From Methylibium sp. (GTDB taxonomy: Bacteria > Pseudomonadota > Gammaproteobacteria > Burkholderiales > Burkholderiaceae_C), in the NCBI GenBank assembly GCA_013824165.1, contig PNNH01000048.1:52732-116731 (forward strand): a stretch of DNA of 64,000 nucleotides, written 5' to 3'. The notes beneath the pieces were generated by a model that was given only the letters and a program-made list of their open reading frames with translations, had not been told where the DNA came from and did not search any database. Positions 1 to 64,000 of this stretch are shown here, one piece after another (within the stretch, counting starts at the first letter, position 1; the number at the start of each line of letters is the position of its first letter). A program made the position numbers and the translations under genes.

Positions 1-3000
1 TCGTACTGCTTGAAGGCGCTGCTCAGGCCACCGCGGGTATCGGCCGTGGGTGTGGTGGAGTACACCAGCCAGCGGCCAGAACCGCCGGCGCTCAGGGCCG
101 AGGCACCTGCGTTGTTGACGAAATTGCGGCCGGCCTGCAGCAGCAGCGGCGTGGCGGCTGCACTGCTGTTGCCGGCGCTAACCGTCTGATTCAGGATCAG
201 GTCAGAGGCCGCACCCAGGGCACGCAGATCGACGCTGTCGCTGGCGCTGACGCCGTTCAGGCCATCGGCGCTGCCCACCGTCAGGCTGGCAGCATTGCTC
301 AGCTTGACTTGCGCAGCGCTGGCAGCGATTTCGCCGACCTGATGGTTGGTGGCGCTCAGCACGGCATTGCCCGTGCTGCGCAGGGCCAGCTTGGCGGCCG
401 TGATGCTGCCGCTGCCGCTGATGCCGGTGCCGCCCTTGTCATTCAGGGACACGGTGCCCGCAGCGCGCAGCGCCTGGCTGACATCCAAACCGCCCCGCTC
501 GGCGCTGAGGAACAGGCTGCCGCTATCCACGCGCTGGGCGCCCGCCAGCTCGACCTGGCGCCCGTTCACCTCCAGACGATCCAGTGCGGTGACCTGCAGC
601 GCATTCAGCTTGACATCGTCATCGGCCGCATCGATGCGCAGCACCTTGCTGCCATTGAAGGTCTGCAGGCTGGCCTCGCTCAGCGCACCCATCGAGCCGC
701 CAAGCTCGAAGAAGTTGTTGCTGCCGGGCATGCTGAACTCGACCGTGGCCTGGCTTTGGCCACTGACGCTCGCCTTGTTGGAGGCATTGAATGGATCAAC
801 GGCCTCGAAGCCACCTGCCGCCTCCAGGCGCAGCGTGCTGGCCTTGTCGTTGAAGGCGATTGGAGCCTTCAGGCCCAGCGTGCCGTTGCCCACTGCAGTC
901 AGCGTCACGCGGCTGGCGGCGTCGATGCTCAGGCCGTTGAGCCCATCCACCGTGCCCAGGCCCCAGTTCGAGACCGAGCTGCGAACCTGGCTGTCGCCGC
1001 TGGTCTTCAGCGCCAGTGTGGTGAAGTTGAAGCTGGCGTCGCTGATCTCGGCGCCGCCGCCGGCCGTGATGGCCAGATTGGACGCCGCCACGCCACCGTT
1101 CACGCCCAGCACGCGCTGGCCGCTCTTCAGATGAACCGAGCTGGCCGTGGTCGTGATGTCGTTGTCAAAGATCAGGTTGCCGCCGTCGCTGCGCCCCACT
1201 TCCAGCGTGCCTGCATTGACCAGCCCGATGGTGGCGTTGTTCAGGCCCGTGCCCAGGCGCAGCTCATTGGCCGCTGTCATCTGGCGCAGCGTGACCTTGC
1301 CGGTGCCGCCGTCGGCGGTGACGGCTTTGCTGATGTTGATCGTGTCGCCGGTGAGCGTCAGGCCGCCGGTGGTGTTGGTCAGCGTGCCCGCGCTGATGTC
1401 CACGGTCTTGTTGACCATCTCGAAGAAGCCGCTGGCGCTGAAGCTGAAGTCGCTGCCCACGCTCACCGTGCCGGTGCCATCCTCCCGGCCAATGGTCAGG
1501 TTCTTGATGCCGGGCAACTTGTCCAGCGTGGCGGCCGAGGCGAAGCCGTTCACGTCGCCCAACACCATATTGGTAGCCTTGTCATGGGGCTCCAGACGCA
1601 GCGAGGCGGTGCTGAGGTTGTTCAGCGTGGCCGTGCCCCAGTCGATCTTGTTGGCGCGCAAGGTCAGCGTGCCGGTGCCAGTGTCCAGATTGACGCTGAC
1701 ATTGCCGAAGTTGATGTTGGCGTCGGTATGGATGCTGGCGCCACCCTTGAAGGTAAAGGGCGTGGAGATGTCGACATCGCCACTGACGCTGAGCAAGCCG
1801 CCCAGGATCTTGCTGCCATTGGTGTAGGTGCCGTCAGCCTTGAAGAAGATGCGCCCACTGTCCAGGGTCATGCTGGAGTTCAGGGTCACAGTGCCGCTGC
1901 CGGTCGACACGTAGAGGTTGCCGCCTCGGGTGCTCACCGGGGCCGAGAGCGTGAAGAAGCCGGCGCCGCCATTGTCTGAATCCGCCCAGATCCGCACATA
2001 GCCGCCGTTGGTGCTCAACGAACCGCCGACGGTAGCGCCGTCCGCGCCATAGATGGTGATGGACGCGTCGCCCGGGGTGCCGCTGCCGGGTACGGTCACA
2101 TCGTGGCTGGGCAGGCTGACAGGGTTGCTGCCTGCGCCCTGGGCGATCAGGGTGGGGGCGTTGAGCACCCGGCCTGAATTGGTACCCCCGGCCACCAGCA
2201 TAAGGCTGCCGCTGCCTGATACCTCCAGCACATTGCTGGCATTGGCGAACATCAGATCTGTGTAAGAGGCAAAGCTGCCGTCGCTGAGATTGGCCGGCGG
2301 CGTCAGGTGGCCGCCATTGGACGTGCCGGCCTCGATGCGCAGGCTGACGTTGTCCTGCATGGTGATGCGGCCATCCCCACCGTCGAGAGTGAGGTCGGTG
2401 ACGAGGACGTCGCCCGTGGCCTGAAGCAGCACATTGGCCTGCTGGGCTTCGATGTCCTTTTCGAAGACCACTGAACCATCCATGGCACCGGAGCCGCTGC
2501 CGCCGCTGCGAATCTCCAGCGTGGAGGGGTCCAGCAGCAGATCGCCCGTGCGGCCCTTCACGGCGCGCGCATCGGTGCGGCCGCGATAGGCCAGTTCCTG
2601 CTTGCCCGAGACTTCGGCGCGCCCGCCGTCGCCACCTTCAGCGCCGCCGCGCACGCTGATGCTGCCGGCAAACTCGGTGCGGCCATCGGACCAGAACACC
2701 ACCTCGCCGCCCTGGCCTTGATCACGTGCGTCTGCGCGTGCCGTGCTCGCGGCATCCACCTTCACCGTCTGCGCATTGCGCAGCGAGGCGTCCTTGCCCT
2801 GCCAACCACCGCCGACATGGATACGCCCGCCACCGGCAGCACCGCTGGCGTCGAGCTGCGCGCCCTGCAGCTGGATCTGCTGGCCCTGCACATCGATGCG
2901 GCCGCCCTGTGCCTGTGCCGAGCTGGCGTCCAGCGCGCCGCGCAGGTTCACATTGCCGAAATCGCCGCCATCCAGCACGATGCGGCCACCCTGCTGGCTC

Positions 3001-3839
3001 AGGCCTTTGGCCTCCACCACGCCGTCCATGTTCAGCACGCTGGCACGCAGCGCGCTGGCGCCTTGGGCACTCAGTAACACGTGCTGGCCCTCGATGCGGC
3101 CACTGTGGCTGAGCTGGGCGTCCAGCGCGGCGCGCTCCACCTGCACCTGCAGCAGGCCATCGCCGCTGAAGTCCAGCGCCACCTTGTCGGCGGCCACCAG
3201 CGCCATCTGGGCGCCTTGCACGCTGCCGCTGTTCTCCAGGCTGGGCGCCAGCAAGGCCACCAAATCGGCCTTGATCTGCCCCTGATTGCGCAGCGCACCG
3301 GCCTGCCCCGCACCATCAAAGCGTGCGCGGCCCGCCAGGAAGTCCTCGTCCTTGACCGACAGGGTCGCGCCGACAAAACCGCCGACCTGCACCTGCGCGC
3401 CCTTGCCGATCACCAGGCCATTGGGGTTGATCAGCCAGAGCTGACCATTCGCGCTGAGCTGCCCATCGATCTGGCTGGCGCCATGGCCCAGCACGCGATT
3501 CAGGACCACGGCGCTGGAATGAGGCTGCTCGAAACGCACGCTGCCGCCAGCGCCGATGTTGAAGCTGTTCCAGTTCAGGATCAGCTTGTCGCTGGCCTGC
3601 TGCACCGTCATCTGGCTGCCGTTGGTGTTGATCTGCGCCTGTCCGGCGCCAATCTGGCCGCCACCCGGCAGCACCTGTGCAGCCGCTGCGCCGGCCAGTC
3701 CCAGCAGGGCACTGGCAAGCAGGGCGCGACTGGCGCGCTTGCCGCGCGACTTGGTGGTTTCGGGCACCGGCACATAGGTGCCACTGGCTTCACTCCAGAC
3801 CAGACGGAATGCGTGATTCATCGAAGCTTTGCTTGTCAT
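1..3839 (-). CDS. Two-partner secretion exoprotein (FHA/hemagglutinin-like TpsA), C-terminus beyond left edge
   Basis: The frame is open from an ATG at 3839 to position 1 (about 1279 residues) with no stop, so only the N-terminal part is present. The N-terminus has an extended signal peptide of the ESPR type (MNHAFRLVWSEASGTYV, then an Arg/Lys stretch, then a hydrophobic core ending AGAAAAQ). It is followed by a TPS secretion domain at about residues 55-165 with the motif LWLINPNGLVIGKGAQV. After that come long Gly/Ser/Asn/Asp-rich beta-helix-like repeats. The last residues, WLVYSTTPTADTRGGL and then FKQY, resemble the boundary before MBG-type domains in related adhesins, so more domains probably follow outside. 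The partner tpsB lies 59 bp upstream on the same strand. Likely a secreted or surface adhesin; its target is unknown. An inner ATG at 3821 is an alternative start. Confidence 0.9.
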   Translation of the reverse strand, partial: MTSKASMNHAFRLVWSEASGTYVPVPETTKSRGKRASRALLASALLGLAGAAAAQVLPGGGQIGAGQAQINTNGSQMTVQQASDKLILNWNSFNIGAGGSVRFEQPHSSAVVLNRVLGHGASQIDGQLSANGQLWLINPNGLVIGKGAQVQVGGFVGATLSVKDEDFLAGRARFDGAGQAGALRNQGQIKADLVALLAPSLENSGSVQGAQMALVAADKVALDFSGDGLLQVQVERAALDAQLSHSGRIEGQHVLLSAQGASALRASVLNMDGVVEAKGLSQQGGRIVLDGGDFGNVNLRGALDASSAQAQGGRIDVQGQQIQLQGAQLDASGAAGGGRIHVGGGWQGKDASLRNAQTVKVDAASTARADARDQGQGGEVVFWSDGRTEFAGSISVRGGAEGGDGGRAEVSGKQELAYRGRTDARAVKGRTGDLLLDPSTLEIRSGGSGSGAMDGSVVFEKDIEAQQANVLLQATGDVLVTDLTLDGGDGRITMQDNVSLRIEAGTSNGGHLTPPANLSDGSFASYTDLMFANASNVLEVSGSGSLMLVAGGTNSGRVLNAPTLIAQGAGSNPVSLPSHDVTVPGSGTPGDASITIYGADGATVGGSLSTNGGYVRIWADSDNGGAGFFTLSAPVSTRGGNLYVSTGSGTVTLNSSMTLDSGRIFFKADGTYTNGSKILGGLLSVSGDVDISTPFTFKGGASIHTDANINFGNVSVNLDTGTGTLTLRANKIDWGTATLNNLSTASLRLEPHDKATNMVLGDVNGFASAATLDKLPGIKNLTIGREDGTGTVSVGSDFSFSASGFFEMVNKTVDISAGTLTNTTGGLTLTGDTINISKAVTADGGTGKVTLRQMTAANELRLGTGLNNATIGLVNAGTLEVGRSDGGNLIFDNDITTTASSVHLKSGQRVLGVNGGVAASNLAITAGGGAEISDASFNFTTLALKTSGDSQVRSSVSNWGLGTVDGLNGLSIDAASRVTLTAVGNGTLGLKAPIAFNDKASTLRLEAAGGFEAVDPFNASNKASVSGQSQATVEFSMPGSNNFFELGGSMGALSEASLQTFNGSKVLRIDAADDDVKLNALQVTALDRLEVNGRQVELAGAQRVDSGSLFLSAERGGLDVSQALRAAGTVSLNDKGGTGISGSGSITAAKLALRSTGNAVLSATNHQVGEIAASAAQVKLSNAASLTVGSADGLNGVSASDSVDLRALGAASDLILNQTVSAGNSSAAATPLLLQAGRNFVNNAGASALSAGGSGRWLVYSTTPTADTRGGLSSAFKQY

Positions 3840-3898
3840 GCTGACGTTCTCTCGTTTTTTTGGGTTCGCGCTTGTGGGCGGTTCAGAGGCGGCTGCGC

Positions 3899-5677
3899 TC
3901 AGTAGCGCAGGCTGGCCTGCACCCACAGGTGATTGCGGCTGCTGCGGCCGTCGGCATTCAGGCCGGCGGCGCTGCGGCCCGGGTTGCTGCCCAGCGCATG
4001 CGCCCAGGCCGAACGCAGCGACCAGCGCTCGCCATACAGGTTCACACCGACTCCAGCGCCTGAGAGGGCATAGCCGTTGTCGCGCCCGGCGGGCGTCGCG
4101 CCGGCCCAGGGCTGGGCCTGCTGCGTGATGCGGCCATAGTCGACAAAGGCGAGCAGCTGGCTGCGCAGCTCGGGCATCAGCTGGAGCTCACGACGGACTT
4201 CCAGATTCAGCAGCCAGCCGCTGTCGCCACTGGCTTCGCCCGAGGCCTGGCCACGCACACCGGCCGCGCCACCGAGGATGAACTTCTCGGAAGAGTCGAG
4301 GTTGCGCCCGGCGAGCTGGGCACTTGCGCCCATGAACAGGCTCCAGTCCGGCGCGCCCTCAAAGCCCTGCGTGCGTGCGGCCCGCCCGTAGACCTTGCTG
4401 AAGCCGCCGGCTGTGCGCGCACTGAGGCTGTCAGCCAGGCGGTCCGCACTGTTGTCCAGGTCCAGCTGTCCGACCGCGAAACCGGCACTCAGCTCGTTGT
4501 ACGCAACGCCCAGCCAGTCGCTGCGGAAGCTGCCGTTAAGGCTGGCGCTGGCCTTGTGCACGCGCCGGGCTCGGATCTCCTGGCCCAGGGCCTTGTCGCT
4601 CATGCCCTTGCGCTCCACCTCGAAACTCGCGTTCAGATTGCGCTCCCGCGCGCGCAGCAGCGGATAGGCGAGCCCCGCGGACAGCGTGCTGGCCGTGCCG
4701 GTCAGGTTCAGCGCTGCAGCATCAGCACCCACCTGGTAGCGCATCCAGCTGCCGCTGAACTGCGCCCGCAGGCCTTGCGGGTTCAGGCCCAGGGCGTAAC
4801 TGGCCGATGCCTGATCGCTGCCACGGCTGTGGCTGAGCCCCAGCCCCAGCAGATCGTCGTTGCCGAATGGCCGATACAGCGCCGCCTGCGCGCCGGCGCG
4901 CCAGTCGCCGGTGTAGCGGTTGCCAAAGCTGTCCAGCGTGGCCTGGGCGCTCCAGTCGCGCGGCGTATCGGCGCGCACCAACAAGCGGCTGCTGCCGGGC
5001 TCCTTGCCCTTCTCCAGCGAGGCACGCGACTGCACGCCCGGCACTTCGCTGATCAGCAGCAGCGCACGCTCCAGCTGTTCGCTGCGCACCGTGCCCTCCG
5101 GCAGCGCGGCATTGGCGACGCCAGCCAGCCAGACGCCAAGCTCGGGATCTGCGGCCATCACCTTGACGCGATCCGGACCTGTCTGCAGCCGGCCCGCCAT
5201 CACCGCAATTTCCAGGTCACCTGCGCTCAGATCCTGACGCGGCAGATAGGCGCGCGCGAGCGGATAGCCCGCCGCTTGCAGCGCCATCGTGACCCGGCTC
5301 GCCAACTGCTGCAGCTGCGCATGGTTGAGCGTGCGGCCCTTGGCGTCCACCAGCAGTGCCTGCAACTGCGCATCGCTGAGCAATCCGTCCGCGCCGGAAA
5401 CCCGCACCCGCTCGATGCGGGCGCGCAAGCCCGGCTGGGCCGCCGCTGTATCGAGCGCCTGTGCATTGACATTGACCGGCGCCGCAGCCGGGCGCACCGC
5501 ACTCTTGTCCAGGCGTTGCTGCTCGTTAAGCAGCTGACCGGCATCCGGCACCGCCGCCTGTGCGCCAAGGCCCATCAACAGGCCGGGCAGCAGCGCGATG
5601 CGGCCTGCCAGCTTGCCGATCGAAGGCGTGAATCGGGCCGGGCTCTTTGGGGGTTTCACTGGCATCTTGTTATCCAT
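3899..5677 (-). CDS. Two-partner secretion outer-membrane transporter TpsB (ShlB/FhaC/HecB family)
   Basis: This Omp85-superfamily barrel exports the neighbouring TpsA protein across the outer membrane. Visible parts are a signal peptide (about residues 20-42), a POTRA region (about 85-165, beginning RIERVRVSGADGLL), a second POTRA-like segment, and a C-terminal beta barrel ending in an aromatic residue (SLRY). The VDYGRI box near the end is typical of the family. The L6-loop motif, usually VRGY/F, reads VRGQ here. About 592 residues is normal for the family. ATG 5677 is chosen; GTG 5683 and ATG 5665 are also possible, and no start has a good ribosome binding site. It is the first gene of a tpsB-tpsA operon and is divergent from a two-component system, which may control it (inference). 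Confidence 0.92.
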   Translation of the reverse strand: MDNKMPVKPPKSPARFTPSIGKLAGRIALLPGLLMGLGAQAAVPDAGQLLNEQQRLDKSAVRPAAAPVNVNAQALDTAAAQPGLRARIERVRVSGADGLLSDAQLQALLVDAKGRTLNHAQLQQLASRVTMALQAAGYPLARAYLPRQDLSAGDLEIAVMAGRLQTGPDRVKVMAADPELGVWLAGVANAALPEGTVRSEQLERALLLISEVPGVQSRASLEKGKEPGSSRLLVRADTPRDWSAQATLDSFGNRYTGDWRAGAQAALYRPFGNDDLLGLGLSHSRGSDQASASYALGLNPQGLRAQFSGSWMRYQVGADAAALNLTGTASTLSAGLAYPLLRARERNLNASFEVERKGMSDKALGQEIRARRVHKASASLNGSFRSDWLGVAYNELSAGFAVGQLDLDNSADRLADSLSARTAGGFSKVYGRAARTQGFEGAPDWSLFMGASAQLAGRNLDSSEKFILGGAAGVRGQASGEASGDSGWLLNLEVRRELQLMPELRSQLLAFVDYGRITQQAQPWAGATPAGRDNGYALSGAGVGVNLYGERWSLRSAWAHALGSNPGRSAAGLNADGRSSRNHLWVQASLRY

Positions 5678-5840
5678 TTCCACAACGATCTGTAACAGCC
5701 CGGTTTATCGACGCGAGCGTTGCAGGCGACCTTTGCCAGTCCGCCTCCAAGCTTTGCCAAACAGCACAAGCGCCGAGGAATGCCTGCTGTTCGTTAGATC
5801 GGTCACATGTCGCGGGAATCGGTGACAATCGCGCCCCGTG
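5678..5840. other. Divergent intergenic region between tpsB and the response regulator gene
   Basis: This 163-bp gap must contain the promoters for tpsB (minus) and for the response regulator/kinase pair (plus). It is AT-richer than its surroundings. I could not pick convincing -35/-10 boxes or an operator repeat by eye. Confidence 0.4.
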
Positions 5841-6647
5841 ATGAACTGCGCTGTATCCGAGAGCCCGCCAGGCGCCATGCCGCTGGTGCTGCTGGTTGAT
5901 GACGAGCCCGAAGCGCTGAGCTGGCTGGTACGCCTGTTGCGACCCCACTACCGGCTGAGCTTCGCCACCGACGGGAAAGGCGCTCTCAACAAGGCTGAGG
6001 CGCTGAGCCCTGACCTGGTGCTGATGGACATCGGCCTGCCTGACCTGGACGGTTTCGCCTTGTGCCGCCGCCTCAAAGCCAGCCCGGCCCTGGAAGCGGT
6101 GCCGCTGCTGTTCCTGAGTTCACACAACGAGCCGCAGCGCCGTATTGACGGCCTTGCCCTGGGCGCGGTGGATTTCATCGGCAAGGACTGCCATGGAGAG
6201 GAAGTGCTGGCGCGTGTGCGTTTGCACCTGAGCTTGTCGCGCCGGCAGCGCTCAGGCCAGGCGCAGCCCGAGGTCGCGCCTGCCGACCCGGATCAAGCCC
6301 TGGCCCAGACGATTGCCGCCCACATCCGCGCCAGGCTGGACCAGGCGCTGACGGTGGGCGCGATTGCGCGCCACTTCGGCCTGGCGGACAAAGGCCTGCT
6401 GCGCCTGTTCCGGGAGCAACTGGGGCAGACCGTCTCCGGCTTCATCGGCGAGGAGCGCATGCGCGCGGGCCAGCGCCTGCTGCAGGAGACCAATCTGCCG
6501 GTGCAGCAGATTGCACTGGCGGTGGGCTATGGCAACCCAGGCAACTTTTCGACCGCCTTCCGGGAACGCCACGGAATGACTCCGCTTGCCTATCGACTCG
6601 GGTGGCGCGAAAGCGCCAGCAGCAGCGCCGGCACCGCCAGCGCATGA
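5841..6647 (+). CDS. Response regulator, receiver plus AraC-type DNA-binding domain
   Basis: The N-terminal receiver domain has the acidic pair D20/D21 (LLVDDEP), phospho-acceptor D63 (LVLMDIGLPDLDG) and conserved lysine K115. In K115 the usual Lys-Pro is replaced by Lys-Asp (FIGKDCHG). The C-terminal AraC/XylS domain (about residues 155-255) has both helix-turn-helix motifs: IARHFGLADKGLLRLFRE and, after a linker, VQQIALAVGYGNPGNFSTAFRERHG. The stop codon overlaps the ATG of the downstream sensor kinase (ATGA), so the two form one unit. A GTG three bases upstream is an alternative start. The divergent tpsB-tpsA operon is the most obvious candidate target, by position only. Confidence 0.9.
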   Translation: MNCAVSESPPGAMPLVLLVDDEPEALSWLVRLLRPHYRLSFATDGKGALNKAEALSPDLVLMDIGLPDLDGFALCRRLKASPALEAVPLLFLSSHNEPQRRIDGLALGAVDFIGKDCHGEEVLARVRLHLSLSRRQRSGQAQPEVAPADPDQALAQTIAAHIRARLDQALTVGAIARHFGLADKGLLRLFREQLGQTVSGFIGEERMRAGQRLLQETNLPVQQIALAVGYGNPGNFSTAFRERHGMTPLAYRLGWRESASSSAGTASA

Positions 6648-9022
6648 GCCGCGGGCTGCTGCGCCTGCTGCTGCTCGGCCTGCTGCTCGCTGCAGCCAGC
6701 ATCGGCGCACGCGCGCAAGCCGTGCTGACGCTAGATGCCGATACAGCGGCCCGCCCCAGTCTGAGCCTGCTGCCTTGGCTGGGCTACCAGGTCGAGTCCC
6801 GCCCCGGCCCTGCTCCTGAGCAACCGCCTGCTGACGTGCTGGGCGCGGGTAGACTCCTGCCGGCCACCGCGCGAGCGCTGACCCCAGGCTATACCGACGC
6901 CGCCTACTGGGTGCGCCTGCAACTGCACAACCCCCAGCCGCAGAGCCTGCAGCGCGTGCTGCTGATCGAGCCCGCGCGCCTGGAGTCCGTCAGCCTGTAC
7001 TGGCGCGACGCCCAGGGCAAAGGCTGGCAGCACAGCCGCGCAGGCACGGACCAGCCCTTCGCAGCCCGCGAGTTACCGCTGCGCGACCACGCGTTCCTGC
7101 TGAATCTGGCGCCGGGCGAGCAGCGCATCCTGTGGCTGCGCATCAGCAGCCGCAGCGCGCTGGCCCTGCACGCCAGCCTCTGGCATGAGGGCGCCTTGCT
7201 GCAACAGCAGCAAGGCCTGCTCTGGTTCGACGGTCTGCTGCACAGTCTGGGCGTGGTGGTCGGCGTGATCGCGCTGCTGCTGGCGCTGAGCCAGCGCTCA
7301 GCAGGGTACGCGCTGCTGGGCCTGTACATGGCTGCGGCGACCTTGTTCGAGGCCTCCATGCGTGGCACCAGCTTCATGCTGCTGTGGCCGCAAGCCACCG
7401 ACTGGGCCTTGCGCGCCCTGGGCAGCATCGGCCTGTTCACCACGTTGATGCAGGCGCTGGCCGTCAGCCAGCTGCTGTTGCTGCGACAACGTCAACCAGT
7501 GCTGCAGCGCCTGCTCATGATGCTGGCCGGCCTGAACCTGAGCCTCATCGCGCTGTGCATCTGGGGTGACTACCGCTGGGCCACACAAGCCGCAAACTAC
7601 TGCAACACCGGCCTGATGCTGCTGGGTCTGGTCGCCAGCGTGCGCGCAGCGCGCGCGGGGCAGTTCCTGGGCAATATCTGGCTGCTGGTGATCTTGAGCC
7701 AGATCCTCAGCCTGCTGCCACGCCAGCTGAGCCTGCAGGGCTACATCCCGCTCAGCGCGACGCTGGACTATGCGGGCAATATCGTCAGCGCAGCGGGCGG
7801 CCTGCTGGTGCTGATCGCCATCGTCGTGCGCCTCAATCAGGAACGCCTCAACCGCGCCAAGAACCTCGAAGAACTTGTCGAGCAACGCACTGCTGCGCTG
7901 GCCAGCGCACACGCTGAGCTTCGAGACAAGGATGCTGCCAAGGGTCGCCTGCTCGGCTATCTGGGGCATGATCTGCGCGCGCCGCTGGCTTCGATGCTGC
8001 AGCTGAGCCGCAGCCTCGAACCAGGCCCAGCGTTCGAGGGCAACCGGCGCGCCATTGAGCAGGGCAGTGTGTTGCTGCTGGACGCGATCGACGAGCTGCA
8101 AGGCTTCGCGCGCCAGCCCGACGCGAGCGTGAACACCGAAGTGCTGCTGGCGCCGGCCTATCTGTACGGCCTGCTGCGCGAAGCCGCAGAACAAGCCCAG
8201 GCCATGATTCGAAGCCAGGGCCATCAGCTGCGGCTGCAACTGCATCCTGAGCTACCCGGCGTCGTCGAACTGGACGCGCGCCGTGTGCGGCAAGTGCTGT
8301 TCAATCTGCTGGCCAACTCCACCAAGCATGGCCGGCCCGGCGGTGACATCTGGCTGGAGGCGATCGCCGCAGACGGCCGCTTGCAGATCACTGTGCAAGA
8401 CCAGGGTCCGGGCATCGCCATCGAGGAACAAGCGCTGATGTTCGAACCCTTTCTGCGCAGCGGGCGCAGTGCAGGTGTGCCCGGCATGGGGCTGGGTCTG
8501 AGCATCTCGCGCCAGACTGCGCGGGCCATGGGCGGAGACCTGACATTGATCAGCCAGCCCGGCGAAGGCTGCCGCTTCACACTGAGCCTGCCGCTGTGTC
8601 TTGCGGACGAACGCCAGGTGCAATGGCAGCCGCCGCGCGCGGGTTCCGTACCCGCGCTGGGCGAGGGCCAGGGCGCCGTGGTTCTGGACGGATGCAACAC
8701 CGCCGCTGAGGCCTTGCGGGAGCGCCTGCTGCTGGCCGGCTTCGATGTGGAGAGCAGCGACTCGATCGAAGCTGTCGAGCCGGCGCTGGCCGCGCTGGCC
8801 GAACACTGCCAGCCGCGCCTGCTGGTCTACGATCCCGCCACCTTGGACCAGCCGCAAAGGGTGCAGGCGCTGGCGGCACTGCTGCAGCGTTGGCCAGCGC
8901 TGCAGCCGCTGGCCTGCGCAGCGAGACCCGGCAGCGAGCAGATGCTGGCCAAGCCCGCCGCCGACATGCTCTTCTGGGCAGCGGTTCGCCAGCATGTCGG
9001 CCGAGGGCCGATGCCAGCTTAG
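6644..9022 (+). CDS. 7TMR-DISM hybrid sensor histidine kinase
   Basis: This is a membrane sensor kinase of 792 residues, translationally coupled to the response regulator by an ATGA overlap (start ATG 6644; a GTG at 6602 would remove the signal peptide from the N-terminus). In order: signal peptide (1-24), periplasmic 7TMR-DISMED2-like beta domain (about 30-180), seven hydrophobic helices (about 190-395), a short coiled segment, HisKA with phospho-accepting H442 ([11 protein letters not shown]), and HATPase with N box ([11 protein letters not shown]), G1 (DQGPGIAI) and G2 (GMGLGLSI). The last 110 residues look like a receiver fold with an Asp (LLVYDPATL) and a Lys-Pro (MLAKPAAD) but only one residue of the acidic pair (VVLDGCN). 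It may therefore be a partly degenerate receiver. The ligand is unknown. Confidence 0.92.
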
Positions 9023-9072
9023 ATCCGGCCGGGGCTCTATCATGGTGGGTTTTCCACACCAGCCTGGGCCCC

Positions 9073-11985
9073 ATGTCCCGACAGCCCCCTCCGAACAGCC
9101 CCGACGCACCGATGATCCGCGTGCGCGGCGCGCGCACCCACAATCTGAAGAACATCGATGTGGACCTGCCGCGCAACCAGCTGGTGGTGATCACCGGCCT
9201 TTCGGGCTCGGGCAAGTCCAGCCTGGCCTTCGACACGCTCTATGCCGAGGGCCAGCGCCGCTACGTGGAAAGCCTGTCGGCCTACGCGCGCCAGTTCCTG
9301 CAGCTGATGGACAAGCCGGACGTCGACGTGATCGAGGGCCTGTCGCCAGCGATCTCGATCGAGCAGAAGGCCACCAGCCACAACCCGCGCTCCACCGTCG
9401 GCACGGTGACCGAGATCCACGACTACCTGCGCCTGCTCTACGCGCGCGCCGGCACGCCCTTCTGCCCGGACCACCACCTGCCGCTGGAGGCGCAGAGCGT
9501 CAGCCAGATGGTCGATGCTGTGCTGGCCATGCCCGACGAATCGAAGCTGATGCTGCTGGCGCCGGTGGCTCGCGACCGCAAGGGCGAGTTCGTCGAGCTG
9601 TTCGAGGACATGCAGGCCCAGGGCTATGTGCGCTTTCGTGTCGACGGACAGACCGTCGAGGCACCGGACGTGCCAGCCCTGAAGAAGGCCGAGAAGCACG
9701 ATATCGACGTGGTCGTGGACCGGGTCAAGGTGCGTGCCGATTCCGCCGACCAGCTGCGCCAGCGCCTGGCCGAAAGCTTCGAAGCCGCGCTGCGCCTGGC
9801 CGAGGGCCGTGCGCTGGTGTTGAACATGGACACCGGCACCGAAACCCTGTTCTCCAGCAAGTTCGCCTGCCCGATCTGCAGCTACTCGCTGCCGGAATTG
9901 GAGCCGCGCCTGTTCTCCTTCAACTCGCCAGTGGGTGCCTGCCCGAGCTGCGAGGGCCTGGGCCAACTGACGGTGTTCGACCCGGACCGCGTGGTGGCCT
10001 TCCCGACGCTGAGCCTGGCCAGCGGTGCCGTCAAGGGCTGGGACCGCCGCAATGCCTACACCTTCTCGATGCTGGAGAGCGTGGCCAAGCACTACGGCTT
10101 CGACATCGAGCTGCCCTTCGAGGAGCTCCCCGAGCAGGCGCGCAGCGTGCTGCTGCAAGGCTCCGGCGAAGAAGAGATCAGCTTCACCTACGAAGCCGAG
10201 GGCGCCAATGGCAAGAAGCGTTCGGTCAAGCGCTCGCATCCCTTTGAAGGCATCCTGCCCAACCTGACCCGGCGCTTCAAGGAAACCGATTCCAGCGCGG
10301 TGCGCGAGGATCTGGCGCGCTATATGGCCGCCAAGCCCTGCCCGCACTGCGAGGGCTCGCGCCTGCGCCGGGAAGCACGCCATGTCGTGCTGCAGCCGGC
10401 CGACGCCGCGCCCGGCTTCAAGGGCCGGCCCATCTATGAGGTGGAGCATTCGACGCTGGCCGACTGCCTGCACTATTTCGAAGGCCTCAAGCTCAAGGGC
10501 GCCAAGGCCGAGATCGGCGACAAGGTGGTGCGCGAGATCGCCTCGCGCCTGCGCTTCCTCAACGACGTGGGACTGAACTACCTGAGCCTGGACCGCAGCG
10601 CCGACACGCTGTCAGGCGGCGAGGCGCAGCGCATCCGCCTGGCCTCGCAGATCGGCTCGGGCCTGACTGGCGTGATGTATGTGCTGGATGAGCCCAGCAT
10701 CGGCCTGCACCAGCGCGACAACGACCGCCTGATCGCCACTCTGCGCCATCTGCGCGATCTGGGCAACTCGGTGCTGGTGGTCGAACACGACGAGGACGCG
10801 ATCCGCGCCGCCGACTATGTGCTGGACCTGGGTCCCGGCGCCGGCGTGCATGGCGGCCGCATCATGGCTCAGGGCACACCGGCCGAGGTGGCGGCCAACC
10901 CGGCCTCGCTGACCGGCCGCTATCTGTCCGGCAGCGCCAAGATCGAGGTGCCAACCAAGCGCCACAGCCTGGCGGACATGAAGGAGCCGCGCACGCTGAA
11001 GATCGTCAACGCGCGCGGCAACAACCTCAAGGGCGTGAGCGTCGAAATCCCGGTGGGATTGCTGACCTGCGTCACCGGCGTGTCGGGCTCGGGCAAGAGT
11101 ACGCTGGTCAACGACACACTCTATGCGGCCGTGGCCAAGAAGCTCTACCAGAGCCACCAGGACCCGGCGCCGCATGACGAGATCGAGGGGCTGGACGCCT
11201 TCGACAAGGTGATCAACGTCGACCAGTCGCCGATCGGCCGCACGCCGCGCTCCAATCCGGCCACGTACACCGGCCTGTTCACGCCGATCCGCGAGTTGTT
11301 CGCCGAGATGCCCACCGCGCGCGAGCGCGGCTACGGCCCCGGCCGCTTCAGCTTCAACGTGGCCGGCGGCCGCTGCGAGGCCTGCCAGGGCGACGGCGTC
11401 ATCAAAGTGGAGATGCACTTCCTGCCCGATGTCTACGTGCCCTGCGATGTCTGCCATGGCAAGCGCTACAACCGCGAGACGCTGGAGGTGCTCTACAAGG
11501 GCAAGAACATCACCCAGGTGCTGGAGATGACGATCGAAGACGCGGCCGAATTCTTCAGCGCCGTGCCCAGCATTTCGCGCAAGCTGCAGACCCTGCTGGA
11601 TGTGGGCCTGGGCTATGTGAAGCTGGGCCAGAGCGCCACCACGCTCTCAGGCGGCGAGGCGCAGCGCGTCAAGCTGGCGCTGGAACTGTCCAAGCGCGAC
11701 ACCGGCCGCACGCTCTACATCCTGGACGAACCAACCACCGGCCTGCACTTCGCCGACATCGCGCTGCTGCTCAAGGTGCTGCACCAGCTGCGTGACGCGG
11801 GCAACACCATCGTCGTGATCGAGCACAACCTGGACGTCATCAAGACCGCCGACTGGCTGGTGGACATGGGTCCGGAAGGGGGCTCTGGCGGCGGGCAGCT
11901 GCTGCTGGCCGGCACACCGGAACAGCTGGCTGACTGCGCGAGCAGCCACACGGGCCGCTATCTGAAACCCTTGCTGGTCAGGTAG
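9073..11985 (+). CDS. uvrA: Excinuclease ABC subunit UvrA
   Basis: UvrA is the damage-recognition ATPase of nucleotide excision repair. The 970-residue protein has both ABC ATPase halves: Walker [10 protein letters not shown] and later GVSGSGKST, with signature LSGGEAQR twice. It also has zinc-binding CxxC pairs in the insertion (CPIC and CPSC) and in the second half (CEAC and CDVC). The UvrB/insertion region contains [19 protein letters not shown]. The ATG at 9073 gives a slightly extended N-terminus; the ATG at 9112 ([12 protein letters not shown]) is also plausible and closer to the usual UvrA start. It lies 50 bp after the kinase gene but is functionally unrelated. Its stop overlaps the convergent PEP-CTERM gene by 8 bp. 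Confidence 0.98.
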
Positions 11986-12718
11986 GGCGACGGCGCTTGG
12001 CGACCCAGGCCACCACAGCCAAGCCGGACAGCAGTAGCGCCCAAGTCTCGGGCTCAGGCACGGCGGGCGTCACGGTGGGAATACCGGGCGGCAGGGTGGG
12101 CACCAGCGGCACCGCGCCCGGAATCAGTCCAGGGCCCGGCGGCGCCGCCGCCACCGTTGTTGTCGGCAGCGGGCTGGCCAGCTGCGCGAAGCTCGGGCCG
12201 GCCGGCGAAGGCGTGCTGCCTCCCGGCACACCGGCGCCCGGTGGCTCCATTTCAAGTTCGGTCTGCGGATCGACAACAGCGGGCTGAGCGGCCGCCACAG
12301 TGGCCACGGGCTTGGCGGCGATCCGCTGGATGCGGCTGACATTGCGGCAGACGGTCGGCACCAGGATGCAATGGCCGTCTTCGCAATAGACCAGACCGCG
12401 CTCCTGCATCTTGGCGGTCCACTTGGCGCGGGTCACGGTGCGGCAAACGCTGCCGGCACCGAAATGCATGTCGCGGATCTCCGCACCGTACTGCGCCTTG
12501 CCTTCGATGCCATCGCGCGTGATCAACGCGATCTCGTCGTACTGGCGCGCCTGCATGCGGGCCTTCAACTTGGCCCGGACCGGCGCCGGAATGTCCTGAT
12601 AGCGGTCCACCGCGGCCACCACGTCACCCATGAAGGGGTTGACCCCCGGCCTGTCCCAACTGCATTGGGGCAGGGTCGCGGTCGAGGCGGCCAGTGCGAT
12701 GGAAGCGAGGATGGACAT
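11978..12718 (-). CDS. MHFG-family PEP-CTERM sorting-domain protein
   Basis: This is an exported protein of 246 residues with a short hydrophobic N-terminal signal and a conserved block containing [16 protein letters not shown], then the MHFGAG motif followed by a Cys (residues about 85-95). Three further cysteines follow ([13 protein letters not shown]). A long Pro/Ala/Thr-rich linker leads to the C-terminal sorting signal [17 protein letters not shown], then basic [16 protein letters not shown] proteins are cleaved by an exosortase and are associated with extracellular polysaccharide; no exosortase gene is in the window. ATG 12718 matches the family N-terminus better than the upstream TTG at 12751. 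The function of the MHFG domain is not known to me. The gene ends inside the last codons of convergent uvrA. Confidence 0.88.
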
Positions 12719-13001
12719 ATTGTTGGTGTCGGTATCGCAGCAGGCCCGCAAGCCCGCTGCATGTCTGCAGTTTAAGGAGTCCTCGGGCCAACCCTAGGCC
12801 TCAGCCCCCTTGATGAGGGGATCGTGAAAGCTTGCATATGTCACGCTTTTCGCGGCTTTGCAGCATCTCTGGCGGCGCGCAGCGGAAATCAGGCTCTTGC
12901 GCTGCCAGATCCGATCCGCGACTGCGATTCACTGCTATCGTGCGCGGCGCGGCGCGGCACAGCCGAGTCGCTGTGCTCCCGTCGCCCGCCAGTCCTCAGC
13001 C

Positions 13002-13394
13002 ATGCCAGATTCCGCTCACGCACGCCTTGTGCTTTACGTTGAAGACGATCGCATCAACATCGTGTTGATGGAGGAAGTGTTCCGCCGCCTGCCCGGCTGG
13101 CAGCTTGAATGCGCCGAGGACGGCCGCCAGGCACTGCAGATGCTGCGCGAGATCCAGCCCGAACTGCTGCTGGTTGACATGAACCTGCCCGACATGAGCG
13201 GCCTTGATTTGCTGGGGCAGCTGCGAAGCGAGCCTCGCCTGAGCGGCCTGCCCTGCGTGGCGCTTTCGGCCGATGCGCTGCCCGAGCAGGTGCATGCCGC
13301 GCTGCAGGCCGGCTTCAAAGACTATTGGCTCAAACCCATCGACGTGCCGCAACTGGTTCAGGCGCTGCAGTCGCTGCAGACCTTGACGAGCTGA
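13002..13394 (+). CDS. Single-domain CheY-like response regulator
   Basis: A stand-alone receiver of 130 residues. It has the acidic pair in LYVEDDRINIV (note the NIV sequence often seen in receivers served by hybrid kinases), the phospho-acceptor Asp in LLLVDMNLPDMSG, a conserved Ser/Thr position in VALSADALP and the Lys-Pro in YWLKPID. There is no output domain, so it probably acts through protein partners or a phosphorelay. The ATG at 13002 starts the domain directly; the upstream in-frame extension has no domain. It has no kinase beside it: uvrA and the PEP-CTERM gene are upstream and the SWIB gene is convergent, so its partner lies elsewhere. Confidence 0.9.
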   Translation: MPDSAHARLVLYVEDDRINIVLMEEVFRRLPGWQLECAEDGRQALQMLREIQPELLLVDMNLPDMSGLDLLGQLRSEPRLSGLPCVALSADALPEQVHAALQAGFKDYWLKPIDVPQLVQALQSLQTLTS

Positions 13395-13468
13395 CGCTGC
13401 AGCAGCAAGCCACTCGGGGCGGTCGGCATTGCCGCGCAGCTGGCGAGCCGTAGCGCAACTGCACAAAC

Positions 13469-13495
13469 AAAAAAGGCCCGGAAGTTCCGGGCCTT
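13469..13495 (-). terminator. Rho-independent terminator of the SWIB/H1-like gene
   Basis: A perfect stem AAGGCCCGG / CCGGGCCTT with a five-base loop is followed, on the minus strand, by a run of T (the A-run at 13469-13474). It lies 45 bp past the stop of the gene at 13540-13962 and may also serve the convergent receiver gene. Confidence 0.9.
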
Positions 13496-13539
13496 ATCGT
13501 CATGACGGGCTGCGGCGCCAAGGCGCCGCAGCGCGAACA

Positions 13540-13962
13540 TCACTTCAGGTGGCTGTTGATCAGCTTGGTCATCTCGAACATATCGGCCTTGGCCTTGCCG
13601 AAGATTTCCTTCAGCTTGGCATCGGCAACGATGATGCGCTTCTGCACTTCGTCCTGCAGCTTGTGCTTCTTGATGTACTCCCACACCTTCTTGGTCACAT
13701 CGGTGCGCGGCAGCGGTGCCGAGCCGACGATGGCGGCCAGTGCGGCACTGGGGGTCAGCGCCTTCATGAAGGCCGCGTTGGGAGTGCGCTTCTTTGCAGG
13801 AGCCGCAGCCTTCTTGGCGGGGGCAGCCTTCTTGGCCGGTGCAGCGGCCTTCTTTGCCGGAGCTGCCTTCTTGGCCGCAGGAGCTGCCGCCTTCTTGGCC
13901 GGAGCGGCCTTCTTGGCCGGAGCCGCCTTCTTGGCGGGTGCAGCCTTCTTCGCAGTTGCCAT
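13540..13962 (-). CDS. SWIB/MDM2-domain protein with lysine/alanine-rich histone H1-like tail
   Basis: The 140-residue protein has two parts. Residues 1-62 are a low-complexity basic tail built from KKAAPA/KKAAAPA units, as in H1-like DNA-binding proteins. Residues about 65-140 form a SWIB (BAF60b) domain: MKALTPSAALAAIVGSAPLPRTDVT and then VWEYIKKHKLQD. SWIB domains are chiefly eukaryotic chromatin-remodelling modules but are known in Chlamydia and several proteobacteria. The likely role is nucleoid binding or condensation (inference). ATG 13962 is supported by a GGAGA ribosome site eight bases upstream. The gene stands alone with its own terminator. The repeat tail may vary in copy number between strains. 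Confidence 0.92.
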   Translation of the reverse strand: MATAKKAAPAKKAAPAKKAAPAKKAAAPAAKKAAPAKKAAAPAKKAAPAKKAAAPAKKRTPNAAFMKALTPSAALAAIVGSAPLPRTDVTKKVWEYIKKHKLQDEVQKRIIVADAKLKEIFGKAKADMFEMTKLINSHLK

Positions 13963-14156
13963 TTCGATTCTCTCCATCAAAGGTTGTGTTGATGTGCCGG
14001 GGTCCGGGTGAAGGTCTGAGCCTTCGATACTCTCTGGCGCCCTGCGCGAGCAATGGTACTGCGCGCCTCTCTCATTGAGAAGGCTCTCATAGAGGAGATT
14101 TGCGTCAGGACCGCGAGATTTGCCCGATCAACACCCCTGAATGTCGCGGCTGTGCA

Positions 14157-15272
14157 TCACTCCTGCGATCGCCACAGCAGATGCGGCCCAATCTCGTCGC
14201 AACTGCGGCAGCCACTGAGCGCCATCGCGATCTCGAATTCATCGCGCAGCAAGCGCAGGGCATGGGCCACGCCATGCGCGCCCGCGGTCGCCAGCGCATG
14301 CACATAAGGCCGTCCGAGAAGCACCGCATCGGCACCCAAGGCCAGCGCCTTGAGCACGTCGGTGCCGCGCCGGATGCCGCCATCGACCAGCAGCGGCAGC
14401 TCAGGTCCCACCGCTTCGCGCAGCCGCGGCAGCAGCGCTGCCGTTGGCGGCAGCGTGTCCAGCGTGCGGCCGCCGTGGTTGGAGACCACGAGCCCAGCCA
14501 CATCGCGGCGCTGCGCTTCGCGCGCATCGTCCGGGTGCACAACGCCCTTCAGCAGCAGCGGCAGGCGGCTGTGCTCACGCAGCCAGTCGATCTGCGTCCA
14601 GGTTGCCGAGCGCGGCATCAGGCCATCGAACAGCAGGCTCTGGCCGGGCTGAAGCTCGACCGGTCGCTTGAGGCCGCCAAGGTTGACCGCACGGATCTGT
14701 GGCGGCAGCTTGAAGCCGGCGCGGCGCTCGCGATCGCGCGCGCCGTGCACAGGGGCATCGACAGTCAGCACGAGCGCCTCGTAGCCTGCCGCCTCTACGC
14801 GGCCCAGCAGCTCGCGCATGAAGCCCGGATCGTCGCGCCAGTAGAGCTGGAACCACAGCGGCCCGCGCTCCGTCTCGCTCGCCATGGCCCGGGCTACGAC
14901 GTCCATCGCAACGCTGGACTGCGCGCTCAGGACCAGACCCACACCCTGCGCCGCAGCGGCCAGCGCGCTGGCCAGCTCACCCTCCGGATGGGCAAGCTGC
15001 TGGTAGGCGATCGGCGCCAGCGCCACCGGCACCGGCCAGCGTCGCCCGAGCAAGTCGATGCGGGTGTGACCGCCGGACAGATCGCGCAGCACGCGCGGCC
15101 AAAGCTGGATCGCGTCCCATGCCGCACGGTTGGCGCGCAGCGTCAGCTCGTCAGCCGCGCCACCATTGAGGTAGGCGAAAGCCTCGGGGCTCATGCGCTC
15201 GCGCGCATGCGGCTCGAAGTCGGCCAGGTTCGCCACATCGGGCGGAATTTGCTGCAAGGCGCCGCCACTCAT
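14157..15272 (-). CDS. FMN-dependent alpha-hydroxy-acid oxidizing protein (lactate/glycolate oxidase family)
   Basis: A 371-residue TIM-barrel flavoenzyme that oxidises an L-2-hydroxy acid to the 2-keto acid. Family residues are visible: YLNGGAADE (Y34), QLYW (Y144), K242 (LLLKGVV), catalytic H266 with R269 in SNHGGRTLD, and the FMN-phosphate loops [27 protein letters not shown]. Its ATG overlaps the stop of piuC (ATGA), so it is translationally coupled to an iron-uptake gene. It is too divergent from LldD by eye to assign a substrate; lactate, glycolate or mandelate-type acids are possible. It is the last gene of the minus-strand iron run. Confidence 0.92.
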
Positions 15273-15952
15273 GTGTCGGCCCACATGCGCAGCAGGTTGT
15301 GATACGTGCCCGTCAGCTGCACGGTGGCGGCCGACTCGCCATGCTCGGCGCGCAGGCGCAGCAGGCTCATGTCCAGCTCGTACAGCAGGCGGCGCTGCTC
15401 GTCGCTGCGCACCATGCTCTCGACCCAGAAAAAGCTGGCCAGGCGCTGGCCGCGCGTCACCGGCGTCACGGCATGCACGCTGGTACCGGGATAGAGCACC
15501 ATATCGCCAGCTGCCAGCTTGATGCGTTGCTCGCCGAAGGTGTCGTGGATCAGCAGCTCGCCGCCTTCGTATTCATGCGGCTCGGCCAGGAACAGGGTGC
15601 AGGAGATGTCGGTGCGCACGCGCTGCGTGCCGCCGGGCAGGTAGCGCACGGCCTGGTCGACATGCGCGCCGTAGGTGTTGGCCGCATCGCCATAGCGGTT
15701 GAACATCGGCGGCAGCACGCGCTTGGGCAGTGCAGCCGAGAAGAACAGCGGATGCTGCTCCAGGGCCTGCAGCACCAGGGCCTGCAGCGCCTGAGCCTCG
15801 CGGCTGTCTCGCGGCAGCTGCTCGTTGTTCTTGACTTCAGCGGCCTGCGCGCCGGCCGTCTTGCGCCCGTCTTCCCAAGACGCCTGCGCCAGCAGGGCCC
15901 GCGCCCGCGCCAGCGCTTCGGCACTCAGCACTTTGGCGATCTTCAGCAACAT
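15269..15952 (-). CDS. piuC: PKHD-type Fe(II)/2-oxoglutarate hydroxylase, PiuC/YbiX family
   Basis: A cytoplasmic dioxygenase of 227 residues, the usual PiuC/YbiX length. The iron ligands H97, D99 and H160 and the 2-oxoglutarate arginine R170 are all present ([20 protein letters not shown]). PiuC genes typically follow catecholate siderophore receptor genes, as here (receptor stop at 16062). The substrate is not established. Two adjacent ATG codons occur (15955 and 15952); the second has AAGGAG at the better distance. An intrinsic terminator lies just upstream of the gene, so expression may depend on readthrough or a local promoter. It overlaps the following oxidase gene by four bases. Confidence 0.95.
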
Positions 15953-15982
15953 CATGGACTCCTTGGCGAGCAGCACTCGAAA

Positions 15983-16013
15983 TGAAAAATGGCCCGGGGA
16001 CGAGCCCCGGGCC
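15983..16013 (-). terminator. Intrinsic terminator between siderophore receptor and piuC
   Basis: A stem GGCCCGGGG / CCCCGGGCC with a five-base loop (15991-16013) is followed on the minus strand by ATTTTTCATTT. It sits 48 bp past the receptor stop and 31 bp before piuC. A second weaker hairpin (CCTTCT / AGAAGG, 16020-16036) lies just upstream in the transcript. Confidence 0.85.
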
Positions 16014-16061
16014 GTAGAGGCCTTCTTTAGAGAAGGTAGCAGATCAACTCGTTGCTGGGCC

Positions 16062-18344
16062 TTAGAACTTGTAGCTGCCCGTCAGCGCGACGATGCGGCC
16101 GGTGCCAGGGATGTAGTGGCCGCCGGCATACAGCGACTCGGCATACAGCTTGTTGCTCACATTGCTGACGTTGAGCTTGAAGGTCAGCTTGTCCTGGATG
16201 GCCGCATATTCCGCCATCAGGTCCGCCGTGACGAACTTGGGCGCATAGAAGCCGGGGTTGCGGTTGGGCTGCTGGCCGCTGCGGCCGTTCAGGCCCGCAC
16301 CCAGGCGCCATTGCGGCGTCAGCTGATAGGTGCTCCACAAAGTGCCGGAGTAGCGCGGCGTCAGCGAGGGCCGCGTGCCCTGGCCTTCTGAGCCGGCCAC
16401 GCCAACGTCGATCTTGGCCACCGGCATCCACATGAAGGAGGCAAAGACTTCCCAGCCCTCGGCCAGGCGGCCGGTGAAGTCGGCTTCAAAGCCGGCGGCA
16501 TGGCGCTTGCCCGACAGCGTCACCAGGTTGACCAGCGGATCGGTGTTGCGCTCGTGCAGCTTGGTGCTGCGGAAGACCGCAAAACGGCTGGTCATCTTGC
16601 CGTCAGCCGAATCAAGCTTGGCGCCCAGTTCCACATTGATGGACTTCTCCGGCGGCGTGCTGGCATTGTCGGCACCCAGCGAGTAGGCGTCGCCAGAGGT
16701 GTTAAACGACGTCGCTGCGCCCAGATGGAAGGACATCAGAGCATTGGGCTGGAACAGTACCGCCGCGCGTTGGCTCCACTCCGAGATCTTCATGCGGTAG
16801 CTGGTGGTCGTCACCGGTGTCGCGGCGGCGTTGGGAATCGCGTACGTGCTGTAGTCGCCGTCCAGGCTGTCGTAGCGCAGACCGGCCAGCAGCTTCCATT
16901 GCGGCGCGATCGTCACCAGATCCTGCGCATAGGCACCCCAGCCCTTGGAGCGGTATTCGTTGGCCAGGCGCAGTCGGCGCAGGCTCTCATCGACGGACGC
17001 GCCATCGTTGGGCGTGCCAACCGTGGTGGTCGGCTTGGCCGGCACGACGCCGCCCTGCGCGGCGCTGAGCGCACCATAGACCTGCTTCTTCTCGTCGGCA
17101 AAGTCGATACCGGCCTGCAGGCTGTGCTCAAGGCCGATGGCCTTGAACTTAGAGGCGAAATCGCTCTGCGCGGTCAGCGTCTGCATGTCCTGGATCTTCA
17201 GATGCGTGCCCCGGTTGATCACGGTCTTCGGGCCGAAGGTGGCAAGCGAAACGGCTGTCCGGTCGGGCTGCGCGGCGGCTCCCGCGAAGCGCACCGTGCC
17301 GGAACGCTGGTCACGCGTGTAGTCGGCCTTGCGCACCTTGGTGATCAGCTCGGAGTTCTGTCCAAAGCGGTGCGTGTGGGTCAGCATGCCGTAGGTCGCC
17401 GAGCCCTTGTTGTAGTCGCTGGCCAAGCCGTAGTAGGCCGTCGGGTCCAGCGGCAGCAGCGTTGTTTCGCTGACGGCAGAGGTGGTCGTCGGGCGGATCC
17501 ACGGCATGCCGTAGTTCATGCCGTTGTTGTTCTCCAGCGCATAGATCGTGGCGCTGAATTCGTCGCGCTCACCGATGCCCCAGCGGTAGCTGCCAGCCAA
17601 GCCGGCTTTGTCGATCTTGCTGCCGGCGCCGTTGTTGTCGGCGTAGCTGTACATCGTGCCGACGCGCAGCGCCGAGGACTCACCGGTCTTGGCATTGAAG
17701 TCGCCTACTGCGCGCACGCCGCCGTGGCTAGACAGCGTCACGTCGACCTGGTTTTCGTTCAGCAAACGCGGGGCCTTCATGACTTGGTTCACCGCGCCGC
17801 CGGTGGAGCCGCGGCCGAACAGCATCGAGGCCGAGCCGCGCAGCAGCTCCAGACGGTCGTAGAAAAAGGTGTCGCGCTCGTAGAAGGCCGGATCACGCAT
17901 GCCGTCGACGAAGATGTCGCCGGTGGCTTGCAGCGGGAAGCCGCGCAGACGGATGTCTTCCTCGCCGCCTTCGGCCGCCATGAAGGTGATGCCGGCGGTG
18001 TTCTTCAGCAGCTCCTTCATGGTGTCGAGGTTGCGATCGTCGATCAGCTTCTCGGTGACGACGGTGATGGACTGCGGGATGTCACGCAGCTCCTGCCGGC
18101 CCTTGCCGATGCGGGTCTCGGTGGCCTGATAGTCCTGCTTGCCGGGCTTTTCGGCACTGGCCTTGCCGCGCACCACCGGCAGCGTGGCCTCGGCCTTGGC
18201 CGGCTCGGCCGGCTGTTCTGGCACGCCCTGGGCCAGCGCGGCGGATGCCAGGCCAAAGCCAGCAGCCAATGCGCCCAGCGGCAGCAGGGCCGTGTTGCGC
18301 TTGCCCGGTGTCGGGCTCTTCTTTTGGGTTTTGCGTGCAGACAT
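16062..18344 (-). CDS. TonB-dependent siderophore receptor, catecholate (Fiu-like) type
   Basis: A 760-residue outer-membrane receptor for ferric siderophores or catechol breakdown products. It has a signal peptide (1-38, ending ASAALAQ), a TonB-box/linker region, a plug domain (about 70-190, with [40 protein letters not shown] and VEV-like [22 protein letters not shown]), and a 22-strand barrel ending in Phe (GSYKF). The combination with downstream piuC and upstream tonB-exbBD points to iron uptake. Its ribosome site is strong (AGGAG, six to seven bases before ATG 18344). The 114-bp gap to exbD shows no Fur-box match that I can see, so it is probably read from the tonB promoter. The exact ligand cannot be told from sequence alone. 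Confidence 0.95.
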
Positions 18345-18458
18345 TTCTTCTCCTCGTTAGCTGTTTGTGGGCATGGCTCTGCCCGGTACGTCGCCGTTTC
18401 TCGTCGGGCGGCGCGTGTGGTGTGCTTGTGGCGGGACTGGCTTCGGGCGCCTGAGGCC

Positions 18459-18878
<420 letters not shown>

Positions 18879-18889
18879 GGCTGTCGTCC

Positions 18890-19636
18890 TCAGGCCGCTG
18901 CGGGCTTGAGCGGTCGCACATTGCCAGCCTGCTGACCGGCAGCACCCGGCGCTTCGCCCAGGGTCAGGAAGCTGTGCAGCTCATAGGCAAAGGCGTCGAG
19001 CTGCGCGCTCAGCACACGGTTGCTGCGGGTGAAGGCGTTGTAGGCGATCACCGCCGGGATGGCCACAGCCAGCCCGATGCCGGTCATGATCAGCGCCTCG
19101 CCGACCGGGCCCGCCACCTTGTCCAGCGTGCCGGCGCCGCTGACGCCAATCGCCAGCAGTGCGTGATAGACGCCCCAGACCGTGCCGAACAGGCCGACGA
19201 AGGGCGCAGTGGCGCCAACCGTGGCCAGCGTGGTCAGGCCGGATTCAAGTCGTGTGGTCTCCTCATCCAGCACCTTCTTGATCGTGCGGGTGATGAAGTC
19301 ATTGGCCGAGCCGGCTTCGGCCAGGCGCGAGGCGCCATGGCGGGCGTGATGAGCCTGGGCATGCAGGGCGTGGGCGCTGAGGTGCGAGAAGGGATCGCGT
19401 GCGCCGTGCGTGTTCAGCTCGGCCGTCACTGCATCCAGCGAGCGGGCGTTCCAGAAGAACTCAAGGAAGCTGGCGCTGCGCTTGGACCGCAGCCACTGGC
19501 TCAGGCCCTTGGCCGCGATCAGCGCCCAGGAGGCCACCGACATCAGCACCAGGGTGGCAAACAGGAACTTGCCGACCGCGTCGGTCTGCATGATGAAGTG
19601 GCTGAATCCCAGGGTGGGAGTGGCAGTGACGTCCAT
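18890..19636 (-). CDS. exbB: ExbB/TolQ/MotA family proton channel protein
   Basis: The 248-residue protein has three membrane segments: one N-terminal (FLFATLVLMSVASWALIAA) and two after a long cytoplasmic loop (TTLATVGATAPFVGLFGTVWGVYHAL and MTGIGLAVAIPAVIAYNAF). These are the typical ExbB signatures. It is the stator partner of ExbD in the TonB energising complex. ATG 19636 (MDVTATPT) is preceded by a GAG-containing ribosome site; the frame stays open further upstream but overlaps tonB. It lies between tonB (26-bp gap) and exbD (11-bp gap), which marks an operon. The C-terminal Ala/Pro tail after residue 230 is not conserved. Confidence 0.95.
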   Translation of the reverse strand: MDVTATPTLGFSHFIMQTDAVGKFLFATLVLMSVASWALIAAKGLSQWLRSKRSASFLEFFWNARSLDAVTAELNTHGARDPFSHLSAHALHAQAHHARHGASRLAEAGSANDFITRTIKKVLDEETTRLESGLTTLATVGATAPFVGLFGTVWGVYHALLAIGVSGAGTLDKVAGPVGEALIMTGIGLAVAIPAVIAYNAFTRSNRVLSAQLDAFAYELHSFLTLGEAPGAAGQQAGNVRPLKPAAA

Positions 19637-19662
19637 GTTCTCGCTCGGTAATGACAAAGGGT

Positions 19663-20418
19663 TCAGCGGTCCAGCTCGTAAGACAGCAGGGCCGTGGCCT
19701 CCCACTCGATGGGCTGGCCGTTCTCAAGATGCGGCGCAAAGCGCGCGCTGCGGATGTCCTGCAAGGCTTGCTGGTCAAGCCGCGCAAAGCCCGACGACTT
19801 GCGCAGGCTGGCCTCTTTCAGGCGGCCGCGCACATCGACCAGCACGCGCACCTGCACCATGCCCTGCTCGCCCAGGCGGCGCGACAGCAGGGGCACCGTC
19901 AGCTGCGGCTCGACGAGATAGCGCACCGCGCTGGAAGGCAATTGCTTCGGCGCCGGCGGTGCTGGCGGGGCCGCCGCCGCCAGCACCGGAGCGACCGGCT
20001 CGGCGGAAACGACCACTGGCGCCGCAACAGGCTCGGCAGGCGCGGCCACAAAGGCCTGGGGGGCAGGGGTCGCCGTGGGCGCTGCCGCGATCAGGGGGGC
20101 AGGAGCAGGAGCCTTGACTGGCTGGCGCGCCGGGGCAGGCGCAGGTGCGGGCGGCTTCGGCAGGGGTGCCGGCGCGATCAGGCTCACCATCAGGGGCGCG
20201 ACCTCGACCACCGCATCCCTCACCGACTGCACCTGCATCAGCGCCCAGCCGCCCGCCAGATGTGCCAGCAAGACGCCGCCGATCAGCAAATGCCGGCCGC
20301 TACGCCCGAGTTCATCGGCGGCTCGCGCGGGCGGCCGCATGGCGGTGCCGCTTCGCGCGGGCAGCACGGCAGTGTTGGACGGGACGAGTGGTGCAGTACT
20401 CACGTGACTTGTGCTCAA
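19663..20418 (-). CDS. tonB: Energy transducer TonB
   Basis: About 251 residues: a cytoplasmic N-terminus, a transmembrane anchor (about 44-63, HLLIGGVLLAHLAGGWALM), a long Pro/Ala-rich periplasmic spacer (80-160), and a C-terminal TonB domain (about 165-251) with SRRLGEQGMVQVRVLVDVRGRL and SSGFARLDQQALQDIRSARFAPH. It transmits proton-motive energy from ExbBD to the outer-membrane receptor encoded downstream. The start is uncertain: TTG 20418 and GTG 20403 are both possible and neither has a clear ribosome site. It is the first gene of the operon, behind a Fur-box match 71 bp upstream, so iron repression is likely. Confidence 0.93.
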   Translation of the reverse strand: MSTSHVSTAPLVPSNTAVLPARSGTAMRPPARAADELGRSGRHLLIGGVLLAHLAGGWALMQVQSVRDAVVEVAPLMVSLIAPAPLPKPPAPAPAPARQPVKAPAPAPLIAAAPTATPAPQAFVAAPAEPVAAPVVVSAEPVAPVLAAAAPPAPPAPKQLPSSAVRYLVEPQLTVPLLSRRLGEQGMVQVRVLVDVRGRLKEASLRKSSGFARLDQQALQDIRSARFAPHLENGQPIEWEATALLSYELDR

Positions 20419-20488
20419 GTGGGGCCGGCTGGCAGGCCGCCTTTCGAGACGAGACCCTGCCGTGCTGGTTTAGACGAATAGTAACACT

Positions 20489-20507
20489 AATGCGAACTAT
20501 TCTTATT
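20489..20507 (-). promoter_or_regulatory. Putative Fur box upstream of tonB
   Basis: Read on the minus strand the 19-mer is AATAAGAATAGTTCGCATT, close to the Fur pattern AATGAGAATNATTCTCATT. It lies 71 bp before the tonB start in an AT-rich stretch that should hold the promoter. Iron-dependent repression of tonB-exbB-exbD is the expected effect. Confidence 0.75.
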
Positions 20508-20556
20508 TAATGCACAAAGCCTGCAAGCCTATCCGAGTGCAAAGTCGCGCAGAAAG

Positions 20557-20593
20557 CAAAAAGCCCCCGCAGACCGGTCGGTCGGCGGGGGCT
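20557..20593 (-). terminator. Rho-independent terminator downstream of terC
   Basis: A stem AGCCCCCGC / GCGGGGGCT with a 14-base loop is followed on the minus strand by TTTTTGC. It lies about 44 bp after the terC stop and separates terC from the tonB promoter region. Confidence 0.88.
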
Positions 20594-20636
20594 TGATCAG
20601 CCCAACGTGGCGGCGCCATGCGCCGCGCAGCAGGCC

Positions 20637-21596
20637 TTAGTGGCCGCGGATCTTGGGTGCGGTGCGCACGCTCAGGATCATGGTGAAGGCCAAGACCGCC
20701 ACCACCACACCCAGCGACACCAGCACCGGAATCTTGTAGATGTCGATCAGCATCATCTTCGTGCCGATGAAGGCCAGCACCACCGCCAGGCCGTAGCTCA
20801 GCAGGTGGAACTTCGTCGCCATCGCCGCCAGCAGGAAGTACATGGCGCGCAGACCCAGGATCGCGAAGATGTTGGAGGTCAGTACGATGAAGGGATCGTT
20901 GGTGATCGCGAAGATCGCCGGGATCGAATCCACCGCGAAGATCACATCGGTGATGCCCACCAGCGCGATCACCAGCAGCAGCGGCGTGGCCAGCTTCTTG
21001 CCGTTCTCCACCGTGAAGAAACTCTCGCCATTGAAGTTCTTGCTGACCGGCATGATCCGGCGCAGCAGCTTCAGTGCGGGATTGCTTTCCAGATCAGGCT
21101 CCTGACCGGCCGCCCACCACATCTTGATGCCGGTGATCAGCAGGAAGGCGCCGAACACGTAGAGGATCCAGTGGAACTGCGCGATCAGCCAGCTGCCGAC
21201 CAGAATCATCACCGTGCGCAGCACGATGGCGCCGATGATGCCGTACATCAACACCCGCTTCTGGTAGGCCGGAGGCACCGAGAAGTAGGTGAAGATCATC
21301 AGGAAGACGAAGATGTTGTCGACGGCCAGCGATTTCTCGATCAGGTAGCCGGTCAGGAATTCGAGCGATTTGGTGGTCGCGAGTTGTGCGTCCCCGGTGC
21401 TGTCCTTGATGGCCCACCAGAACAAGGCATTGAAGGCCAGACTCAGGCCGACCCAGACCAGCGACCAGTTGATCGCCTCCTTGACGCCCACTTCATGCGC
21501 GCCTTGCTTGCGCAGCACGACGAAATCGACAAACAAGGCCACCAGCACGCTGGCAACAAAGAAGATCCACAGCCAAAGTGGCGCGATCGTGGTCAT
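20637..21596 (-). CDS. TerC family integral membrane protein (Alx/TerC-like)
   Basis: A 319-residue membrane protein with about eight or nine hydrophobic helices and the TerC family signatures SLAVDNIFVFLMIF and DVIFAVDSIPAIFAIT, whose membrane Asp/Asn residues are thought to bind metal. Members are linked to manganese export/homeostasis (Alx, YkoY, YceF type). A yybP-ykoY manganese riboswitch lies immediately upstream, which strongly supports a manganese role here. The ATG at 21596 (MTTIAPLWLW) is chosen because a GGGG ribosome site lies seven bases upstream; the frame extends upstream to 21632 but would run into the riboswitch expression platform. The gene stands alone and has its own terminator. 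Confidence 0.95.
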   Translation of the reverse strand: MTTIAPLWLWIFFVASVLVALFVDFVVLRKQGAHEVGVKEAINWSLVWVGLSLAFNALFWWAIKDSTGDAQLATTKSLEFLTGYLIEKSLAVDNIFVFLMIFTYFSVPPAYQKRVLMYGIIGAIVLRTVMILVGSWLIAQFHWILYVFGAFLLITGIKMWWAAGQEPDLESNPALKLLRRIMPVSKNFNGESFFTVENGKKLATPLLLVIALVGITDVIFAVDSIPAIFAITNDPFIVLTSNIFAILGLRAMYFLLAAMATKFHLLSYGLAVVLAFIGTKMMLIDIYKIPVLVSLGVVVAVLAFTMILSVRTAPKIRGH

Positions 21597-21650
21597 AGGC
21601 AAACCCCGCAAGAACAGAAAAAGAACCGGCAAAGCCGATAGCGAACCGAA

Positions 21651-21779
21651 AGGTCTTGCGGGGCGGATCCGGCACTTGCATGGCCGGCAGCTGCGGGGCC
21701 CGGGTGCGTGCTGTCACAGCACTCACCGTATTGACGGACCTTCGCCACGGCCGCGGCCGCGTAGCTACTCCCCTTTCGG
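21651..21779 (-). ncRNA. yybP-ykoY manganese riboswitch upstream of terC
   Basis: The minus strand reads AAAGGGGAGTAGC (21776-21764), then GTCCGTCAATACG, then a GC-rich stem with GCCGGCCATGCAAGTGCCGG, and closes with GCAAGACCTTTCGG (21659-21646). These are the conserved parts of the yybP-ykoY aptamer, known to sense Mn2+. The closing strand CCCCGCAAGA (21663-21654) is exactly complementary to TCTTGCGGGG (21613-21604), which contains the terC ribosome site. A switch that hides or frees the ribosome site is therefore visible. A small hairpin followed by TTCTTTTTCTG lies between and could add a transcriptional component. Confidence 0.93.
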
Positions 21780-21883
21780 AAGCCGCGATTGTGCCAGCAA
21801 GGCCAACTTCTGCAAGTCCTGGGGGCGTCACGCGCCGCATTCGCGGCGTGACTCCGTTCACGCGGCCCCTGTATGCTTGCCGC

Positions 21884-22240
21884 ATGAAAACCTTGACGCG
21901 ATGGCTGCTGCTGGCGGGGGCCCTGTTGCTGGTGGCCTGGCTTTATCCCGGGGTGGTGGTGACGAGCTACGGCTCGGCGCTGATCGCCGCCCTGGTGTTG
22001 GGGCTGTTCAACACCCTGCTGAGGCCGATACTGGTGCTGCTGACCCTGCCAGTCACGGTGCTGAGCCTGGGCCTGTTCCTGTTCATCATCAATGCCCTGC
22101 TGTTCTGGGCGGCGGCCTCGGTGCTGGAGGGCTTCGCGGTCACCGGCTTCGGCGCGGCCTTGATCGGATCCCTGATCTACAGCCTCTGCGGCATGCTTGT
22201 TGATGTGCTGACCGAGCGCTTGTTCCCGACGCCCGAATAG
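21884..22240 (+). CDS. Phage holin family (DUF/superfamily IV, YvlD-like) small membrane protein
   Basis: A 118-residue protein made almost entirely of four hydrophobic helices: residues about 5-25, 30-55, 57-80 and 88-110. It matches the YvlD/mycobacterial four-helix holin-like family (FNTLLRPILVLLTLPVTVLSLGLFLFIINALLFW). Despite the family name, chromosomal members are not usually phage lysis genes and their role is unclear. It is divergent from terC; the shared 104 bp between the riboswitch start and this ATG hold both promoters. It ends 18 bp before the convergent protease gene. Confidence 0.88.
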   Translation: MKTLTRWLLLAGALLLVAWLYPGVVVTSYGSALIAALVLGLFNTLLRPILVLLTLPVTVLSLGLFLFIINALLFWAAASVLEGFAVTGFGAALIGSLIYSLCGMLVDVLTERLFPTPE

Positions 22241-22258
22241 CCAAGGACAAGGTCCGGT

Positions 22259-23896
22259 TCAGCTGCCCAGCCGCGGCGACAGCGGCCGGCCCTGAAGATT
22301 GGGCAGTTCGGTACCGACCGGCGCACCGCGCGGGTACATCTCCGCCAGCAATTGGCGACGCTCATACAGCAGGCTGCGCAGTCGGGCATCGATGACGGCC
22401 GCCTCCACCTGATCGGCTTCGCGACCCCGCGATTGGCTCAGGCCTGAGCGCATGCGGTCGATCGCGCCGTTGAGGTCGCCAGCGGCAGCCCGCGCCTCGC
22501 CCAGAGCCCGCACCGCGCGCAGCGGATGTCCGAGACGCTCCCACAGTTGGGCCAGCAGACTCCAGGCGCCGGCATCCTGGGGCTGCAGGCTGACATGGGT
22601 CTGCAAGGCCTCCGCCGCCTGCCGCGCCGACTCTGTGCTGCCGTCAACCATCGCCAGCTGCCCCCGCTGCATCAGCAGCACGCGCGAGCGATCTGCCTGC
22701 AGCGGCGCCAAGGCCGCCCAGCCGCCGGCAGCCTGGCCGCTGGCTTGGGCCAACTCAGCGCGCAGCAGCAGCAGCATGCGGGAGGAGCGCTCATCCGGGC
22801 CGATCAGCTTGAGCATCATCTCGGCCTGGCGCAGCGCGTTCTCCGCGCGTGACCACTGGCGCAGCTTGATCGAGGCCAGCGCGCTGGTGTACCGCGCCGC
22901 CAGTTGCTCCATGCCGTCCGCGCCGGCCTGCACGCTGCGGGCGCCGGCGTCCAACTCCTGCAGTTTGGCCAGGCTCTCGGCTCGCGCATCCATCAGCACC
23001 CGCGCGCGGGCGCCCATCAGCAGGTGTTCGGTGCGGCTGGCCGGCCGCTGCCAGTTTGCCGCGCCGAGCCGCGCGCGCGCATCGCCGATGCGCTCGGTGG
23101 TCAGCGGATGCGAGCGCAGATAGGGGTAGCTGCCGGAGTCCATCAGGTGGTAAGCCTGCTCCATGCGCTCGAACATGCCCAGCATGCCCGAGCCGGCGAA
23201 GCCCGCCTGCGTCAGCACATTGAAGCCCACGCGGTCCGCCTCGCGCTCCATGTCGCGCGAGAAATTGAGAGAGGCCTGCTGCGCCGCCGCCTGGCTGCCG
23301 ACGATGGCCGCGTTCGCCATGTCCACGCTATTGGCCCGCGACGCGGCGATCAAGCCCAGCACCATGCCGGCCATCGCCAGCACGCTGGTGCGCGAATCGC
23401 CGACGATGCGCCGGGCAATGTGGCGCTGCGTGATGTGCGACAGCTCGTGCGCCATCACCGAGGCCAGCTCGTCACGAGCCCCCGTCATCGCAATCAGGCC
23501 CAGATGCACGCCGACGAAACCACCGGGCAGCGCGAAGGCATTGACGCTGCGGTCGCGCACCAGGAACGTCTCCCAGGCGAAGCGCTCCACCGTGTCGTCG
23601 CCAATCTGGCCCAGTTGCTTGGCGGCCGCCACCAGCGGGTCCCAGATGCCCAGCACGTACTCCAGCAGCAGCGGGTCGTCCAGGTAGTCGGGGTCCAGGC
23701 GGATCTGCCGCATCACCTGATCGCCAAGTCGGCGCTCAGCGCCAATGCCGACGTCCTCCGACACGGCATCGCCCAGCGAAGGAAGATTCACCTGCGCCAA
23801 CGCCGGCTGCACCAACAGACTGGTGGCCAGCAAGGCGCACAGCAGGCGTTGGGATGGTTTGAAGGTTCTCGAGCTCAACAGCGATCTCCGGTGCAC
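22259..23896 (-). CDS. M48 family periplasmic metalloprotease with TPR-like C-terminus (BepA/YfgC-like)
   Basis: A 545-residue exported zinc protease. It has a signal peptide (to about residue 34, PALAQ), a protease domain with the zinc motif H150-E151-LS-H154 ([13 protein letters not shown]) and third ligand E219 in EREADRVGF, and an alpha-helical C-terminal half (about 300-530) compatible with tetratricopeptide repeats. BepA degrades or assists misassembled outer-membrane proteins such as LptD; the same role here is an inference from domain order. The frame begins with GTG 23896, but TTG 23878 has the better-spaced GGAGA, so the start is uncertain by six residues. It is divergent from moaC with 57 bp between. 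Confidence 0.92.
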
Positions 23897-23953
23897 AGCC
23901 TCACTATGATGGCAGACACTAGGTTTCCCTATTGTTTCCGCAGCAAAGACACC

Positions 23954-24445
23954 ATGACTTCAGCCAGCAATCCGCTCACGCATTTTGATGCTCAGGGCCA
24001 GGCCCATATGGTCGATGTGGGAGCAAAGGCCGAGACGCATCGCGTGGCGCGGGCCAGCGGCCGCATCCGCATGCTGCCGGCCACGCTCGCGCTGATCCAG
24101 TCCGGTAGCGCGAAGAAGGGTGATGTACTGGGCGTGGCCCGCATCGCAGCCATTCAAGGCGCCAAACGCTGCTCCGACTTGATTCCGCTGTGCCATCCGC
24201 TGCCGATCACGCGGGTGGCGGTCGAGTTCGAGATCGATGCCGCCGCGAGCGCGGTCATCTGCAGTGCGCAGGTCGAGACCTTGGGCCGCACCGGCGTCGA
24301 GATGGAGGCGCTGACCGCGGTGCAGATCGGCCTGCTGACCGTCTACGACATGTGCAAGGCGGCCGATCGCGGCATGGTGATGGAGCAGATCCGCGTGCTG
24401 GAAAAGCAGGGCGGCAAGTCGGGGGAGTGGAAGGCCGAGGTCTGA
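23954..24445 (+). CDS. moaC: Cyclic pyranopterin monophosphate synthase MoaC
   Basis: MoaC converts the MoaA product to cyclic pyranopterin monophosphate in molybdenum cofactor biosynthesis. The 163-residue protein, the normal length, has the conserved [18 protein letters not shown] region, the C80-HPLP motif and the active-site segment D132-MCK-AADRGM. The ATG at 23954 follows directly on the conserved N-terminus ([16 protein letters not shown]). No other moa gene is adjacent. It is divergent from the M48 protease gene and convergent with the Bug gene. Confidence 0.98.
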
Positions 24446-24451
24446 GCAGCG

Positions 24452-24486
24452 ACGCGGCCCTTCCCAGGCACGTGCGCGGGGCTCAG
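24452..24486. repeat. GC-rich direct repeat, copy 1
   Basis: The 35-bp sequence beginning ACGCGGCCCTTCC and ending GTGCGCGGGGCTCAG is repeated with small differences at 24524-24556. It lies between the convergent moaC and Bug genes. Confidence 0.7.
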
Positions 24487-24523
24487 CCAGCCGGCTTGTA
24501 TCGCCGGCCGCCCTTCGCCAGCC

Positions 24524-24556
24524 ACGCGGCCCTTCCGGGCCGCGTGCGCGGGCTCA
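24524..24556. repeat. GC-rich direct repeat, copy 2, containing a perfect hairpin
   Basis: The second copy includes CACGCGGCCC-TTCC-GGGCCGCGTG, a perfect 10-bp stem at 24523-24546. The copy overlaps the stop codon of the Bug gene. There is no T-run; it may act as a bidirectional transcription end or be a REP-like element. Confidence 0.65.
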
Positions 24557-25567
24557 GTCAACTTTTGCGCCGGAGGCTTTGACGACCTGCGCCCACTTCT
24601 TGGTTTCCTTGGCGATCAAGGCGGCGAATTCGGCACTGGTGTTACCGCTTGCAATCGCGCCTTGCGAGGCCAGGCGCTCCTTGAGAGCCGGTGTGGCCAG
24701 CGCCTTGGCAGTCTCGCGCTGCAGGCGGGCCACCTGCTCGGCCGGCATGCTGGCCGGTGCCAGCAGACCGAACCAGGAACTGGCCTCGTAGCCCTTCAGT
24801 GCCGGGCCGCCAGCCTCCTCGATTGTGGGCAGATCGGGCATGGCCTCGCTGCGCTTAGCACTGGTCACGGCGATGGCCTTGAGCTTGCCTGACTTGATGT
24901 GCGGCAGGGCCGAGGGCAGGTTGTCGAACATCAGGTCGGTGTTGCCGCCCATCAGGTCGATCAGCGCCGGGCCCGAACCCCGATAGGGGAAGTGCAGCAT
25001 GAAGGTGCCCGTCATGCTTTTGAACAGCTCGCCGGCCAGATGGATGGACGTGCCGTTGCCGCTGGAGGCCATGTTCAGCTTGCCTGGATTGGCCTTGGCC
25101 GCCTTGATCAGGTCCGCCACCGAGTTGATGCCGTACTGCTGCGCCTTGGCCGGGTTGAGCACCAGCACATTGGGCACCGCCGCCACCAGCGTGATCGGCG
25201 CGAAATCCTTCACCGGGTCGTAAGGCAGCTTGGGGTAGAGCGACTGGTTGATGCCGTGCGTGCCCACCGTGCCCATCAGGATGGTGTGCCCGTCGGTCGA
25301 CTTGGCCACTTCGGCGGTGCCCGGATTGCCACCGGCGCCGGGCTTGTTCTCGATCACGAAGGTCTGGCCGAAGGCCTTGGACAGCTCAGGCGCCAGCGCC
25401 CGCGCCAGCAAATCGGTCGTGCCGCCGGCAGCGAAGGGCACCACGATGCGCACCGGACGGCTGGGCCAGCTGCTCTGCGCCTGGGCCGATGCCAGCGGCA
25501 GCAAGGTCAGGCCGGCCAGCGCCAGGCAGGATGCCAGCGTGCGGCGACGGGTGGGGTGAAGGCTCAT
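24554..25567 (-). CDS. Bug/TctC family tripartite tricarboxylate transporter substrate-binding protein
   Basis: A periplasmic binding protein of 337 residues. It has a signal peptide with a basic start ([19 protein letters not shown], cleaved near residue 30, AQAQ) and the Bug-family pattern [42 protein letters not shown] and the later LPTIEEAG. Such proteins bind carboxylates or amides and are hugely expanded in Burkholderiales. No TctA/TctB membrane partner is adjacent, so it is an orphan and its ligand cannot be assigned. ATG 25567 has GGAGA six to seven bases upstream. Confidence 0.95.
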
Positions 25568-25689
25568 CAATGTCTCCGGTGAGGGTCGTTGGTCTGTTAT
25601 CCCACCAGTATGCGGCATGCCGATGTCAGGTCGGATGCAGGCTCACCCGAGCCGCGGGCGCGCTGCGCACAGCCCGCCCGCCTGCGGAT

Positions 25690-27708
25690 TCAGGTCGGCC
25701 CTTCGATGTGCTTCAGGCGAACCTGCCCCGCGTTGCAGGCAGCATCCAGATCGCCGTGAAGCTGCTTGAGTGTCTGCAGATCAGGCGCCTCAACCGCCTC
25801 GATGCCCACTGCGCGGTTGCGACCCTGGGATTTGGCCAGGTAGAGCGCGGTATCTGCACATTCCACCGCCTGCTCCCAATGCAGGTGCAGCTGGCCCGAT
25901 GGCAAGGGGAAGCCGGCGAAGCCGATGGACACGGTGACGCGCAGCTCGCCCGTCTCGGTGCGCACCGGCGAGCCGCCGACGCTGTTCAGCACCCGCTCGG
26001 CCAGCAGCTGCAGCTGATCGCTGCTCACATGCGGCGCGAACACCAGGAACTCCTCGCCACCCCAGCGCACCACCAGATCCTCGGCACGCACGGCATGCTT
26101 GACGCGCCGCCCCACTTCGCAGATCACGGCGTCGCCGGCGCCATGGCCATAGCGGTCATTGACATGCTTGAAGTGATCGATGTCGATCATCATCAGCGCG
26201 CCTTCCAGCTTCTCCGGCGCCTGCTCGGCCATCACCGCCTGGAAGAAGCGTCGGTTGGCCAGATCCGTCAGCGGATCGCGCTCGCTTTGCGCGCGCAGCA
26301 GCCGCTGGTTGGCCTTGAGCTGGCGATTGGCGGCGCGCACGCGCTTGAGCATCACGCCGGCCAGCACGATCGACAAGGTCAGCAACAGCCCCAAAGCCAC
26401 GGCAGCCTTGCGCGCCAGATCGTGGTTGAGCAGCTGCTGGTCCTTCAGATGGGTTTCGCGCGTCAGCAACTCCAGGTTGCGCTGCTCCCGCTCGCTATCG
26501 AACTTGATGCGAAGCGCCTGCAACTGCGCGGCGCGGTTCAGCGCGTGGGTTTGCGCGGTCAGCGCGCGCTCCTGATGGAACACCGCGATGGCATCGCGCG
26601 GCTGGCCGGCTGTGGCCCAGGCCTCGCCGACCTCGCGCAATTCCATGGCACGCCGCACCGGCTCGACCTGTGTCTCGCCGAGTGCCTGCGAGCGCGCGAG
26701 TTCGCGCCGTGCAGCGTCGAACTGACCCACCATGATCAGCGCGACCGCCGTGTTGTGCCGCAGCGTGCGCTCCAGTCGCAGGTCCTTGAAATCCAGCACC
26801 ACCGGCAAGGCCTGGCGCGCCATGTCCAGCGCCTCCTTGGGCCGGCCGGCATGCATGTGCAGGTCGGTGAGATTGGTCTGGACGCTGGCCGCAGTCCGCA
26901 CAGCGCCGGCCTCCTGGGCAATCCGCAGCGCCTCTTCGTAATTGCGGCGCTGCGACGTGCCGTCGCCACGCACGCCGGCCACGGCAGCCTCGTAGATCTT
27001 GATGCACGCCATCAGCAGCGGCTCGCCCTCGGCCAAGGCCAGCCCTTCGGCCAGCCAGCGCCGCGCCTGCGCGGCCTGCTCCAGTTGCTGGCTCAGCATC
27101 GCAAGCGTGCCGGCGCTCAGCACAGCACGAGTAACATCCTGTGCTGACGAGGCCAGGCTGAAACTCAGCTGCGCCAGCGCCACCGCTTCGGCCAAAGCGC
27201 CTTCCGCCTCGCGCTCACGCTGCTGCAGACGCAAGACAGCCCAGGCGGCGGTGACGTCGCAGTCCCGTGGCGGCACGGACTGCGCTGCAGCCTCCGTAGT
27301 CGCTGCTTCGCACCGGCTCGCCAGCAGGGTCCAGGCCCGCTTCGCCGCAGCGACCGCTGCCGGGAACTCGCCGCGGCGATCCGCCACCAGCGCGCGCACC
27401 GCCTCGGCACGCGCCTGCGCACCAGGCAGATCGCCGAGCTTGCCCGCCACGGCCAGCGCCTCATCAAGGCGACCGGCTTCCGTCAGCGCGGCGGCCTCGG
27501 CATAGAGAAGGCCCGCCTGCGACGCGCCGCTGACCGGCTCGGCACGCAAGGTCTTGAGCACGGCGGTCGGCTGGTCGTAGGCGCGCAGGACCAGCAGCGA
27601 CAAGCTGGCTTCCGCCCGCGCGTTCGCCTCGGGCATGGCCTGGGTCTGCGAAACCGGCACCAGCACAGCGGCCAGCGCCAGCAGCCTGAGGGTCAGCGCG
27701 CGTCTCAT
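25690..27708 (-). CDS. Diguanylate cyclase with N-terminal TPR region
   Basis: A 672-residue exported/membrane protein. It has a signal peptide (MRRALTLRLLALAAVLVPVSQTQA), a long helical TPR-like sensor region (about 30-440), one transmembrane helix (LGLLLTLSIVLAGVMLKR) and a cytoplasmic GGDEF domain. The active site reads G550-GEE-F554, and the product-inhibition site RAED lies five residues before it. It should therefore make c-di-GMP with feedback control. The ATG at 27708 overlaps the stop of the upstream paralogue (ATGA), so the two are translationally coupled. The open frame upstream of 27708 is inside the paralogue and is not used. Confidence 0.92.
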   Translation of the reverse strand: MRRALTLRLLALAAVLVPVSQTQAMPEANARAEASLSLLVLRAYDQPTAVLKTLRAEPVSGASQAGLLYAEAAALTEAGRLDEALAVAGKLGDLPGAQARAEAVRALVADRRGEFPAAVAAAKRAWTLLASRCEAATTEAAAQSVPPRDCDVTAAWAVLRLQQREREAEGALAEAVALAQLSFSLASSAQDVTRAVLSAGTLAMLSQQLEQAAQARRWLAEGLALAEGEPLLMACIKIYEAAVAGVRGDGTSQRRNYEEALRIAQEAGAVRTAASVQTNLTDLHMHAGRPKEALDMARQALPVVLDFKDLRLERTLRHNTAVALIMVGQFDAARRELARSQALGETQVEPVRRAMELREVGEAWATAGQPRDAIAVFHQERALTAQTHALNRAAQLQALRIKFDSEREQRNLELLTRETHLKDQQLLNHDLARKAAVALGLLLTLSIVLAGVMLKRVRAANRQLKANQRLLRAQSERDPLTDLANRRFFQAVMAEQAPEKLEGALMMIDIDHFKHVNDRYGHGAGDAVICEVGRRVKHAVRAEDLVVRWGGEEFLVFAPHVSSDQLQLLAERVLNSVGGSPVRTETGELRVTVSIGFAGFPLPSGQLHLHWEQAVECADTALYLAKSQGRNRAVGIEAVEAPDLQTLKQLHGDLDAACNAGQVRLKHIEGPT

Positions 27709-29813
27709 GCGGCCTCCCGCTGAGAGTCCGGCCCATACAAGGTCACCAGCTCGGCCTGCCCCTCCTGCCAGGCCGCTTCCAGGCGCGGCATCAGCTGCAG
27801 CAGCTCTGCCTCGGTCTTCGATTCCACGCCTTGCACGCCATAGGCGCGGTTGCGGCCATGCGCCTTGGCCACATACATCGCGGTGTCTACCAGATCGATG
27901 GCGCGCTCCCACGTCAGCACCAGCTCATGCGGGCCCAGCGGGAAACTGGCGAAACCGATGGAAGCACTGACGGCAACCCGCTTGTCCCCATGCACCACCG
28001 GCTCGCTGCCCACGATGTCGAGCAAGCGCTGCGCCAGCAGGCTTGCGGCATCGGCCTCACGCTCGGGCACCACGATCAGGAACTCTTCGCCGCCCCAGCG
28101 CACCACCAGATCGTCCTCCCGCAGGGCCGCGCGCAAACGCCGGGCCACCTCGATCAGCACGCTGTCACCGGCCGCATGGCCATGCTGATCGTTGATGCGC
28201 TTGAACAGATCGATATCGAGCAGATAGACCGTGGCGGCCAGCCCGCCTGCTGGCGTCAGGCGCTGCACGGCCTTCTGGAAATGGCGCCGGTTGGACAGCC
28301 CGGTCAGCGGATCGCGCTCGCTTTGCTGCTGGAGTGACTCGTTGCTGTGCTTGAGCGCTTCGTTGGTGCGCCGGATGCGCTGGTAGGCCAGCCCGAGCAG
28401 CACGGCGGAAACGACCACACATCCCGCCACCGCGGCCCATAGACGCAACTGCAGATCATGGGCGCGGATCTGCTCTGTCTTCAGGCTGTTGTCGCGCGCC
28501 AGCAGCTCGATGTCCTTGGCCCGTCGCTCGGCGTCGAAGCTCTCCTGCGCCTCCAGCACCGACTTGCGCGTTTCGTCGCGCAGCACCTCGTCGATCAGGC
28601 GGCGGTAGCTGTGGTGGGCATCGGCCGCGCCCGCCCAGTCGCCGGCCTTCTCCAGGTATTTGCCTAGTTCAGCCCAGCCATCGGCGGCATAGGCAATCGC
28701 GCCCTGATCCAGGTCGATCTTGATGGCCATGCGCACATCCTGCGTGCCTTCGGCCACGCGCTTGAGACCGATCTTCGCGATGCCCATATTGTGCAAAGCC
28801 AGCACTTCCGCGCTGAGCATCTGCTGGCGCTGTGCCAGCGGCAAGGCTTGCTCGGCCAGCTTCAGCGCTTGCGCGAAATCGCCGCGTCGCAGGTAGTAGT
28901 CGGCAATATTGCCCAGGCTCAGCGCCTGCATGCCTTCGCCGCCGGCAAGGCGCGCCTGTTCCAGCGCCTCGGCGTAAGATTTCTGCGAGATGGTGGCATC
29001 GGCATGATCGGCAAAGACGTTGCCGTGGATGGTCAGTACCGCATTCAGCGTCTCGGGGTCCGGGTCCTGCCGCGCACGCTCGAGCGCTGTCTTGCTGAGC
29101 TCACGGGCACGCTCGAACTGCTCGGCCCGGTGGTAGACCCAGGCCATGTCGGACAGCGCCATCGCTCGGCGCCAGCCTTGCCCAAGGCGGTCGGCAAGGC
29201 GCATCGCCTCCTGGCCGGACTGAAGGGCGCCATCGAACTCTCCGGAATCCGCCAGCACGACCGAACGCAGCGCCGAGATCCGGTAGCGCAAGCGATCGGG
29301 CAGCTTCGCCACCGCGTCCTCGTTCAAGCTCTGCAGCGTCTTCTTGGCGTCACGCAACTGACCTTGGTTGAGGTGATACGCCGCCTGCACCAGGCCGGCC
29401 ACCGCTTCAGCGCCCGGCCTCTGCTCGGCCAGCGGCCAGTTGCGCAACTCGATCAGGATCGGATCCAGCATCGTGCGGTCACGCAGGCGCCCGGCCATCG
29501 CGCCGCGCAGGCTCAGCACTTCGAGGCGCTCGGCGCTGCCGGGTGCCGTGCGGCCATACAGCTTTTGAAGTGCCTGTGCCTGCTCGGCGGGGCGTGCGCG
29601 CGCCGCGCGCTCAATGCGCTCGAGCTCCGGCCAAAGCCCCTGGGCCTGCGCCGGTTCGGCGGACACTCGCCCGGTGTCGGGCTGGCAGGCCGCCAGACCC
29701 AGCAGCAAGATGACCGCCGCAAGGCTCAGCAGCAAGCGACAGGCATGGCCAAGCCACGGCCCGGCAAGCGGCGGCGACGATATCTGAACCTGACTGTAGA
29801 CAGCCTTGCGCAT
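27705..29813 (-). CDS. Diguanylate cyclase with N-terminal TPR region and lipobox-like signal
   Basis: A 702-residue paralogue of the following gene. The N-terminus has a hydrophobic stretch ending LLGLAAC, a lipobox-like site, then TPR-like helices (about 60-430), a transmembrane helix (WAAVAGCVVVSAVLLGLAY) and a GGDEF domain with G574-GEE-F578 and inhibition site REDD. Domain order equals that of the next gene, which it overlaps by four bases, so the pair probably arose by duplication. The ATG at 29813 has GAGGG immediately adjacent, a poor spacing; a later start before the hydrophobic core is possible. Upstream lies the terminator of the chemoreceptor gene, so the promoter should be within 29814-29850. 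Confidence 0.9.
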   Translation of the reverse strand: MRKAVYSQVQISSPPLAGPWLGHACRLLLSLAAVILLLGLAACQPDTGRVSAEPAQAQGLWPELERIERAARARPAEQAQALQKLYGRTAPGSAERLEVLSLRGAMAGRLRDRTMLDPILIELRNWPLAEQRPGAEAVAGLVQAAYHLNQGQLRDAKKTLQSLNEDAVAKLPDRLRYRISALRSVVLADSGEFDGALQSGQEAMRLADRLGQGWRRAMALSDMAWVYHRAEQFERARELSKTALERARQDPDPETLNAVLTIHGNVFADHADATISQKSYAEALEQARLAGGEGMQALSLGNIADYYLRRGDFAQALKLAEQALPLAQRQQMLSAEVLALHNMGIAKIGLKRVAEGTQDVRMAIKIDLDQGAIAYAADGWAELGKYLEKAGDWAGAADAHHSYRRLIDEVLRDETRKSVLEAQESFDAERRAKDIELLARDNSLKTEQIRAHDLQLRLWAAVAGCVVVSAVLLGLAYQRIRRTNEALKHSNESLQQQSERDPLTGLSNRRHFQKAVQRLTPAGGLAATVYLLDIDLFKRINDQHGHAAGDSVLIEVARRLRAALREDDLVVRWGGEEFLIVVPEREADAASLLAQRLLDIVGSEPVVHGDKRVAVSASIGFASFPLGPHELVLTWERAIDLVDTAMYVAKAHGRNRAYGVQGVESKTEAELLQLMPRLEAAWQEGQAELVTLYGPDSQREAA

Positions 29814-29848
29814 CCCTCAATGTATCGACCGCCGGCCGCCGCGCTTGA

Positions 29849-29885
29849 ACAAAAAAGCCGGTACGCACTCAGGTGCGTACCGGCT
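29849..29885 (-). terminator. Rho-independent terminator downstream of the chemoreceptor gene
   Basis: A 13-bp perfect stem AGCCGGTACGCAC / GTGCGTACCGGCT with a four-base loop is followed on the minus strand by TTTTTTG. It lies about 70 bp past the chemoreceptor stop and insulates it from the diguanylate cyclase pair. Confidence 0.93.
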
Positions 29886-29955
29886 CAATGTGCATTAGTT
29901 GGCGACAAGTCAAAACTCGCAAGCCCCAGCGGACTGCGAGTCCTCGCCAGGCGGC

Positions 29956-31512
29956 TCAGGTCCTGAAGCGCGTCAGGCTTTCCACCAGTTGCGAGGCCTG
30001 CGTCCGCAGCGACTCGGTCGCTGCCGTGGCTTCTTCCACCATCGCTGCATTCTGCTGGGTTGACTTGTCCATCTCAGCCACGGCGCTGTTGACTTGCGCA
30101 ATGCCATCGGCCTGCTCGGCCGCAGCCCGGGTGATGTCACCCACCATCTGCGAGACCTTCTGGATCGAATCGACGACGCGCGCCATGGTCTGGCCCGCCA
30201 CTTCAACCTTGCCGGTGCCGACATCGACCTGCTCGACCGATGCGCCGATCAGGCTGCGAATTTCCTTGGCGGCCTCGCCGCTGCGCTGCGCCAGCGTGCG
30301 AACCTCGCTGGCCACCACGGCAAAGCCGCGCCCTTGCTCGCCGGCGCGGGCGGCTTCCACCGCCGCGTTCAGCGCCAGGATATTGGTCTGGAAAGCGATG
30401 CTGTCGATGGTGCCGATGATCTCGGCGATCTTGCGGCCTTGCGTATTGATGGCATTCATCGCCGCCACCACTTCGGACACTGCCGTGCCGCCCTGCACCG
30501 CCACGGCAGCGGCCTGACGGGCCAGCGCATCGGCGGCGCGTGCGTTCTCCGCCGTGCCGCGGATCGTCGCCGACAGCTCCTCAACCGACGCTGCGGTCTG
30601 CTCCAGTGCGGAGGCGGTGTTCTCAGTGCGCGAGGACAGATCGGCGTTGCCGGAAGCGATCTCGCTGGCCGCAGTGTTGATCTCGTCAGCCGTCGAGCGC
30701 ACACCGCCGACAATCTGGTTCAGGTTGGACGCCACGTTCTGCAGCGCCGTGAGCACCTGGCTCGTCTCGTCTCGTCCCGCGACCGCGCCGCGCGACGTCA
30801 GGTCACCATCGGCCAGCGCCTGCGCCTGCACGACCGCCTCACGCAGCGGCGTGGCTATGGCGCGCGCCACCACGAAAGCGAAGCCAATACAGGCCACCAG
30901 AGCAATGGCCGACACCAGCAGCGACACATTCGAGGCCTGCTGGCCGCTGCTCTCGGCTTTGGCCACCGCCGATTCGCTCAGTTCGACCTCACGCTTGACG
31001 AAAGCACTCAGCTTGCCCTGGATGGAGTCGTACTGCTTGTCCACCGTCACGACATAGCTGGCGGCCGTCGCAACACCGGCCGACTTGATGTCCAGCGTGT
31101 CCTTGGCCGTCTTCACATAGAGCAGATATTCCTTGGCCACGGCGGCCATCGCGGTGCGTTGCTCGGCACTGAGTTCGCTGTCGTCCGCAGCCGACTGCAG
31201 CGTCTTCGCAAAAGCATCCAGCTGCTTGATCAGCGACTGATCCAGCGCCGTGATCGCATCCGCCCGGTAGCCGATCGACTCCCAGGTGAGCGACTGGTAG
31301 AGCTGCTGATGCAGCCGCGTCAGATCGGCGTTGAAGGCCTGCGCGCTGACGATGCGCTGCATGCCCGATCCGCCGACATAGTGCAGTTGATCCGTCAGGG
31401 TGCGAGTAGACGACCAGCCCATGGCCGCGACGACCAGGATGCACAGGACGGCGAAGGCCGGAGCGAGGGCGACCTTGATGCGGATGGAAGCGTTGCGAAG
31501 GAGCTGGTTCAC
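29956..31512 (-). CDS. Methyl-accepting chemotaxis protein
   Basis: A 518-residue chemoreceptor. It has a first transmembrane helix ([18 protein letters not shown]), a periplasmic four-helix-bundle-like ligand domain (about 40-185), a second helix ([20 protein letters not shown]), HAMP, and the cytoplasmic signalling coil. The hairpin tip is the almost invariant [33 protein letters not shown]. Methylation-region glutamines and glutamates are visible; no C-terminal NWET-like CheR tether is present (it ends SLTRFRT). GTG 31512 is preferred because AGGAG lies seven bases upstream; the frame extends to 31557 without a site. Two Cache proteins are encoded just upstream on the same strand. Confidence 0.95.
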
Positions 31513-31570
31513 TGCGGTCTCCTGCAGATGTGTTTTTATAAGTTTGCGGCGGCGCACCGAGCTTGACCAA

Positions 31571-31600
31571 GCATCAGAGGCGCCGGGGCGCCTCTGATGC
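31571..31600 (-). other. Strong perfect hairpin between the Cache gene and the chemoreceptor gene
   Basis: A 14-bp perfect inverted repeat, GCATCAGAGGCGCC / GGCGCCTCTGATGC, separated by two bases. It starts 29 bp after the Cache gene stop. There is no T-run on either side, so it could be a weak terminator or an mRNA-stabilising structure. Confidence 0.75.
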
Positions 31601-31628
31601 GGTGGAGAGTGCGGCCTTCAGGCCGGCA

Positions 31629-32090
31629 TCAGCGGTAGATGCCGACGCCGATGAAGCCGTCGCCGCTGGGCTGCTTGATCGCGTAGGTGGTCTTGGCAGC
31701 GATCTTCTTAGTGACAGGATCGGGCCAGTCGTAGTCGTACCAGCCGCCGCCCTTGGCCGCGACGCTGATCAGACCCAGCACGACCGGATTGCCATTGGCG
31801 TCCTTGACGGCGCTCATGTCCTTGCCCACCAGCTTCTCGTTGGCACCATGCGCCAGCGCCACGGCCTTGCCGTCGTAAACCATCACGTACAGGTCCTTCT
31901 TGACCCAGGCAGCCTTGTCGGTGGTGAAGTCCTTGTAGGCCTTCTCGGCGCCCACCTTCTTGATGTGCTCGAAGGCGGCCTTGGTCATGGCGATCGCCTC
32001 TTCCTTGGTTCCGCGCTCCTGCGCCAGGGCCGAGCCCATCAGCCCGACGCTGGCCACCGAGGCCAGCATCCATTTGATCCATTGCTTCAT
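31629..32090 (-). CDS. Periplasmic single-Cache-domain protein
   Basis: A 153-residue exported protein with signal peptide (MKQWIKWMLASVASVGLMGSALAQ) and one Cache-type sensor domain containing AFEHIKKVGAEKAYKDFTTDKA, DLYVMVYDGKAVALAHG and GWYDYDWPDPVTKK, the pattern of the sCache_2-like cytochrome/chemoreceptor sensor domains. It has no transmembrane or output domain, so it probably binds a small ligand in the periplasm. AGGAG lies six bases before ATG 32090. It is a close duplicate of the gene at 32228-32689 and precedes a chemoreceptor gene, so it may act as a binding-protein partner (inference). Confidence 0.88.
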   Translation of the reverse strand: MKQWIKWMLASVASVGLMGSALAQERGTKEEAIAMTKAAFEHIKKVGAEKAYKDFTTDKAAWVKKDLYVMVYDGKAVALAHGANEKLVGKDMSAVKDANGNPVVLGLISVAAKGGGWYDYDWPDPVTKKIAAKTTYAIKQPSGDGFIGVGIYR

Positions 32091-32227
32091 GACTATCTCC
32101 TGATTGACTGTCGATGCGACGCGGCCGCTGGCCACGCCTGTGTGTTATCGGTCCGAGGTCCGGGCGGCTTGAGCCCGAACTGGGTCACTCTTTGCCGCCA
32201 GATCGAGGCTTGCCAGCCTCGCCAGCA

Positions 32228-32689
32228 TCAGCGATAGACACCGACGCCGATGAAGCCATCGCCAACCGGCGGCTTGATCGCATAAGTGCTCTTCTGGGCG
32301 ATCTTCTTGGTGACAGGGTCCGGCCAGTCGTAGTCGTGCCAGCCACCGCCTTTGGCGGCGGTCGCGGTCAAGGCGGGGGCCAGCGGATTGCCGTTGGCAT
32401 CCTTGCTGCCCGACAGATCCTTGCCGACAAGCTTCTCGACGGCCCCATGCGCCAAGGCCGTGCCTTTGCTGTCAAAAACGATCACATACAGATCCTTCTT
32501 GGTCCAGTTGGCCTTGTCGGTGGTGAAGTCCTTGTAGGCCTTTTCCGCGCCGACCTTCTTGATGTGATCGAACGCGGCATGCGCCATGGCCTTGGCTTCT
32601 TCGCGTGTGCCGCGCTCCTGAGCCAGAACTTCGCCCATCAGGCCAACACTGGCAACGGCCGCAAGCAGCCACTTCAACCCATGCTTCAT
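32228..32689 (-). CDS. Periplasmic single-Cache-domain protein, tandem paralogue
   Basis: This is 153 residues, the same length as the downstream copy, and roughly three quarters identical to it by eye. It shares the blocks HIKKVGAEKAYKDFTTDKA, LAHGA-EKLVGKD, KDANGNP, AAKGGGW-DYDWPDPVTKKIA and GDGFIGVG-YR. Differences cluster in the strands that form the Cache pocket (DLYVIVFDSKGTALA; APALTATAAKG), which suggests different ligands. It has a signal peptide and no membrane anchor. AGGAG lies seven bases before ATG 32689. It is first in the presumed Cache-Cache-chemoreceptor order; a small hairpin (CGAGGC / GCCTCG, 32204-32221) follows its stop. Confidence 0.88.
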   Translation of the reverse strand: MKHGLKWLLAAVASVGLMGEVLAQERGTREEAKAMAHAAFDHIKKVGAEKAYKDFTTDKANWTKKDLYVIVFDSKGTALAHGAVEKLVGKDLSGSKDANGNPLAPALTATAAKGGGWHDYDWPDPVTKKIAQKSTYAIKPPVGDGFIGVGVYR

Positions 32690-32895
32690 AGTGATCTCCT
32701 ACAACGTTGAAACCTGCGCAAGCGCGGGGCGGACAAGGCCGTCAAATCGACCCGGCCGGCCGGCTGCCATCCGAAGTTTCTATCGTAGGCGTCGCGAAAA
32801 CGCAGCGCACATCGAGTCAGGGCCGACACAGACAGATCGAGTGAAATATCAACGAAAGTGGCGGAAATGGCGGAAATGAAACTCGCCGAGGAAGC

Positions 32896-33141
32896 TCAGG
32901 AGCCGGCGTCGCCGCCCGAGTCCGACTCATCCACTGCGCCCTGGCCCGCCTGCGGCGGCCTGCCGCGCCGCGCTGGCTGACCGAGCTGAGGCCGGATGCC
33001 ACGCCGCGCCAAGGCTTCCTTCAGCAGGTATTCGATCTGCGCATTGGCCGAGCGCAGCTCCTGCGCGGCCAGGCGCTCGATAGCTTCCCACAGCGCCGGG
33101 TCCAGGCGCAGCGGAAAATTCTTCTTGCCGGGGCTGGCCAT
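32896..33141 (-). CDS. Ribbon-helix-helix (Arc/MetJ-like) DNA-binding protein
   Basis: A small protein of 81 residues. Residues 7-47 match the ribbon-helix-helix fold: beta strand NFPLRLDP, helix ALWEAIERLAAQEL, turn and helix SANAQIEYLLKEALARRG. The basic tail contains RRGRPP, an AT-hook-like motif, and the last residues are acidic. It is probably a transcription factor, possibly autoregulatory. It begins two bases after the stop of the membrane-protein gene and closes a three-gene operon whose promoter region has a 16-bp palindrome. An antitoxin role is less likely because no toxin-like gene adjoins it. Confidence 0.85.
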   Translation of the reverse strand: MASPGKKNFPLRLDPALWEAIERLAAQELRSANAQIEYLLKEALARRGIRPQLGQPARRGRPPQAGQGAVDESDSGGDAGS

Positions 33142-33143
33142 GC

Positions 33144-34112
33144 TCAGGCGCTCGAGCCGGCGATGCGCGGCCGCAAGGCCTGCAGCAGGCGTTGCGCTTC
33201 ACGCGTGCCCAGGCGCAGTTGCCGGCCGCTACGCAGCGTCAGGCGCACCGCCTGCAGACCATGGGCGTTGTAGAGCATGCCCTCGCGGGTGAAGCGGATA
33301 CCCCAGCCCTCCAGCACGGTGCTGTGCGCAGCTTCGACCGCCGCAATCTGGTCGAGCGGCACGCGCCAGCGCGGCCGGCCCAGCCAGCCGAAGCGCCAGA
33401 CCAGCGCATCACCGCGCACCTCGGTCAGCAGACGGCCCACCAGCAGCAACAAGACGCCCGCGACGCCGACAGCGATCCAGGCACCGTCCACCCAGCGCGG
33501 CAGCAACGCGAGCGACGCCCCAACCAGGGCGAGTGGAACCAGCACCGGCCAAGTCAGCTGGCTCTCGCGCCACACCAACTCGTCATTGCGGCTGCTCATG
33601 GTCTGGCGCCGCACGGCTGCATCTGCCGCATCTGCGGCCTGCGGTTCCAGCTTCTGCAGGCGCACTTTCAGCGCGACGATCCAGACCAGAAAGGCAACGG
33701 CCAACAGTCCTGCACCCAGCAGCCAGCCGTCCGGCGGCACCTGAGGCCAGGTCGGCTGGCCCGTCAGCAGCGCCTGGCAATACAGCCCGGCAAACAGCAG
33801 CAGGAGCATCAGTCCAAGCCAGCGCATGTGATCGCCCAGCAGCCGCAGCGTGGCCTCACGGCGCTCGGGCGCCAGCCAGTAATCCTTATTCGGCAGATTG
33901 ATCAGGGCGGGGGGCAGGCGTCGCACCAGCCAGACGACGCCCTCGGTGCATTGCCAGGGCAGGTAGACCGACATCGCCAGCATCAGCGCGACGAAGCCGC
34001 TGCGGCTCATGGTCTTGCCCGGATCGCCGACCTGCTCCGGCAGCCAGGGGGCTGCCATGGCGATGAAAACCAGCTGCAGCAGCCACAGCATGTAGAAGGG
34101 CCCACGACTCAT
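33144..34112 (-). CDS. DUF1648-like membrane protein
   Basis: A 322-residue protein with about six hydrophobic segments. The N-terminal half has three or four helices and the motif INLPNKDYWLAPERREAT, typical of DUF1648-type membrane proteins. After a charged linker (about 155-180) come two helices (LVPLALVGASLALLP and AWIAVGVAGVLLLLVG) and a soluble C-terminal part (RFGWLGRPRWRVPLDQIAAVEAA) that resembles the membrane-proximal PH-like folds of similar proteins. The function is unknown. It lies between the SPFH gene (7-bp gap) and the ribbon-helix-helix gene (2-bp gap), so all three are co-expressed. GAGG precedes ATG 34112. Confidence 0.82.
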   Translation of the reverse strand: MSRGPFYMLWLLQLVFIAMAAPWLPEQVGDPGKTMSRSGFVALMLAMSVYLPWQCTEGVVWLVRRLPPALINLPNKDYWLAPERREATLRLLGDHMRWLGLMLLLLFAGLYCQALLTGQPTWPQVPPDGWLLGAGLLAVAFLVWIVALKVRLQKLEPQAADAADAAVRRQTMSSRNDELVWRESQLTWPVLVPLALVGASLALLPRWVDGAWIAVGVAGVLLLLVGRLLTEVRGDALVWRFGWLGRPRWRVPLDQIAAVEAAHSTVLEGWGIRFTREGMLYNAHGLQAVRLTLRSGRQLRLGTREAQRLLQALRPRIAGSSA

Positions 34113-34119
34113 GGCCGCC

Positions 34120-35022
34120 TCACTGATACAGGGTGCCAGTGTTGATGATGGGCTGCGTGTCCTTGTCCGAGCAGAGCACCACCAGCAGGTTGGAGACCAT
34201 CGCCGCCTTGCGCTCGTCGTCCAGCACGACGATCTCGCGCTCGGACAGACCCTTCAGCGCCTCCTCCACCATGCTTACCGCACCCTGCACGATCTTCTTG
34301 CGCGCGCTGATGATGGCCTCGGCCTGCTGGCGGCGCAGCATCACCTGGGCAATCTCCGGCGCATAGGCCAGGTGGGTGATCTTGGCGTCCAGCACCATCA
34401 CGCCGGCATCGGCAAAACGGGCCTGCAGCTCCTGCTTCAAGGCCGCAGCCACCTCGTCGGCACCGGCGCGCAACGTGGTCTCGTCGGCCTGCAGGTCCTC
34501 GCCTTCGTCATAGGCAAAGCGCGCCGCCAGATGGCGGATCGCGGCCTCGGCCTGGATGCGCACATAGACCTCGAAGTCATCCACCTCGAAGACCGCGCGC
34601 GCGGTGTCGTCAACGCGCCAGACCACGGCGGCCGAGATCTCCACCGGGTTGCCACGCTTGTCGTTGACCTTCAGCGTCGGCGCGTTCAGGTTGCGCGCAC
34701 GCATCGAGATCTTGCGGCGCAAGGCCAGCGGGTTGGTCCAGCGCAGGCCTTCGTTGCGGTCGGTGCCGCTGTAGCGTCCGAACAGCGTCAGGATGCGCGC
34801 CTCGTTGGGCTGCTGCATGTAGAGGCCTGCCAGGATCAGGCCGCCCAGCACGATCAGCGGGATGCCGGCAAACACCGAGCTGGGTCCGGCCTGCACGCCG
34901 CGCACGATCAGCGCCACACCCGCCACGATGGCCAGCACGCCCAGCAGCACGGCCGGATAGCCGTTGGCGCTGACGGCACTGCGCTCGCGATGGATCTGAG
35001 TCTTGAGTCCGCTGTCTGTCAT
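34120..35022 (-). CDS. SPFH/Band 7 domain membrane protein
   Basis: A 300-residue protein with two N-terminal transmembrane helices ([18 protein letters not shown] and [16 protein letters not shown]) followed by a Band 7/SPFH domain (about 70-240: [48 protein letters not shown]) and a short coiled coil ([18 protein letters not shown]). Family members form large membrane-associated ring assemblies in flotillin-like microdomains. It lacks the long Ala/Glu-rich tail of flotillins. ATG 35022 has GGGAG six bases upstream; another ATG at 35028 is too close. It is the first gene of the operon, directly behind the 16-bp palindrome. Confidence 0.9.
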
Positions 35023-35035
35023 CGTCATCTCCCAA

Positions 35036-35051
35036 AAAGTGATATCACTTT
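35036..35051. promoter_or_regulatory. 16-bp perfect palindrome, putative operator of the SPFH operon
   Basis: AAAGTGATATCACTTT is a perfect palindrome, followed six bases later by a third GTGA half-site (35055-35058). It lies 14 bp before the SPFH start. Binding by the operon's own ribbon-helix-helix protein is an attractive guess; a GntR-type regulator is the alternative. Confidence 0.7.
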
Positions 35052-35135
35052 AATGTGAGATTTCGACTTCAGCAAGCGGGGCAGCATCCCCCTCTTGGGT
35101 GGCCATTCAGCCAGGGGCGCGCCGCACCCCCGTTC

Positions 35136-35327
35136 TCACTTGCAGCTGAAGCTGCGCGCGCTGACTTCCTTGACCTGGCCTTCGCCGCAGGTCTTCAGCG
35201 CCTGCTCGCTCATGCGGGCCAGCTCGGCCGAGTCGTTGACGCGCACCGAGCTGGGAGGTGCGAAGACGCAGGCGGTAGACAGCAGGCTGGCGCACAGCGC
35301 GAGGGTCAGGGCGGCATATCGGTTCAT
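35136..35327 (-). CDS. Small lipoprotein, function unknown
   Basis: A 63-residue protein with a signal peptide and lipobox LLSTAC, so the mature lipoprotein is about 40 residues beginning CVFAPPSSVRVNDSAEL. Two further cysteines (KTCGEGQ and SFSCK at the extreme C-terminus) could form a disulfide. ATG 35327 has GGAGA eight bases upstream, which supports real translation. It stands alone between the SPFH operon and the peptide transporter. I do not recognise a family. Confidence 0.75.
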   Translation of the reverse strand: MNRYAALTLALCASLLSTACVFAPPSSVRVNDSAELARMSEQALKTCGEGQVKEVSARSFSCK

Positions 35328-35475
35328 CACAAGTCTCCGGTCAGAGGGATTCGACAAAGGCTGGACTGTACGAAGCCCCGCGTCGGCGGCCCTGCGGCAA
35401 TCGACAGACTGCAGAACAGCGGCCCTCGAATGCGTCTGGTCGAAGCTGGACCGGAGGTCGTCCGCCTGCTCAGAC

Positions 35476-35500
35476 GAAAAAAGGGCGCCTTGCGGCGCCC
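35476..35500 (-). terminator. Rho-independent terminator of the peptide ABC transporter operon
   Basis: A stem GGGCGCC / GGCGCCC with a four-base loop is followed on the minus strand by TTTTTTCG. It lies 23 bp after the ATPase stop codon. Confidence 0.92.
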
Positions 35501-35522
35501 CTCGCGTATGAACTCGGCAAAC

Positions 35523-37211
35523 TCAGGCGGCAGCCACCGAGGCCTGCGCCTGATAGCCGCGCGGCACTGCGCCGAGCAGGCGGCGGGTGTAGTCCTGCTT
35601 GGGCGCGGCCAGCAGGCTCTGCGTCTCGGCCTGCTCGACCACGTCGCCGTTCTGCATCACCAGCACCTCGTCCGAGATGAACTTCACCACCGCCAGGTCG
35701 TGGCTGATGAAGATGTAGGACAGGCCGAACTCGTCCTGCAGATCCTTCAGCAGGTTCAGCACCTGGGCCTGCACCGAGACGTCCAGCGCCGACACCGCTT
35801 CGTCCAGCACCAGCACCTCGGGGTTGAGCGTCAGGCAGCGCGCGATCGCGATGCGCTGGCGCTGGCCGCCGGAGAACTCGTGCGGATACTTGTTCAGCAC
35901 CGAGTCATCCAGACCCACCTTGACCAGAAGGGCACTGGCACGCGCCATGCGATCCGCCGTGTCCTTGCCGATGCCGTGGATCTCCATCGGCTCGACCAGG
36001 GTCTGGCCGATCGTGAAACGCGGGTTCAACGAGGCATACGGGTTCTGGAACACCACCTGGATGCGGCGGCGCATCTTCTGCCAGTCATTGCCGCTCATCT
36101 TGAGCAGGTCCTGGCCCTCGAACAGCACCTCGCCACCGCTGGGCTCGTGCAGGCGCAGCAGCGTCAGGCCCATCGTCGTCTTGCCCGAACCGGACTCGCC
36201 CACCACGCCCAGCGTGTAGCCCTTGCGCAGCTTGAAGTTCACGTCCTTGACGGCCTTGAACTCCTTCTTGCCGAACAGGCCTTCCTTGAAGAAGAAGCTC
36301 TTCTTCAAGCCGCGCGCTTCCAGGATCACCGGAGCGTTAGGGTCCTTGGCCTTGGCCTCGTTGCTGGCCGCACGGCCGGCAATGTGATCGTCGATCACCA
36401 TCAGGCGCGCCGGGTTCTCGGTCAGCGAGGGCCGGCAGGCCAGCAGAGCCTTGGTATAGCCATCCTTGGGCGCGTTGAAGATCTCGGCCACCGGCGCCTT
36501 CTCGCGGATCTCGCCGTGGCGCATCACCACCACATGGTCGGAGATCTCGCCCACCACGCCCAGATCGTGCGAGATGAACAGCAGGCTCATCTTGTGCGAT
36601 TCCTTGAGCTTGGCCATCAGCTCCATCACCTGGCGCTGAATGGTCACGTCCAGCGCCGTGGTCGGCTCATCGGCGATCAGCAGCTTGGGCTTGCAGGCCA
36701 GCGCGATGGCGATCATTACGCGCTGCTGCTGGCCGCCCGACATCTCGTGCGGATAGGCCTTCAGACGGCGCTTGGGCTCGGGGATACCCACTTCATTGAG
36801 CAACTCCTCGGCGCGCACCAGCGCCTGCTTGCGGCTCATGCCCATGTGCTTGATCAGCGGCTCCATGATCTGGTCGGCCACGGTGAACACCGGGTTCAGC
36901 GAGGTCATCGGATCCTGGAACACGCAGGCGATCTCGCGGCCGCGGATGCCTTGCAACTCCGGCAGCGACGTCTGCAGCAGGTCACGGCCCTGGAACAGGA
37001 TCTTGCCCTGGCGCTCGGCGTTGTCCGGCAGCAGGTTCAGGATGGACATCGCGGTGACGCTCTTGCCCGAACCCGACTCGCCCACCAGGGCGACCGTGCT
37101 GTTCTCGGGGATGTCGAAACTGACACCCTTGACGGCCAGTGCGCGCTGCATCTGACCGTCCACCTTGCCCATGCGGAAGGCGACCTTCAGGTCTTGAATA
37201 CTCAAAAGCAT
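35523..37211 (-). CDS. Fused two-domain peptide ABC transporter ATPase (YejF/DppDF-like)
   Basis: A 562-residue protein with two complete ABC ATPase domains: Walker A GESGSGKS (44-51) and again GESGSGKTT near residue 345, with signatures MSGGQQQR and FSGGQRQR, Walker [13 protein letters not shown] and [12 protein letters not shown]. Both halves carry the oligopeptide/dipeptide C-terminal region. Fusion of the two ATPases is typical of YejF. It powers import through the two permeases encoded immediately upstream (4-bp gap). ATG 37211 has GGAG seven bases upstream, inside the end of the permease gene. The second Walker B has Glu-Ala instead of Glu-Pro, which is common in this family. Confidence 0.95.
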
Positions 37212-37215
37212 GTCT

Positions 37216-38271
37216 TTACTCCAGGCCGCGCAGCTTCGGGTCCAGCGCATCGCGCAGCGCGTCGGTGAACAGCGCGAAGGCCGTCACGAACACTGCCATG
37301 AAGGCGGTCACGGCAGCCAGCTGCCACCAATAGCCCAGGATCAGCTCGCTCTGGCTCTCGGCCAGCATCGTGCCCCAGGAGACCTGGTCCACGCCGACGC
37401 CCAGACCCAGATAGGACAGGATCACTTCGCTCTTGATGAAGCTCACCACATGCAGCGACAGCTGCACCAGCGCCACGTGCGAGACGTTGGGCAGGATGTG
37501 CTTGAACATGCGCGAGAACTTCGAGGCACCGATGGCCTCGGCCGAACGCACGTAGTCGCGCACCGAGTGCTTCATGAACTCGGCCCGGATCAGGCGGTAG
37601 ATGCCCGGCCAACCGGCCAGTCCCAGGATCAGCACCACCGAGGTCACACCCTTGCCGAAGATCACCGCGAAGGCAAAGATCAGCAGGATGCCGGGGATGG
37701 CGGTGAAGACGTTGTACAGCCACTCCAGGAAGTCGCCGATCTTGCCGCCAAAGAAGCCCGACAGGGCGCCCAGTACGGTGCCGATCAGCGTCGCCACGAT
37801 AGCCGCCAGCACGCCCACCGTGATCGAGACCTCGGCGCCCTTGAGCACCTTGGCCAACACGTCGCGGCCCAGACGGTCGCCGCCGGCCGGCAGGGTCTCG
37901 GCCTTGACTGTGTCCACGGTCTTGAACTGCTTGGCGCGCTCTTCCCATTCCTGGTACTTGGGCGCCAGCGGGTCGATATCGCTCAGGTCGACGTTGGGGC
38001 CCTTGGGCTGCTCGACCGTGCCAATGGCCTCGGCGGGGGCCGGTCCCATGAAGGTGGGCGGCGCATTGGGAACGCCCACTTCCTTCTGCCAGTCGGCCGC
38101 AATCAGGCCGCTGCCCGACAAGGTCACCAGCACCAGGAAGAAGGCCACGATGGCCATGCAGACCATGCCCACCTTGTCGGCGCGCAGGCGGCGCCAGGAG
38201 GCGGCCCACACGCCTTCAGAGCGCTGCGCCGGCTTGGCCGCAGCGGAGTTGTTGGAGAGAACCGCGCTCAT
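37216..38271 (-). CDS. Peptide ABC transporter permease, OppC/YejE-like
   Basis: A 351-residue inner-membrane permease. It has one N-terminal helix (VCMAIVAFFLVLVTLSG), a periplasmic insertion of about 80 residues (70-135), then five helices of the BPD_transp_1 fold with the EAA loop VRSAEAIGASKFSRMFKHILPN. The long insertion and the N-terminal OppC-like segment match YejE more than DppC. Its ATG overlaps the stop of the upstream permease gene by four bases. It pairs with that permease to form the channel for the fused ATPase downstream. Confidence 0.94.
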   Translation of the reverse strand: MSAVLSNNSAAAKPAQRSEGVWAASWRRLRADKVGMVCMAIVAFFLVLVTLSGSGLIAADWQKEVGVPNAPPTFMGPAPAEAIGTVEQPKGPNVDLSDIDPLAPKYQEWEERAKQFKTVDTVKAETLPAGGDRLGRDVLAKVLKGAEVSITVGVLAAIVATLIGTVLGALSGFFGGKIGDFLEWLYNVFTAIPGILLIFAFAVIFGKGVTSVVLILGLAGWPGIYRLIRAEFMKHSVRDYVRSAEAIGASKFSRMFKHILPNVSHVALVQLSLHVVSFIKSEVILSYLGLGVGVDQVSWGTMLAESQSELILGYWWQLAAVTAFMAVFVTAFALFTDALRDALDPKLRGLE

Positions 38272-39206
38272 TTCAGCACCACCCGTGGGTCGACCAGCTT
38301 GTACAGCAGGTCCGTCAGCAGATTGACCACCATGGTCAGGAAGGCGATGTAGATCGCGAAAGCCTGGATGACCGGGTAGTCGCTGCGGTTCACGGCCAGC
38401 AGGATCTCGCGACCCAGGCCAGGAATCGAGAAGAACACTTCCAGCAGGAAGGAGCCGACGAACACGCCGGGCAGGGCCACGGCCACGTTGGTCAGGATCG
38501 GGATCATCGCGTTGCGCAGCACATGCTTGAGCAGGATGGTGCGCTCGGTCAGGCCCTTGGCACGTGCGGTGCGCACGTAGTCATGGCCGATCTCGTCCAG
38601 GAAGAAGGTGCGGTACAGGCGCGTGTAGGGCGCCAGCGCCACCGCCACCGCCACGAAGATCGGCAGCGGCGCGTAGGTGGTCAGATTGGTCCAGACGCTG
38701 TCGGTCCAGCCCTGCACCGGGAACCAGCCCAGGCGGAAGGCGAAGTAGTACTGGAACACGATCACGTAGACCAGCAGCGAGATCGACACCGCCACCGTCG
38801 TCACCACCATCACCGTTCGGTCGGTCAGGCTGCCACGCACATAGGCCACGGCCAGGGCGAAGGGGATGGCCAGCATCACTTCCAGCACCAGGATGGGCAG
38901 CATCACCGTCAGCGTCGCCGGCAGGCGGGTCGCGAACAGATTGGCCACCGATTCATTGGTGGCCCAGCTCTTACCCCAGTCGAAGGTGACGATCTGCTTG
39001 ACGAAGATCCAGAGCTGTTCCCAGACCGGCTTGTTCAGGCCCAGTTGCTCGCGGATGGCGTCGATCTGTTCCGGGCTGGCGTTCAGGCCGCCAAGGATTT
39101 CGGCCGGATCGCCGCCAAAATATTTGAAGAGGAAGAACACCAGCAGCACGACACCCAACAGTGTGGGAATCATTTGCCACAAGCGCCTTATGAGGTATGC
39201 CGCCAT
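38268..39206 (-). CDS. Peptide ABC transporter permease, OppB/YejB-like
   Basis: A 312-residue permease with six helices. The N-terminal segment MAAYLIRRLWQMIPTLLGVVLLVFFLF is the usual OppB/DppB start, and the EAA loop reads VRTARAKGLTERTILLKHVLRNAMIPI. It is first of the three-gene permease-permease-ATPase operon. ATG 39206 is chosen because the family motif begins there; GAG lies about ten bases upstream. A 383-bp divergent region separates it from four solute-binding protein genes, which presumably supply this transporter. Confidence 0.94.
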   Translation of the reverse strand: MAAYLIRRLWQMIPTLLGVVLLVFFLFKYFGGDPAEILGGLNASPEQIDAIREQLGLNKPVWEQLWIFVKQIVTFDWGKSWATNESVANLFATRLPATLTVMLPILVLEVMLAIPFALAVAYVRGSLTDRTVMVVTTVAVSISLLVYVIVFQYYFAFRLGWFPVQGWTDSVWTNLTTYAPLPIFVAVAVALAPYTRLYRTFFLDEIGHDYVRTARAKGLTERTILLKHVLRNAMIPILTNVAVALPGVFVGSFLLEVFFSIPGLGREILLAVNRSDYPVIQAFAIYIAFLTMVVNLLTDLLYKLVDPRVVLK

Positions 39207-39589
39207 CGCTGTCGGATCTCCATGCCAAGCGTCTTGAGTAGACAAAAGCGAGACCCCGCCCACTTGTGGTGAGGGGGGTCTCCGTATTGAAAGCAGGCGC
39301 GAGTCTAATGGACAGAAGGCCGGTATTCACCCGCATTTGCCCTTGATCCAGGCCGGGAACCCCGGCAAATACGGGGGCTGGCGGCGGATTCGGTCCGTTC
39401 TGCGCCACAATGCGCGACCCGTCGGGGCCGACCTGGCTAGGGGTTGGCGTGCATGGATTCAGGCGCGGTGCAGCACTAGACTGCGCGCTCCAAACGAGTC
39501 GCCGCCGACCCCGGCGTGCCCCGGAAAAATCATGGTGCTGCGCCCACGAGGCCGGCAGCCCCCTGTCAAAAGCAAGGATTCTGATCGTG
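39207..39589. promoter_or_regulatory. Divergent control region of the peptide transporter and its binding proteins, with a leader hairpin
   Basis: No gene is evident in these 383 bp. At 39250-39282 an inverted repeat (GAGACCCC / GGGGTCTC, 17-base loop with a small inner stem CAC/GTG) lies 44 bp before the permease start and is followed on the minus strand by GCTTTTGTC. It could be a leader terminator or attenuator. The rest should contain both promoters; I could not identify an operator. Confidence 0.5.
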
Positions 39590-41416
39590 ATGCGAGCTGG
39601 CTTCGCACGTGCGGCAACTGCCGCACTGCTCATTGGTTGTTCTCTCTCGGCCCACGCCCAGCCGGCCACGTCAGCCCCAGCCGACGCCAAGGTGCTGCGC
39701 TACTCATTCCGGGTTGCCGAAACCGGTTTCGACCCTGCGCAGATCAGCGACCGCTACTCCAAGACCATCGCCGCCGGCATCTTCGAAGCGCCGCTCGAAT
39801 TCGCCTACTTGGCACGCCCCTATCAGATGCGTCCGTCCACCGCGGCGGCCATGCCCGAGGTCTCGGCCGACTTCAAGACGCTGACCTTCAAGATCAAGCC
39901 CGGCATCTACTTCGCGGACGATCCGGCCTTCGGCGGCAAGAAGCGCGAGCTGACCGCGGCCGACTACATCTACTCGATCAAGCGCCACTACGACCCCAAG
40001 CTCAACAGCCGCAATCTCTATCTGCTGGAGAACGTGCAGATCCTGGGTCTGTCGGAGCTGCGCAAGGAGTTGATGGCCGCCAAGAAGCCTTTCAACTACG
40101 ACCGCGAGGTCGAGGGCCTGAAGCTGCTGGACCGCTACACCTTCCAGGTGCGCCTGGGTGTGGGTGACCCTCGCTTCATCAACCAGTTCGCCGATTCGGC
40201 CTTCCTGGGCGCACTGGCGCGCGAGGTGGTCGAGTACTACGGCGACAAGATCATGGACCATCCGGTAGGCACCGGCCCCTACCGCCTGACCGAATGGCGC
40301 CGCAGCTCACGCATCGTGTTGGAGCGCAACCCCGCCTACCGCGAAGAGCTCTACAACGAGCAGCCTCCGGCCAATGCCGACCCGGTGCTGAAGGCCCAGG
40401 CCGCCAAGCTGCAAGGCCGGCGCCTGCCTCTGACCGACCGCGTCGAGATCGCGATCATTGAAGAAAACCAGCCGCGCTGGTTGAGCTTCCTGAATGCCGA
40501 AGCCGACGTGATGGAGGAGGTGCCGGCCGAGTACGTCAGCATCGCCACCCCTCACGGCAAGCTGGCTCCCAGCCTGGCGAAGAAGGGCATGCGCTCGGTG
40601 CGCTTCCCCTATCCGGAAGTGGCCTTCAGCTACTTCAATATGGAAGACCCGGTGGTGGGCGGCTACACGCCCGACAAGGTGGCGTTGCGCCGCGCCATCT
40701 CGCTGGCCGTGGACATCGACAAGGAAATCCGCCTGCCGCGCCGCGGCCAGGCCATGGCCGCACAAGGCCCGTTCGCACCCGGCACCTTCGGCCACCGCCC
40801 GGACTTCAAGTCGGAGATGAGCGAGTACAACCTGCCCAAGGCCAAGGCCCTGCTGGACCTGTACGGCTATGTGGACAAGGACGGCGACGGCTGGCGTGAT
40901 CTGCCCGACGGCAGTCCGCTGGTGCTGAACTACGCCACCCAGCCCGACAGCCAGAGCCGCCAGCTGGTCGAGCAATGGCAAAAGAACATGGACGCGCTGA
41001 AGGTGCGCATCGAGTTCAAGACCGCCAAGTGGCCCGAGAACCTCAAGAGCGCCAATGCCGGCAAGCTGCAGATGTGGGGCGTCAGCTGGGTGGCCACCGC
41101 GCCGGACGGCGACACCTTCCTGGCGCTGGGTGACGGCCGCGCCAAGGGCCAGGCCAACAAGTCGCGTTTCGACCTGCCGGCCTACAACGCGCTGTACCAG
41201 AAGCAGAAGCTGCTGCCCAACGGCCCCGAGCGTCAGGCAGCGATGGAAGAGGCCGGCAAGCTGATGGTGGCCTATATGCCCTACAAGATCTCGGTGCACC
41301 GCCTGTTCACCGACCTGGCCCAGCCCTGGGTGATCGGCTACGACCGCAACATCTTCCTGCGCGACTTCTGGCAGTACGTTGACGTGGACAACACGCTCAA
41401 GCCCAAGTCGAACTGA
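39590..41416 (+). CDS. Family-5 extracellular solute-binding protein (peptide ABC), paralogue 1
   Basis: A 608-residue periplasmic binding protein of the SBP_bac_5 (OppA/YejA-like) family. It has a signal peptide (to about residue 24, SAHAQ), then the mature start VLRYSFRVAETGFDPAQISD and conserved blocks IKPGIYFADDPAFGGKKREL, HPVGTGPYRLTEWRRSS, FNMEDPVVGGYTPDKVALRRAI and YGYVDKDGDGWRDLPDGSPL. ATG 39590 follows AAGGA by 12 bases; GTG 39587 is equally possible. It is the first of four tandem homologues on this strand, 47 bp before the second. The ligand is presumably a peptide, but this is unproven. Confidence 0.94.
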   Translation: MRAGFARAATAALLIGCSLSAHAQPATSAPADAKVLRYSFRVAETGFDPAQISDRYSKTIAAGIFEAPLEFAYLARPYQMRPSTAAAMPEVSADFKTLTFKIKPGIYFADDPAFGGKKRELTAADYIYSIKRHYDPKLNSRNLYLLENVQILGLSELRKELMAAKKPFNYDREVEGLKLLDRYTFQVRLGVGDPRFINQFADSAFLGALAREVVEYYGDKIMDHPVGTGPYRLTEWRRSSRIVLERNPAYREELYNEQPPANADPVLKAQAAKLQGRRLPLTDRVEIAIIEENQPRWLSFLNAEADVMEEVPAEYVSIATPHGKLAPSLAKKGMRSVRFPYPEVAFSYFNMEDPVVGGYTPDKVALRRAISLAVDIDKEIRLPRRGQAMAAQGPFAPGTFGHRPDFKSEMSEYNLPKAKALLDLYGYVDKDGDGWRDLPDGSPLVLNYATQPDSQSRQLVEQWQKNMDALKVRIEFKTAKWPENLKSANAGKLQMWGVSWVATAPDGDTFLALGDGRAKGQANKSRFDLPAYNALYQKQKLLPNGPERQAAMEEAGKLMVAYMPYKISVHRLFTDLAQPWVIGYDRNIFLRDFWQYVDVDNTLKPKSN

Positions 41417-41463
41417 GTCGGCACGAGCTGCAGACTCTTACTCCCTGCTGAAAGCGCCCTGCC

Positions 41464-43284
41464 ATGCTGAGTTCCACCCTGCGACGCCTGGCCGGCGCAA
41501 CCCTGCTGGCCTGCTGCAGCGCCATCACCACGGCGGCGCACGCCGAAACGGCCCAGCCGCCAAAAGTGCTGAAGTACGCCTTCCTGGTGGCCGAGACCGG
41601 CTTCGACCCCTCGCAGCTCTCGGACCTGTACTCGCGCACGATCACCGCGCACATCTTCGAGACGCTGTACCACTACGACCACCTGGCGCGGCCGGTCAAG
41701 CTCAAGCCGCTGACCGCGGTGGACATGCCCGAGGTCAGCGCCGACTTCAAGACCTACACCATCCGCATCAAGCCCGGCATCTACTTCGCCGACGATGCGG
41801 CCTTTGGTGGCAAGAAGCGCGAGCTGGTAGCGGCCGACTATGTCTACAGCTTCAAGCGCTTCGCCGACCCGGCGCTGAAGAGTCCCGTCTGGTCCACGGT
41901 GGAAGACGCCGGCATCCTGGGCCTGAAGGCCTTGCGCCAGCAAGCGCTGGACAGCAAGAAGCCATTCAACTACGACCGCGAGATCGAAGGCCTGCGCGCG
42001 CTGGACCGCTACACGCTGCAGATCCGCACCGAGCAGGGCCGCCCGCATCTGCTGCAATCGCTGCTGGCCGGCTCCGACCTCTATGGCGCGGTGGCGCGCG
42101 AGGTGGTCGAGCATTACGGCGACAAGATCATGGCGCACCCGGTCGGCACCGGCCCCTACCTGCTGAAGAGCTGGCGCCGCAGCTCGCTGATGGTGCTGGA
42201 GAAGAACCCCAACTACCGCGAGCGCTATTACGACGCCGAGCCCGCCGCCGACGATGCCGAGGGCCAGGCATTGCTGGCACGCCTAAAGGGCCGCCGCATC
42301 CCGATGGTGGACCGCGTCGAGATCGCCGTCATCGAGGAGGCGCAGCCGCGCTGGCTGTCCTTCCTGAACGCCGAGAAGGACTTCCTGGAGCGCGTGCCGG
42401 CCGAGTTCATCAGCCAGGCAATGCCGCAGGGCAAGCTGGCCCCCAACCTGGCCAAGCGCGGCATCCAGGGCCTGCGCATCGTCGGCCCCGAGTCGACGAT
42501 GACCGTCTTCAATATGGAAGACCCGGTGGTGGGCGGCTACACGGCCGACAAGGTGGCGCTGCGCCGCGCCATCAGCCTGGCCATCGATGTGCAGCGCGAG
42601 ATCCAGCTGGTGCGCCGCGGCCAGGGCATCCCGGCGCAAAGCCCGGTGGTGCCGCACACCACCGGCTACGAAGCGCAGTTCAAGAGCCCGATGAGCGACT
42701 TCGATCCGGCGCGCGCCAAGGCGCTGCTGGACATGTATGGCTACAAGGACGTGGACGGCGACGGCTGGCGAGAACTGCCCGACGGCAGCCCGCTCACGCT
42801 GACGCGCAACACCCAGCCCGACAACGCCTCGCGCCAGCTCGACGAGATCATGCAGAAGAACCTGACGCAGATCGGTCTGCGCCTGGAATTCAAGACCGCC
42901 AAGTGGCCCGAAAACCTGAAGAGCGTGCGCGGCGGCAAGTACCAGATGTGGGGCGTGGCCTCCTCGGCCGACAAGCCTGACGCCCAGCCGGCGCTGCAGC
43001 GTCTGTACGGCCCGGCCACCGGCGGGCAGAACCTGTCGCGCTTCAAGATGCGCGAGTTCGATGCGATCTATGAGCGCATGCAGACCCTGCCTGACGGCCC
43101 CGAGCGCTTGGCCCTGATTCATGAGGCCAAGCGCATCGCCGCCGTCTACCTGCCTTACCGCAACCATGTGCACCGCCTGCTGACCGACCTGGCCCAGCCC
43201 TGGGTGATCGGCTACCGCCGCCCGCTGTTCTGGCAGGAGTGGTGGCATATGGTGGATATCGACGAGAGCAAGAAGCAACCATGA
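41464..43284 (+). CDS. Family-5 extracellular solute-binding protein, paralogue 2
   Basis: A 606-residue homologue of its neighbours with a signal peptide (to about residue 28, TAAHAE) and the same block order: LKYAFLVAETGFDPSQLSDLYSRT, IKPGIYFADDAAFGGKKREL, HPVGTGPYLLKSWRRSS, FNMEDPVVGGYTADKVALRRAI. The region EQGRPHLLQSLLAGSDLYG differs from paralogue 1 and may alter ligand specificity. Its TGA overlaps the ATG of the third paralogue, so translation is coupled. The ribosome site is weak (GAAAG). Confidence 0.93.
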   Translation: MLSSTLRRLAGATLLACCSAITTAAHAETAQPPKVLKYAFLVAETGFDPSQLSDLYSRTITAHIFETLYHYDHLARPVKLKPLTAVDMPEVSADFKTYTIRIKPGIYFADDAAFGGKKRELVAADYVYSFKRFADPALKSPVWSTVEDAGILGLKALRQQALDSKKPFNYDREIEGLRALDRYTLQIRTEQGRPHLLQSLLAGSDLYGAVAREVVEHYGDKIMAHPVGTGPYLLKSWRRSSLMVLEKNPNYRERYYDAEPAADDAEGQALLARLKGRRIPMVDRVEIAVIEEAQPRWLSFLNAEKDFLERVPAEFISQAMPQGKLAPNLAKRGIQGLRIVGPESTMTVFNMEDPVVGGYTADKVALRRAISLAIDVQREIQLVRRGQGIPAQSPVVPHTTGYEAQFKSPMSDFDPARAKALLDMYGYKDVDGDGWRELPDGSPLTLTRNTQPDNASRQLDEIMQKNLTQIGLRLEFKTAKWPENLKSVRGGKYQMWGVASSADKPDAQPALQRLYGPATGGQNLSRFKMREFDAIYERMQTLPDGPERLALIHEAKRIAAVYLPYRNHVHRLLTDLAQPWVIGYRRPLFWQEWWHMVDIDESKKQP

Positions 43285-45113
43285 GTCTGATGACGAACAA
43301 GCCCAAGCGACAGATCCTGCGCGCCGCCCTGGCCAGCCTGCTGGCCGTGCAGCTCGGTGTTGTCGCCGCACCGGCGCAGGCCGAAGACGCCAAGGTTCTG
43401 CGTTATGCCTTTGTCGCCGGCGAGACCGGCTTCGACCCGGCGCAGATCAGCGATCTGTATTCACGCATCATCACCGGCCACATCTTCGAGGGCCTGTACA
43501 AGTACGACTATCTGGCGCGCCCCTTCAAGGTCAAGCCCAATGTGGCCGCCGCGATGCCCGAGGTCAGCGATGACTTCAAGACCTGGACCGTGCGCATCAA
43601 GCCAGGCATCTACTTCGCCGACGACCCGGCCTTCGGCGGCAAGAAGCGCGAGCTGGTGGCTGAGGACTTCGTCTACTCGCTCAAGCGCTTCTTCGACCCC
43701 GCCACCAAGAGCCCGGCGTATAACTTCTTCGCAGGCATGGGCGTCATCGGCCTGGACGAGCTGCGCCAGGCGGCGCTGAAGGACAAGAAGCCATTTGACT
43801 ACAACGCCCCGGTCGAAGGCCTGCGCGCGCTGGACCGCTACACCATCCAGTACCGACTGAAAGCGCCGCGCCCGCGCCTGCTCTACACCATCACCAGCGG
43901 CGACCAGTACGGCGCCGTGGCCCGCGAGGTGATCGAGGCCTACAAGGACAAGACCATGGAGCATCCGGTGGGCACCGGACCCTTCATGCTGAAGAGCTGG
44001 CGCCGCAGCTCGCAGGTGGTGCTGGTGCGCAACCCCGGCTATCGCGAGGTGTTCTACGACGGTGAGCCGAATGCCGACGATGCCCGCGGCCAGGCCTTCG
44101 CCGCGCAGTTCAAGGGCCGCCGCCTGCCGATGATCGACCGCGTCGAGGTGTCCATCATCGAGGAGTCGCAGCCGCGCTGGCTGGCTTATCTGAACCGCGA
44201 GCTCGACCTGGTGACGGTGCCTCTTGAGTTCAGCAATATCGCCGCGCCCAAGGGCCAGCTGGCGCCGAACCTGGCCAAGCAGGGCATGCAGATGGAGCGG
44301 ATCGTCAACCCCGACCGCACCGTCTACTACTTCAATATGGAAGACCCGGTGGTGGGAGGCTACACGCCCGAAAAAGTGGCGCTGCGCCGCGCCATCGGCC
44401 TGGCCACCGACATCAACCGCGAGATCAATACCGTGCGCCGCGGCCAGGCGGTGATCGCGCAATCGGTGGTGGCACCCAGCACCTGGGGCTATGACCCCAA
44501 CTTCAAGAGCGAGAACAGCGATTTCGACCTGCCGCGCGCTAAGGCCTTGCTGGACATGTACGGCTACAAGGACGTGGACGGCGATGGCTGGCGCGACCTG
44601 CCCGACGGCAAACCCTTCTCCATCGAGTACGCCAGCCAGCCCGATGCGCTGTCGCGAAGCTTTGACGAGCTGTGGAAGAAGAACATGGACGCGATCGGCA
44701 TCAAGATCACCATCAAGGCCGGCAAATGGCCTGAGCAGCTGAAAGCCGCGCGCGCCGGCCAGCTGCCGATCTGGCTGCTGGGCTATTCGGCCAGCGATCC
44801 GGATGTGCAGGCCGGCCTGGAAATCCTCTACGGCCCGGCCTCCGGCGGCCAGAACCTGGCGCGCTTCAAGCTGGAGCGCTTCGACGAGGTCTACCGCCGC
44901 ATGGAGGCCCTGCCCGATGGCCCCGAGCGCCTGGCCCTGCTGCGCGAGGCGCAGAAGCTGACCACGGCCTACATGCCGCAAAAGTACATGGTGCACCGCA
45001 TCGTCACCGACCTGACCCAGCCCTGGCTGCAGGGCTACAAGCGCCCGCCCTTCGGCAATGTGTTCTGGCAGTACGTGGACATCGACAACGCCAAACGGCC
45101 CGTCAAGCCGTGA
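43281..45113 (+). CDS. Family-5 extracellular solute-binding protein, paralogue 3
   Basis: A 610-residue homologue. The signal peptide runs MSLMTNKPKRQILRAALASLLAVQL to a cleavage near residue 36 (APAQAE). Conserved blocks are VLRYAFVAGETGFDPAQISDLYSRI, IKPGIYFADDPAFGGKKREL, HPVGTGPFMLKSWRRSS and FNMEDPVVGGYTPEKVALRRAI. The ATG at 43281 overlaps the preceding stop (ATGA); the open frame further upstream lies inside paralogue 2. The end overlaps the start of paralogue 4 in the same manner. All three coupled genes must be made in one transcript. Confidence 0.93.
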   Translation: MSLMTNKPKRQILRAALASLLAVQLGVVAAPAQAEDAKVLRYAFVAGETGFDPAQISDLYSRIITGHIFEGLYKYDYLARPFKVKPNVAAAMPEVSDDFKTWTVRIKPGIYFADDPAFGGKKRELVAEDFVYSLKRFFDPATKSPAYNFFAGMGVIGLDELRQAALKDKKPFDYNAPVEGLRALDRYTIQYRLKAPRPRLLYTITSGDQYGAVAREVIEAYKDKTMEHPVGTGPFMLKSWRRSSQVVLVRNPGYREVFYDGEPNADDARGQAFAAQFKGRRLPMIDRVEVSIIEESQPRWLAYLNRELDLVTVPLEFSNIAAPKGQLAPNLAKQGMQMERIVNPDRTVYYFNMEDPVVGGYTPEKVALRRAIGLATDINREINTVRRGQAVIAQSVVAPSTWGYDPNFKSENSDFDLPRAKALLDMYGYKDVDGDGWRDLPDGKPFSIEYASQPDALSRSFDELWKKNMDAIGIKITIKAGKWPEQLKAARAGQLPIWLLGYSASDPDVQAGLEILYGPASGGQNLARFKLERFDEVYRRMEALPDGPERLALLREAQKLTTAYMPQKYMVHRIVTDLTQPWLQGYKRPPFGNVFWQYVDIDNAKRPVKP

Positions 45114-46903
45114 CGATGCGCAGGCGCGGCTGGCTACAGGGCTCGCTGGCGCTGGCCGCCAGCCCCTGGGCGGCAGCCCAGGCTGACGGCAGCCGCAGCA
45201 AGAAGATCCTGCGCACCGCCTTCAACACGGGCGAAGTGGGCTTCGATCCGCCGCAGGTGTCTGACCAAACCTCGGTCATCATCAACGCGCACATCTTCGA
45301 GCCGCCGCTGACCTACGACTGCCTGGCGCGTCCGGCCATGCTGCGCCCGCAGACCGCCGCTGCACTGCCCGAGATCAGCGACGAGGCCCGCCGCTTTGTC
45401 TTCACGCTGCGGCCAGGCATCTTCTTCAGCGAAGACCCGGCCTTCAAGGGCCGTCCTCGCGAGCTGGTGGCGCAGGACTATGTCTATAGCATCAAGCGAT
45501 TCTTCGACCCGCGCCTGAAGACCGAGCACCTCTACCAGTTCGAGAACGCCCAGATCCTCGGCATGACTGCGCTGCGCCAGCGCGCGCTGAAGGCCAAGAC
45601 CGGGCTGGACTACGACAGCCCCGTCGAAGGCCTGCGCGCGCTGGACCGCTACCGCTTTGAAGTGCGGCTGGCGCAGAGCGACCCACGCTTCATCCATGTG
45701 TTCGCCAATGCCGGGCTGACGGGCGCCGTCGCACGCGAGGTGGTCGAAGCCTATGGCGCCGATCTGATGGCCCATCCGGTGGGCACCGGGCCGTTTCGCC
45801 TCAAGTCTTGGCGGCGCGGCTCACTGACGGTGCTGGAGAAGAACCCGGGCTTTCGCGATCAGCGTTTCGACAGCGTGGCGCCCGCGGGTGATGCGCAGGC
45901 CCATGCCATGGCGCAGCGCCTGGCCGGCCGGCGCCTGCCGCTGGTGGACGAGGTGCATGTCAGCATCATCGAAGAAGAACAGCCGCGCTGGCTGGCCTTT
46001 GCCGGCGGTGAACTGGATGTGCTGGAGATGCCGCCCGGCGTGGCACCGATGGCCGTGCCCGGCGGCAGGCTGGCGCCGAATCTGGCCGCGCGCGGCGTGC
46101 AGGCGCGCCAGACTGTGGGTGCGGACGTCAAGCTGAGCTACTTCAACTTCGACGATCCGCAGATCGGCGGCTTCACGCCGGAGAAGGTGGCGCTGCGCCG
46201 CGCCATCGCGCTGGCCTATGACAACGCGGCCGAGATCCGCCTGGTCTTCAAGGGCCAGGCCGTGCCGGCGCAGTCGCTGCTGCCGCCAGCGGTTTATGGC
46301 CACGATCCGCAGCTCAAAAGCGAGATGAGCGCGGCCGACCTGCCGCGCGCCCGCGCGCTGCTGGCCACCTATGGCTACAAGGACGCGGATGGCGATGGGT
46401 ATCTGGAGAACCCCGACGGCTCGCGCCTGACGCTGCGCATGGCCGGCGTCAGCAACAGCCGCCAGCGCGCCATCAACGAGCTGTGGAAGAAGCGCATGGA
46501 CGCCCTGGGCTTGCGCATGGAGTTCGAGAGCGGGCAGTTCGGCGAGCTGATCAAGAAGGCGCTGGCCGGCCAGCTGATGATGTGGGGCTACAGCTGGAAC
46601 AGCTCATCGCCCGACGGCGACTTTTTCCTGGGCATGGGCTATGGCCCCAACAGCGGCCAATCGAACGATGCGCGCATGCAGCTGCCGGCCTATGACGCGC
46701 TGTACCGGCGCCAGCGCGCCCTGCCCGACGGCCCCGAGCGCCAGGCCGCGATGCGCGACGCCAACCGCATGATGCTGGCCTATGTGCCCTATCTGGCGCA
46801 CTGGCATGCGATCCGTGTGGACCTGAGCCAGAAGCGCGTGCACGGCTTCTGGCGCCACCCCTTTGCGCGCGACTGGTGGCGTTTCGTGGACATGGACGAG
46901 TGA
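45110..46903 (+). CDS. Family-5 extracellular solute-binding protein, paralogue 4 (divergent)
   Basis: A 597-residue homologue with a short signal (RRRGWLQGSLALAASPWAAAQA). It is the most divergent of the four: the mature start is ILRTAFNTGEVGFDPPQVSDQTSV, the iron-grip-like block reads LRPGIFFSEDPAFKGRPREL, and the signature FNMEDPVVGGYTP becomes FNFDDPQIGGFTP. HPVGTGPFRLKSWRRGS is retained. GTG 45110 overlaps the preceding stop; ATG 45116 is an alternative start two codons later. It is the end of the binding-protein array; convergent genes begin 94 bp downstream. Confidence 0.92.
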   Translation: MTMRRRGWLQGSLALAASPWAAAQADGSRSKKILRTAFNTGEVGFDPPQVSDQTSVIINAHIFEPPLTYDCLARPAMLRPQTAAALPEISDEARRFVFTLRPGIFFSEDPAFKGRPRELVAQDYVYSIKRFFDPRLKTEHLYQFENAQILGMTALRQRALKAKTGLDYDSPVEGLRALDRYRFEVRLAQSDPRFIHVFANAGLTGAVAREVVEAYGADLMAHPVGTGPFRLKSWRRGSLTVLEKNPGFRDQRFDSVAPAGDAQAHAMAQRLAGRRLPLVDEVHVSIIEEEQPRWLAFAGGELDVLEMPPGVAPMAVPGGRLAPNLAARGVQARQTVGADVKLSYFNFDDPQIGGFTPEKVALRRAIALAYDNAAEIRLVFKGQAVPAQSLLPPAVYGHDPQLKSEMSAADLPRARALLATYGYKDADGDGYLENPDGSRLTLRMAGVSNSRQRAINELWKKRMDALGLRMEFESGQFGELIKKALAGQLMMWGYSWNSSSPDGDFFLGMGYGPNSGQSNDARMQLPAYDALYRRQRALPDGPERQAAMRDANRMMLAYVPYLAHWHAIRVDLSQKRVHGFWRHPFARDWWRFVDMDE

Positions 46904-46997
46904 ACGGGCACAGCCGCCGGCAGCAGGAAAACGTTCAATCATGTTCATGGTTCAAGCCTGAGCTTTGCAGCTAACGATGGGACGACCGGCCTGGGCC

Positions 46998-47366
46998 TCA
47001 CAGCTCCTGGCCGATCCGGATCAGCGAGCCGTCCTCATCAATCACGGCGAACTCCCTCATGCCCCAGGGCTTGTTTTCGACCGGGGTGATGCGCGGAATG
47101 CCGCGCGCCGGCAGCTGGGCGGCCGAGAACGCTTCGAACAGGGCATCGACGTCCTGCACGCGGAAGTAGCAGCCGAAGGCGGACTCTTGCGGCCGGAGCG
47201 CTTCGTGCAGGAAGAAATGGACTTCCAGCGCGCCGCGCTCGACGATCGCGTAGTCACCCCCCGGCGAGACGATCTCGCCCTCGAAGCCGAGCCGGCGGTA
47301 GAACTCAAGGGTTCGGGCCATCGACCGGCTGGGCAGCTGCGGGATGGCGATGTCGTGCGGCGGCAT
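46998..47366 (-). CDS. VOC family (glyoxalase/bleomycin-resistance fold) protein
   Basis: A 122-residue protein of the vicinal-oxygen-chelate fold. It has two beta-alpha-beta-beta-beta units: IAIPQLPSRSMARTLEFYRRLGFEGE and then YFRVQDVDALFEAF, with EFAVIDEDGSLIRIG at the end. The pattern is that of the bleomycin-resistance-like subgroup; EVHFFLHEA is typical. An enzymatic role cannot be assigned: the metal-ligand positions are not clear by eye. It follows the GNAT gene by 27 bp on the same strand and is probably co-transcribed. Confidence 0.88.
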   Translation of the reverse strand: MPPHDIAIPQLPSRSMARTLEFYRRLGFEGEIVSPGGDYAIVERGALEVHFFLHEALRPQESAFGCYFRVQDVDALFEAFSAAQLPARGIPRITPVENKPWGMREFAVIDEDGSLIRIGQEL

Positions 47367-47393
47367 GGGGCGTACTGGCGTGAGGGTCCTAGG

Positions 47394-47957
47394 TCAGCGG
47401 GATGCGCCAGCGGACCAGTCTTTGCGCAGAAGGCCGTACATCGCACTGTCCGACACTTCATCGCCCACGATCCAGCGCTCGCGCAGATAGCCTTCCTTGG
47501 CAAAACCCAGCCGCTCCAGTGAGCGGGCAGACGCCGTGTTGCGCGGATCGATGTCGGCTTCGATACGGTTGAGGTCGAGGTTCTCGAAACCATAGGCCAC
47601 GAGGGCACGCAGCGCCTCATGCATATAGCCGTGACCCCAGGCCGATGCAGCGAGGCCATAGCCGATCTCGGCGCGGCGGCACTGCGCCGAGATGGCGAAC
47701 AGCGTGCACTGCCCAAGCAAACGCCCGTCCTCCAAGCGTTCCAGGCCCAAGCGCAGGTGCTCGCCGGATTCGAGCGACTTCGCGTCGCGTTCGATGGCCG
47801 CATGGGCCTGATCGATGCTCGTCCATGGCGGACTGCTCCAGTACCGCATCACCAGCGGATCAGAGAAGATGTCGAGCAGCGCCTGGGCGTCCGCCGGCCG
47901 GTAGGGGCGCAGCAGCAGGCGCTCGGTGCGCAGCGGTAGGTTCAAGAAGACGGGCAT
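47394..47957 (-). CDS. GNAT family N-acetyltransferase (RimJ/RimL-like)
   Basis: A 187-residue acetyltransferase. The N-terminal motif LPLRTERLLLRPYRPADAQALLDIFSDP, the acetyl-CoA region AEIGYGLAASAWGHGYMHEALRALVAYGF and the following LDLNRIEADIDPRNTASARSLERLGFAKEGYLRE are the standard RimJ/RimL-type signatures. The substrate (ribosomal protein N-terminus, antibiotic or small amine) is not predictable. It lies 29 bp after the persulfide dioxygenase gene and 27 bp before the VOC gene, all on the minus strand. Confidence 0.93.
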   Translation of the reverse strand: MPVFLNLPLRTERLLLRPYRPADAQALLDIFSDPLVMRYWSSPPWTSIDQAHAAIERDAKSLESGEHLRLGLERLEDGRLLGQCTLFAISAQCRRAEIGYGLAASAWGHGYMHEALRALVAYGFENLDLNRIEADIDPRNTASARSLERLGFAKEGYLRERWIVGDEVSDSAMYGLLRKDWSAGASR

Positions 47958-47986
47958 TGGGTGCGTTGCTGTTGCTGATGTGGCGC

Positions 47987-49093
47987 TCAGCCGCGCCCCG
48001 TCGTCTCCACCGGCAGGCGCTCGGCATTCCAGCGCAGCATGCCACCGGCCAGATTGGCCACGCGCTTGAAGCCGGCGCGCTGCAGCAGCACCGTGGCCTG
48101 GGCCGAGCGGGTGCCGGAGCGGCAGACGCTGATCACCGGCCGCGCCGGATCCAGCTCGGCCAGCCGGGCCTGCAGCTCGCCCAGCGGCAGCAGCCGTGCC
48201 TGCGCGATATGGCCCAAGGTGTTGTTGAACTCCTCGGCTTCGCGCACATCGAGCAGCTGGATGGCCGCGCCGTCGGCGCTGCGCAGCTTTTCCTGCAAGG
48301 CGGCGGGCTGGATTTCCCAGATGCCGCCGAAGGTGAAGCTCAGCGGCGCCCAGTCAGGCTCGTCGCCGCTGCCCTCGCCTTCGGATTCGGGCCGGCCGCA
48401 GCGCAGATTGGCCGGCACGGCGATGTCGATCAGCTTGGGGTGCGGCAGGCCCAGCGCGTTCATGAAGCCGGCGAAATCGCCCTCGCTGGCGTCGCCACCC
48501 AGGCGCGGGTTGTAGCGCAGCTCCTCGGCCACGCTGGTGACCGTGAGCCCGCGGTAATCGTGGCCGGGGTAGAGCAGGCAGGCAGGCGGCAGCGAGAGGA
48601 TCTGCTCGCGCACCGAGCGGAACAGCCGGCTGGCGCTGCCCTGCTGGAAATCGGTGCGGCCGCAGCCGCGGATCAGCAGGCTGTCGCCGGTGAAGGCCAT
48701 GCTGTGGTCGTCCAGCACATAGCTCAGGCAGCCATCGGTGTGGCCGGGCGTGGCGCGAACTTCAAGATGGCGCGTCCCGAAAACCACGCGCTCGCCATGC
48801 TGCAGCAGGCGGTCGGCGTTGCCCGCGCCTGAGGCGGCGGACAGCAGGATCTGGCTGGCGCAGCGCTGCTTCAGCAGCCAGGCGCTGGTCACATGGTCGG
48901 CATGCACATGCGTGTCCAGCGTGGCCACCAGGCGCAGGCCCAGCTCGCGCAGCAAGGCGCTGTCGCGCCGCACCTGCTCGAACACCGGGTCGATCAGCAG
49001 CGCCTCGCCACTGGCGGCATCGCCCAGCAGATAGGTGTAGGTGGATGAAGCCGGGTCGAAGAGCTGGCGGAAGATGAGGGTGGCAGCAGACAT
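47987..49093 (-). CDS. Persulfide dioxygenase-rhodanese fusion protein
   Basis: A 368-residue two-domain enzyme. Residues 1-245 form an ETHE1-type metallo-beta-lactamase domain with mononuclear iron ligands H62 (THVHADH), H118 (PGHTDG) and D137 (FTGDSLL); it oxidises glutathione persulfide to sulfite. Residues about 255-365 form a rhodanese domain with active-site C324 in the loop CRSGTRS. Such fusions are known in Burkholderia and couple sulfide oxidation with sulfur transfer. ATG 49093 precedes the domain directly; the frame runs further upstream without a domain. GNAT and VOC genes follow closely. Confidence 0.95.
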
Positions 49094-49211
49094 GGGACGA
49101 GCGGGTGTGCGGTGCGTGTCGTCGAATGATCTTAGGGCAACGCTGGACAAGTCCCTCGCGCACGGCGCATCCCTGCTTTGGGCGCCTCCGGCGATCGAGC
49201 GCATCGTCCGC

Positions 49212-50156
49212 CTACAGCCGGGTCCAGTCCTTCACCGCCGGGTGGAAGAAGCCCGACTGCGTGTAGGCGCGCTTGAGCTGGCCGCTGCGGCGCAAGGCCT
49301 GCAAGCCGGCATCCAAGGCAGGCGCCAGCTGCGCGCTGGCCGGATGCTTGGCCGACAGCACATAGTGCCGGGTGCCGTGCATGGATATCTTCAACCCTGG
49401 CACCGGCACCAGCGTGATGCCATCCACTTTCAGCAGCATGCCCTCACCCGGCTGGAACGGTGCCAGCAGCACATCGGCCCGGCCGCTCTGCAACATGCGC
49501 GGCATCAGCGACCAGTTGCCCACATGCTGCAGGCGATCCTGCAGGCCGAGCTGAATCAGCGTCTGCCAGTCCACTGGCCAATCGCGGTTGGAGAGCAGCC
49601 GCAGGCGCCGCAGATCCTCAAGGCTGCGCGCCGCCAGCGCCAGGCGATTTGAAGGCACGGTGTAGAGCCCGGCTTCGAACTCACCGTCTTCGACCAGCGG
49701 CAGACTGAACAAGAGCCCAGGCTCGCGCTCGGCAAAGTCCCCCCGCCAATAGGTGGTGGCGGTGCAGGCGGCGAGCCCGGCCCGCAGGTCCAACTTGAGG
49801 CGGGCGTCGGTCGGCCGGGCCAGCATGTCGAGCGCACTGGCGATGGTCGCCTGGGCCAGGGCCTGATGGATCAACACCACCTCGGCCACATCGCGGCGTG
49901 CATGCGCGCCGCCAAAGTCGGTGACTTCAGCCGGCGGCCGGCCGCCGAGAAAGCGTTGATAGTCCAGCAGAACGTCGTCGGGCACCAGCGCTGGCAACTG
50001 TGCCGGCGGGCGCTTCACCGCGGCAGGCGTGGCCAGCAGCTTGTTGCTGGCCAGCACGGTTCCCGACGCCGCCAGCCCCATGGACAAGCCCGCAAGAACG
50101 TCCCTGCGCCGCAGCGCATGGGCGTGGGGGCCGGGCTGGACGCTCGGGGAAGTCAT
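49212..50156 (-). CDS. Tat-signal periplasmic solute-binding-like protein
   Basis: A 314-residue exported protein with a twin-arginine-like signal ([24 protein letters not shown]) and a two-lobed binding-protein pattern. Segments [51 protein letters not shown] and [40 protein letters not shown] resemble the family-3 amino-acid-binding fold as found in orphan proteins next to signalling genes. Conserved amino-acid ligand residues are not evident, so the ligand is unknown. No ABC permease adjoins. It is divergent from the acetoacetyl-CoA synthetase gene. Confidence 0.8.
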
Positions 50157-50328
50157 GGCTCAGTTTAGCCTTGAGACCGGACCTTGGGCAGGCGCGTGGT
50201 GTCCCCTTTGCAGAGGTGCCAGCCGCCACCGCCAAGGCCGGCGAGTCGTCACCTTCAGGACTCGACATGGGCGGCTTCGGGACCAGAATGCCGCCTCACA
50301 GAGCCCAAGAACAATCGGAGACCCACCC

Positions 50329-52380
50329 ATGACGATGCCCGTGGCACAGCAGCCCCACCAGATCGAACGCTACCAGGCCTTCCTGCAGCAGCGCCTGGGC
50401 CTGCGCTTCGACAGCTACGACGCGCTGTGGCAATGGTCGGTCAGCGAGCTCGATGCCTTCTGGCTCAGCGTCTGGGACTTCTTCGAGCTGCAGTCAGCGA
50501 CGCCGTTCAAGCAGGCGCTGTGCGAGGAGCGCATGCCTGGCGCACGCTGGTTCGAGGGCGCGACGATCAACTACGCCGCCCAGGCGCTGCGCCATGCCGC
50601 CGCCGCCAGTGCCGCGGGCCGCCCCGCCATCGTCCACGCCAACGAGGCCATGCTGGCGCGCGGCGAGCTGGCCGAGCTGTCCTGGCCCGAGCTACAGCGC
50701 CAGGTCGGCACGCTGGCCGCCGCGCTACGCGGCATGGGCGTTGGCCGCGGCGACCGCGTCGTCGCCTATATGCCCAACATCCCGCAGACGGCGGTGGCCT
50801 TTCTCGCGGTGGCCAGCCTGGGCGCGATCTGGTCGGTGTGCTCGCCCGATATGGGGCCAGTGGCCGTGCTGGACCGCTTCACGCAGATCGAGCCGAAGGC
50901 GCTGATCGGCGTCGACGGCTATGTCTACGCCGGCCAGGCCGTGCCGCGCCTGGCCTTGCTGCGCGAGATGCTGGATGCGCTACCCACGGTGGAGCATGTC
51001 TTGCTGCTGCCGCAGCTGGACGCCGCGGCCGACGTCCAGGCCCTGGCCCGCCCCGGCCGCCAGGCGCATCACCTGGGCGCGCTGCTGGCGCAAGACCTGG
51101 CCCCCGAGCAGCAGGTGCAGCCCGAGCAGCTGCCCTTCGACCACCCGCTGTGGATCGTCTACTCCAGCGGCACCACCGGCCTGCCAAAGCCCATCGTGCA
51201 CGGCCATGGCGGCATCGTGCTCGAAGGGCTCAAGGGCGCGGTGCTGCACAACGATCTGCGCGCCGAGGACCGCTTCCACTGGTACAGCTCCACCGGCTGG
51301 ATCATGTGGAACTGCCAGATCAGCGCGCTGCTGGCTGGCTGCACGATCTGCCTGTTCGACGGCAGCCCCGGCGGCAGCCGCGAGCAGCCGGACTGGGGCA
51401 CGCTCTGGCGCTTCGCCGCGCTGAGCAAGGCCAACTTCTTCGGCGCCGGCGCGGCCTTCTACGCCAGCTGCCTGAAGGCCGGCGTCGAGCCGATGGCCGA
51501 GGGCGATCTGTCGGCGCTGCGCGCGGTCGGCTCGACCGGCAGCCCGCTGGCCGACGAGTGCTACTACTGGATCTGGGCGCACTGCCCCAAGCCCGGCGGC
51601 CGCGACATCTGGATCGCCTGCATCAGCGGCGGCACCGATTTCGCCGGCGCCTTCCTGGCCGGCCATCCACTGCTGCCGGTGCGGCGCGGGCAGATGCAAT
51701 GCCGCTGCCTGGGCGCCGCGGTCTATGCCTACGGCCCGCCGGACACGCAAGGACAAGGCCAGCCCTTGGTCGACGAGGTGGGAGAGCTGGTCTGCACGCG
51801 GCCCATCCCATCGATGCCCCTGCGTTTTTGGAACGACGCAGGCGACCAGCGCTACCTCGACAGCTACTTCGACATGTACCGCGGCCCCAGGGGCGAAGGC
51901 ATCTGGCGCCACGGCGACTGGCTGCGCATCACGCCCGAGGGCGGCGCCATCATCTACGGCCGCTCGGACGCCACCATCAACCGCCACGGCATCCGTATGG
52001 GCACGGCCGAGCTGTACCGCGCGGTGGAGACGCAACCCGAGGTGCTGGACAGCCTGGTGGTGGACCTGGAATACCTGGGACGCGAGAGCTATATGCCGCT
52101 GTTCGTCGTGCTGCGCGAGGGCCTCACGCTGGACGAGGCACTGACGCGCCGGCTGCGCGATGCGATCAAGGCCGCGCTCTCGCCACGCCATGTGCCCAGC
52201 GAGATCCTGCAGGTGCAGGCCGTGCCGCGCACGCTGTCGGGCAAGAAGATGGAACTGCCGGTGAAGAAACTGCTGCTGGGCACCGCGCCCGAGACGGTGT
52301 TCAAACGCGACGCGATGGCCAATGCCGGCTGCGTGGACTGGTTCGTCGCCTTTGCCGCCAGGCGGCTGGCGCAAGGGTGA
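50329..52380 (+). CDS. Acetoacetyl-CoA synthetase (acetoacetate-CoA ligase)
   Basis: A 683-residue ANL-superfamily adenylate-forming enzyme that activates acetoacetate with ATP and CoA. The N-terminal DUF3448-like part (LWQWSVSELDAFWLSVWDFFEL) is followed by the AMP-binding P-loop YSSGTTGLPKPIVHGHGG (278-295), then GSTGSPLADE, HGDWLRITPEGGAIIYGRSDATINRHGIRMGTAELYR and the catalytic-lysine region RTLSGKKMELPVKKLL. The length and the motif WNCQISALLAGCTICLFDG separate it from acetyl-CoA synthetase. ATG 50329 has GGAG about ten bases upstream. It is convergent with trxC (15-bp gap). It links ketone bodies or polyhydroxybutyrate products to central metabolism. Confidence 0.95.
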   Translation: MTMPVAQQPHQIERYQAFLQQRLGLRFDSYDALWQWSVSELDAFWLSVWDFFELQSATPFKQALCEERMPGARWFEGATINYAAQALRHAAAASAAGRPAIVHANEAMLARGELAELSWPELQRQVGTLAAALRGMGVGRGDRVVAYMPNIPQTAVAFLAVASLGAIWSVCSPDMGPVAVLDRFTQIEPKALIGVDGYVYAGQAVPRLALLREMLDALPTVEHVLLLPQLDAAADVQALARPGRQAHHLGALLAQDLAPEQQVQPEQLPFDHPLWIVYSSGTTGLPKPIVHGHGGIVLEGLKGAVLHNDLRAEDRFHWYSSTGWIMWNCQISALLAGCTICLFDGSPGGSREQPDWGTLWRFAALSKANFFGAGAAFYASCLKAGVEPMAEGDLSALRAVGSTGSPLADECYYWIWAHCPKPGGRDIWIACISGGTDFAGAFLAGHPLLPVRRGQMQCRCLGAAVYAYGPPDTQGQGQPLVDEVGELVCTRPIPSMPLRFWNDAGDQRYLDSYFDMYRGPRGEGIWRHGDWLRITPEGGAIIYGRSDATINRHGIRMGTAELYRAVETQPEVLDSLVVDLEYLGRESYMPLFVVLREGLTLDEALTRRLRDAIKAALSPRHVPSEILQVQAVPRTLSGKKMELPVKKLLLGTAPETVFKRDAMANAGCVDWFVAFAARRLAQG

Positions 52381-52395
52381 GGGCGCCCGGGCCGC

Positions 52396-52824
52396 TCAGC
52401 GCCGCAGATCCTGCATCAGCCACTGCAGGATCTGCGGCGCCTGCATCGCGCCGGAGATGCGGCCTTGCTCCTGACCGCCGTGGATCAAGAGCAGCGTGGG
52501 CAGACTGCGGATGCCCCATTGCTGCGACAGGCGCGGGTTGGCATCGCTGTCGACCTTGACGAACAGGGCCTGGCCCTTGAGCTGCTGGGCGGCCTGCGCG
52601 AAGTGCGGCGCCATCATGCGGCAGGGACCGCACCAGGCAGCCCAGAAATCCACCACCACCGGCAACTCGCTGCCGGCGACGACGGCGTCGAAGTTGGCCT
52701 CGGTCAGCGCCACCGGCTCACCGGTCAGCAAGCCGGCCTTGCAGTGGCCGCAGACCGGGTCCTGCGCGGCGCGCTCGGCCGGCACGCGGTTCTTTGTGAG
52801 GCAGTGGGGACAGGTGATGATCAT
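52396..52824 (-). CDS. trxC: Thioredoxin TrxC (thioredoxin 2)
   Basis: A 142-residue thioredoxin 2 with an N-terminal zinc ribbon (C5-xx-C8 and C25-xx-C28) and the redox-active site W64-C65-G66-P67-C68 in DFWAAWCGPCRMM. The cis-proline is in GIRSLPTLLL. It reduces disulfides in the cytoplasm, especially under oxidative stress. ATG 52824 is preferred; TTG 52833 with AAGGAG close upstream is an alternative giving three more residues. It lies 57 bp after a divergent paralogue and is probably co-transcribed with it. Confidence 0.95.
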   Translation of the reverse strand: MIITCPHCLTKNRVPAERAAQDPVCGHCKAGLLTGEPVALTEANFDAVVAGSELPVVVDFWAAWCGPCRMMAPHFAQAAQQLKGQALFVKVDSDANPRLSQQWGIRSLPTLLLIHGGQEQGRISGAMQAPQILQWLMQDLRR

Positions 52825-52881
52825 GATGGGCAAGCACTCCTTGCCCGGCAGATGGGGGGCGGTGTGAGCGCTTTCAAGCCG

Positions 52882-53331
52882 TCACAGATCGGCCCAGCCG
52901 GAAGCGTGGCATTCGGCCGCGGCCCATTCGGCGATCTGGTGGGCCGCCATCGCGCCGGCATGGCGCTGCAGCTCCTGGCCGCGCAGGAACAGCAGCATGG
53001 TGGGCGGGGTGCGCACCGCAAAGCGAGTCACCAGGCGCGGGCTCTTGTCCACATCGACGCGGAACATCGCCACCCGCCCCTTCATCGAGCGTGCCGCCAG
53101 CGCCAGCTGCGGCCCCATCATGCGGCAGGGCCCGGCCCAGCTGGCCCAGAACTCCACCAGCACCGGCAGGCCATGCGGCAGGACCACCGCATCGAAGTTG
53201 GCTTCGCCCAGCTCGCTGACTTCGCCGCTGAGTAAGGCATGGCCGCATTGGGAGCAGACCGGGCCCAGCAGCGCGCGGGCTTCGGAGATCTGGTTCTGGC
53301 TCAGGCAGGAGGTGCAGGGAATCAACAGCAT
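52882..53331 (-). CDS. TrxC paralogue with altered active site WAGPC
   Basis: A 149-residue thioredoxin-fold protein with the same layout as TrxC: zinc ribbon C6-xx-C9 and C26-xx-C29, then the thioredoxin domain. The active site reads W65-A66-G67-P68-C69, so the nucleophilic first cysteine is alanine and only the second remains. The cis-proline region is present (VRTPPTMLLFLRG). It cannot run the normal dithiol cycle; a monothiol reductase, trap or structural role is possible. It sits directly upstream of trxC, suggesting a duplication followed by loss of the catalytic Cys. Confidence 0.92.
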   Translation of the reverse strand: MLLIPCTSCLSQNQISEARALLGPVCSQCGHALLSGEVSELGEANFDAVVLPHGLPVLVEFWASWAGPCRMMGPQLALAARSMKGRVAMFRVDVDKSPRLVTRFAVRTPPTMLLFLRGQELQRHAGAMAAHQIAEWAAAECHASGWADL

Positions 53332-53435
53332 GGCGGACCTTTCCAGGCCCGTATCAGGGAATCGGGCCTTTGTGCCGCGATTCTGCGCAGCCGGTCCACA
53401 CCCAGGCGTTTCAAAGCCTGCCAGGGCGTAACAAG

Positions 53436-53948
53436 CTATAGCGGCAGCTCGGTGTAATAGCGCCCACCGTGAAATATCAACGGTTGCGCCGCCGGATTGA
53501 AGGCGCAGCGCTCGACCTCGCCGACAAAGATGACGTGATCGCCTTCCTCATACTGGCTGCGGTTGGCGCATTCGAACACCGCCGCCACGCCCTCCAGCAC
53601 CGGCGCGCCGCCCGCGCCCTCGCGCCAGGCCACGCCAGCAAAGCGGTCGATGTCACGCGTGGCAAAGCGTTCGGCCAGCGCCTTCTGGTCGGCCGCCAGG
53701 ATGTTGATCGCATAGTGCGAGCCGCGGCTGAAGACCGGCATCGAGCCGGCCCGCATGCCCAGGCTCCACAGCACCAGCGGCGGCGCCAGCGAGACCGAAT
53801 TGAAGGAATTGGCCGTCAGGCCGACCAGCACGCCATCGGCCCCACGGGCAGTGACGATGGTGACGCCGGTGGCGAACATGCCCAGGGCCGAGCGGAACTG
53901 CCGGCTGTCTGGGCCGGGCAGGGCGGAGGGGTCGGGGGCGCTGGACAT
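53436..53948 (-). CDS. Flavin reductase family protein (HpaC/RutF-like)
   Basis: A 170-residue flavin-binding split-barrel protein. Signatures are FRSALGMFATGVTIVTARGADGVLVGLTANSFNSVSLAPPLVLWSL, then FAINIL-like YAINILAADQKALAERFAT and the C-terminal DHVIFVGEVERCAFNPAAQPLIFHGGRYYTEL. Such enzymes supply reduced FMN or FAD to a partner monooxygenase; no monooxygenase is adjacent. ATG 53948 (MSSAPDP) is used; the frame extends into the upstream divergent gene. It is followed after 104 bp by the TrxC paralogue on the same strand. Confidence 0.93.
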   Translation of the reverse strand: MSSAPDPSALPGPDSRQFRSALGMFATGVTIVTARGADGVLVGLTANSFNSVSLAPPLVLWSLGMRAGSMPVFSRGSHYAINILAADQKALAERFATRDIDRFAGVAWREGAGGAPVLEGVAAVFECANRSQYEEGDHVIFVGEVERCAFNPAAQPLIFHGGRYYTELPL

Positions 53949-54022
53949 GGCCCGCATTGTCGACCATGCCCCGGCCGCGCTGCGGCAGCAAGGAATTGCG
54001 CGCTTGCCCCAAAATGCAGGCC

Positions 54023-54994
54023 ATGGTCGATACCGCTCACTTCGAAGTCCACGCCGATCCCCACCTGCCCAGCGCGCCGAGCTATGGCTTCGGCCGTTGC
54101 GACTGCGCACGCTGCGGCCCGCCTGCCCAGCCGCAGCGGCGCCTGTTCACCGGCTTGCTGGCGGGCAGTGCGGTGCTGTCCAGCGTGCCGGCGTGGGCGC
54201 AACAGCAGCGCGAAGGGGTTGATGTCGGCGAACGCAGCAAGCTGGCCGGCCTGGTGCCGGCCGAGCAGATGGAGTCCGCGGGCGCGCAGCAATACCAGCA
54301 GATGATGCGCGAGGCGCAGGATCAGCGCGCGCTGGCGCCGGCCGACCATCCGCAGGTCAAGCGCCTGCGCGCGATCGCCAACCGCATCATTCCGCAGTCC
54401 TACGGCTGGAACCCGCGGTCGCGCCAGTGGAAATGGGAGGTCAACCTGATCGGCAGTAGCCAGCTCAATGCCTTCTGCATGCCGGGAGGCAAGATCGCCT
54501 TCTATTACGGCATCCTCGAAAAGCTCAAGCTCGACGACGAGGAAGTGGCCTTCATCATGGGCCACGAGGTGGCCCACGCGCTGCGCGAGCATGCGCGCGC
54601 GCGCATGGCCAAGACCACCGCGACGCGCATCGGCGCCAACCTGCTGTCCAGCGTGCTGGGGCTGGGCAATCTGGGCGACGCGGCGCTGAGCATGGGCGCG
54701 CAGCTGCTGACGCTGAAATTCAGCCGCGAGGACGAGACCGAAGCCGATCTGGTGGGGCTGGAGCTGTCGGCCCGCTCGGGCTACCGGCCCGAAGCCGGTG
54801 TCAGCCTGTGGCAGAAGATGGCCGAAGCCTCCAAGGGCGCGCCGCCGCAGTGGGCTTCCACCCACCCGACCGGCCCGACCCGCATCCGAGACATCGAGAG
54901 CAACATTCCGAAGGTCGAGGCGCTGTATGCGCGCGCCGAGAAGCCGCAACAGCGCTTCGAGGTGGCGCAGCCGCTGCGCCGCCGCGACAGCTGA
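54023..54994 (+). CDS. M48 family metalloprotease (Oma1/LoiP-like)
   Basis: A 323-residue zinc protease with the HExxH motif in IMGHEVAHALREHARARM and the third ligand in EDETEADLVGLEL. An export signal (PQRRLFTGLLAGSAVLSSVPAWAQ) is preceded by an unusual 35-residue N-terminal extension containing RCDCARCG, so the protein either starts further downstream or carries a Cys-rich cytosolic leader. ATG 54023 or 54014 are the possible starts. Typical relatives are periplasmic membrane-associated quality-control proteases. There is no TPR region, in contrast with the BepA-like protein at 22259-23896. It is divergent from the flavin reductase. Confidence 0.9.
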   Translation: MVDTAHFEVHADPHLPSAPSYGFGRCDCARCGPPAQPQRRLFTGLLAGSAVLSSVPAWAQQQREGVDVGERSKLAGLVPAEQMESAGAQQYQQMMREAQDQRALAPADHPQVKRLRAIANRIIPQSYGWNPRSRQWKWEVNLIGSSQLNAFCMPGGKIAFYYGILEKLKLDDEEVAFIMGHEVAHALREHARARMAKTTATRIGANLLSSVLGLGNLGDAALSMGAQLLTLKFSREDETEADLVGLELSARSGYRPEAGVSLWQKMAEASKGAPPQWASTHPTGPTRIRDIESNIPKVEALYARAEKPQQRFEVAQPLRRRDS

Positions 54995-55002
54995 AGCGTC
55001 CG

Positions 55003-55638
55003 CTACCAGCGCGCCGGCAGCGCCTTGAGCAGAACAAAACGCCCGCCCGCCTCGCGCTCGACATAGCCGCCCAGCTCCAGGTCCTTCATCAGCTTGGACA
55101 CCATCTCGCGCGAGCAGCCCAGCTGCCGGGCCATCGACTGGTGCGTCAGGCGGCCGTCCGGCGGGCTCTCCAGCAAGGCCTTGAGGCGGCCGTAGACGTC
55201 GTTGAGCGCCAGCTGCTTGGTCGACAGCGTGGCGGCGCGCGCCCGGCGTATCACCTTGGTCAGCAACTCCAGCGCGAACTCGGGATGCGCGGCGATATGC
55301 GCCAGCAGGCTCTGGCGCGTCAGCAGCACGCAGCGGCTGGCCTCCTCGGTGATGACGCTGGCCGCGCGCGGGCCACCGTCCAGGCTCATTTCACCGACAT
55401 ACTCGCCGGCGCCATAGCTGCCGTAGGTGACTTCGCGGCCCCGGCTGTCGCAGCCGAACACACGCAAGCGCCCAGAAACCACCAGATACAGGCTGTCGCC
55501 TTGCGAGCCTTCCTCGATCAGCAGCGTGCCTTTGCGATAGCTGCGCAGCACGCCGCGCTCGGCCAGCAAGGCGAGTTGCGGCGGCAAGGCGCTGAGTGCG
55601 GCGTCGGTGGCTGGAGCAGCGGGTAGGTTCTTGGGCAT
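55003..55638 (-). CDS. Crp/Fnr family transcriptional regulator
   Basis: A 211-residue regulator. The cyclic-nucleotide-binding domain (about 20-140) contains GTLLIEEGSQGDSLYLVVSGRLRVF and, at the phosphate-binding cassette, GAGEYVGEMSLDGGPRAASV, close to the Crp pattern GELALIDGGPRSAT. The helix-turn-helix (about 160-205) reads LTHQSMARQLGCSREMVSKLMKDLELGGYV. No Fnr-type cysteine cluster is present, so cAMP or another small molecule is the likely effector. The window also encodes a class III cyclase at 57291-59117, but a link is only a guess. It is convergent with the M48 gene. Confidence 0.94.
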   Translation of the reverse strand: MPKNLPAAPATDAALSALPPQLALLAERGVLRSYRKGTLLIEEGSQGDSLYLVVSGRLRVFGCDSRGREVTYGSYGAGEYVGEMSLDGGPRAASVITEEASRCVLLTRQSLLAHIAAHPEFALELLTKVIRRARAATLSTKQLALNDVYGRLKALLESPPDGRLTHQSMARQLGCSREMVSKLMKDLELGGYVEREAGGRFVLLKALPARW

Positions 55639-55689
55639 CGGGCGCGATAGCGCGGCCCCGATGGCCGCGACAAGCGCCGGATGTTAAGG

Positions 55690-55727
55690 GCTCGCTGGCC
55701 TTGGAGCGGCCAACAAGAGCCAGCGAG
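55690..55727 (-). terminator. Nested hairpin downstream of the LuxR-type regulator gene
   Basis: CTCGCTGGC / GCCAGCGAG with an inner stem CTTGG / CCAAC-AAG lies 22 bp after the stop of the LuxR-type gene. There is no T-run, so it is at best a weak terminator; another role is possible. Confidence 0.45.
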
Positions 55728-55748
55728 GCGGTTCTGCTAGCCGCTCTT

Positions 55749-56405
55749 TCAATTGCGCAGCGCCGACACCAGCGGCGGCAACACCGCCAGCTGACGCAGC
55801 AATTCGCGGATGCTGCGCGCGCCGGACTTGGCGCGGATGCTCTGGATCTGGGTGCGCACGGTGGAGATGGCCACGCCCTGGCTCTCGGCAATGCTGGTGG
55901 GCCGGGCACCGCTGCTCAGGCCCTTGAGAACTTCCGACTCAGCCGGCGTCAGGCCATAGCGCAGCGCAAACCACTGCGCGGCCAGTGCGCCGCACAGCTC
56001 CTGGCGCTCCAGCACCAGCAGCACTGCCGCCTGTTCGACATCGCGGTTCAGCGGCACGACCACCAAATTGGCGCGATCCTGCCCTTCGCCCAGGCGCAGC
56101 AGGCAGCGGCGATCGTCGCGCTCGGCTTGCAGCAGGGCATCGAACAGCGGCTTGATGTCCTGGCTGAAGCGGGCCCGCAGCTGGCCGCCCAACAGCTGCA
56201 GCGGATGGTGTTCGTTGAGCACCTGCCGGGCCGCGCGGTTGCTGTGCAGCAGCCCGCCGCTGGCATCCACCAGCAAGAGCCCGTAGTCGAGCTCGTCCAG
56301 GACCAGCGCCAGCCAGTGACTGCTCAGAGACGCCGCACGCCGGCGTTCAGCCAGCGGCGGCGCAGAGCTGAACCGGCGCCCCACTGTGGTTTCGTTGACC
56401 AACAT
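55749..56405 (-). CDS. LuxR-type helix-turn-helix transcriptional regulator
   Basis: A 218-residue regulator with a PAS-like sensor part (about 30-125: LALVLDELDYGLLLVDASGGLLHSNRAARQVL) and a C-terminal LuxR/GerE domain: YGLTPAESEVLKGLSSGARPTSIAESQGVAISTVRTQIQSIRAKSGARS. There is no receiver domain and no autoinducer-binding domain that I recognise, so it is probably a one-component regulator with an internal ligand. It has its own upstream region of about 147 bp. Its targets are unknown. Confidence 0.9.
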   Translation of the reverse strand: MLVNETTVGRRFSSAPPLAERRRAASLSSHWLALVLDELDYGLLLVDASGGLLHSNRAARQVLNEHHPLQLLGGQLRARFSQDIKPLFDALLQAERDDRRCLLRLGEGQDRANLVVVPLNRDVEQAAVLLVLERQELCGALAAQWFALRYGLTPAESEVLKGLSSGARPTSIAESQGVAISTVRTQIQSIRAKSGARSIRELLRQLAVLPPLVSALRN

Positions 56406-56552
56406 GTTTTGACTCCCTCGGAACGCTCGGATCGAGCAACAACAGCGCGATGACAGCGTGTTGCCCTGAAGCTTAGAGGGAGGGTCACGGCAGGCTGCGT
56501 GAATCCTGAGACCCGGTTTTGTGAAAAATTCACCTCGGCATGCCGCCGGCGC

Positions 56553-57194
56553 TCAAGTGCCCAGCACGTGGGGGTTGCTGCGGCGCTCACGGCCGAAGCT
56601 GCTTTCCGGGCCGTGGCCGGGGATGAACACCGTCTCGTCGCCCATCGGCCACAGGCGCTGCGTGATGGAGGCAATCAGCGTGGCGTGATCGCCACCCGGG
56701 AAATCCGTGCGGCCGATGCTGCCAGCGAACAGCACATCGCCGACGAAGCAGCGCTGGATCTGCGGCGCATGGAACACCACATGGCCGGGCGTGTGGCCCG
56801 GGCAGTGGCGCACCTGCAGGGTCTCGCGGCCCAGCGTCACCGTATCGCCATCGGCGAGCCAGCGCGTCGGCTTGAAGCCCTCGGCAGCCGGGAAGCCGAA
56901 CATCGCGCTCTGCTGCGGCAGGCCGTCGATCCAGAACTGGTCGCCCGGGTGCGGCCCGACGATGGGCAGGCTGTGCTCGCGCGCCAGCTGGCCGGCGCCG
57001 CCGGCATGGTCGATATGGGCGTGCGTCAGCCAGATCGCCTTCAGCGTCAGGCCGCGCTCGGCCACCGCCGCCAGCAGTCGCGGCAGTTCACCGCCCGGGT
57101 CGATCAGGGCGGCTTCGTTCGTCTCGTCGCACCACAGCAGCGAGCAGTTCTGCTGAAAAGGTGTCACGGGCAGGGTCTGGTAGCGCAGCGTCAT
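56553..57194 (-). CDS. MBL-fold metallo-hydrolase (glyoxalase II-like, YcbL type)
   Basis: A 213-residue metallo-beta-lactamase-fold hydrolase with the metal motif THAHIDHAGG, the later His in CPGHTPGH, the bridging Asp in FVGDVLFAGSIGRTDFPGG and the C-terminal FIPGHGPESSFG(R)ERRSNP. This last motif is the YcbL/glyoxalase II-like type. It probably hydrolyses a thioester such as S-lactoylglutathione; the substrate is not proven. It is shorter than GloB (about 250) because it lacks the C-terminal helical domain. ATG 57194 is used. The frame upstream overlaps the divergent cyclase gene and is not used. Confidence 0.93.
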   Translation of the reverse strand: MTLRYQTLPVTPFQQNCSLLWCDETNEAALIDPGGELPRLLAAVAERGLTLKAIWLTHAHIDHAGGAGQLAREHSLPIVGPHPGDQFWIDGLPQQSAMFGFPAAEGFKPTRWLADGDTVTLGRETLQVRHCPGHTPGHVVFHAPQIQRCFVGDVLFAGSIGRTDFPGGDHATLIASITQRLWPMGDETVFIPGHGPESSFGRERRSNPHVLGT

Positions 57195-57290
57195 GTGCGG
57201 ATTATCCCGGTCGGCCCGAAGCGCTGACGGTGGCGCTTCAGTGAGCCACCGCACAAACCCGCTGCAATGCGGCCGGGTGCTTCCGCAACA

Positions 57291-59117
57291 ATGACGATGT
57301 CCACCACCAAGAACACAACGAGCATGCGCGGGCAAGACACGCCGGGGGAGGCCTGGCCGGAACTGACGAGAAGCACCAAGACCATTGTCGTGGTCGATCT
57401 GGTCGAGTCCGTGCGCCTGATGCAGCTCGACGAGGCCGGCGTGATCGATCGCTGGCGGCGCTTCGTCCACGAGGTGCGCAGCCAGGTGCTGCCCTCCCTC
57501 GACGGGCGCATGGTGAAGAGCTTGGGGGATGGGATGTTGCTGGAGTTCGACTCGGTGCCCGGTGGCACCGCGGCAGCGCTGGAGATCCAGCGCCGCCTGC
57601 TGGCCGGCCAGCCACGCGGGCCGCGCGACGTGCCGCTGCAGCTGCGCATCGGCATGCACCACTGCGAGGTGGTGCACGACGAGCTTGATGTCTACGGCAG
57701 CGGCGTCAATCTGGCCGCGCGCCTGACGACGCTGGCGCTGCCCGGCGATATCGTGGTGTCGTCCGAAGTGCGGGAACAGCTGCTCGACGGCATCGACGCC
57801 GGCATCGAGGATCTGGGCGAGTGCTGGCTCAAGAGCCTGAGTGAACCCATCCGCGCCTGGCGGCTGCGGCCGGCAGCCCAGCCGGCGGGTCAGGGCAGCA
57901 GCTTGTCGCTGGACCGCACCGAGCTGCGTGCCAGCGTGGCCGTGCTGCCGCTGCGCACCCTCGCGGGCGAGCAGCCACAGCTGATGCTGGGCGAATTCGT
58001 CGCCGAAGAGCTGACCACCTGCCTGAGCCGCGTGCCCTATCTGGCGGTGATCTCCAGCCTGTCGACCGCCACGCTGCGCCAGCGCGTGATGCCGGTGGCC
58101 GACATCGCCCGCAGCCTGGGCACGCGCTATCTGGTGCAGGGCAGCTGCGCGCTACTGGACGCGCAGTTGCGCATCCATGTGCAACTGGTCGATGGCCACA
58201 GCCAGGCCATCGTCTGGGCCGGCAGTGCCAACGGCAGCATGGCCGAGCTGCTGCAAGGCCAGAGCGCCGCCATCGCCGAGCTGTCCAGCCAGCTGGCGCA
58301 GGCCCTGGTCGGCGCCGAAGCCGTGCTGGCCGATACCCGGCCGCTGCCTGCGCTGGAGAGCTACACGCTGCTGTTCGGCGCGATCGCCAAACTGCACCGG
58401 CTCTCGCCCGACGCCTTTGCCGACGCGCGCCGCATGCTGGAACACCTGGCCGAGCGGCATCCGCGCTCGCCCATCCCCAAGGCCTGGCTGGGCAAGTGGC
58501 ATGTGATGCGCATCGGCCAGGGCTGGTCGCCCGACCCGGCCGACGACGGCCGCCAAGCCGCCTGGCAGACCGGCAATGCCCTGGACCTGCATCCCGAGCA
58601 TCCGCTGAGCCTGACGCTGGACGGCTTTGTGGCCGGCTATGTGCGCAAGGATTTCGCCACCGCCGAACAGCGCTACGACATGGCGCTGCAGGCCAATCCG
58701 AACGAGAGCCTGGCCTGGCTGTTCAAGTCGGCGATGCTGGGCTACCGCGAAAGCACGGCTGAAGCCATCAGCTGCGCCGACAAGGCGATGAGCCTGTCGC
58801 CCCTGGACCCGATGCGTTACTACTACGAGCACTTCGCGGCGCTGGCGCGGCTGCTGGCCGGCGACTACGCCGAGGCCATCCGGCTGGGCCAGAAGTCCCT
58901 GCAAGGCAACCGCACGCACGCTTCGACGCTGCGCGTGCTGGTAATGGCGCAGGCGCTGGACGGCCAGATCGACGCCGCGCGCGCTTGCGCGGCCCAGCTG
59001 CGTGCCATCGAGCCGCAGCTGACGGTCAGCAGCTTCCGGGCGCGCTATCCCGGCCAGCAGCAAGGCCAGGTCGACAAGCTCACCTACGCGCTGGCCCTGG
59101 CCGGCATCCCCCCCTGA
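57291..59117 (+). CDS. Class III adenylate/guanylate cyclase domain protein with TPR region
   Basis: A 608-residue soluble protein. Residues about 25-190 form a class III cyclase domain: the metal Asp in [24 protein letters not shown], the second metal-binding region near [16 protein letters not shown]. Then follows a CadC/TolB-like alpha-beta domain (about 215-340: [53 protein letters not shown]) and TPR-like helices to the end. This domain order is common in rhizobial and betaproteobacterial cyclases. The substrate base, ATP or GTP, is not certain. ATG 57291 and 57297 are alternatives. It is 50 bp upstream of the haloperoxidase-like gene and may share its transcript. Confidence 0.9.
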
Positions 59118-59167
59118 GAGCTGCCGCGGCAGCGGTTCGACAACAGCAGACGCAACAAGGAGGAAAA

Positions 59168-60382
59168 ATGAGCGGACAGACTGGAACCACGGGCACGACC
59201 GGCACCACAGGAACGACAGGCACCACCGGTACAACTGGGACGACTGGGACCACAGGGACTACAGGCACGACCGGAACAACCGGCACGACTGGAACGACTG
59301 GGACCACCGGCACGACAGGGACGACGGGCACCGTCGCCGGGCCGGCACATTTCAACGGCATCTCGGGCTACGCGGGCACCGTGATGAACCCGACGCTGGC
59401 GCTGGCCGTGGAGGCCATGCGCAAGGAGCTGATCCACGCCATCAAGCCGCAGCAGATCGGGCCCTACAGTCCAGGCCGGCGCCGCCTGTCCGAGCTCGAT
59501 GACCCGGACAATCTGGCGCGCTGGCAGCCGGCGGTGCGCCTTTCGACGCTGGGCTGGGAACTGGGCTCGGGCCTGAGCGTGCACACCACGCCGGCCAGCT
59601 CGGTGGAGCTGCATGCCGGCGGGCAGCTGATGGTCAGCCTCGTGAGACCCACGTTGGACGAGCTGCGCAAGCAGGCGCTGCGCACGTTGGACTTTCGCGA
59701 GAAGGCGGTCGGCTCCGAGGTGCTGACGTCCGGCCTCAACGAAGGCCTGACCCAGCTCACGCCGGCCATCGCGTTCTGGAGCGCGCTGCTGCCGCTGCAT
59801 CCCGACCGCACCGGCCGCACGTTGGAGCTGATCGAGCTGACGCTGCAGCTGGCCTCGGCCGCCGTGCTGCGTATCAAGCATGCGCTGGCGGTGCCGCGCC
59901 CATATGAGGTGAACATGGCGATCCAGCCGCTGATACTGACGCCGGCCCATGGCGCCTTCCCCAGCGGCCATGCGACCGAATCCTCGGCAGTGTCGACCAT
60001 GCTTGCCTATCTGGTCTCGGACAGCGGCCACGCGCCCTCGCCCGACTATGCCGACGCGCTGCGCGTGCTGGCCCAGCGCATCGCCCGCAACCGCGTCGTG
60101 CTGGGCGTGCACTACGAGATCGACAGCATCGTCGGCCAGCTGCTGGGCGAGACGCTGGGCGTCTATGTGGCTGGCGTCTGCACCGGCGCGGTCGAGACGC
60201 CGGCCGGTGCCTTCAACGGCCAGGGCGAGATCGACGAGCTGTGGATGGTGCGCACCGGCGCACCCGCCTTGCAGCAGATGGGTTGCCGCGCGCTGGGCGG
60301 GCCGATTCGGCCGGCGCTGAATCGCCAACTGGCCTGGCTGTGGCAACGCGCCAGGGCCGAATGGGGCTACACAGGCGCCTGA
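59168..60382 (+). CDS. PAP2/vanadium-haloperoxidase-fold protein with an N-terminal Gly-Thr-Thr repeat
   Basis: A 404-residue protein. Residues 6-53 are sixteen Gly-Thr-Thr triplets, and residues about 60-400 form an enzyme domain. The acid-phosphatase/vanadium-haloperoxidase residues are all present: K237-x6-R244-P245, P265-SG-H268 and R309-x5-H315-xxx-D319. It resembles bacterial vanadium-dependent haloperoxidase-like proteins more than lipid phosphatases, because no transmembrane helices are present. No signal peptide is visible. An ideal AGGAGG ribosome site precedes ATG 59168. Haloperoxidase or phosphatase activity cannot be decided by reading. It is followed after 12 bp by a subtilisin gene on the same strand. 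Confidence 0.88.
59183..59326 (+). repeat. Sixteen tandem 9-bp units encoding Gly-Thr-Thr
   Basis: Sixteen consecutive GGN-ACN-ACN units encode an uninterrupted Gly-Thr-Thr array. Fifteen of the sixteen nucleotide units differ from each other (only units 2 and 10 match), so the array is a protein-level repeat with scrambled synonymous codons, not a recent slippage array. The Gly-X-Y periodicity is collagen-like. Confidence 0.95.
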
Positions 60383-60394
60383 GCGGGGGCACGC

Positions 60395-62380
60395 ATGACA
60401 ACAACAGCACCCCAAAGACCGCAGTGGCGGGACGTGCCCAGCGCTGAGCTCGACGCCGCGCCCGACCCCTGGCTGCAATGGGCCAGCCGCCGCCGTGGCG
60501 ACGAGCCACTGCAGCACCGCCTGTGCGAAGGCGAGCGCCCCGCGGCGGCAGGCCCGCAGGCGGGCTGGCAGATTCCGTCCGTCTACCCGGCCGGCTGCGC
60601 CTTCTTCACCGCACATCGCGCCAACCGCCAGGCCTTGCCGCCGCCTGTGCCGGGCGCGCGCCACAGCGTGCTGAGCTCCGGCACGCTGGCGCTGGCCGGC
60701 GCTGCGCAGCCACCCCGCCAGACGCGTCATGCCGACGGCCCGCCAGCCAGGCGTGCAGCGCTGGCCTCGGGCACCCCAGTGCTGGGCATCATCGACGCCG
60801 ATATCGCCCTGCTGCACCCGATGTTCCGCGCGGCGGACGGCCGCGCCCGCATCCGGCACTTCTGGGACCAGGGCCATGGCCCGCTGCGCGCACCCTGGCG
60901 CACCCCACCCGAGCTGGGCTATGGACGCGAACACGACGGTGCCGCGATCGAGGCCTTCGGTCCGCTGCCCGATGCGAGGGCGCAAGCGCGCGCCTACCGC
61001 AGCCTGGGCCTGCCGATCCCGCGCTGGGGCCATGGCACCCAGGTGCTGGCCCTGGCCGGTGCCAGCGCTGATCCGCTGACCGGCCAGGCCGACGCCGCCA
61101 GCACGCTGGAGATCGTGGCCGTTCAGGTGCCCGGCCCGGCGTTTGCGCAGACGCATGGCAACTGGCTCAACAGCTGCGTGCTGGACGGACTGCGCTACCT
61201 GCTGGCGCGCACCGCGCCTGAATCCCCGCTGATCGTCACCCTGAGCCTGGGCGCCCACAGCGGCTCGCACGACGGCCAGGGGCTGCTGGAACGCGCAATC
61301 GATGCGCTGATCGACGAACAGCAGGGTCGGCTGACCGTCGTCATCGCCGCCGGCAACAGCCAGCTGGCGCGCGCCCACGCCGAATTCGTGCTGCCGCCGG
61401 CCCAAGACGGTGCGGCGAGCGAGCAATCACTGTGGATCAGCATGCCCTACGACGATCCGAGCCCGAACTTTGCCGAGTTCTGGATCGAGGGTCTTGCCGC
61501 TACGGGCGATGACGCGCTGGAAATCGAGTTCGGTCCCGAGGGCGGGCCGACGACCCGACTGCGATCGGCAGACGCTCCTGCTGCGCGTCTGCTGCAAACT
61601 CAGGCGGGCGCCACGCCGCAGGCCCAGCTGCAGCTTGGCGCGGCCGACAGGCCCGCGGGTGCCAGCCCGCGCCTGCACGCCTGGCTGGGCATCGGCGCGC
61701 GCAAGGCGACCCGGCCGGGCGAAGACGGCGGCTGCCTGTGGGGGCGCTGGCGCATCAGGCTGCGCAATCACGGCCAGCAGCCGCTGCAGATCGGCGCCTG
61801 GGTGGCGCGCGACGATCTGCCCGACCTGGGCCGCCAGCCGGCGCGCCTGGCAAAGAGCTTTGCCGAGCCAACGCCGGCCGCTCTGATCGCCGAGACCGGC
61901 ACGCAGTCGACGCTGGCCAGCTGCAGCCAGGCCATCGTCGTCGGCGCCTATCAATATGAACCGGAGCCGCAGCGCTACACGCTGTGGCCGCACAGCGCCG
62001 GTGGCGGTGCCGATGGCCGCGGACCCGATGTCTGCGGCCCCGGTGCCTTGCGCCGCGGCACGCTGCAGGACTGGCTGGGGCCGGTGAGCTTTCTGTCGAC
62101 CGAGGCGCTGGCGCCCGCCGTGGACCCCTGTGAGCCTGCGCGCGCCGGCACCTCGCTGGCCGCACCGGTGCTGAGCCGCCGGCTGGCGCTCCTGCTGCAG
62201 GAGCACGGCGCAGCCATGCCCCGGACGGATTTGCTGGCCGCCCTGGCGCAACGCTGGCCCGGCGCACCCATCCCCGACGCGCTAACGCCCAACCGGACTG
62301 GGCGATACTGGCTGCCGATGCCACAGCCCGCGCACACCCGCCCCGCTCTTCAAGCGGGCCTCAGGAGCACTCCATGTTGA
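60395..62380 (+). CDS. S8 family serine peptidase (subtilisin-like), leaderless
   Basis: A 661-residue peptidase with the subtilase triad: D134 (LGIIDADIALLHP), H213 (WGHGTQV) and S587 (AGTSLAAPVLS), plus the oxyanion Asn in VIAAGNSQ. The His-to-Ser distance is long because of an inserted beta-rich domain (about 350-500). No signal peptide or propeptide is visible; the first 120 residues are Pro/Ala/Arg-rich. It starts 12 bp after the haloperoxidase-like gene and overlaps the small exported-protein gene by 7 bp, so the three form a tight operon. A role in cleaving one of its operon partners is possible (inference). Confidence 0.9.
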   Translation: MTTTAPQRPQWRDVPSAELDAAPDPWLQWASRRRGDEPLQHRLCEGERPAAAGPQAGWQIPSVYPAGCAFFTAHRANRQALPPPVPGARHSVLSSGTLALAGAAQPPRQTRHADGPPARRAALASGTPVLGIIDADIALLHPMFRAADGRARIRHFWDQGHGPLRAPWRTPPELGYGREHDGAAIEAFGPLPDARAQARAYRSLGLPIPRWGHGTQVLALAGASADPLTGQADAASTLEIVAVQVPGPAFAQTHGNWLNSCVLDGLRYLLARTAPESPLIVTLSLGAHSGSHDGQGLLERAIDALIDEQQGRLTVVIAAGNSQLARAHAEFVLPPAQDGAASEQSLWISMPYDDPSPNFAEFWIEGLAATGDDALEIEFGPEGGPTTRLRSADAPAARLLQTQAGATPQAQLQLGAADRPAGASPRLHAWLGIGARKATRPGEDGGCLWGRWRIRLRNHGQQPLQIGAWVARDDLPDLGRQPARLAKSFAEPTPAALIAETGTQSTLASCSQAIVVGAYQYEPEPQRYTLWPHSAGGGADGRGPDVCGPGALRRGTLQDWLGPVSFLSTEALAPAVDPCEPARAGTSLAAPVLSRRLALLLQEHGAAMPRTDLLAALAQRWPGAPIPDALTPNRTGRYWLPMPQPAHTRPALQAGLRSTPC

Positions 62381-62790
62381 AGACATCAAGCCACCAGCGC
62401 CGAGCGCAGTTGCTGCAATTGCTGCTGGGCGCTGCCGCATTGGCCGCGCTACCCGCGCACAGCACACCTGGACAGACTGCCGAGCCGATGCAGGACAGGA
62501 TCTGCAGCAACTTCCTGCCTGGCGGCGATGGCTGCCTGGGACCGGGTTTCAACACGCCAGGTGTCATGGCTGAAGCCAGGCCCTTGAGCTGGCTCGTGAT
62601 GGCGCCCCGCGAGGCGCGCAAGCGGCTTCAGGCCCTGCTGGACATGGCGCCGTCGGCCTGCCTGCTCAACGAAACCGCGCTGCGTGAGGCACTGGCAGAC
62701 CCCGAAAACACACGCCTGCCGGTGCCGCAGATTGCGGCTGCACCGGCCTGCGCCGCGGCACGCCAGAGCTTGTCCAGCCCGGCGCGCTGA
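62374..62790 (+). CDS. Small exported four-cysteine protein, function unknown
   Basis: A 138-residue protein with a signal peptide (basic start, then LLQLLLGAAALAALPAHS). The mature part contains four cysteines (RICSNF, GDGCLGPGFN, SACLLN, APACAAA), which could form two disulfides. AGGAG lies seven bases before ATG 62374, which overlaps the end of the subtilisin gene by 7 bp. I do not recognise a family. Its tight coupling to the peptidase and haloperoxidase-like genes suggests a substrate, inhibitor or accessory role. Confidence 0.8.
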   Translation: MLKTSSHQRRAQLLQLLLGAAALAALPAHSTPGQTAEPMQDRICSNFLPGGDGCLGPGFNTPGVMAEARPLSWLVMAPREARKRLQALLDMAPSACLLNETALREALADPENTRLPVPQIAAAPACAAARQSLSSPAR

Positions 62791-62821
62791 AGCAACCCAG
62801 CGTCGGCGGCCGGGCTGACGC

Positions 62822-64000
62822 TCAGTCTTCCAGCTGCGACAGGTCGCGCACCGCACCCTTGTCGGCCGACATCACCAGCTTGGCATAGGCCTTGAGCGCG
62901 GCCGAGACCTTGCGCGGGCGCGGCAGCGCCGGCTTCCAGCCCTTGGCATCCTGCTCGGCGCGGCGACGCGCCAACTCTTCGTCGGACACCAGCACGTCGA
63001 TGCTGCGGTTCGGGATGTCGATGCGGACGCGGTCGCCGTTCTTCACCAGGCCGATCGCGCCGCCGGCTGCCGCCTCGGGCGAGCAGTGGCCGATCGACAG
63101 GCCCGAGGTGCCGCCCGAGAAGCGGCCGTCGGTCAGCAGCGCGCAGGCCTTGCCCAGGCCCTTGCTCTTGATGTAGCTGGTCGGGTAGAGCATCTCCTGC
63201 ATGCCAGGGCCGCCCTTGGGGCCTTCGTAGCGCACAACCACCACATCGCCGGCCTTGACCTTGTCGTCCAGGATGTTGGCCACCGCCTCGTCCTGGCTCT
63301 CGACCACATGGGCCGGGCCTTCGAACACCAGCAGCGCATCATCCACGCCGGCGGTCTTCACCACGCAGCCGTCCAGGGCGATATTGCCGTACAGCACGGC
63401 CAGACCGCCCTCCTGCGAAAACGCGTGCTCGCTTGAACGGATGCAACCTTCGGCGCGATCGGTGTCCAGGCTGGGCCAGCGGCTGTTCTGGCTGAAGGCT
63501 ACCTGGGTCGGAATGCCGCCCGGGCCGGCCATGTAGAAGGTCTTGACCGCTTCGCTGGGCGCGCGGGCGATATCCCACTGGTCCAGCGCATCCTTCATGG
63601 TCTTGCTGTGCACGGTGGGCACATCGGTGTGCAGCTTGCCGGCGCGGTCCAGCTCACCCAGGATGGCCATGATGCCACCGGCACGGTGCACGTCCTCGAT
63701 GTGGTACTTGTCGGTATTGGGCGCAACCTTGCACAGCTGCGGCACCACGCGCGAGACGCGGTCGATGTCCTTCATCGTGAAGTCGATCTCGGCCTCCTGC
63801 GCGATGGCCAGCAGGTGCAAGATGGTGTTGGTGGAGCCGCCCATCGCGATGTCCAGCGCGATCGCGTTTTCGAAGGCCTTCAGTCCCATCGAGCGCGGCA
63901 GCACGGTCTCGTCGTCCTGCTCGTAATAGCGCTTGCACAGCTCGACAGCCAGGCGGCCGGCGCGCTTGAAGAGCTGCTCGCGGTCGCCATGGGTGGCCAG
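62822..64000 (-). CDS. ilvD: Dihydroxy-acid dehydratase IlvD, N-terminus beyond right edge
   Basis: The C-terminal 392 residues of dihydroxy-acid dehydratase, which makes the 2-oxo acid precursors of valine, leucine and isoleucine. Recognisable blocks are [97 protein letters not shown] and [27 protein letters not shown]. The frame is open to position 64000. The part with the first iron-sulfur cysteines is outside the window. The [11 protein letters not shown] insertion matches the long E. coli-type subgroup. It is convergent with the small four-cysteine gene (31-bp gap). Confidence 0.98.

Follow-up and report, generated by a model that had tools for sequence, protein, structure and literature searches.

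Why do a nucleotide cyclase, a PAP2-superfamily enzyme that carries a peptide repeat and a subtilisin stand side by side in Methylibium sp., and what would such a set of genes do? The window (the whole stretch of DNA analysed, 64,000 nucleotides) presents four open reading frames, all on the plus strand, with gaps of 50 bp (gene 1/gene 2) and 12 bp (gene 2/gene 3) and an overlap of 7 bp between genes 3 and 4, in agreement with the initial annotation. The locus comprises the following features.

55003..55638, minus strand: associated CRP/FNR-type regulator (Pfam PF00027 cNMP_binding and PF00325 Crp HTH)
55749..56405, minus strand: associated LuxR-type HTH regulator (Pfam PF00196 at 23.6 bits, the cut-off being 23.5)
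57291..59117, plus strand: gene 1, with a class III cyclase domain at about residues 30-195, a middle domain and TPRs at the C-terminus (Pfam Guanylate_cyc and TPR)
59157..59164, plus strand: Shine-Dalgarno-like AAGGAGGA, ahead of the ATG that precedes the array, read from the sequence
59168..60382, plus strand: gene 2, soluble PAP2-superfamily enzyme of the acid phosphatase/vanadium haloperoxidase fold (Pfam PAP2 and Collagen)
59180..59332, plus strand: GTT array, 17 perfect copies of Thr-Gly-Thr (GTT)
60395..62380, plus strand: gene 3, S8 subtilase of CspB-like fold with Asp134, His213 and Ser587 and oxyanion Asn321 (Pfam Peptidase_S8)
62374..62790, plus strand: gene 4, small four-Cys protein with a signal-peptide-like start by eye, matching no Pfam family

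The cyclase frame has an alternative start at 57267. Its middle domain is TolB-like by eye and without a Pfam match, and the Collagen match in gene 2 falls on the GTT repeat. Export signals were assessed by eye only, and none is seen in the products of genes 2 and 3. A scan for promoters and terminators is uninformative on co-transcription; it returned no sigma-70-type site anywhere in 56000-63500, where 0.3 are expected by chance. Searches for RNA families and tRNAs gave no match in the 64-kb window.

A conserved three-gene cluster

Relatives of the locus were collected as 88 loci: 62 from the family, 20 from the wider class and phylum and 6 from plasmids. The first protein searches scored the 7995 candidates sharing most words, and later profile searches gave many more relatives. 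In the family, a PAP2 profile was run over 399 genomes (E<=3.1e-20, the five best first-look candidates scored per genome). Outside it, 22 places reached E<=1e-20; 20 were taken, the two weakest-scoring (G1122 and G482) being left out. From 35 plasmid records 16 were taken: six with wide flanks, picked for variety, were examined for the triplet, and the other 10 (six Phaeobacter records with short flanks and four others) served for arrays only, outside the 88. One locus (L061) duplicates L006 and was excluded, and flanking genes were called by a simple GC3 rule.

The neighbourhood comparison proposed with the initial annotation finds the gene 1-PAP2-S8 triplet kept in distant genera. The three genes lie in the same order on one strand in 54 of the 62 family loci, in 11 of the 20 class and phylum loci and in all six plasmid loci examined, and gene 2 adjoins gene 1 in 61 of the 62 family loci. 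Four loci have neither array nor peptidase, and by their places on the tree they amount to no more than three or four independent losses or absences; there gene 1 still adjoins gene 2, in the usual order in three and reversed in L118. Genes 1-3 are a conserved three-gene cluster, likely an operon. The hosts include many Proteobacteria, among which Phaeobacter, Roseibium, Bosea and Paraburkholderia are cultured and named; assignment to the Alphaproteobacteria is based on the named plasmid records. Bipolaricaulota and other groups gave weak S8 matches as well (L007-L027), with no PAP2 relative in the stretches covered around them. Search listings of the literature, as distinct from full texts, gave no description of a gene 1-PAP2-peptidase cluster, and the cluster suggests that cultured bacteria possess a regulated-proteolysis or peptide-signalling circuit not described so far.

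Gene 1 and the nearby regulators

Class III cyclases are marked by two metal-binding Asp residues, a base-selecting Lys and Asp, an Asn and an Arg. Gene 1 of the window carries all of these (Asp36, Asp80, Lys76, Asp133, Asn140 and Arg144), each conserved in 45 to 57 of 61 aligned family loci; Asp36 and Asp80 are kept in 54 of the 61. The domain order is that of bacterial class III cyclase-TPR signalling proteins; gene 1 differs from these in that some members of the family have a winged HTH in place of the cyclase front end, with the cluster unchanged. The front end is cyclase-like in 69 of 85 homologues, a count that includes L143 on a weak cyclase-like stretch. Winged-HTH front ends are confirmed by Pfam in L125 and L143 only; L130 was scanned and gave no winged-HTH match, and the rest were assigned by eye. 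The front ends of L108 and L113 match neither type.

The initial annotation had suggested control by a cyclic nucleotide. This part of its proposal gains support: a CRP-type gene lies within 3 kb in 31 of the 69 cyclase-form loci versus 1 of the 19 non-cyclase loci, three of the latter being loci whose stretch lacks gene 1 (32 of 88 overall). A LuxR-type relative lies within 3 kb in 28 of 88. After adjustment for kinship (68 loci), the array unit shows no significant covariation with the cyclase end (p 0.24), the middle domain (p 0.07) or the TPRs (r 0.04, p 0.28) of gene 1. Against the PADLOC defence systems, CBASS and Pycsar included, genes 1, 2 and 4 match no family at E<=0.1, and gene 3 matches a single subtilase model (E 1.7e-7). 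The peptide-modification cyclase model TIGR04510 gave 26.9 bits against its curated cut-off of 400.

The PAP2-fold enzyme and the peptidase

PAP2-superfamily enzymes share the motifs K-x6-RP, PSGH and R-x5-H-x3-D. The catalytic residues of gene 2, described as intact from the window, are so throughout the family: Lys237, Arg244, Gly267, His268, Arg309 and His315 are present in 62 of 62 loci, as are all the motif positions (Lys, Arg, Pro, Pro, Gly, His, Arg, Gly, His and Asp) except the Ser of PSGH, Ser266, kept in 50. Pfam PAP2 matches all 26 homologues scanned. The label of haloperoxidase given initially is doubtful, because the closest solved folds are class A acid phosphatases; sequence and fold fit vanadium haloperoxidases, and fit acid phosphatases better. 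The reaction may be hydrolysis of phosphate esters or the vanadate-dependent oxidation of halides that marks a vanadium haloperoxidase. Gene 2 shares its fold and catalytic residues with the class A acid phosphatases (PhoN, PhoC) and the vanadium haloperoxidases. In contrast to them, gene 2 has no export signal by eye and an extra N-terminal array region, and it stands beside gene 1, usually with a peptidase gene next.

The peptidase triad, likewise called intact, holds across the loci (Asp134 in 52 of 55, with two Glu and one gap; His213 and Ser587 each in 54), as does the oxyanion Asn321 (53 of 55). By both sequence and fold, gene 3 matches best the Csp germination subtilisins of Clostridia (CspA, CspB and CspC), its model matching CspB with a Foldseek E of 8e-21. 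The Csp germination system belongs to spore formers, where its target is a spore cortex lytic enzyme. Gene 3 is found in Proteobacteria, where a cyclase-TPR protein and a PAP2 enzyme are its constant neighbours, and its triad is intact, unlike that of CspC, a pseudoprotease by its PDB title.

Presence of a peptidase and presence of an array go together. A peptidase gene (CspB-like S8, other S8 or G1/A4) accompanies 75 of the 77 arrays, L136 and L138 being the two without a recognised one. An array is found in 75 of 80 loci with a peptidase versus 2 of the 6 that have none (Fisher p = 0.0008, with no correction for kinship; L069 and L097, with the enzyme start cut off or a short contig, are omitted, and L068 and L077 count as peptidase-bearing because of weak S8 matches at the ends of their contigs). 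In five loci (L093, L094, L099, L112 and L113) the S8 gene is present but no tract exceeds the threshold. Four of the 10 loci that lack the CspB-like subtilisin have a different peptidase as the next gene: Peptidase_A4 (G1/A4) in L134, L135 and L115, and an unlike S8 in L137. Unit composition does not follow the S8 sequence after correction for kinship in the PAP2 domain (partial Mantel r 0.08, p 0.10, 68 loci).

A peptide array uniform within genomes and changing between them

A near-perfect tandem peptide array occupies the N-terminal region of 77 of the 88 PAP2 enzymes, against similar tracts in the first 75 residues of 7 of 566 flanking genes, six of the seven being Lys/Ala-rich. The unit varies from genome to genome (55 different units, such as GTT, SAT, GGF, QGD, ESW and SGGY). 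It differs in 22 of 25 enzyme pairs at 60-82% identity; in seven Phaeobacter records it is always NSF, in 5 to 7 copies. The ESW word has four overlapping matches in its own genome (G379), all within the PAP2 gene, and none in four other genomes.

Neighbouring copies across the 77 arrays differ by 1313 silent changes versus 14 amino-acid changes, counted in tracts found with a score that favours matches; in the window, the 48 comparisons of neighbouring codons include 38 silent changes and no amino-acid change. Identical neighbouring codons number 408 versus 581 expected (522-634 in 1000 simulations, 50 arrays), so array codons are more scrambled than chance overall; five young-looking arrays (L072, L074, L075, L080 and L107) have identical neighbours above chance. 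The repeat is the element of the cluster that varies and is under strong selection, a point the initial annotation had missed. We know of no bacterial system with dozens of different near-perfect peptide repeats at the N-terminus of one enzyme family, strictly selected for sameness within each genome, and the cluster offers a natural experiment on the birth, fixation and replacement of repeat arrays.

The array is in phase with residue 2 in 37 of 46 period-3 and 11 of 14 period-4 cases; none of the six period-6 arrays is in phase by whole units, five being three residues off. In L137 and L138 the tract sits deep within the protein. In most copies the array comes soon after the start codon and in frame with it. 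A Shine-Dalgarno-like motif precedes 64 of the 77 arrays versus 18% of random 20-mers. Periods of 2, 4, 6, 7 and 10 also occur and are incompatible with tripeptidyl-peptidase trimming as the sole mechanism. Units are chemically dissimilar (QGD acidic, RAG basic, GGA neutral), and one peptidase family would have to accommodate them all, which counts against cutting.

Proposed mechanism and alternatives

Tentatively, and at somewhat short of an even chance, we read the window as one copy of a sensor-regulator/PAP2-array enzyme/peptidase cluster in which the peptidase would cut the array and so control the enzyme. Gene 1 would be a cytosolic sensor, its output either a cyclic nucleotide read by the nearby CRP-type regulator or DNA binding by its own winged HTH. 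The enzyme would stay assembled or inactive as long as the array is uncut; trimming of the array, unit by unit, by the cognate peptidase would yield many identical short peptides and free enzyme. A change of unit would come about by re-expansion of the array from one copy, so that all copies would switch together, and the new unit would still have to suit the peptidase. A stronger form of this proposal is rather doubtful: the array would be a species-specific word read only by its cognate peptidase, a lock-and-key code of identical tri- or tetrapeptides, rewritten in all copies when species diverge and otherwise unchanged; scrambled codons would keep the DNA from collapsing, and the output would run through a cyclic nucleotide or a DNA-binding domain.

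The array might instead be a multi-copy peptide precursor. The released peptides, and not the enzyme, would be the signal; the TPRs of gene 1 would receive them, and its cyclase or winged-HTH end would give the output. Alpha-factor with Kex2 and the TPR peptide receptors of Gram-positive bacteria are analogues; the alpha-factor precursor likewise combines exact peptide copies, divergent codons and a subtilisin-type peptidase, whereas the array here is fused to an enzyme and is without a secretion signal by eye. In RRNPP quorum sensing a TPR protein binds a processed peptide, and the covariation of unit and TPR part, an indirect probe of such binding here, is not significant. Exact copies, scrambled codons and a species-specific word suit a released peptide, as do the phase of most units with residue 2, the constancy of NSF in Phaeobacter set against the turnover at 60-82% identity, and the TPRs and alternative front ends of gene 1. 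We nevertheless consider a precursor improbable, as unit composition shows no covariation with the TPR part beyond kinship, the MFS and membrane-protein genes nearby are not tied to the cluster in general, and a tripeptide like GGA carries little information. Unlikely too is an assembly tag, by which the array would drive self-association of the enzyme (collagen-like, polyglycine or silk-like), uniformity would serve the lattice and the peptidase would have another target. It would account for the Collagen match on the window array, the Gly content (43% of all array residues) and the low model confidence over residues 1-111, array included (pLDDT below 50 in the monomer model of gene 2); but period 3 with Gly in the unit, a requirement of collagen, holds for only 41 of 77 arrays, others being SAT, ESW, QQT or DAR or of the other periods, and a peptidase is missing as well from the four loci in which genes 1 and 2 adjoin and the array is absent. 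The window array scores as collagen, as in the Gly-X-Y proteins Scl and Lcl, whereas the same region in its relatives often holds non-collagen words, and the many such units weaken a collagen stalk as a general explanation.

The oxidative module put forward initially, in which a vanadium haloperoxidase would make reactive halogen species under regulation by the subtilisin and the cyclase, is likewise unlikely. It would fit the retained residues, which are common to haloperoxidases and acid phosphatases, a sequence match to bromoperoxidase 1qi9 (E 7e-10) and PF22778, a haloperoxidase helical-bundle domain, in 5 of 8 homologues by precomputed Pfam, though not in the window protein; the nearest solved folds speak for the phosphatases. 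It is hardly credible that the array is inert, a functionless by-product of replication slippage. The five young-looking arrays and the differing copy number among Phaeobacter records are what slippage might leave, but codons more diverse than chance, an N-terminal array in 77 of 88 loci and the excess of silent changes (which in the window alone is 38 to 0) oppose it, and a slippage artefact was rejected on the codon scrambling and the silent-change excess.

Genes outside the cluster

Recurrent transporter-type neighbours are an MFS gene (14 loci), which we take to be AmpG-like, and a membrane-protein gene (5 loci); both accompany further syntenic genes instead of following the cluster generally. 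The four-Cys protein had been counted as part of the system. It is found in 2 of the 88 loci, the window and a congener, so we rejected gene 4 as a cluster member. With its cysteines at positions 44, 54, 96 and 126, it is a local, lineage-specific addition.

Conservation of the gene cluster

The four open reading frames of the initial annotation are real genes, and their coordinates agree. By Pfam, gene 1 encodes a class III cyclase with C-terminal TPRs, gene 2 a Gly-Thr-Thr repeat scoring as collagen followed by a PAP2 domain, and gene 3 a subtilase (S8); the scan of gene 4, the small four-Cys protein, gave no known domain. The closest named relative of the window's genome, a Roseateles MAG, has all four genes. 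Protein searches returned at least 8 relatives of gene 2, at least 11 of gene 3 and at least 6 of gene 4, low counts that are partly due to the scoring of only those candidates with the most shared words. The gene 3 model (mean pLDDT 68) has CspB of Clostridium perfringens as its top match (Foldseek E 8e-21, TM 0.73 over target).

Gene 3 is present in 4 of 60 related genomes, with the PAP2 gene adjoining in all four. A PAP2 profile was run against 399 genomes of the family, and all 62 reported places (E <= 3.1e-20) were taken; by our count they span 34 genus labels. Gene 1, PAP2 and S8 share strand and order in 54 of these 62 loci. Gene 1 and PAP2 are both present in 61, and contig ends explain L068, L069 and L077 among the exceptions. 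At 1e-20, wider draws that included the window's own family gave matches in 4 of 369 class and 21 of 398 phylum genomes. Twenty of the 22 places outside the family were fetched: 11 keep the triplet order, three (L127, L131 and L132) have the genes near each other on differing strands, and six are without gene 1, the CspB-like S8 or both. Plasmids also carry the cluster (35 records, including Phaeobacter 21, Rhizobium 3 and Paracoccus 3), with the triplet in 6/6 plasmid loci examined for it. The S8 gene of a Paracoccus zhejiangensis plasmid is convergent, unlike the usual arrangement; there (L157, 1-8450) the enzyme has an imperfect SGH array, and a gene for a type VI secretion ATPase is found close to it and the S8 gene. 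Some genomes hold two copies: L112 and L114 (G090), L090 and L061 (G120), L100 and L105 (G322), L123 and L127 (G872), and L129 and L131 (G1098). L114 is without S8 and array, yet retains CRP and LuxR neighbours.

A uniform peptide array with divergent codons

A tandem peptide array occupies the N-terminal region of gene 2 in 77 of 88 loci (62 family, 20 class or phylum, 6 plasmid). Its period is 3 (52 arrays), 4 (15), 6 (6), 2 (2), 7 (1) or 10 (1), with 3 to 18 copies (median 8) and 55 distinct units, or 54 when AGGAGG of L121 is counted as AGG. A start codon lies at most 12 codons upstream in 67/77, and a Shine-Dalgarno-like motif precedes the nearest start in 64/77, versus 18% of random 20-mers; in L137 and L138 the tract is well inside the protein. 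Among 566 flanking control genes, such a tract occurs within the first 75 residues in 7 (six Lys/Ala-rich proteins) and anywhere in 10. In Parasedimentitalea marina (L158, 4791-5949), an NSF-array enzyme is apparently split into pieces.

Comparing the same codon position in neighbouring copies, we found 1313 silent changes, 14 amino-acid changes and 627 identities over all arrays; the window array has 38 silent of 48 comparisons and no peptide change. Of the arrays in the 62-locus set, the best 50 together had 408 identical neighbouring codons against 581 expected from those genes' own codon usage (522 to 634 in 1000 simulations). Identity of the array DNA is thus below chance, despite near-perfect peptide identity. 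Five arrays reverse this, with identical codons above chance, a pattern as after recent re-expansion.

The unit itself turns over. It is shared in 4/4 enzyme pairs at >=91% identity and differs in 22/25 pairs at 60 to 82%, often by one residue swapped in all copies. Five species under one genus label have SGGV, SGGI, SGGA, SAGV and SAGV, and seven Phaeobacter records have NSF throughout, repeated 5 to 7 times with silent codon changes.

Front ends of gene 1 and neighbouring regulators

The front end of gene 1 is cyclase-like in 69/85 loci. In L125 and L143, Pfam matches a winged HTH (Trans_reg_C). Of the remaining non-cyclase front ends, most resemble SARP-type winged HTHs by eye; L130, the sole scanned member of this by-eye group, gave no winged-HTH match in Pfam. 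L108 and L113 are of neither type. Within 3 kb, 31/69 cyclase-type loci have a CRP-type gene, versus 1/19 others (p 0.001, uncorrected for kinship; the 19 include three whose stretch lacks gene 1), and 25/69 have a LuxR-type gene, versus 3/19. Both lie on the opposite strand, upstream of gene 1 in the window and after gene 3 in many other loci.

Peptidase association and possible function

Ten loci, contig-end cases set aside, are without a CspB-like S8. Three of them (L134, L135 and L115) encode a Peptidase_A4/G1 protein downstream of gene 2, and L137 carries an unlike S8 instead. With these four plus L068 and L077 counted in the peptidase class, the array is present in 75/80 loci with a peptidase versus 2/6 without (Fisher p 0.0008, kinship ignored). 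Against a tight bond count L136 and L138, with an array and no recognised peptidase, and L093, L094, L099, L112 and L113, where S8 is present and the array imperfect or missing. Subtilases weakly akin to gene 3 recur in Bipolaricaulota and other phyla (L007-L027), in stretches with no PAP2 relative.

From these sequence patterns we tentatively propose that cutting of the array may control the PAP2-fold enzyme, a reading we hold possible, if somewhat on the doubtful side. It is favoured by the array-peptidase association, by the swapping of one peptidase family for another and by unit phase: 37/46 period-3 arrays (p 7e-11) and 11/14 period-4 arrays (p 4e-5) are in phase with residue 2, but none of the 6 period-6 arrays is, five of them being shifted by three residues. 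Duplication beginning at codon 2 would yield an equal phase pattern. Unit and S8 sequence show no significant covariation, which weighs against control by cutting. A released peptide signal or self-assembly could account equally well for a word that is uniform yet varies from species to species.

The domains themselves (catalytic, TPR and winged-HTH) are of known families. To our knowledge, neither the cluster nor arrays of this kind have been described in any system, and full-text literature searches whose coverage left out most subscription journals gave no description of either.

Other neighbours

Two genes of the window recur beside the cluster elsewhere:

56553-57182, - strand, metallo-beta-lactamase-fold hydrolase (10 loci)
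53957-54994, + strand, M48 peptidase (13 loci)

An MFS gene does so in 14 loci. All three look like shared chromosomal synteny and not parts of the system. Five loci have, near the cluster, a gene for a large protein (~1040 to 1400 aa), part of which resembles a class III cyclase:

L065 864-3995; L082 1669-5880, large cyclase-like protein
L071 12390-15518, L072 12164-15355 and L099 1911-5306 (oriented), large cyclase-like protein

Lys/Ala/Pro-rich repeat genes adjoin the cluster in L073, L076, L078, L081 and L088, and the window has a tandem repeat of ~18/39 bp at 13789-13950.
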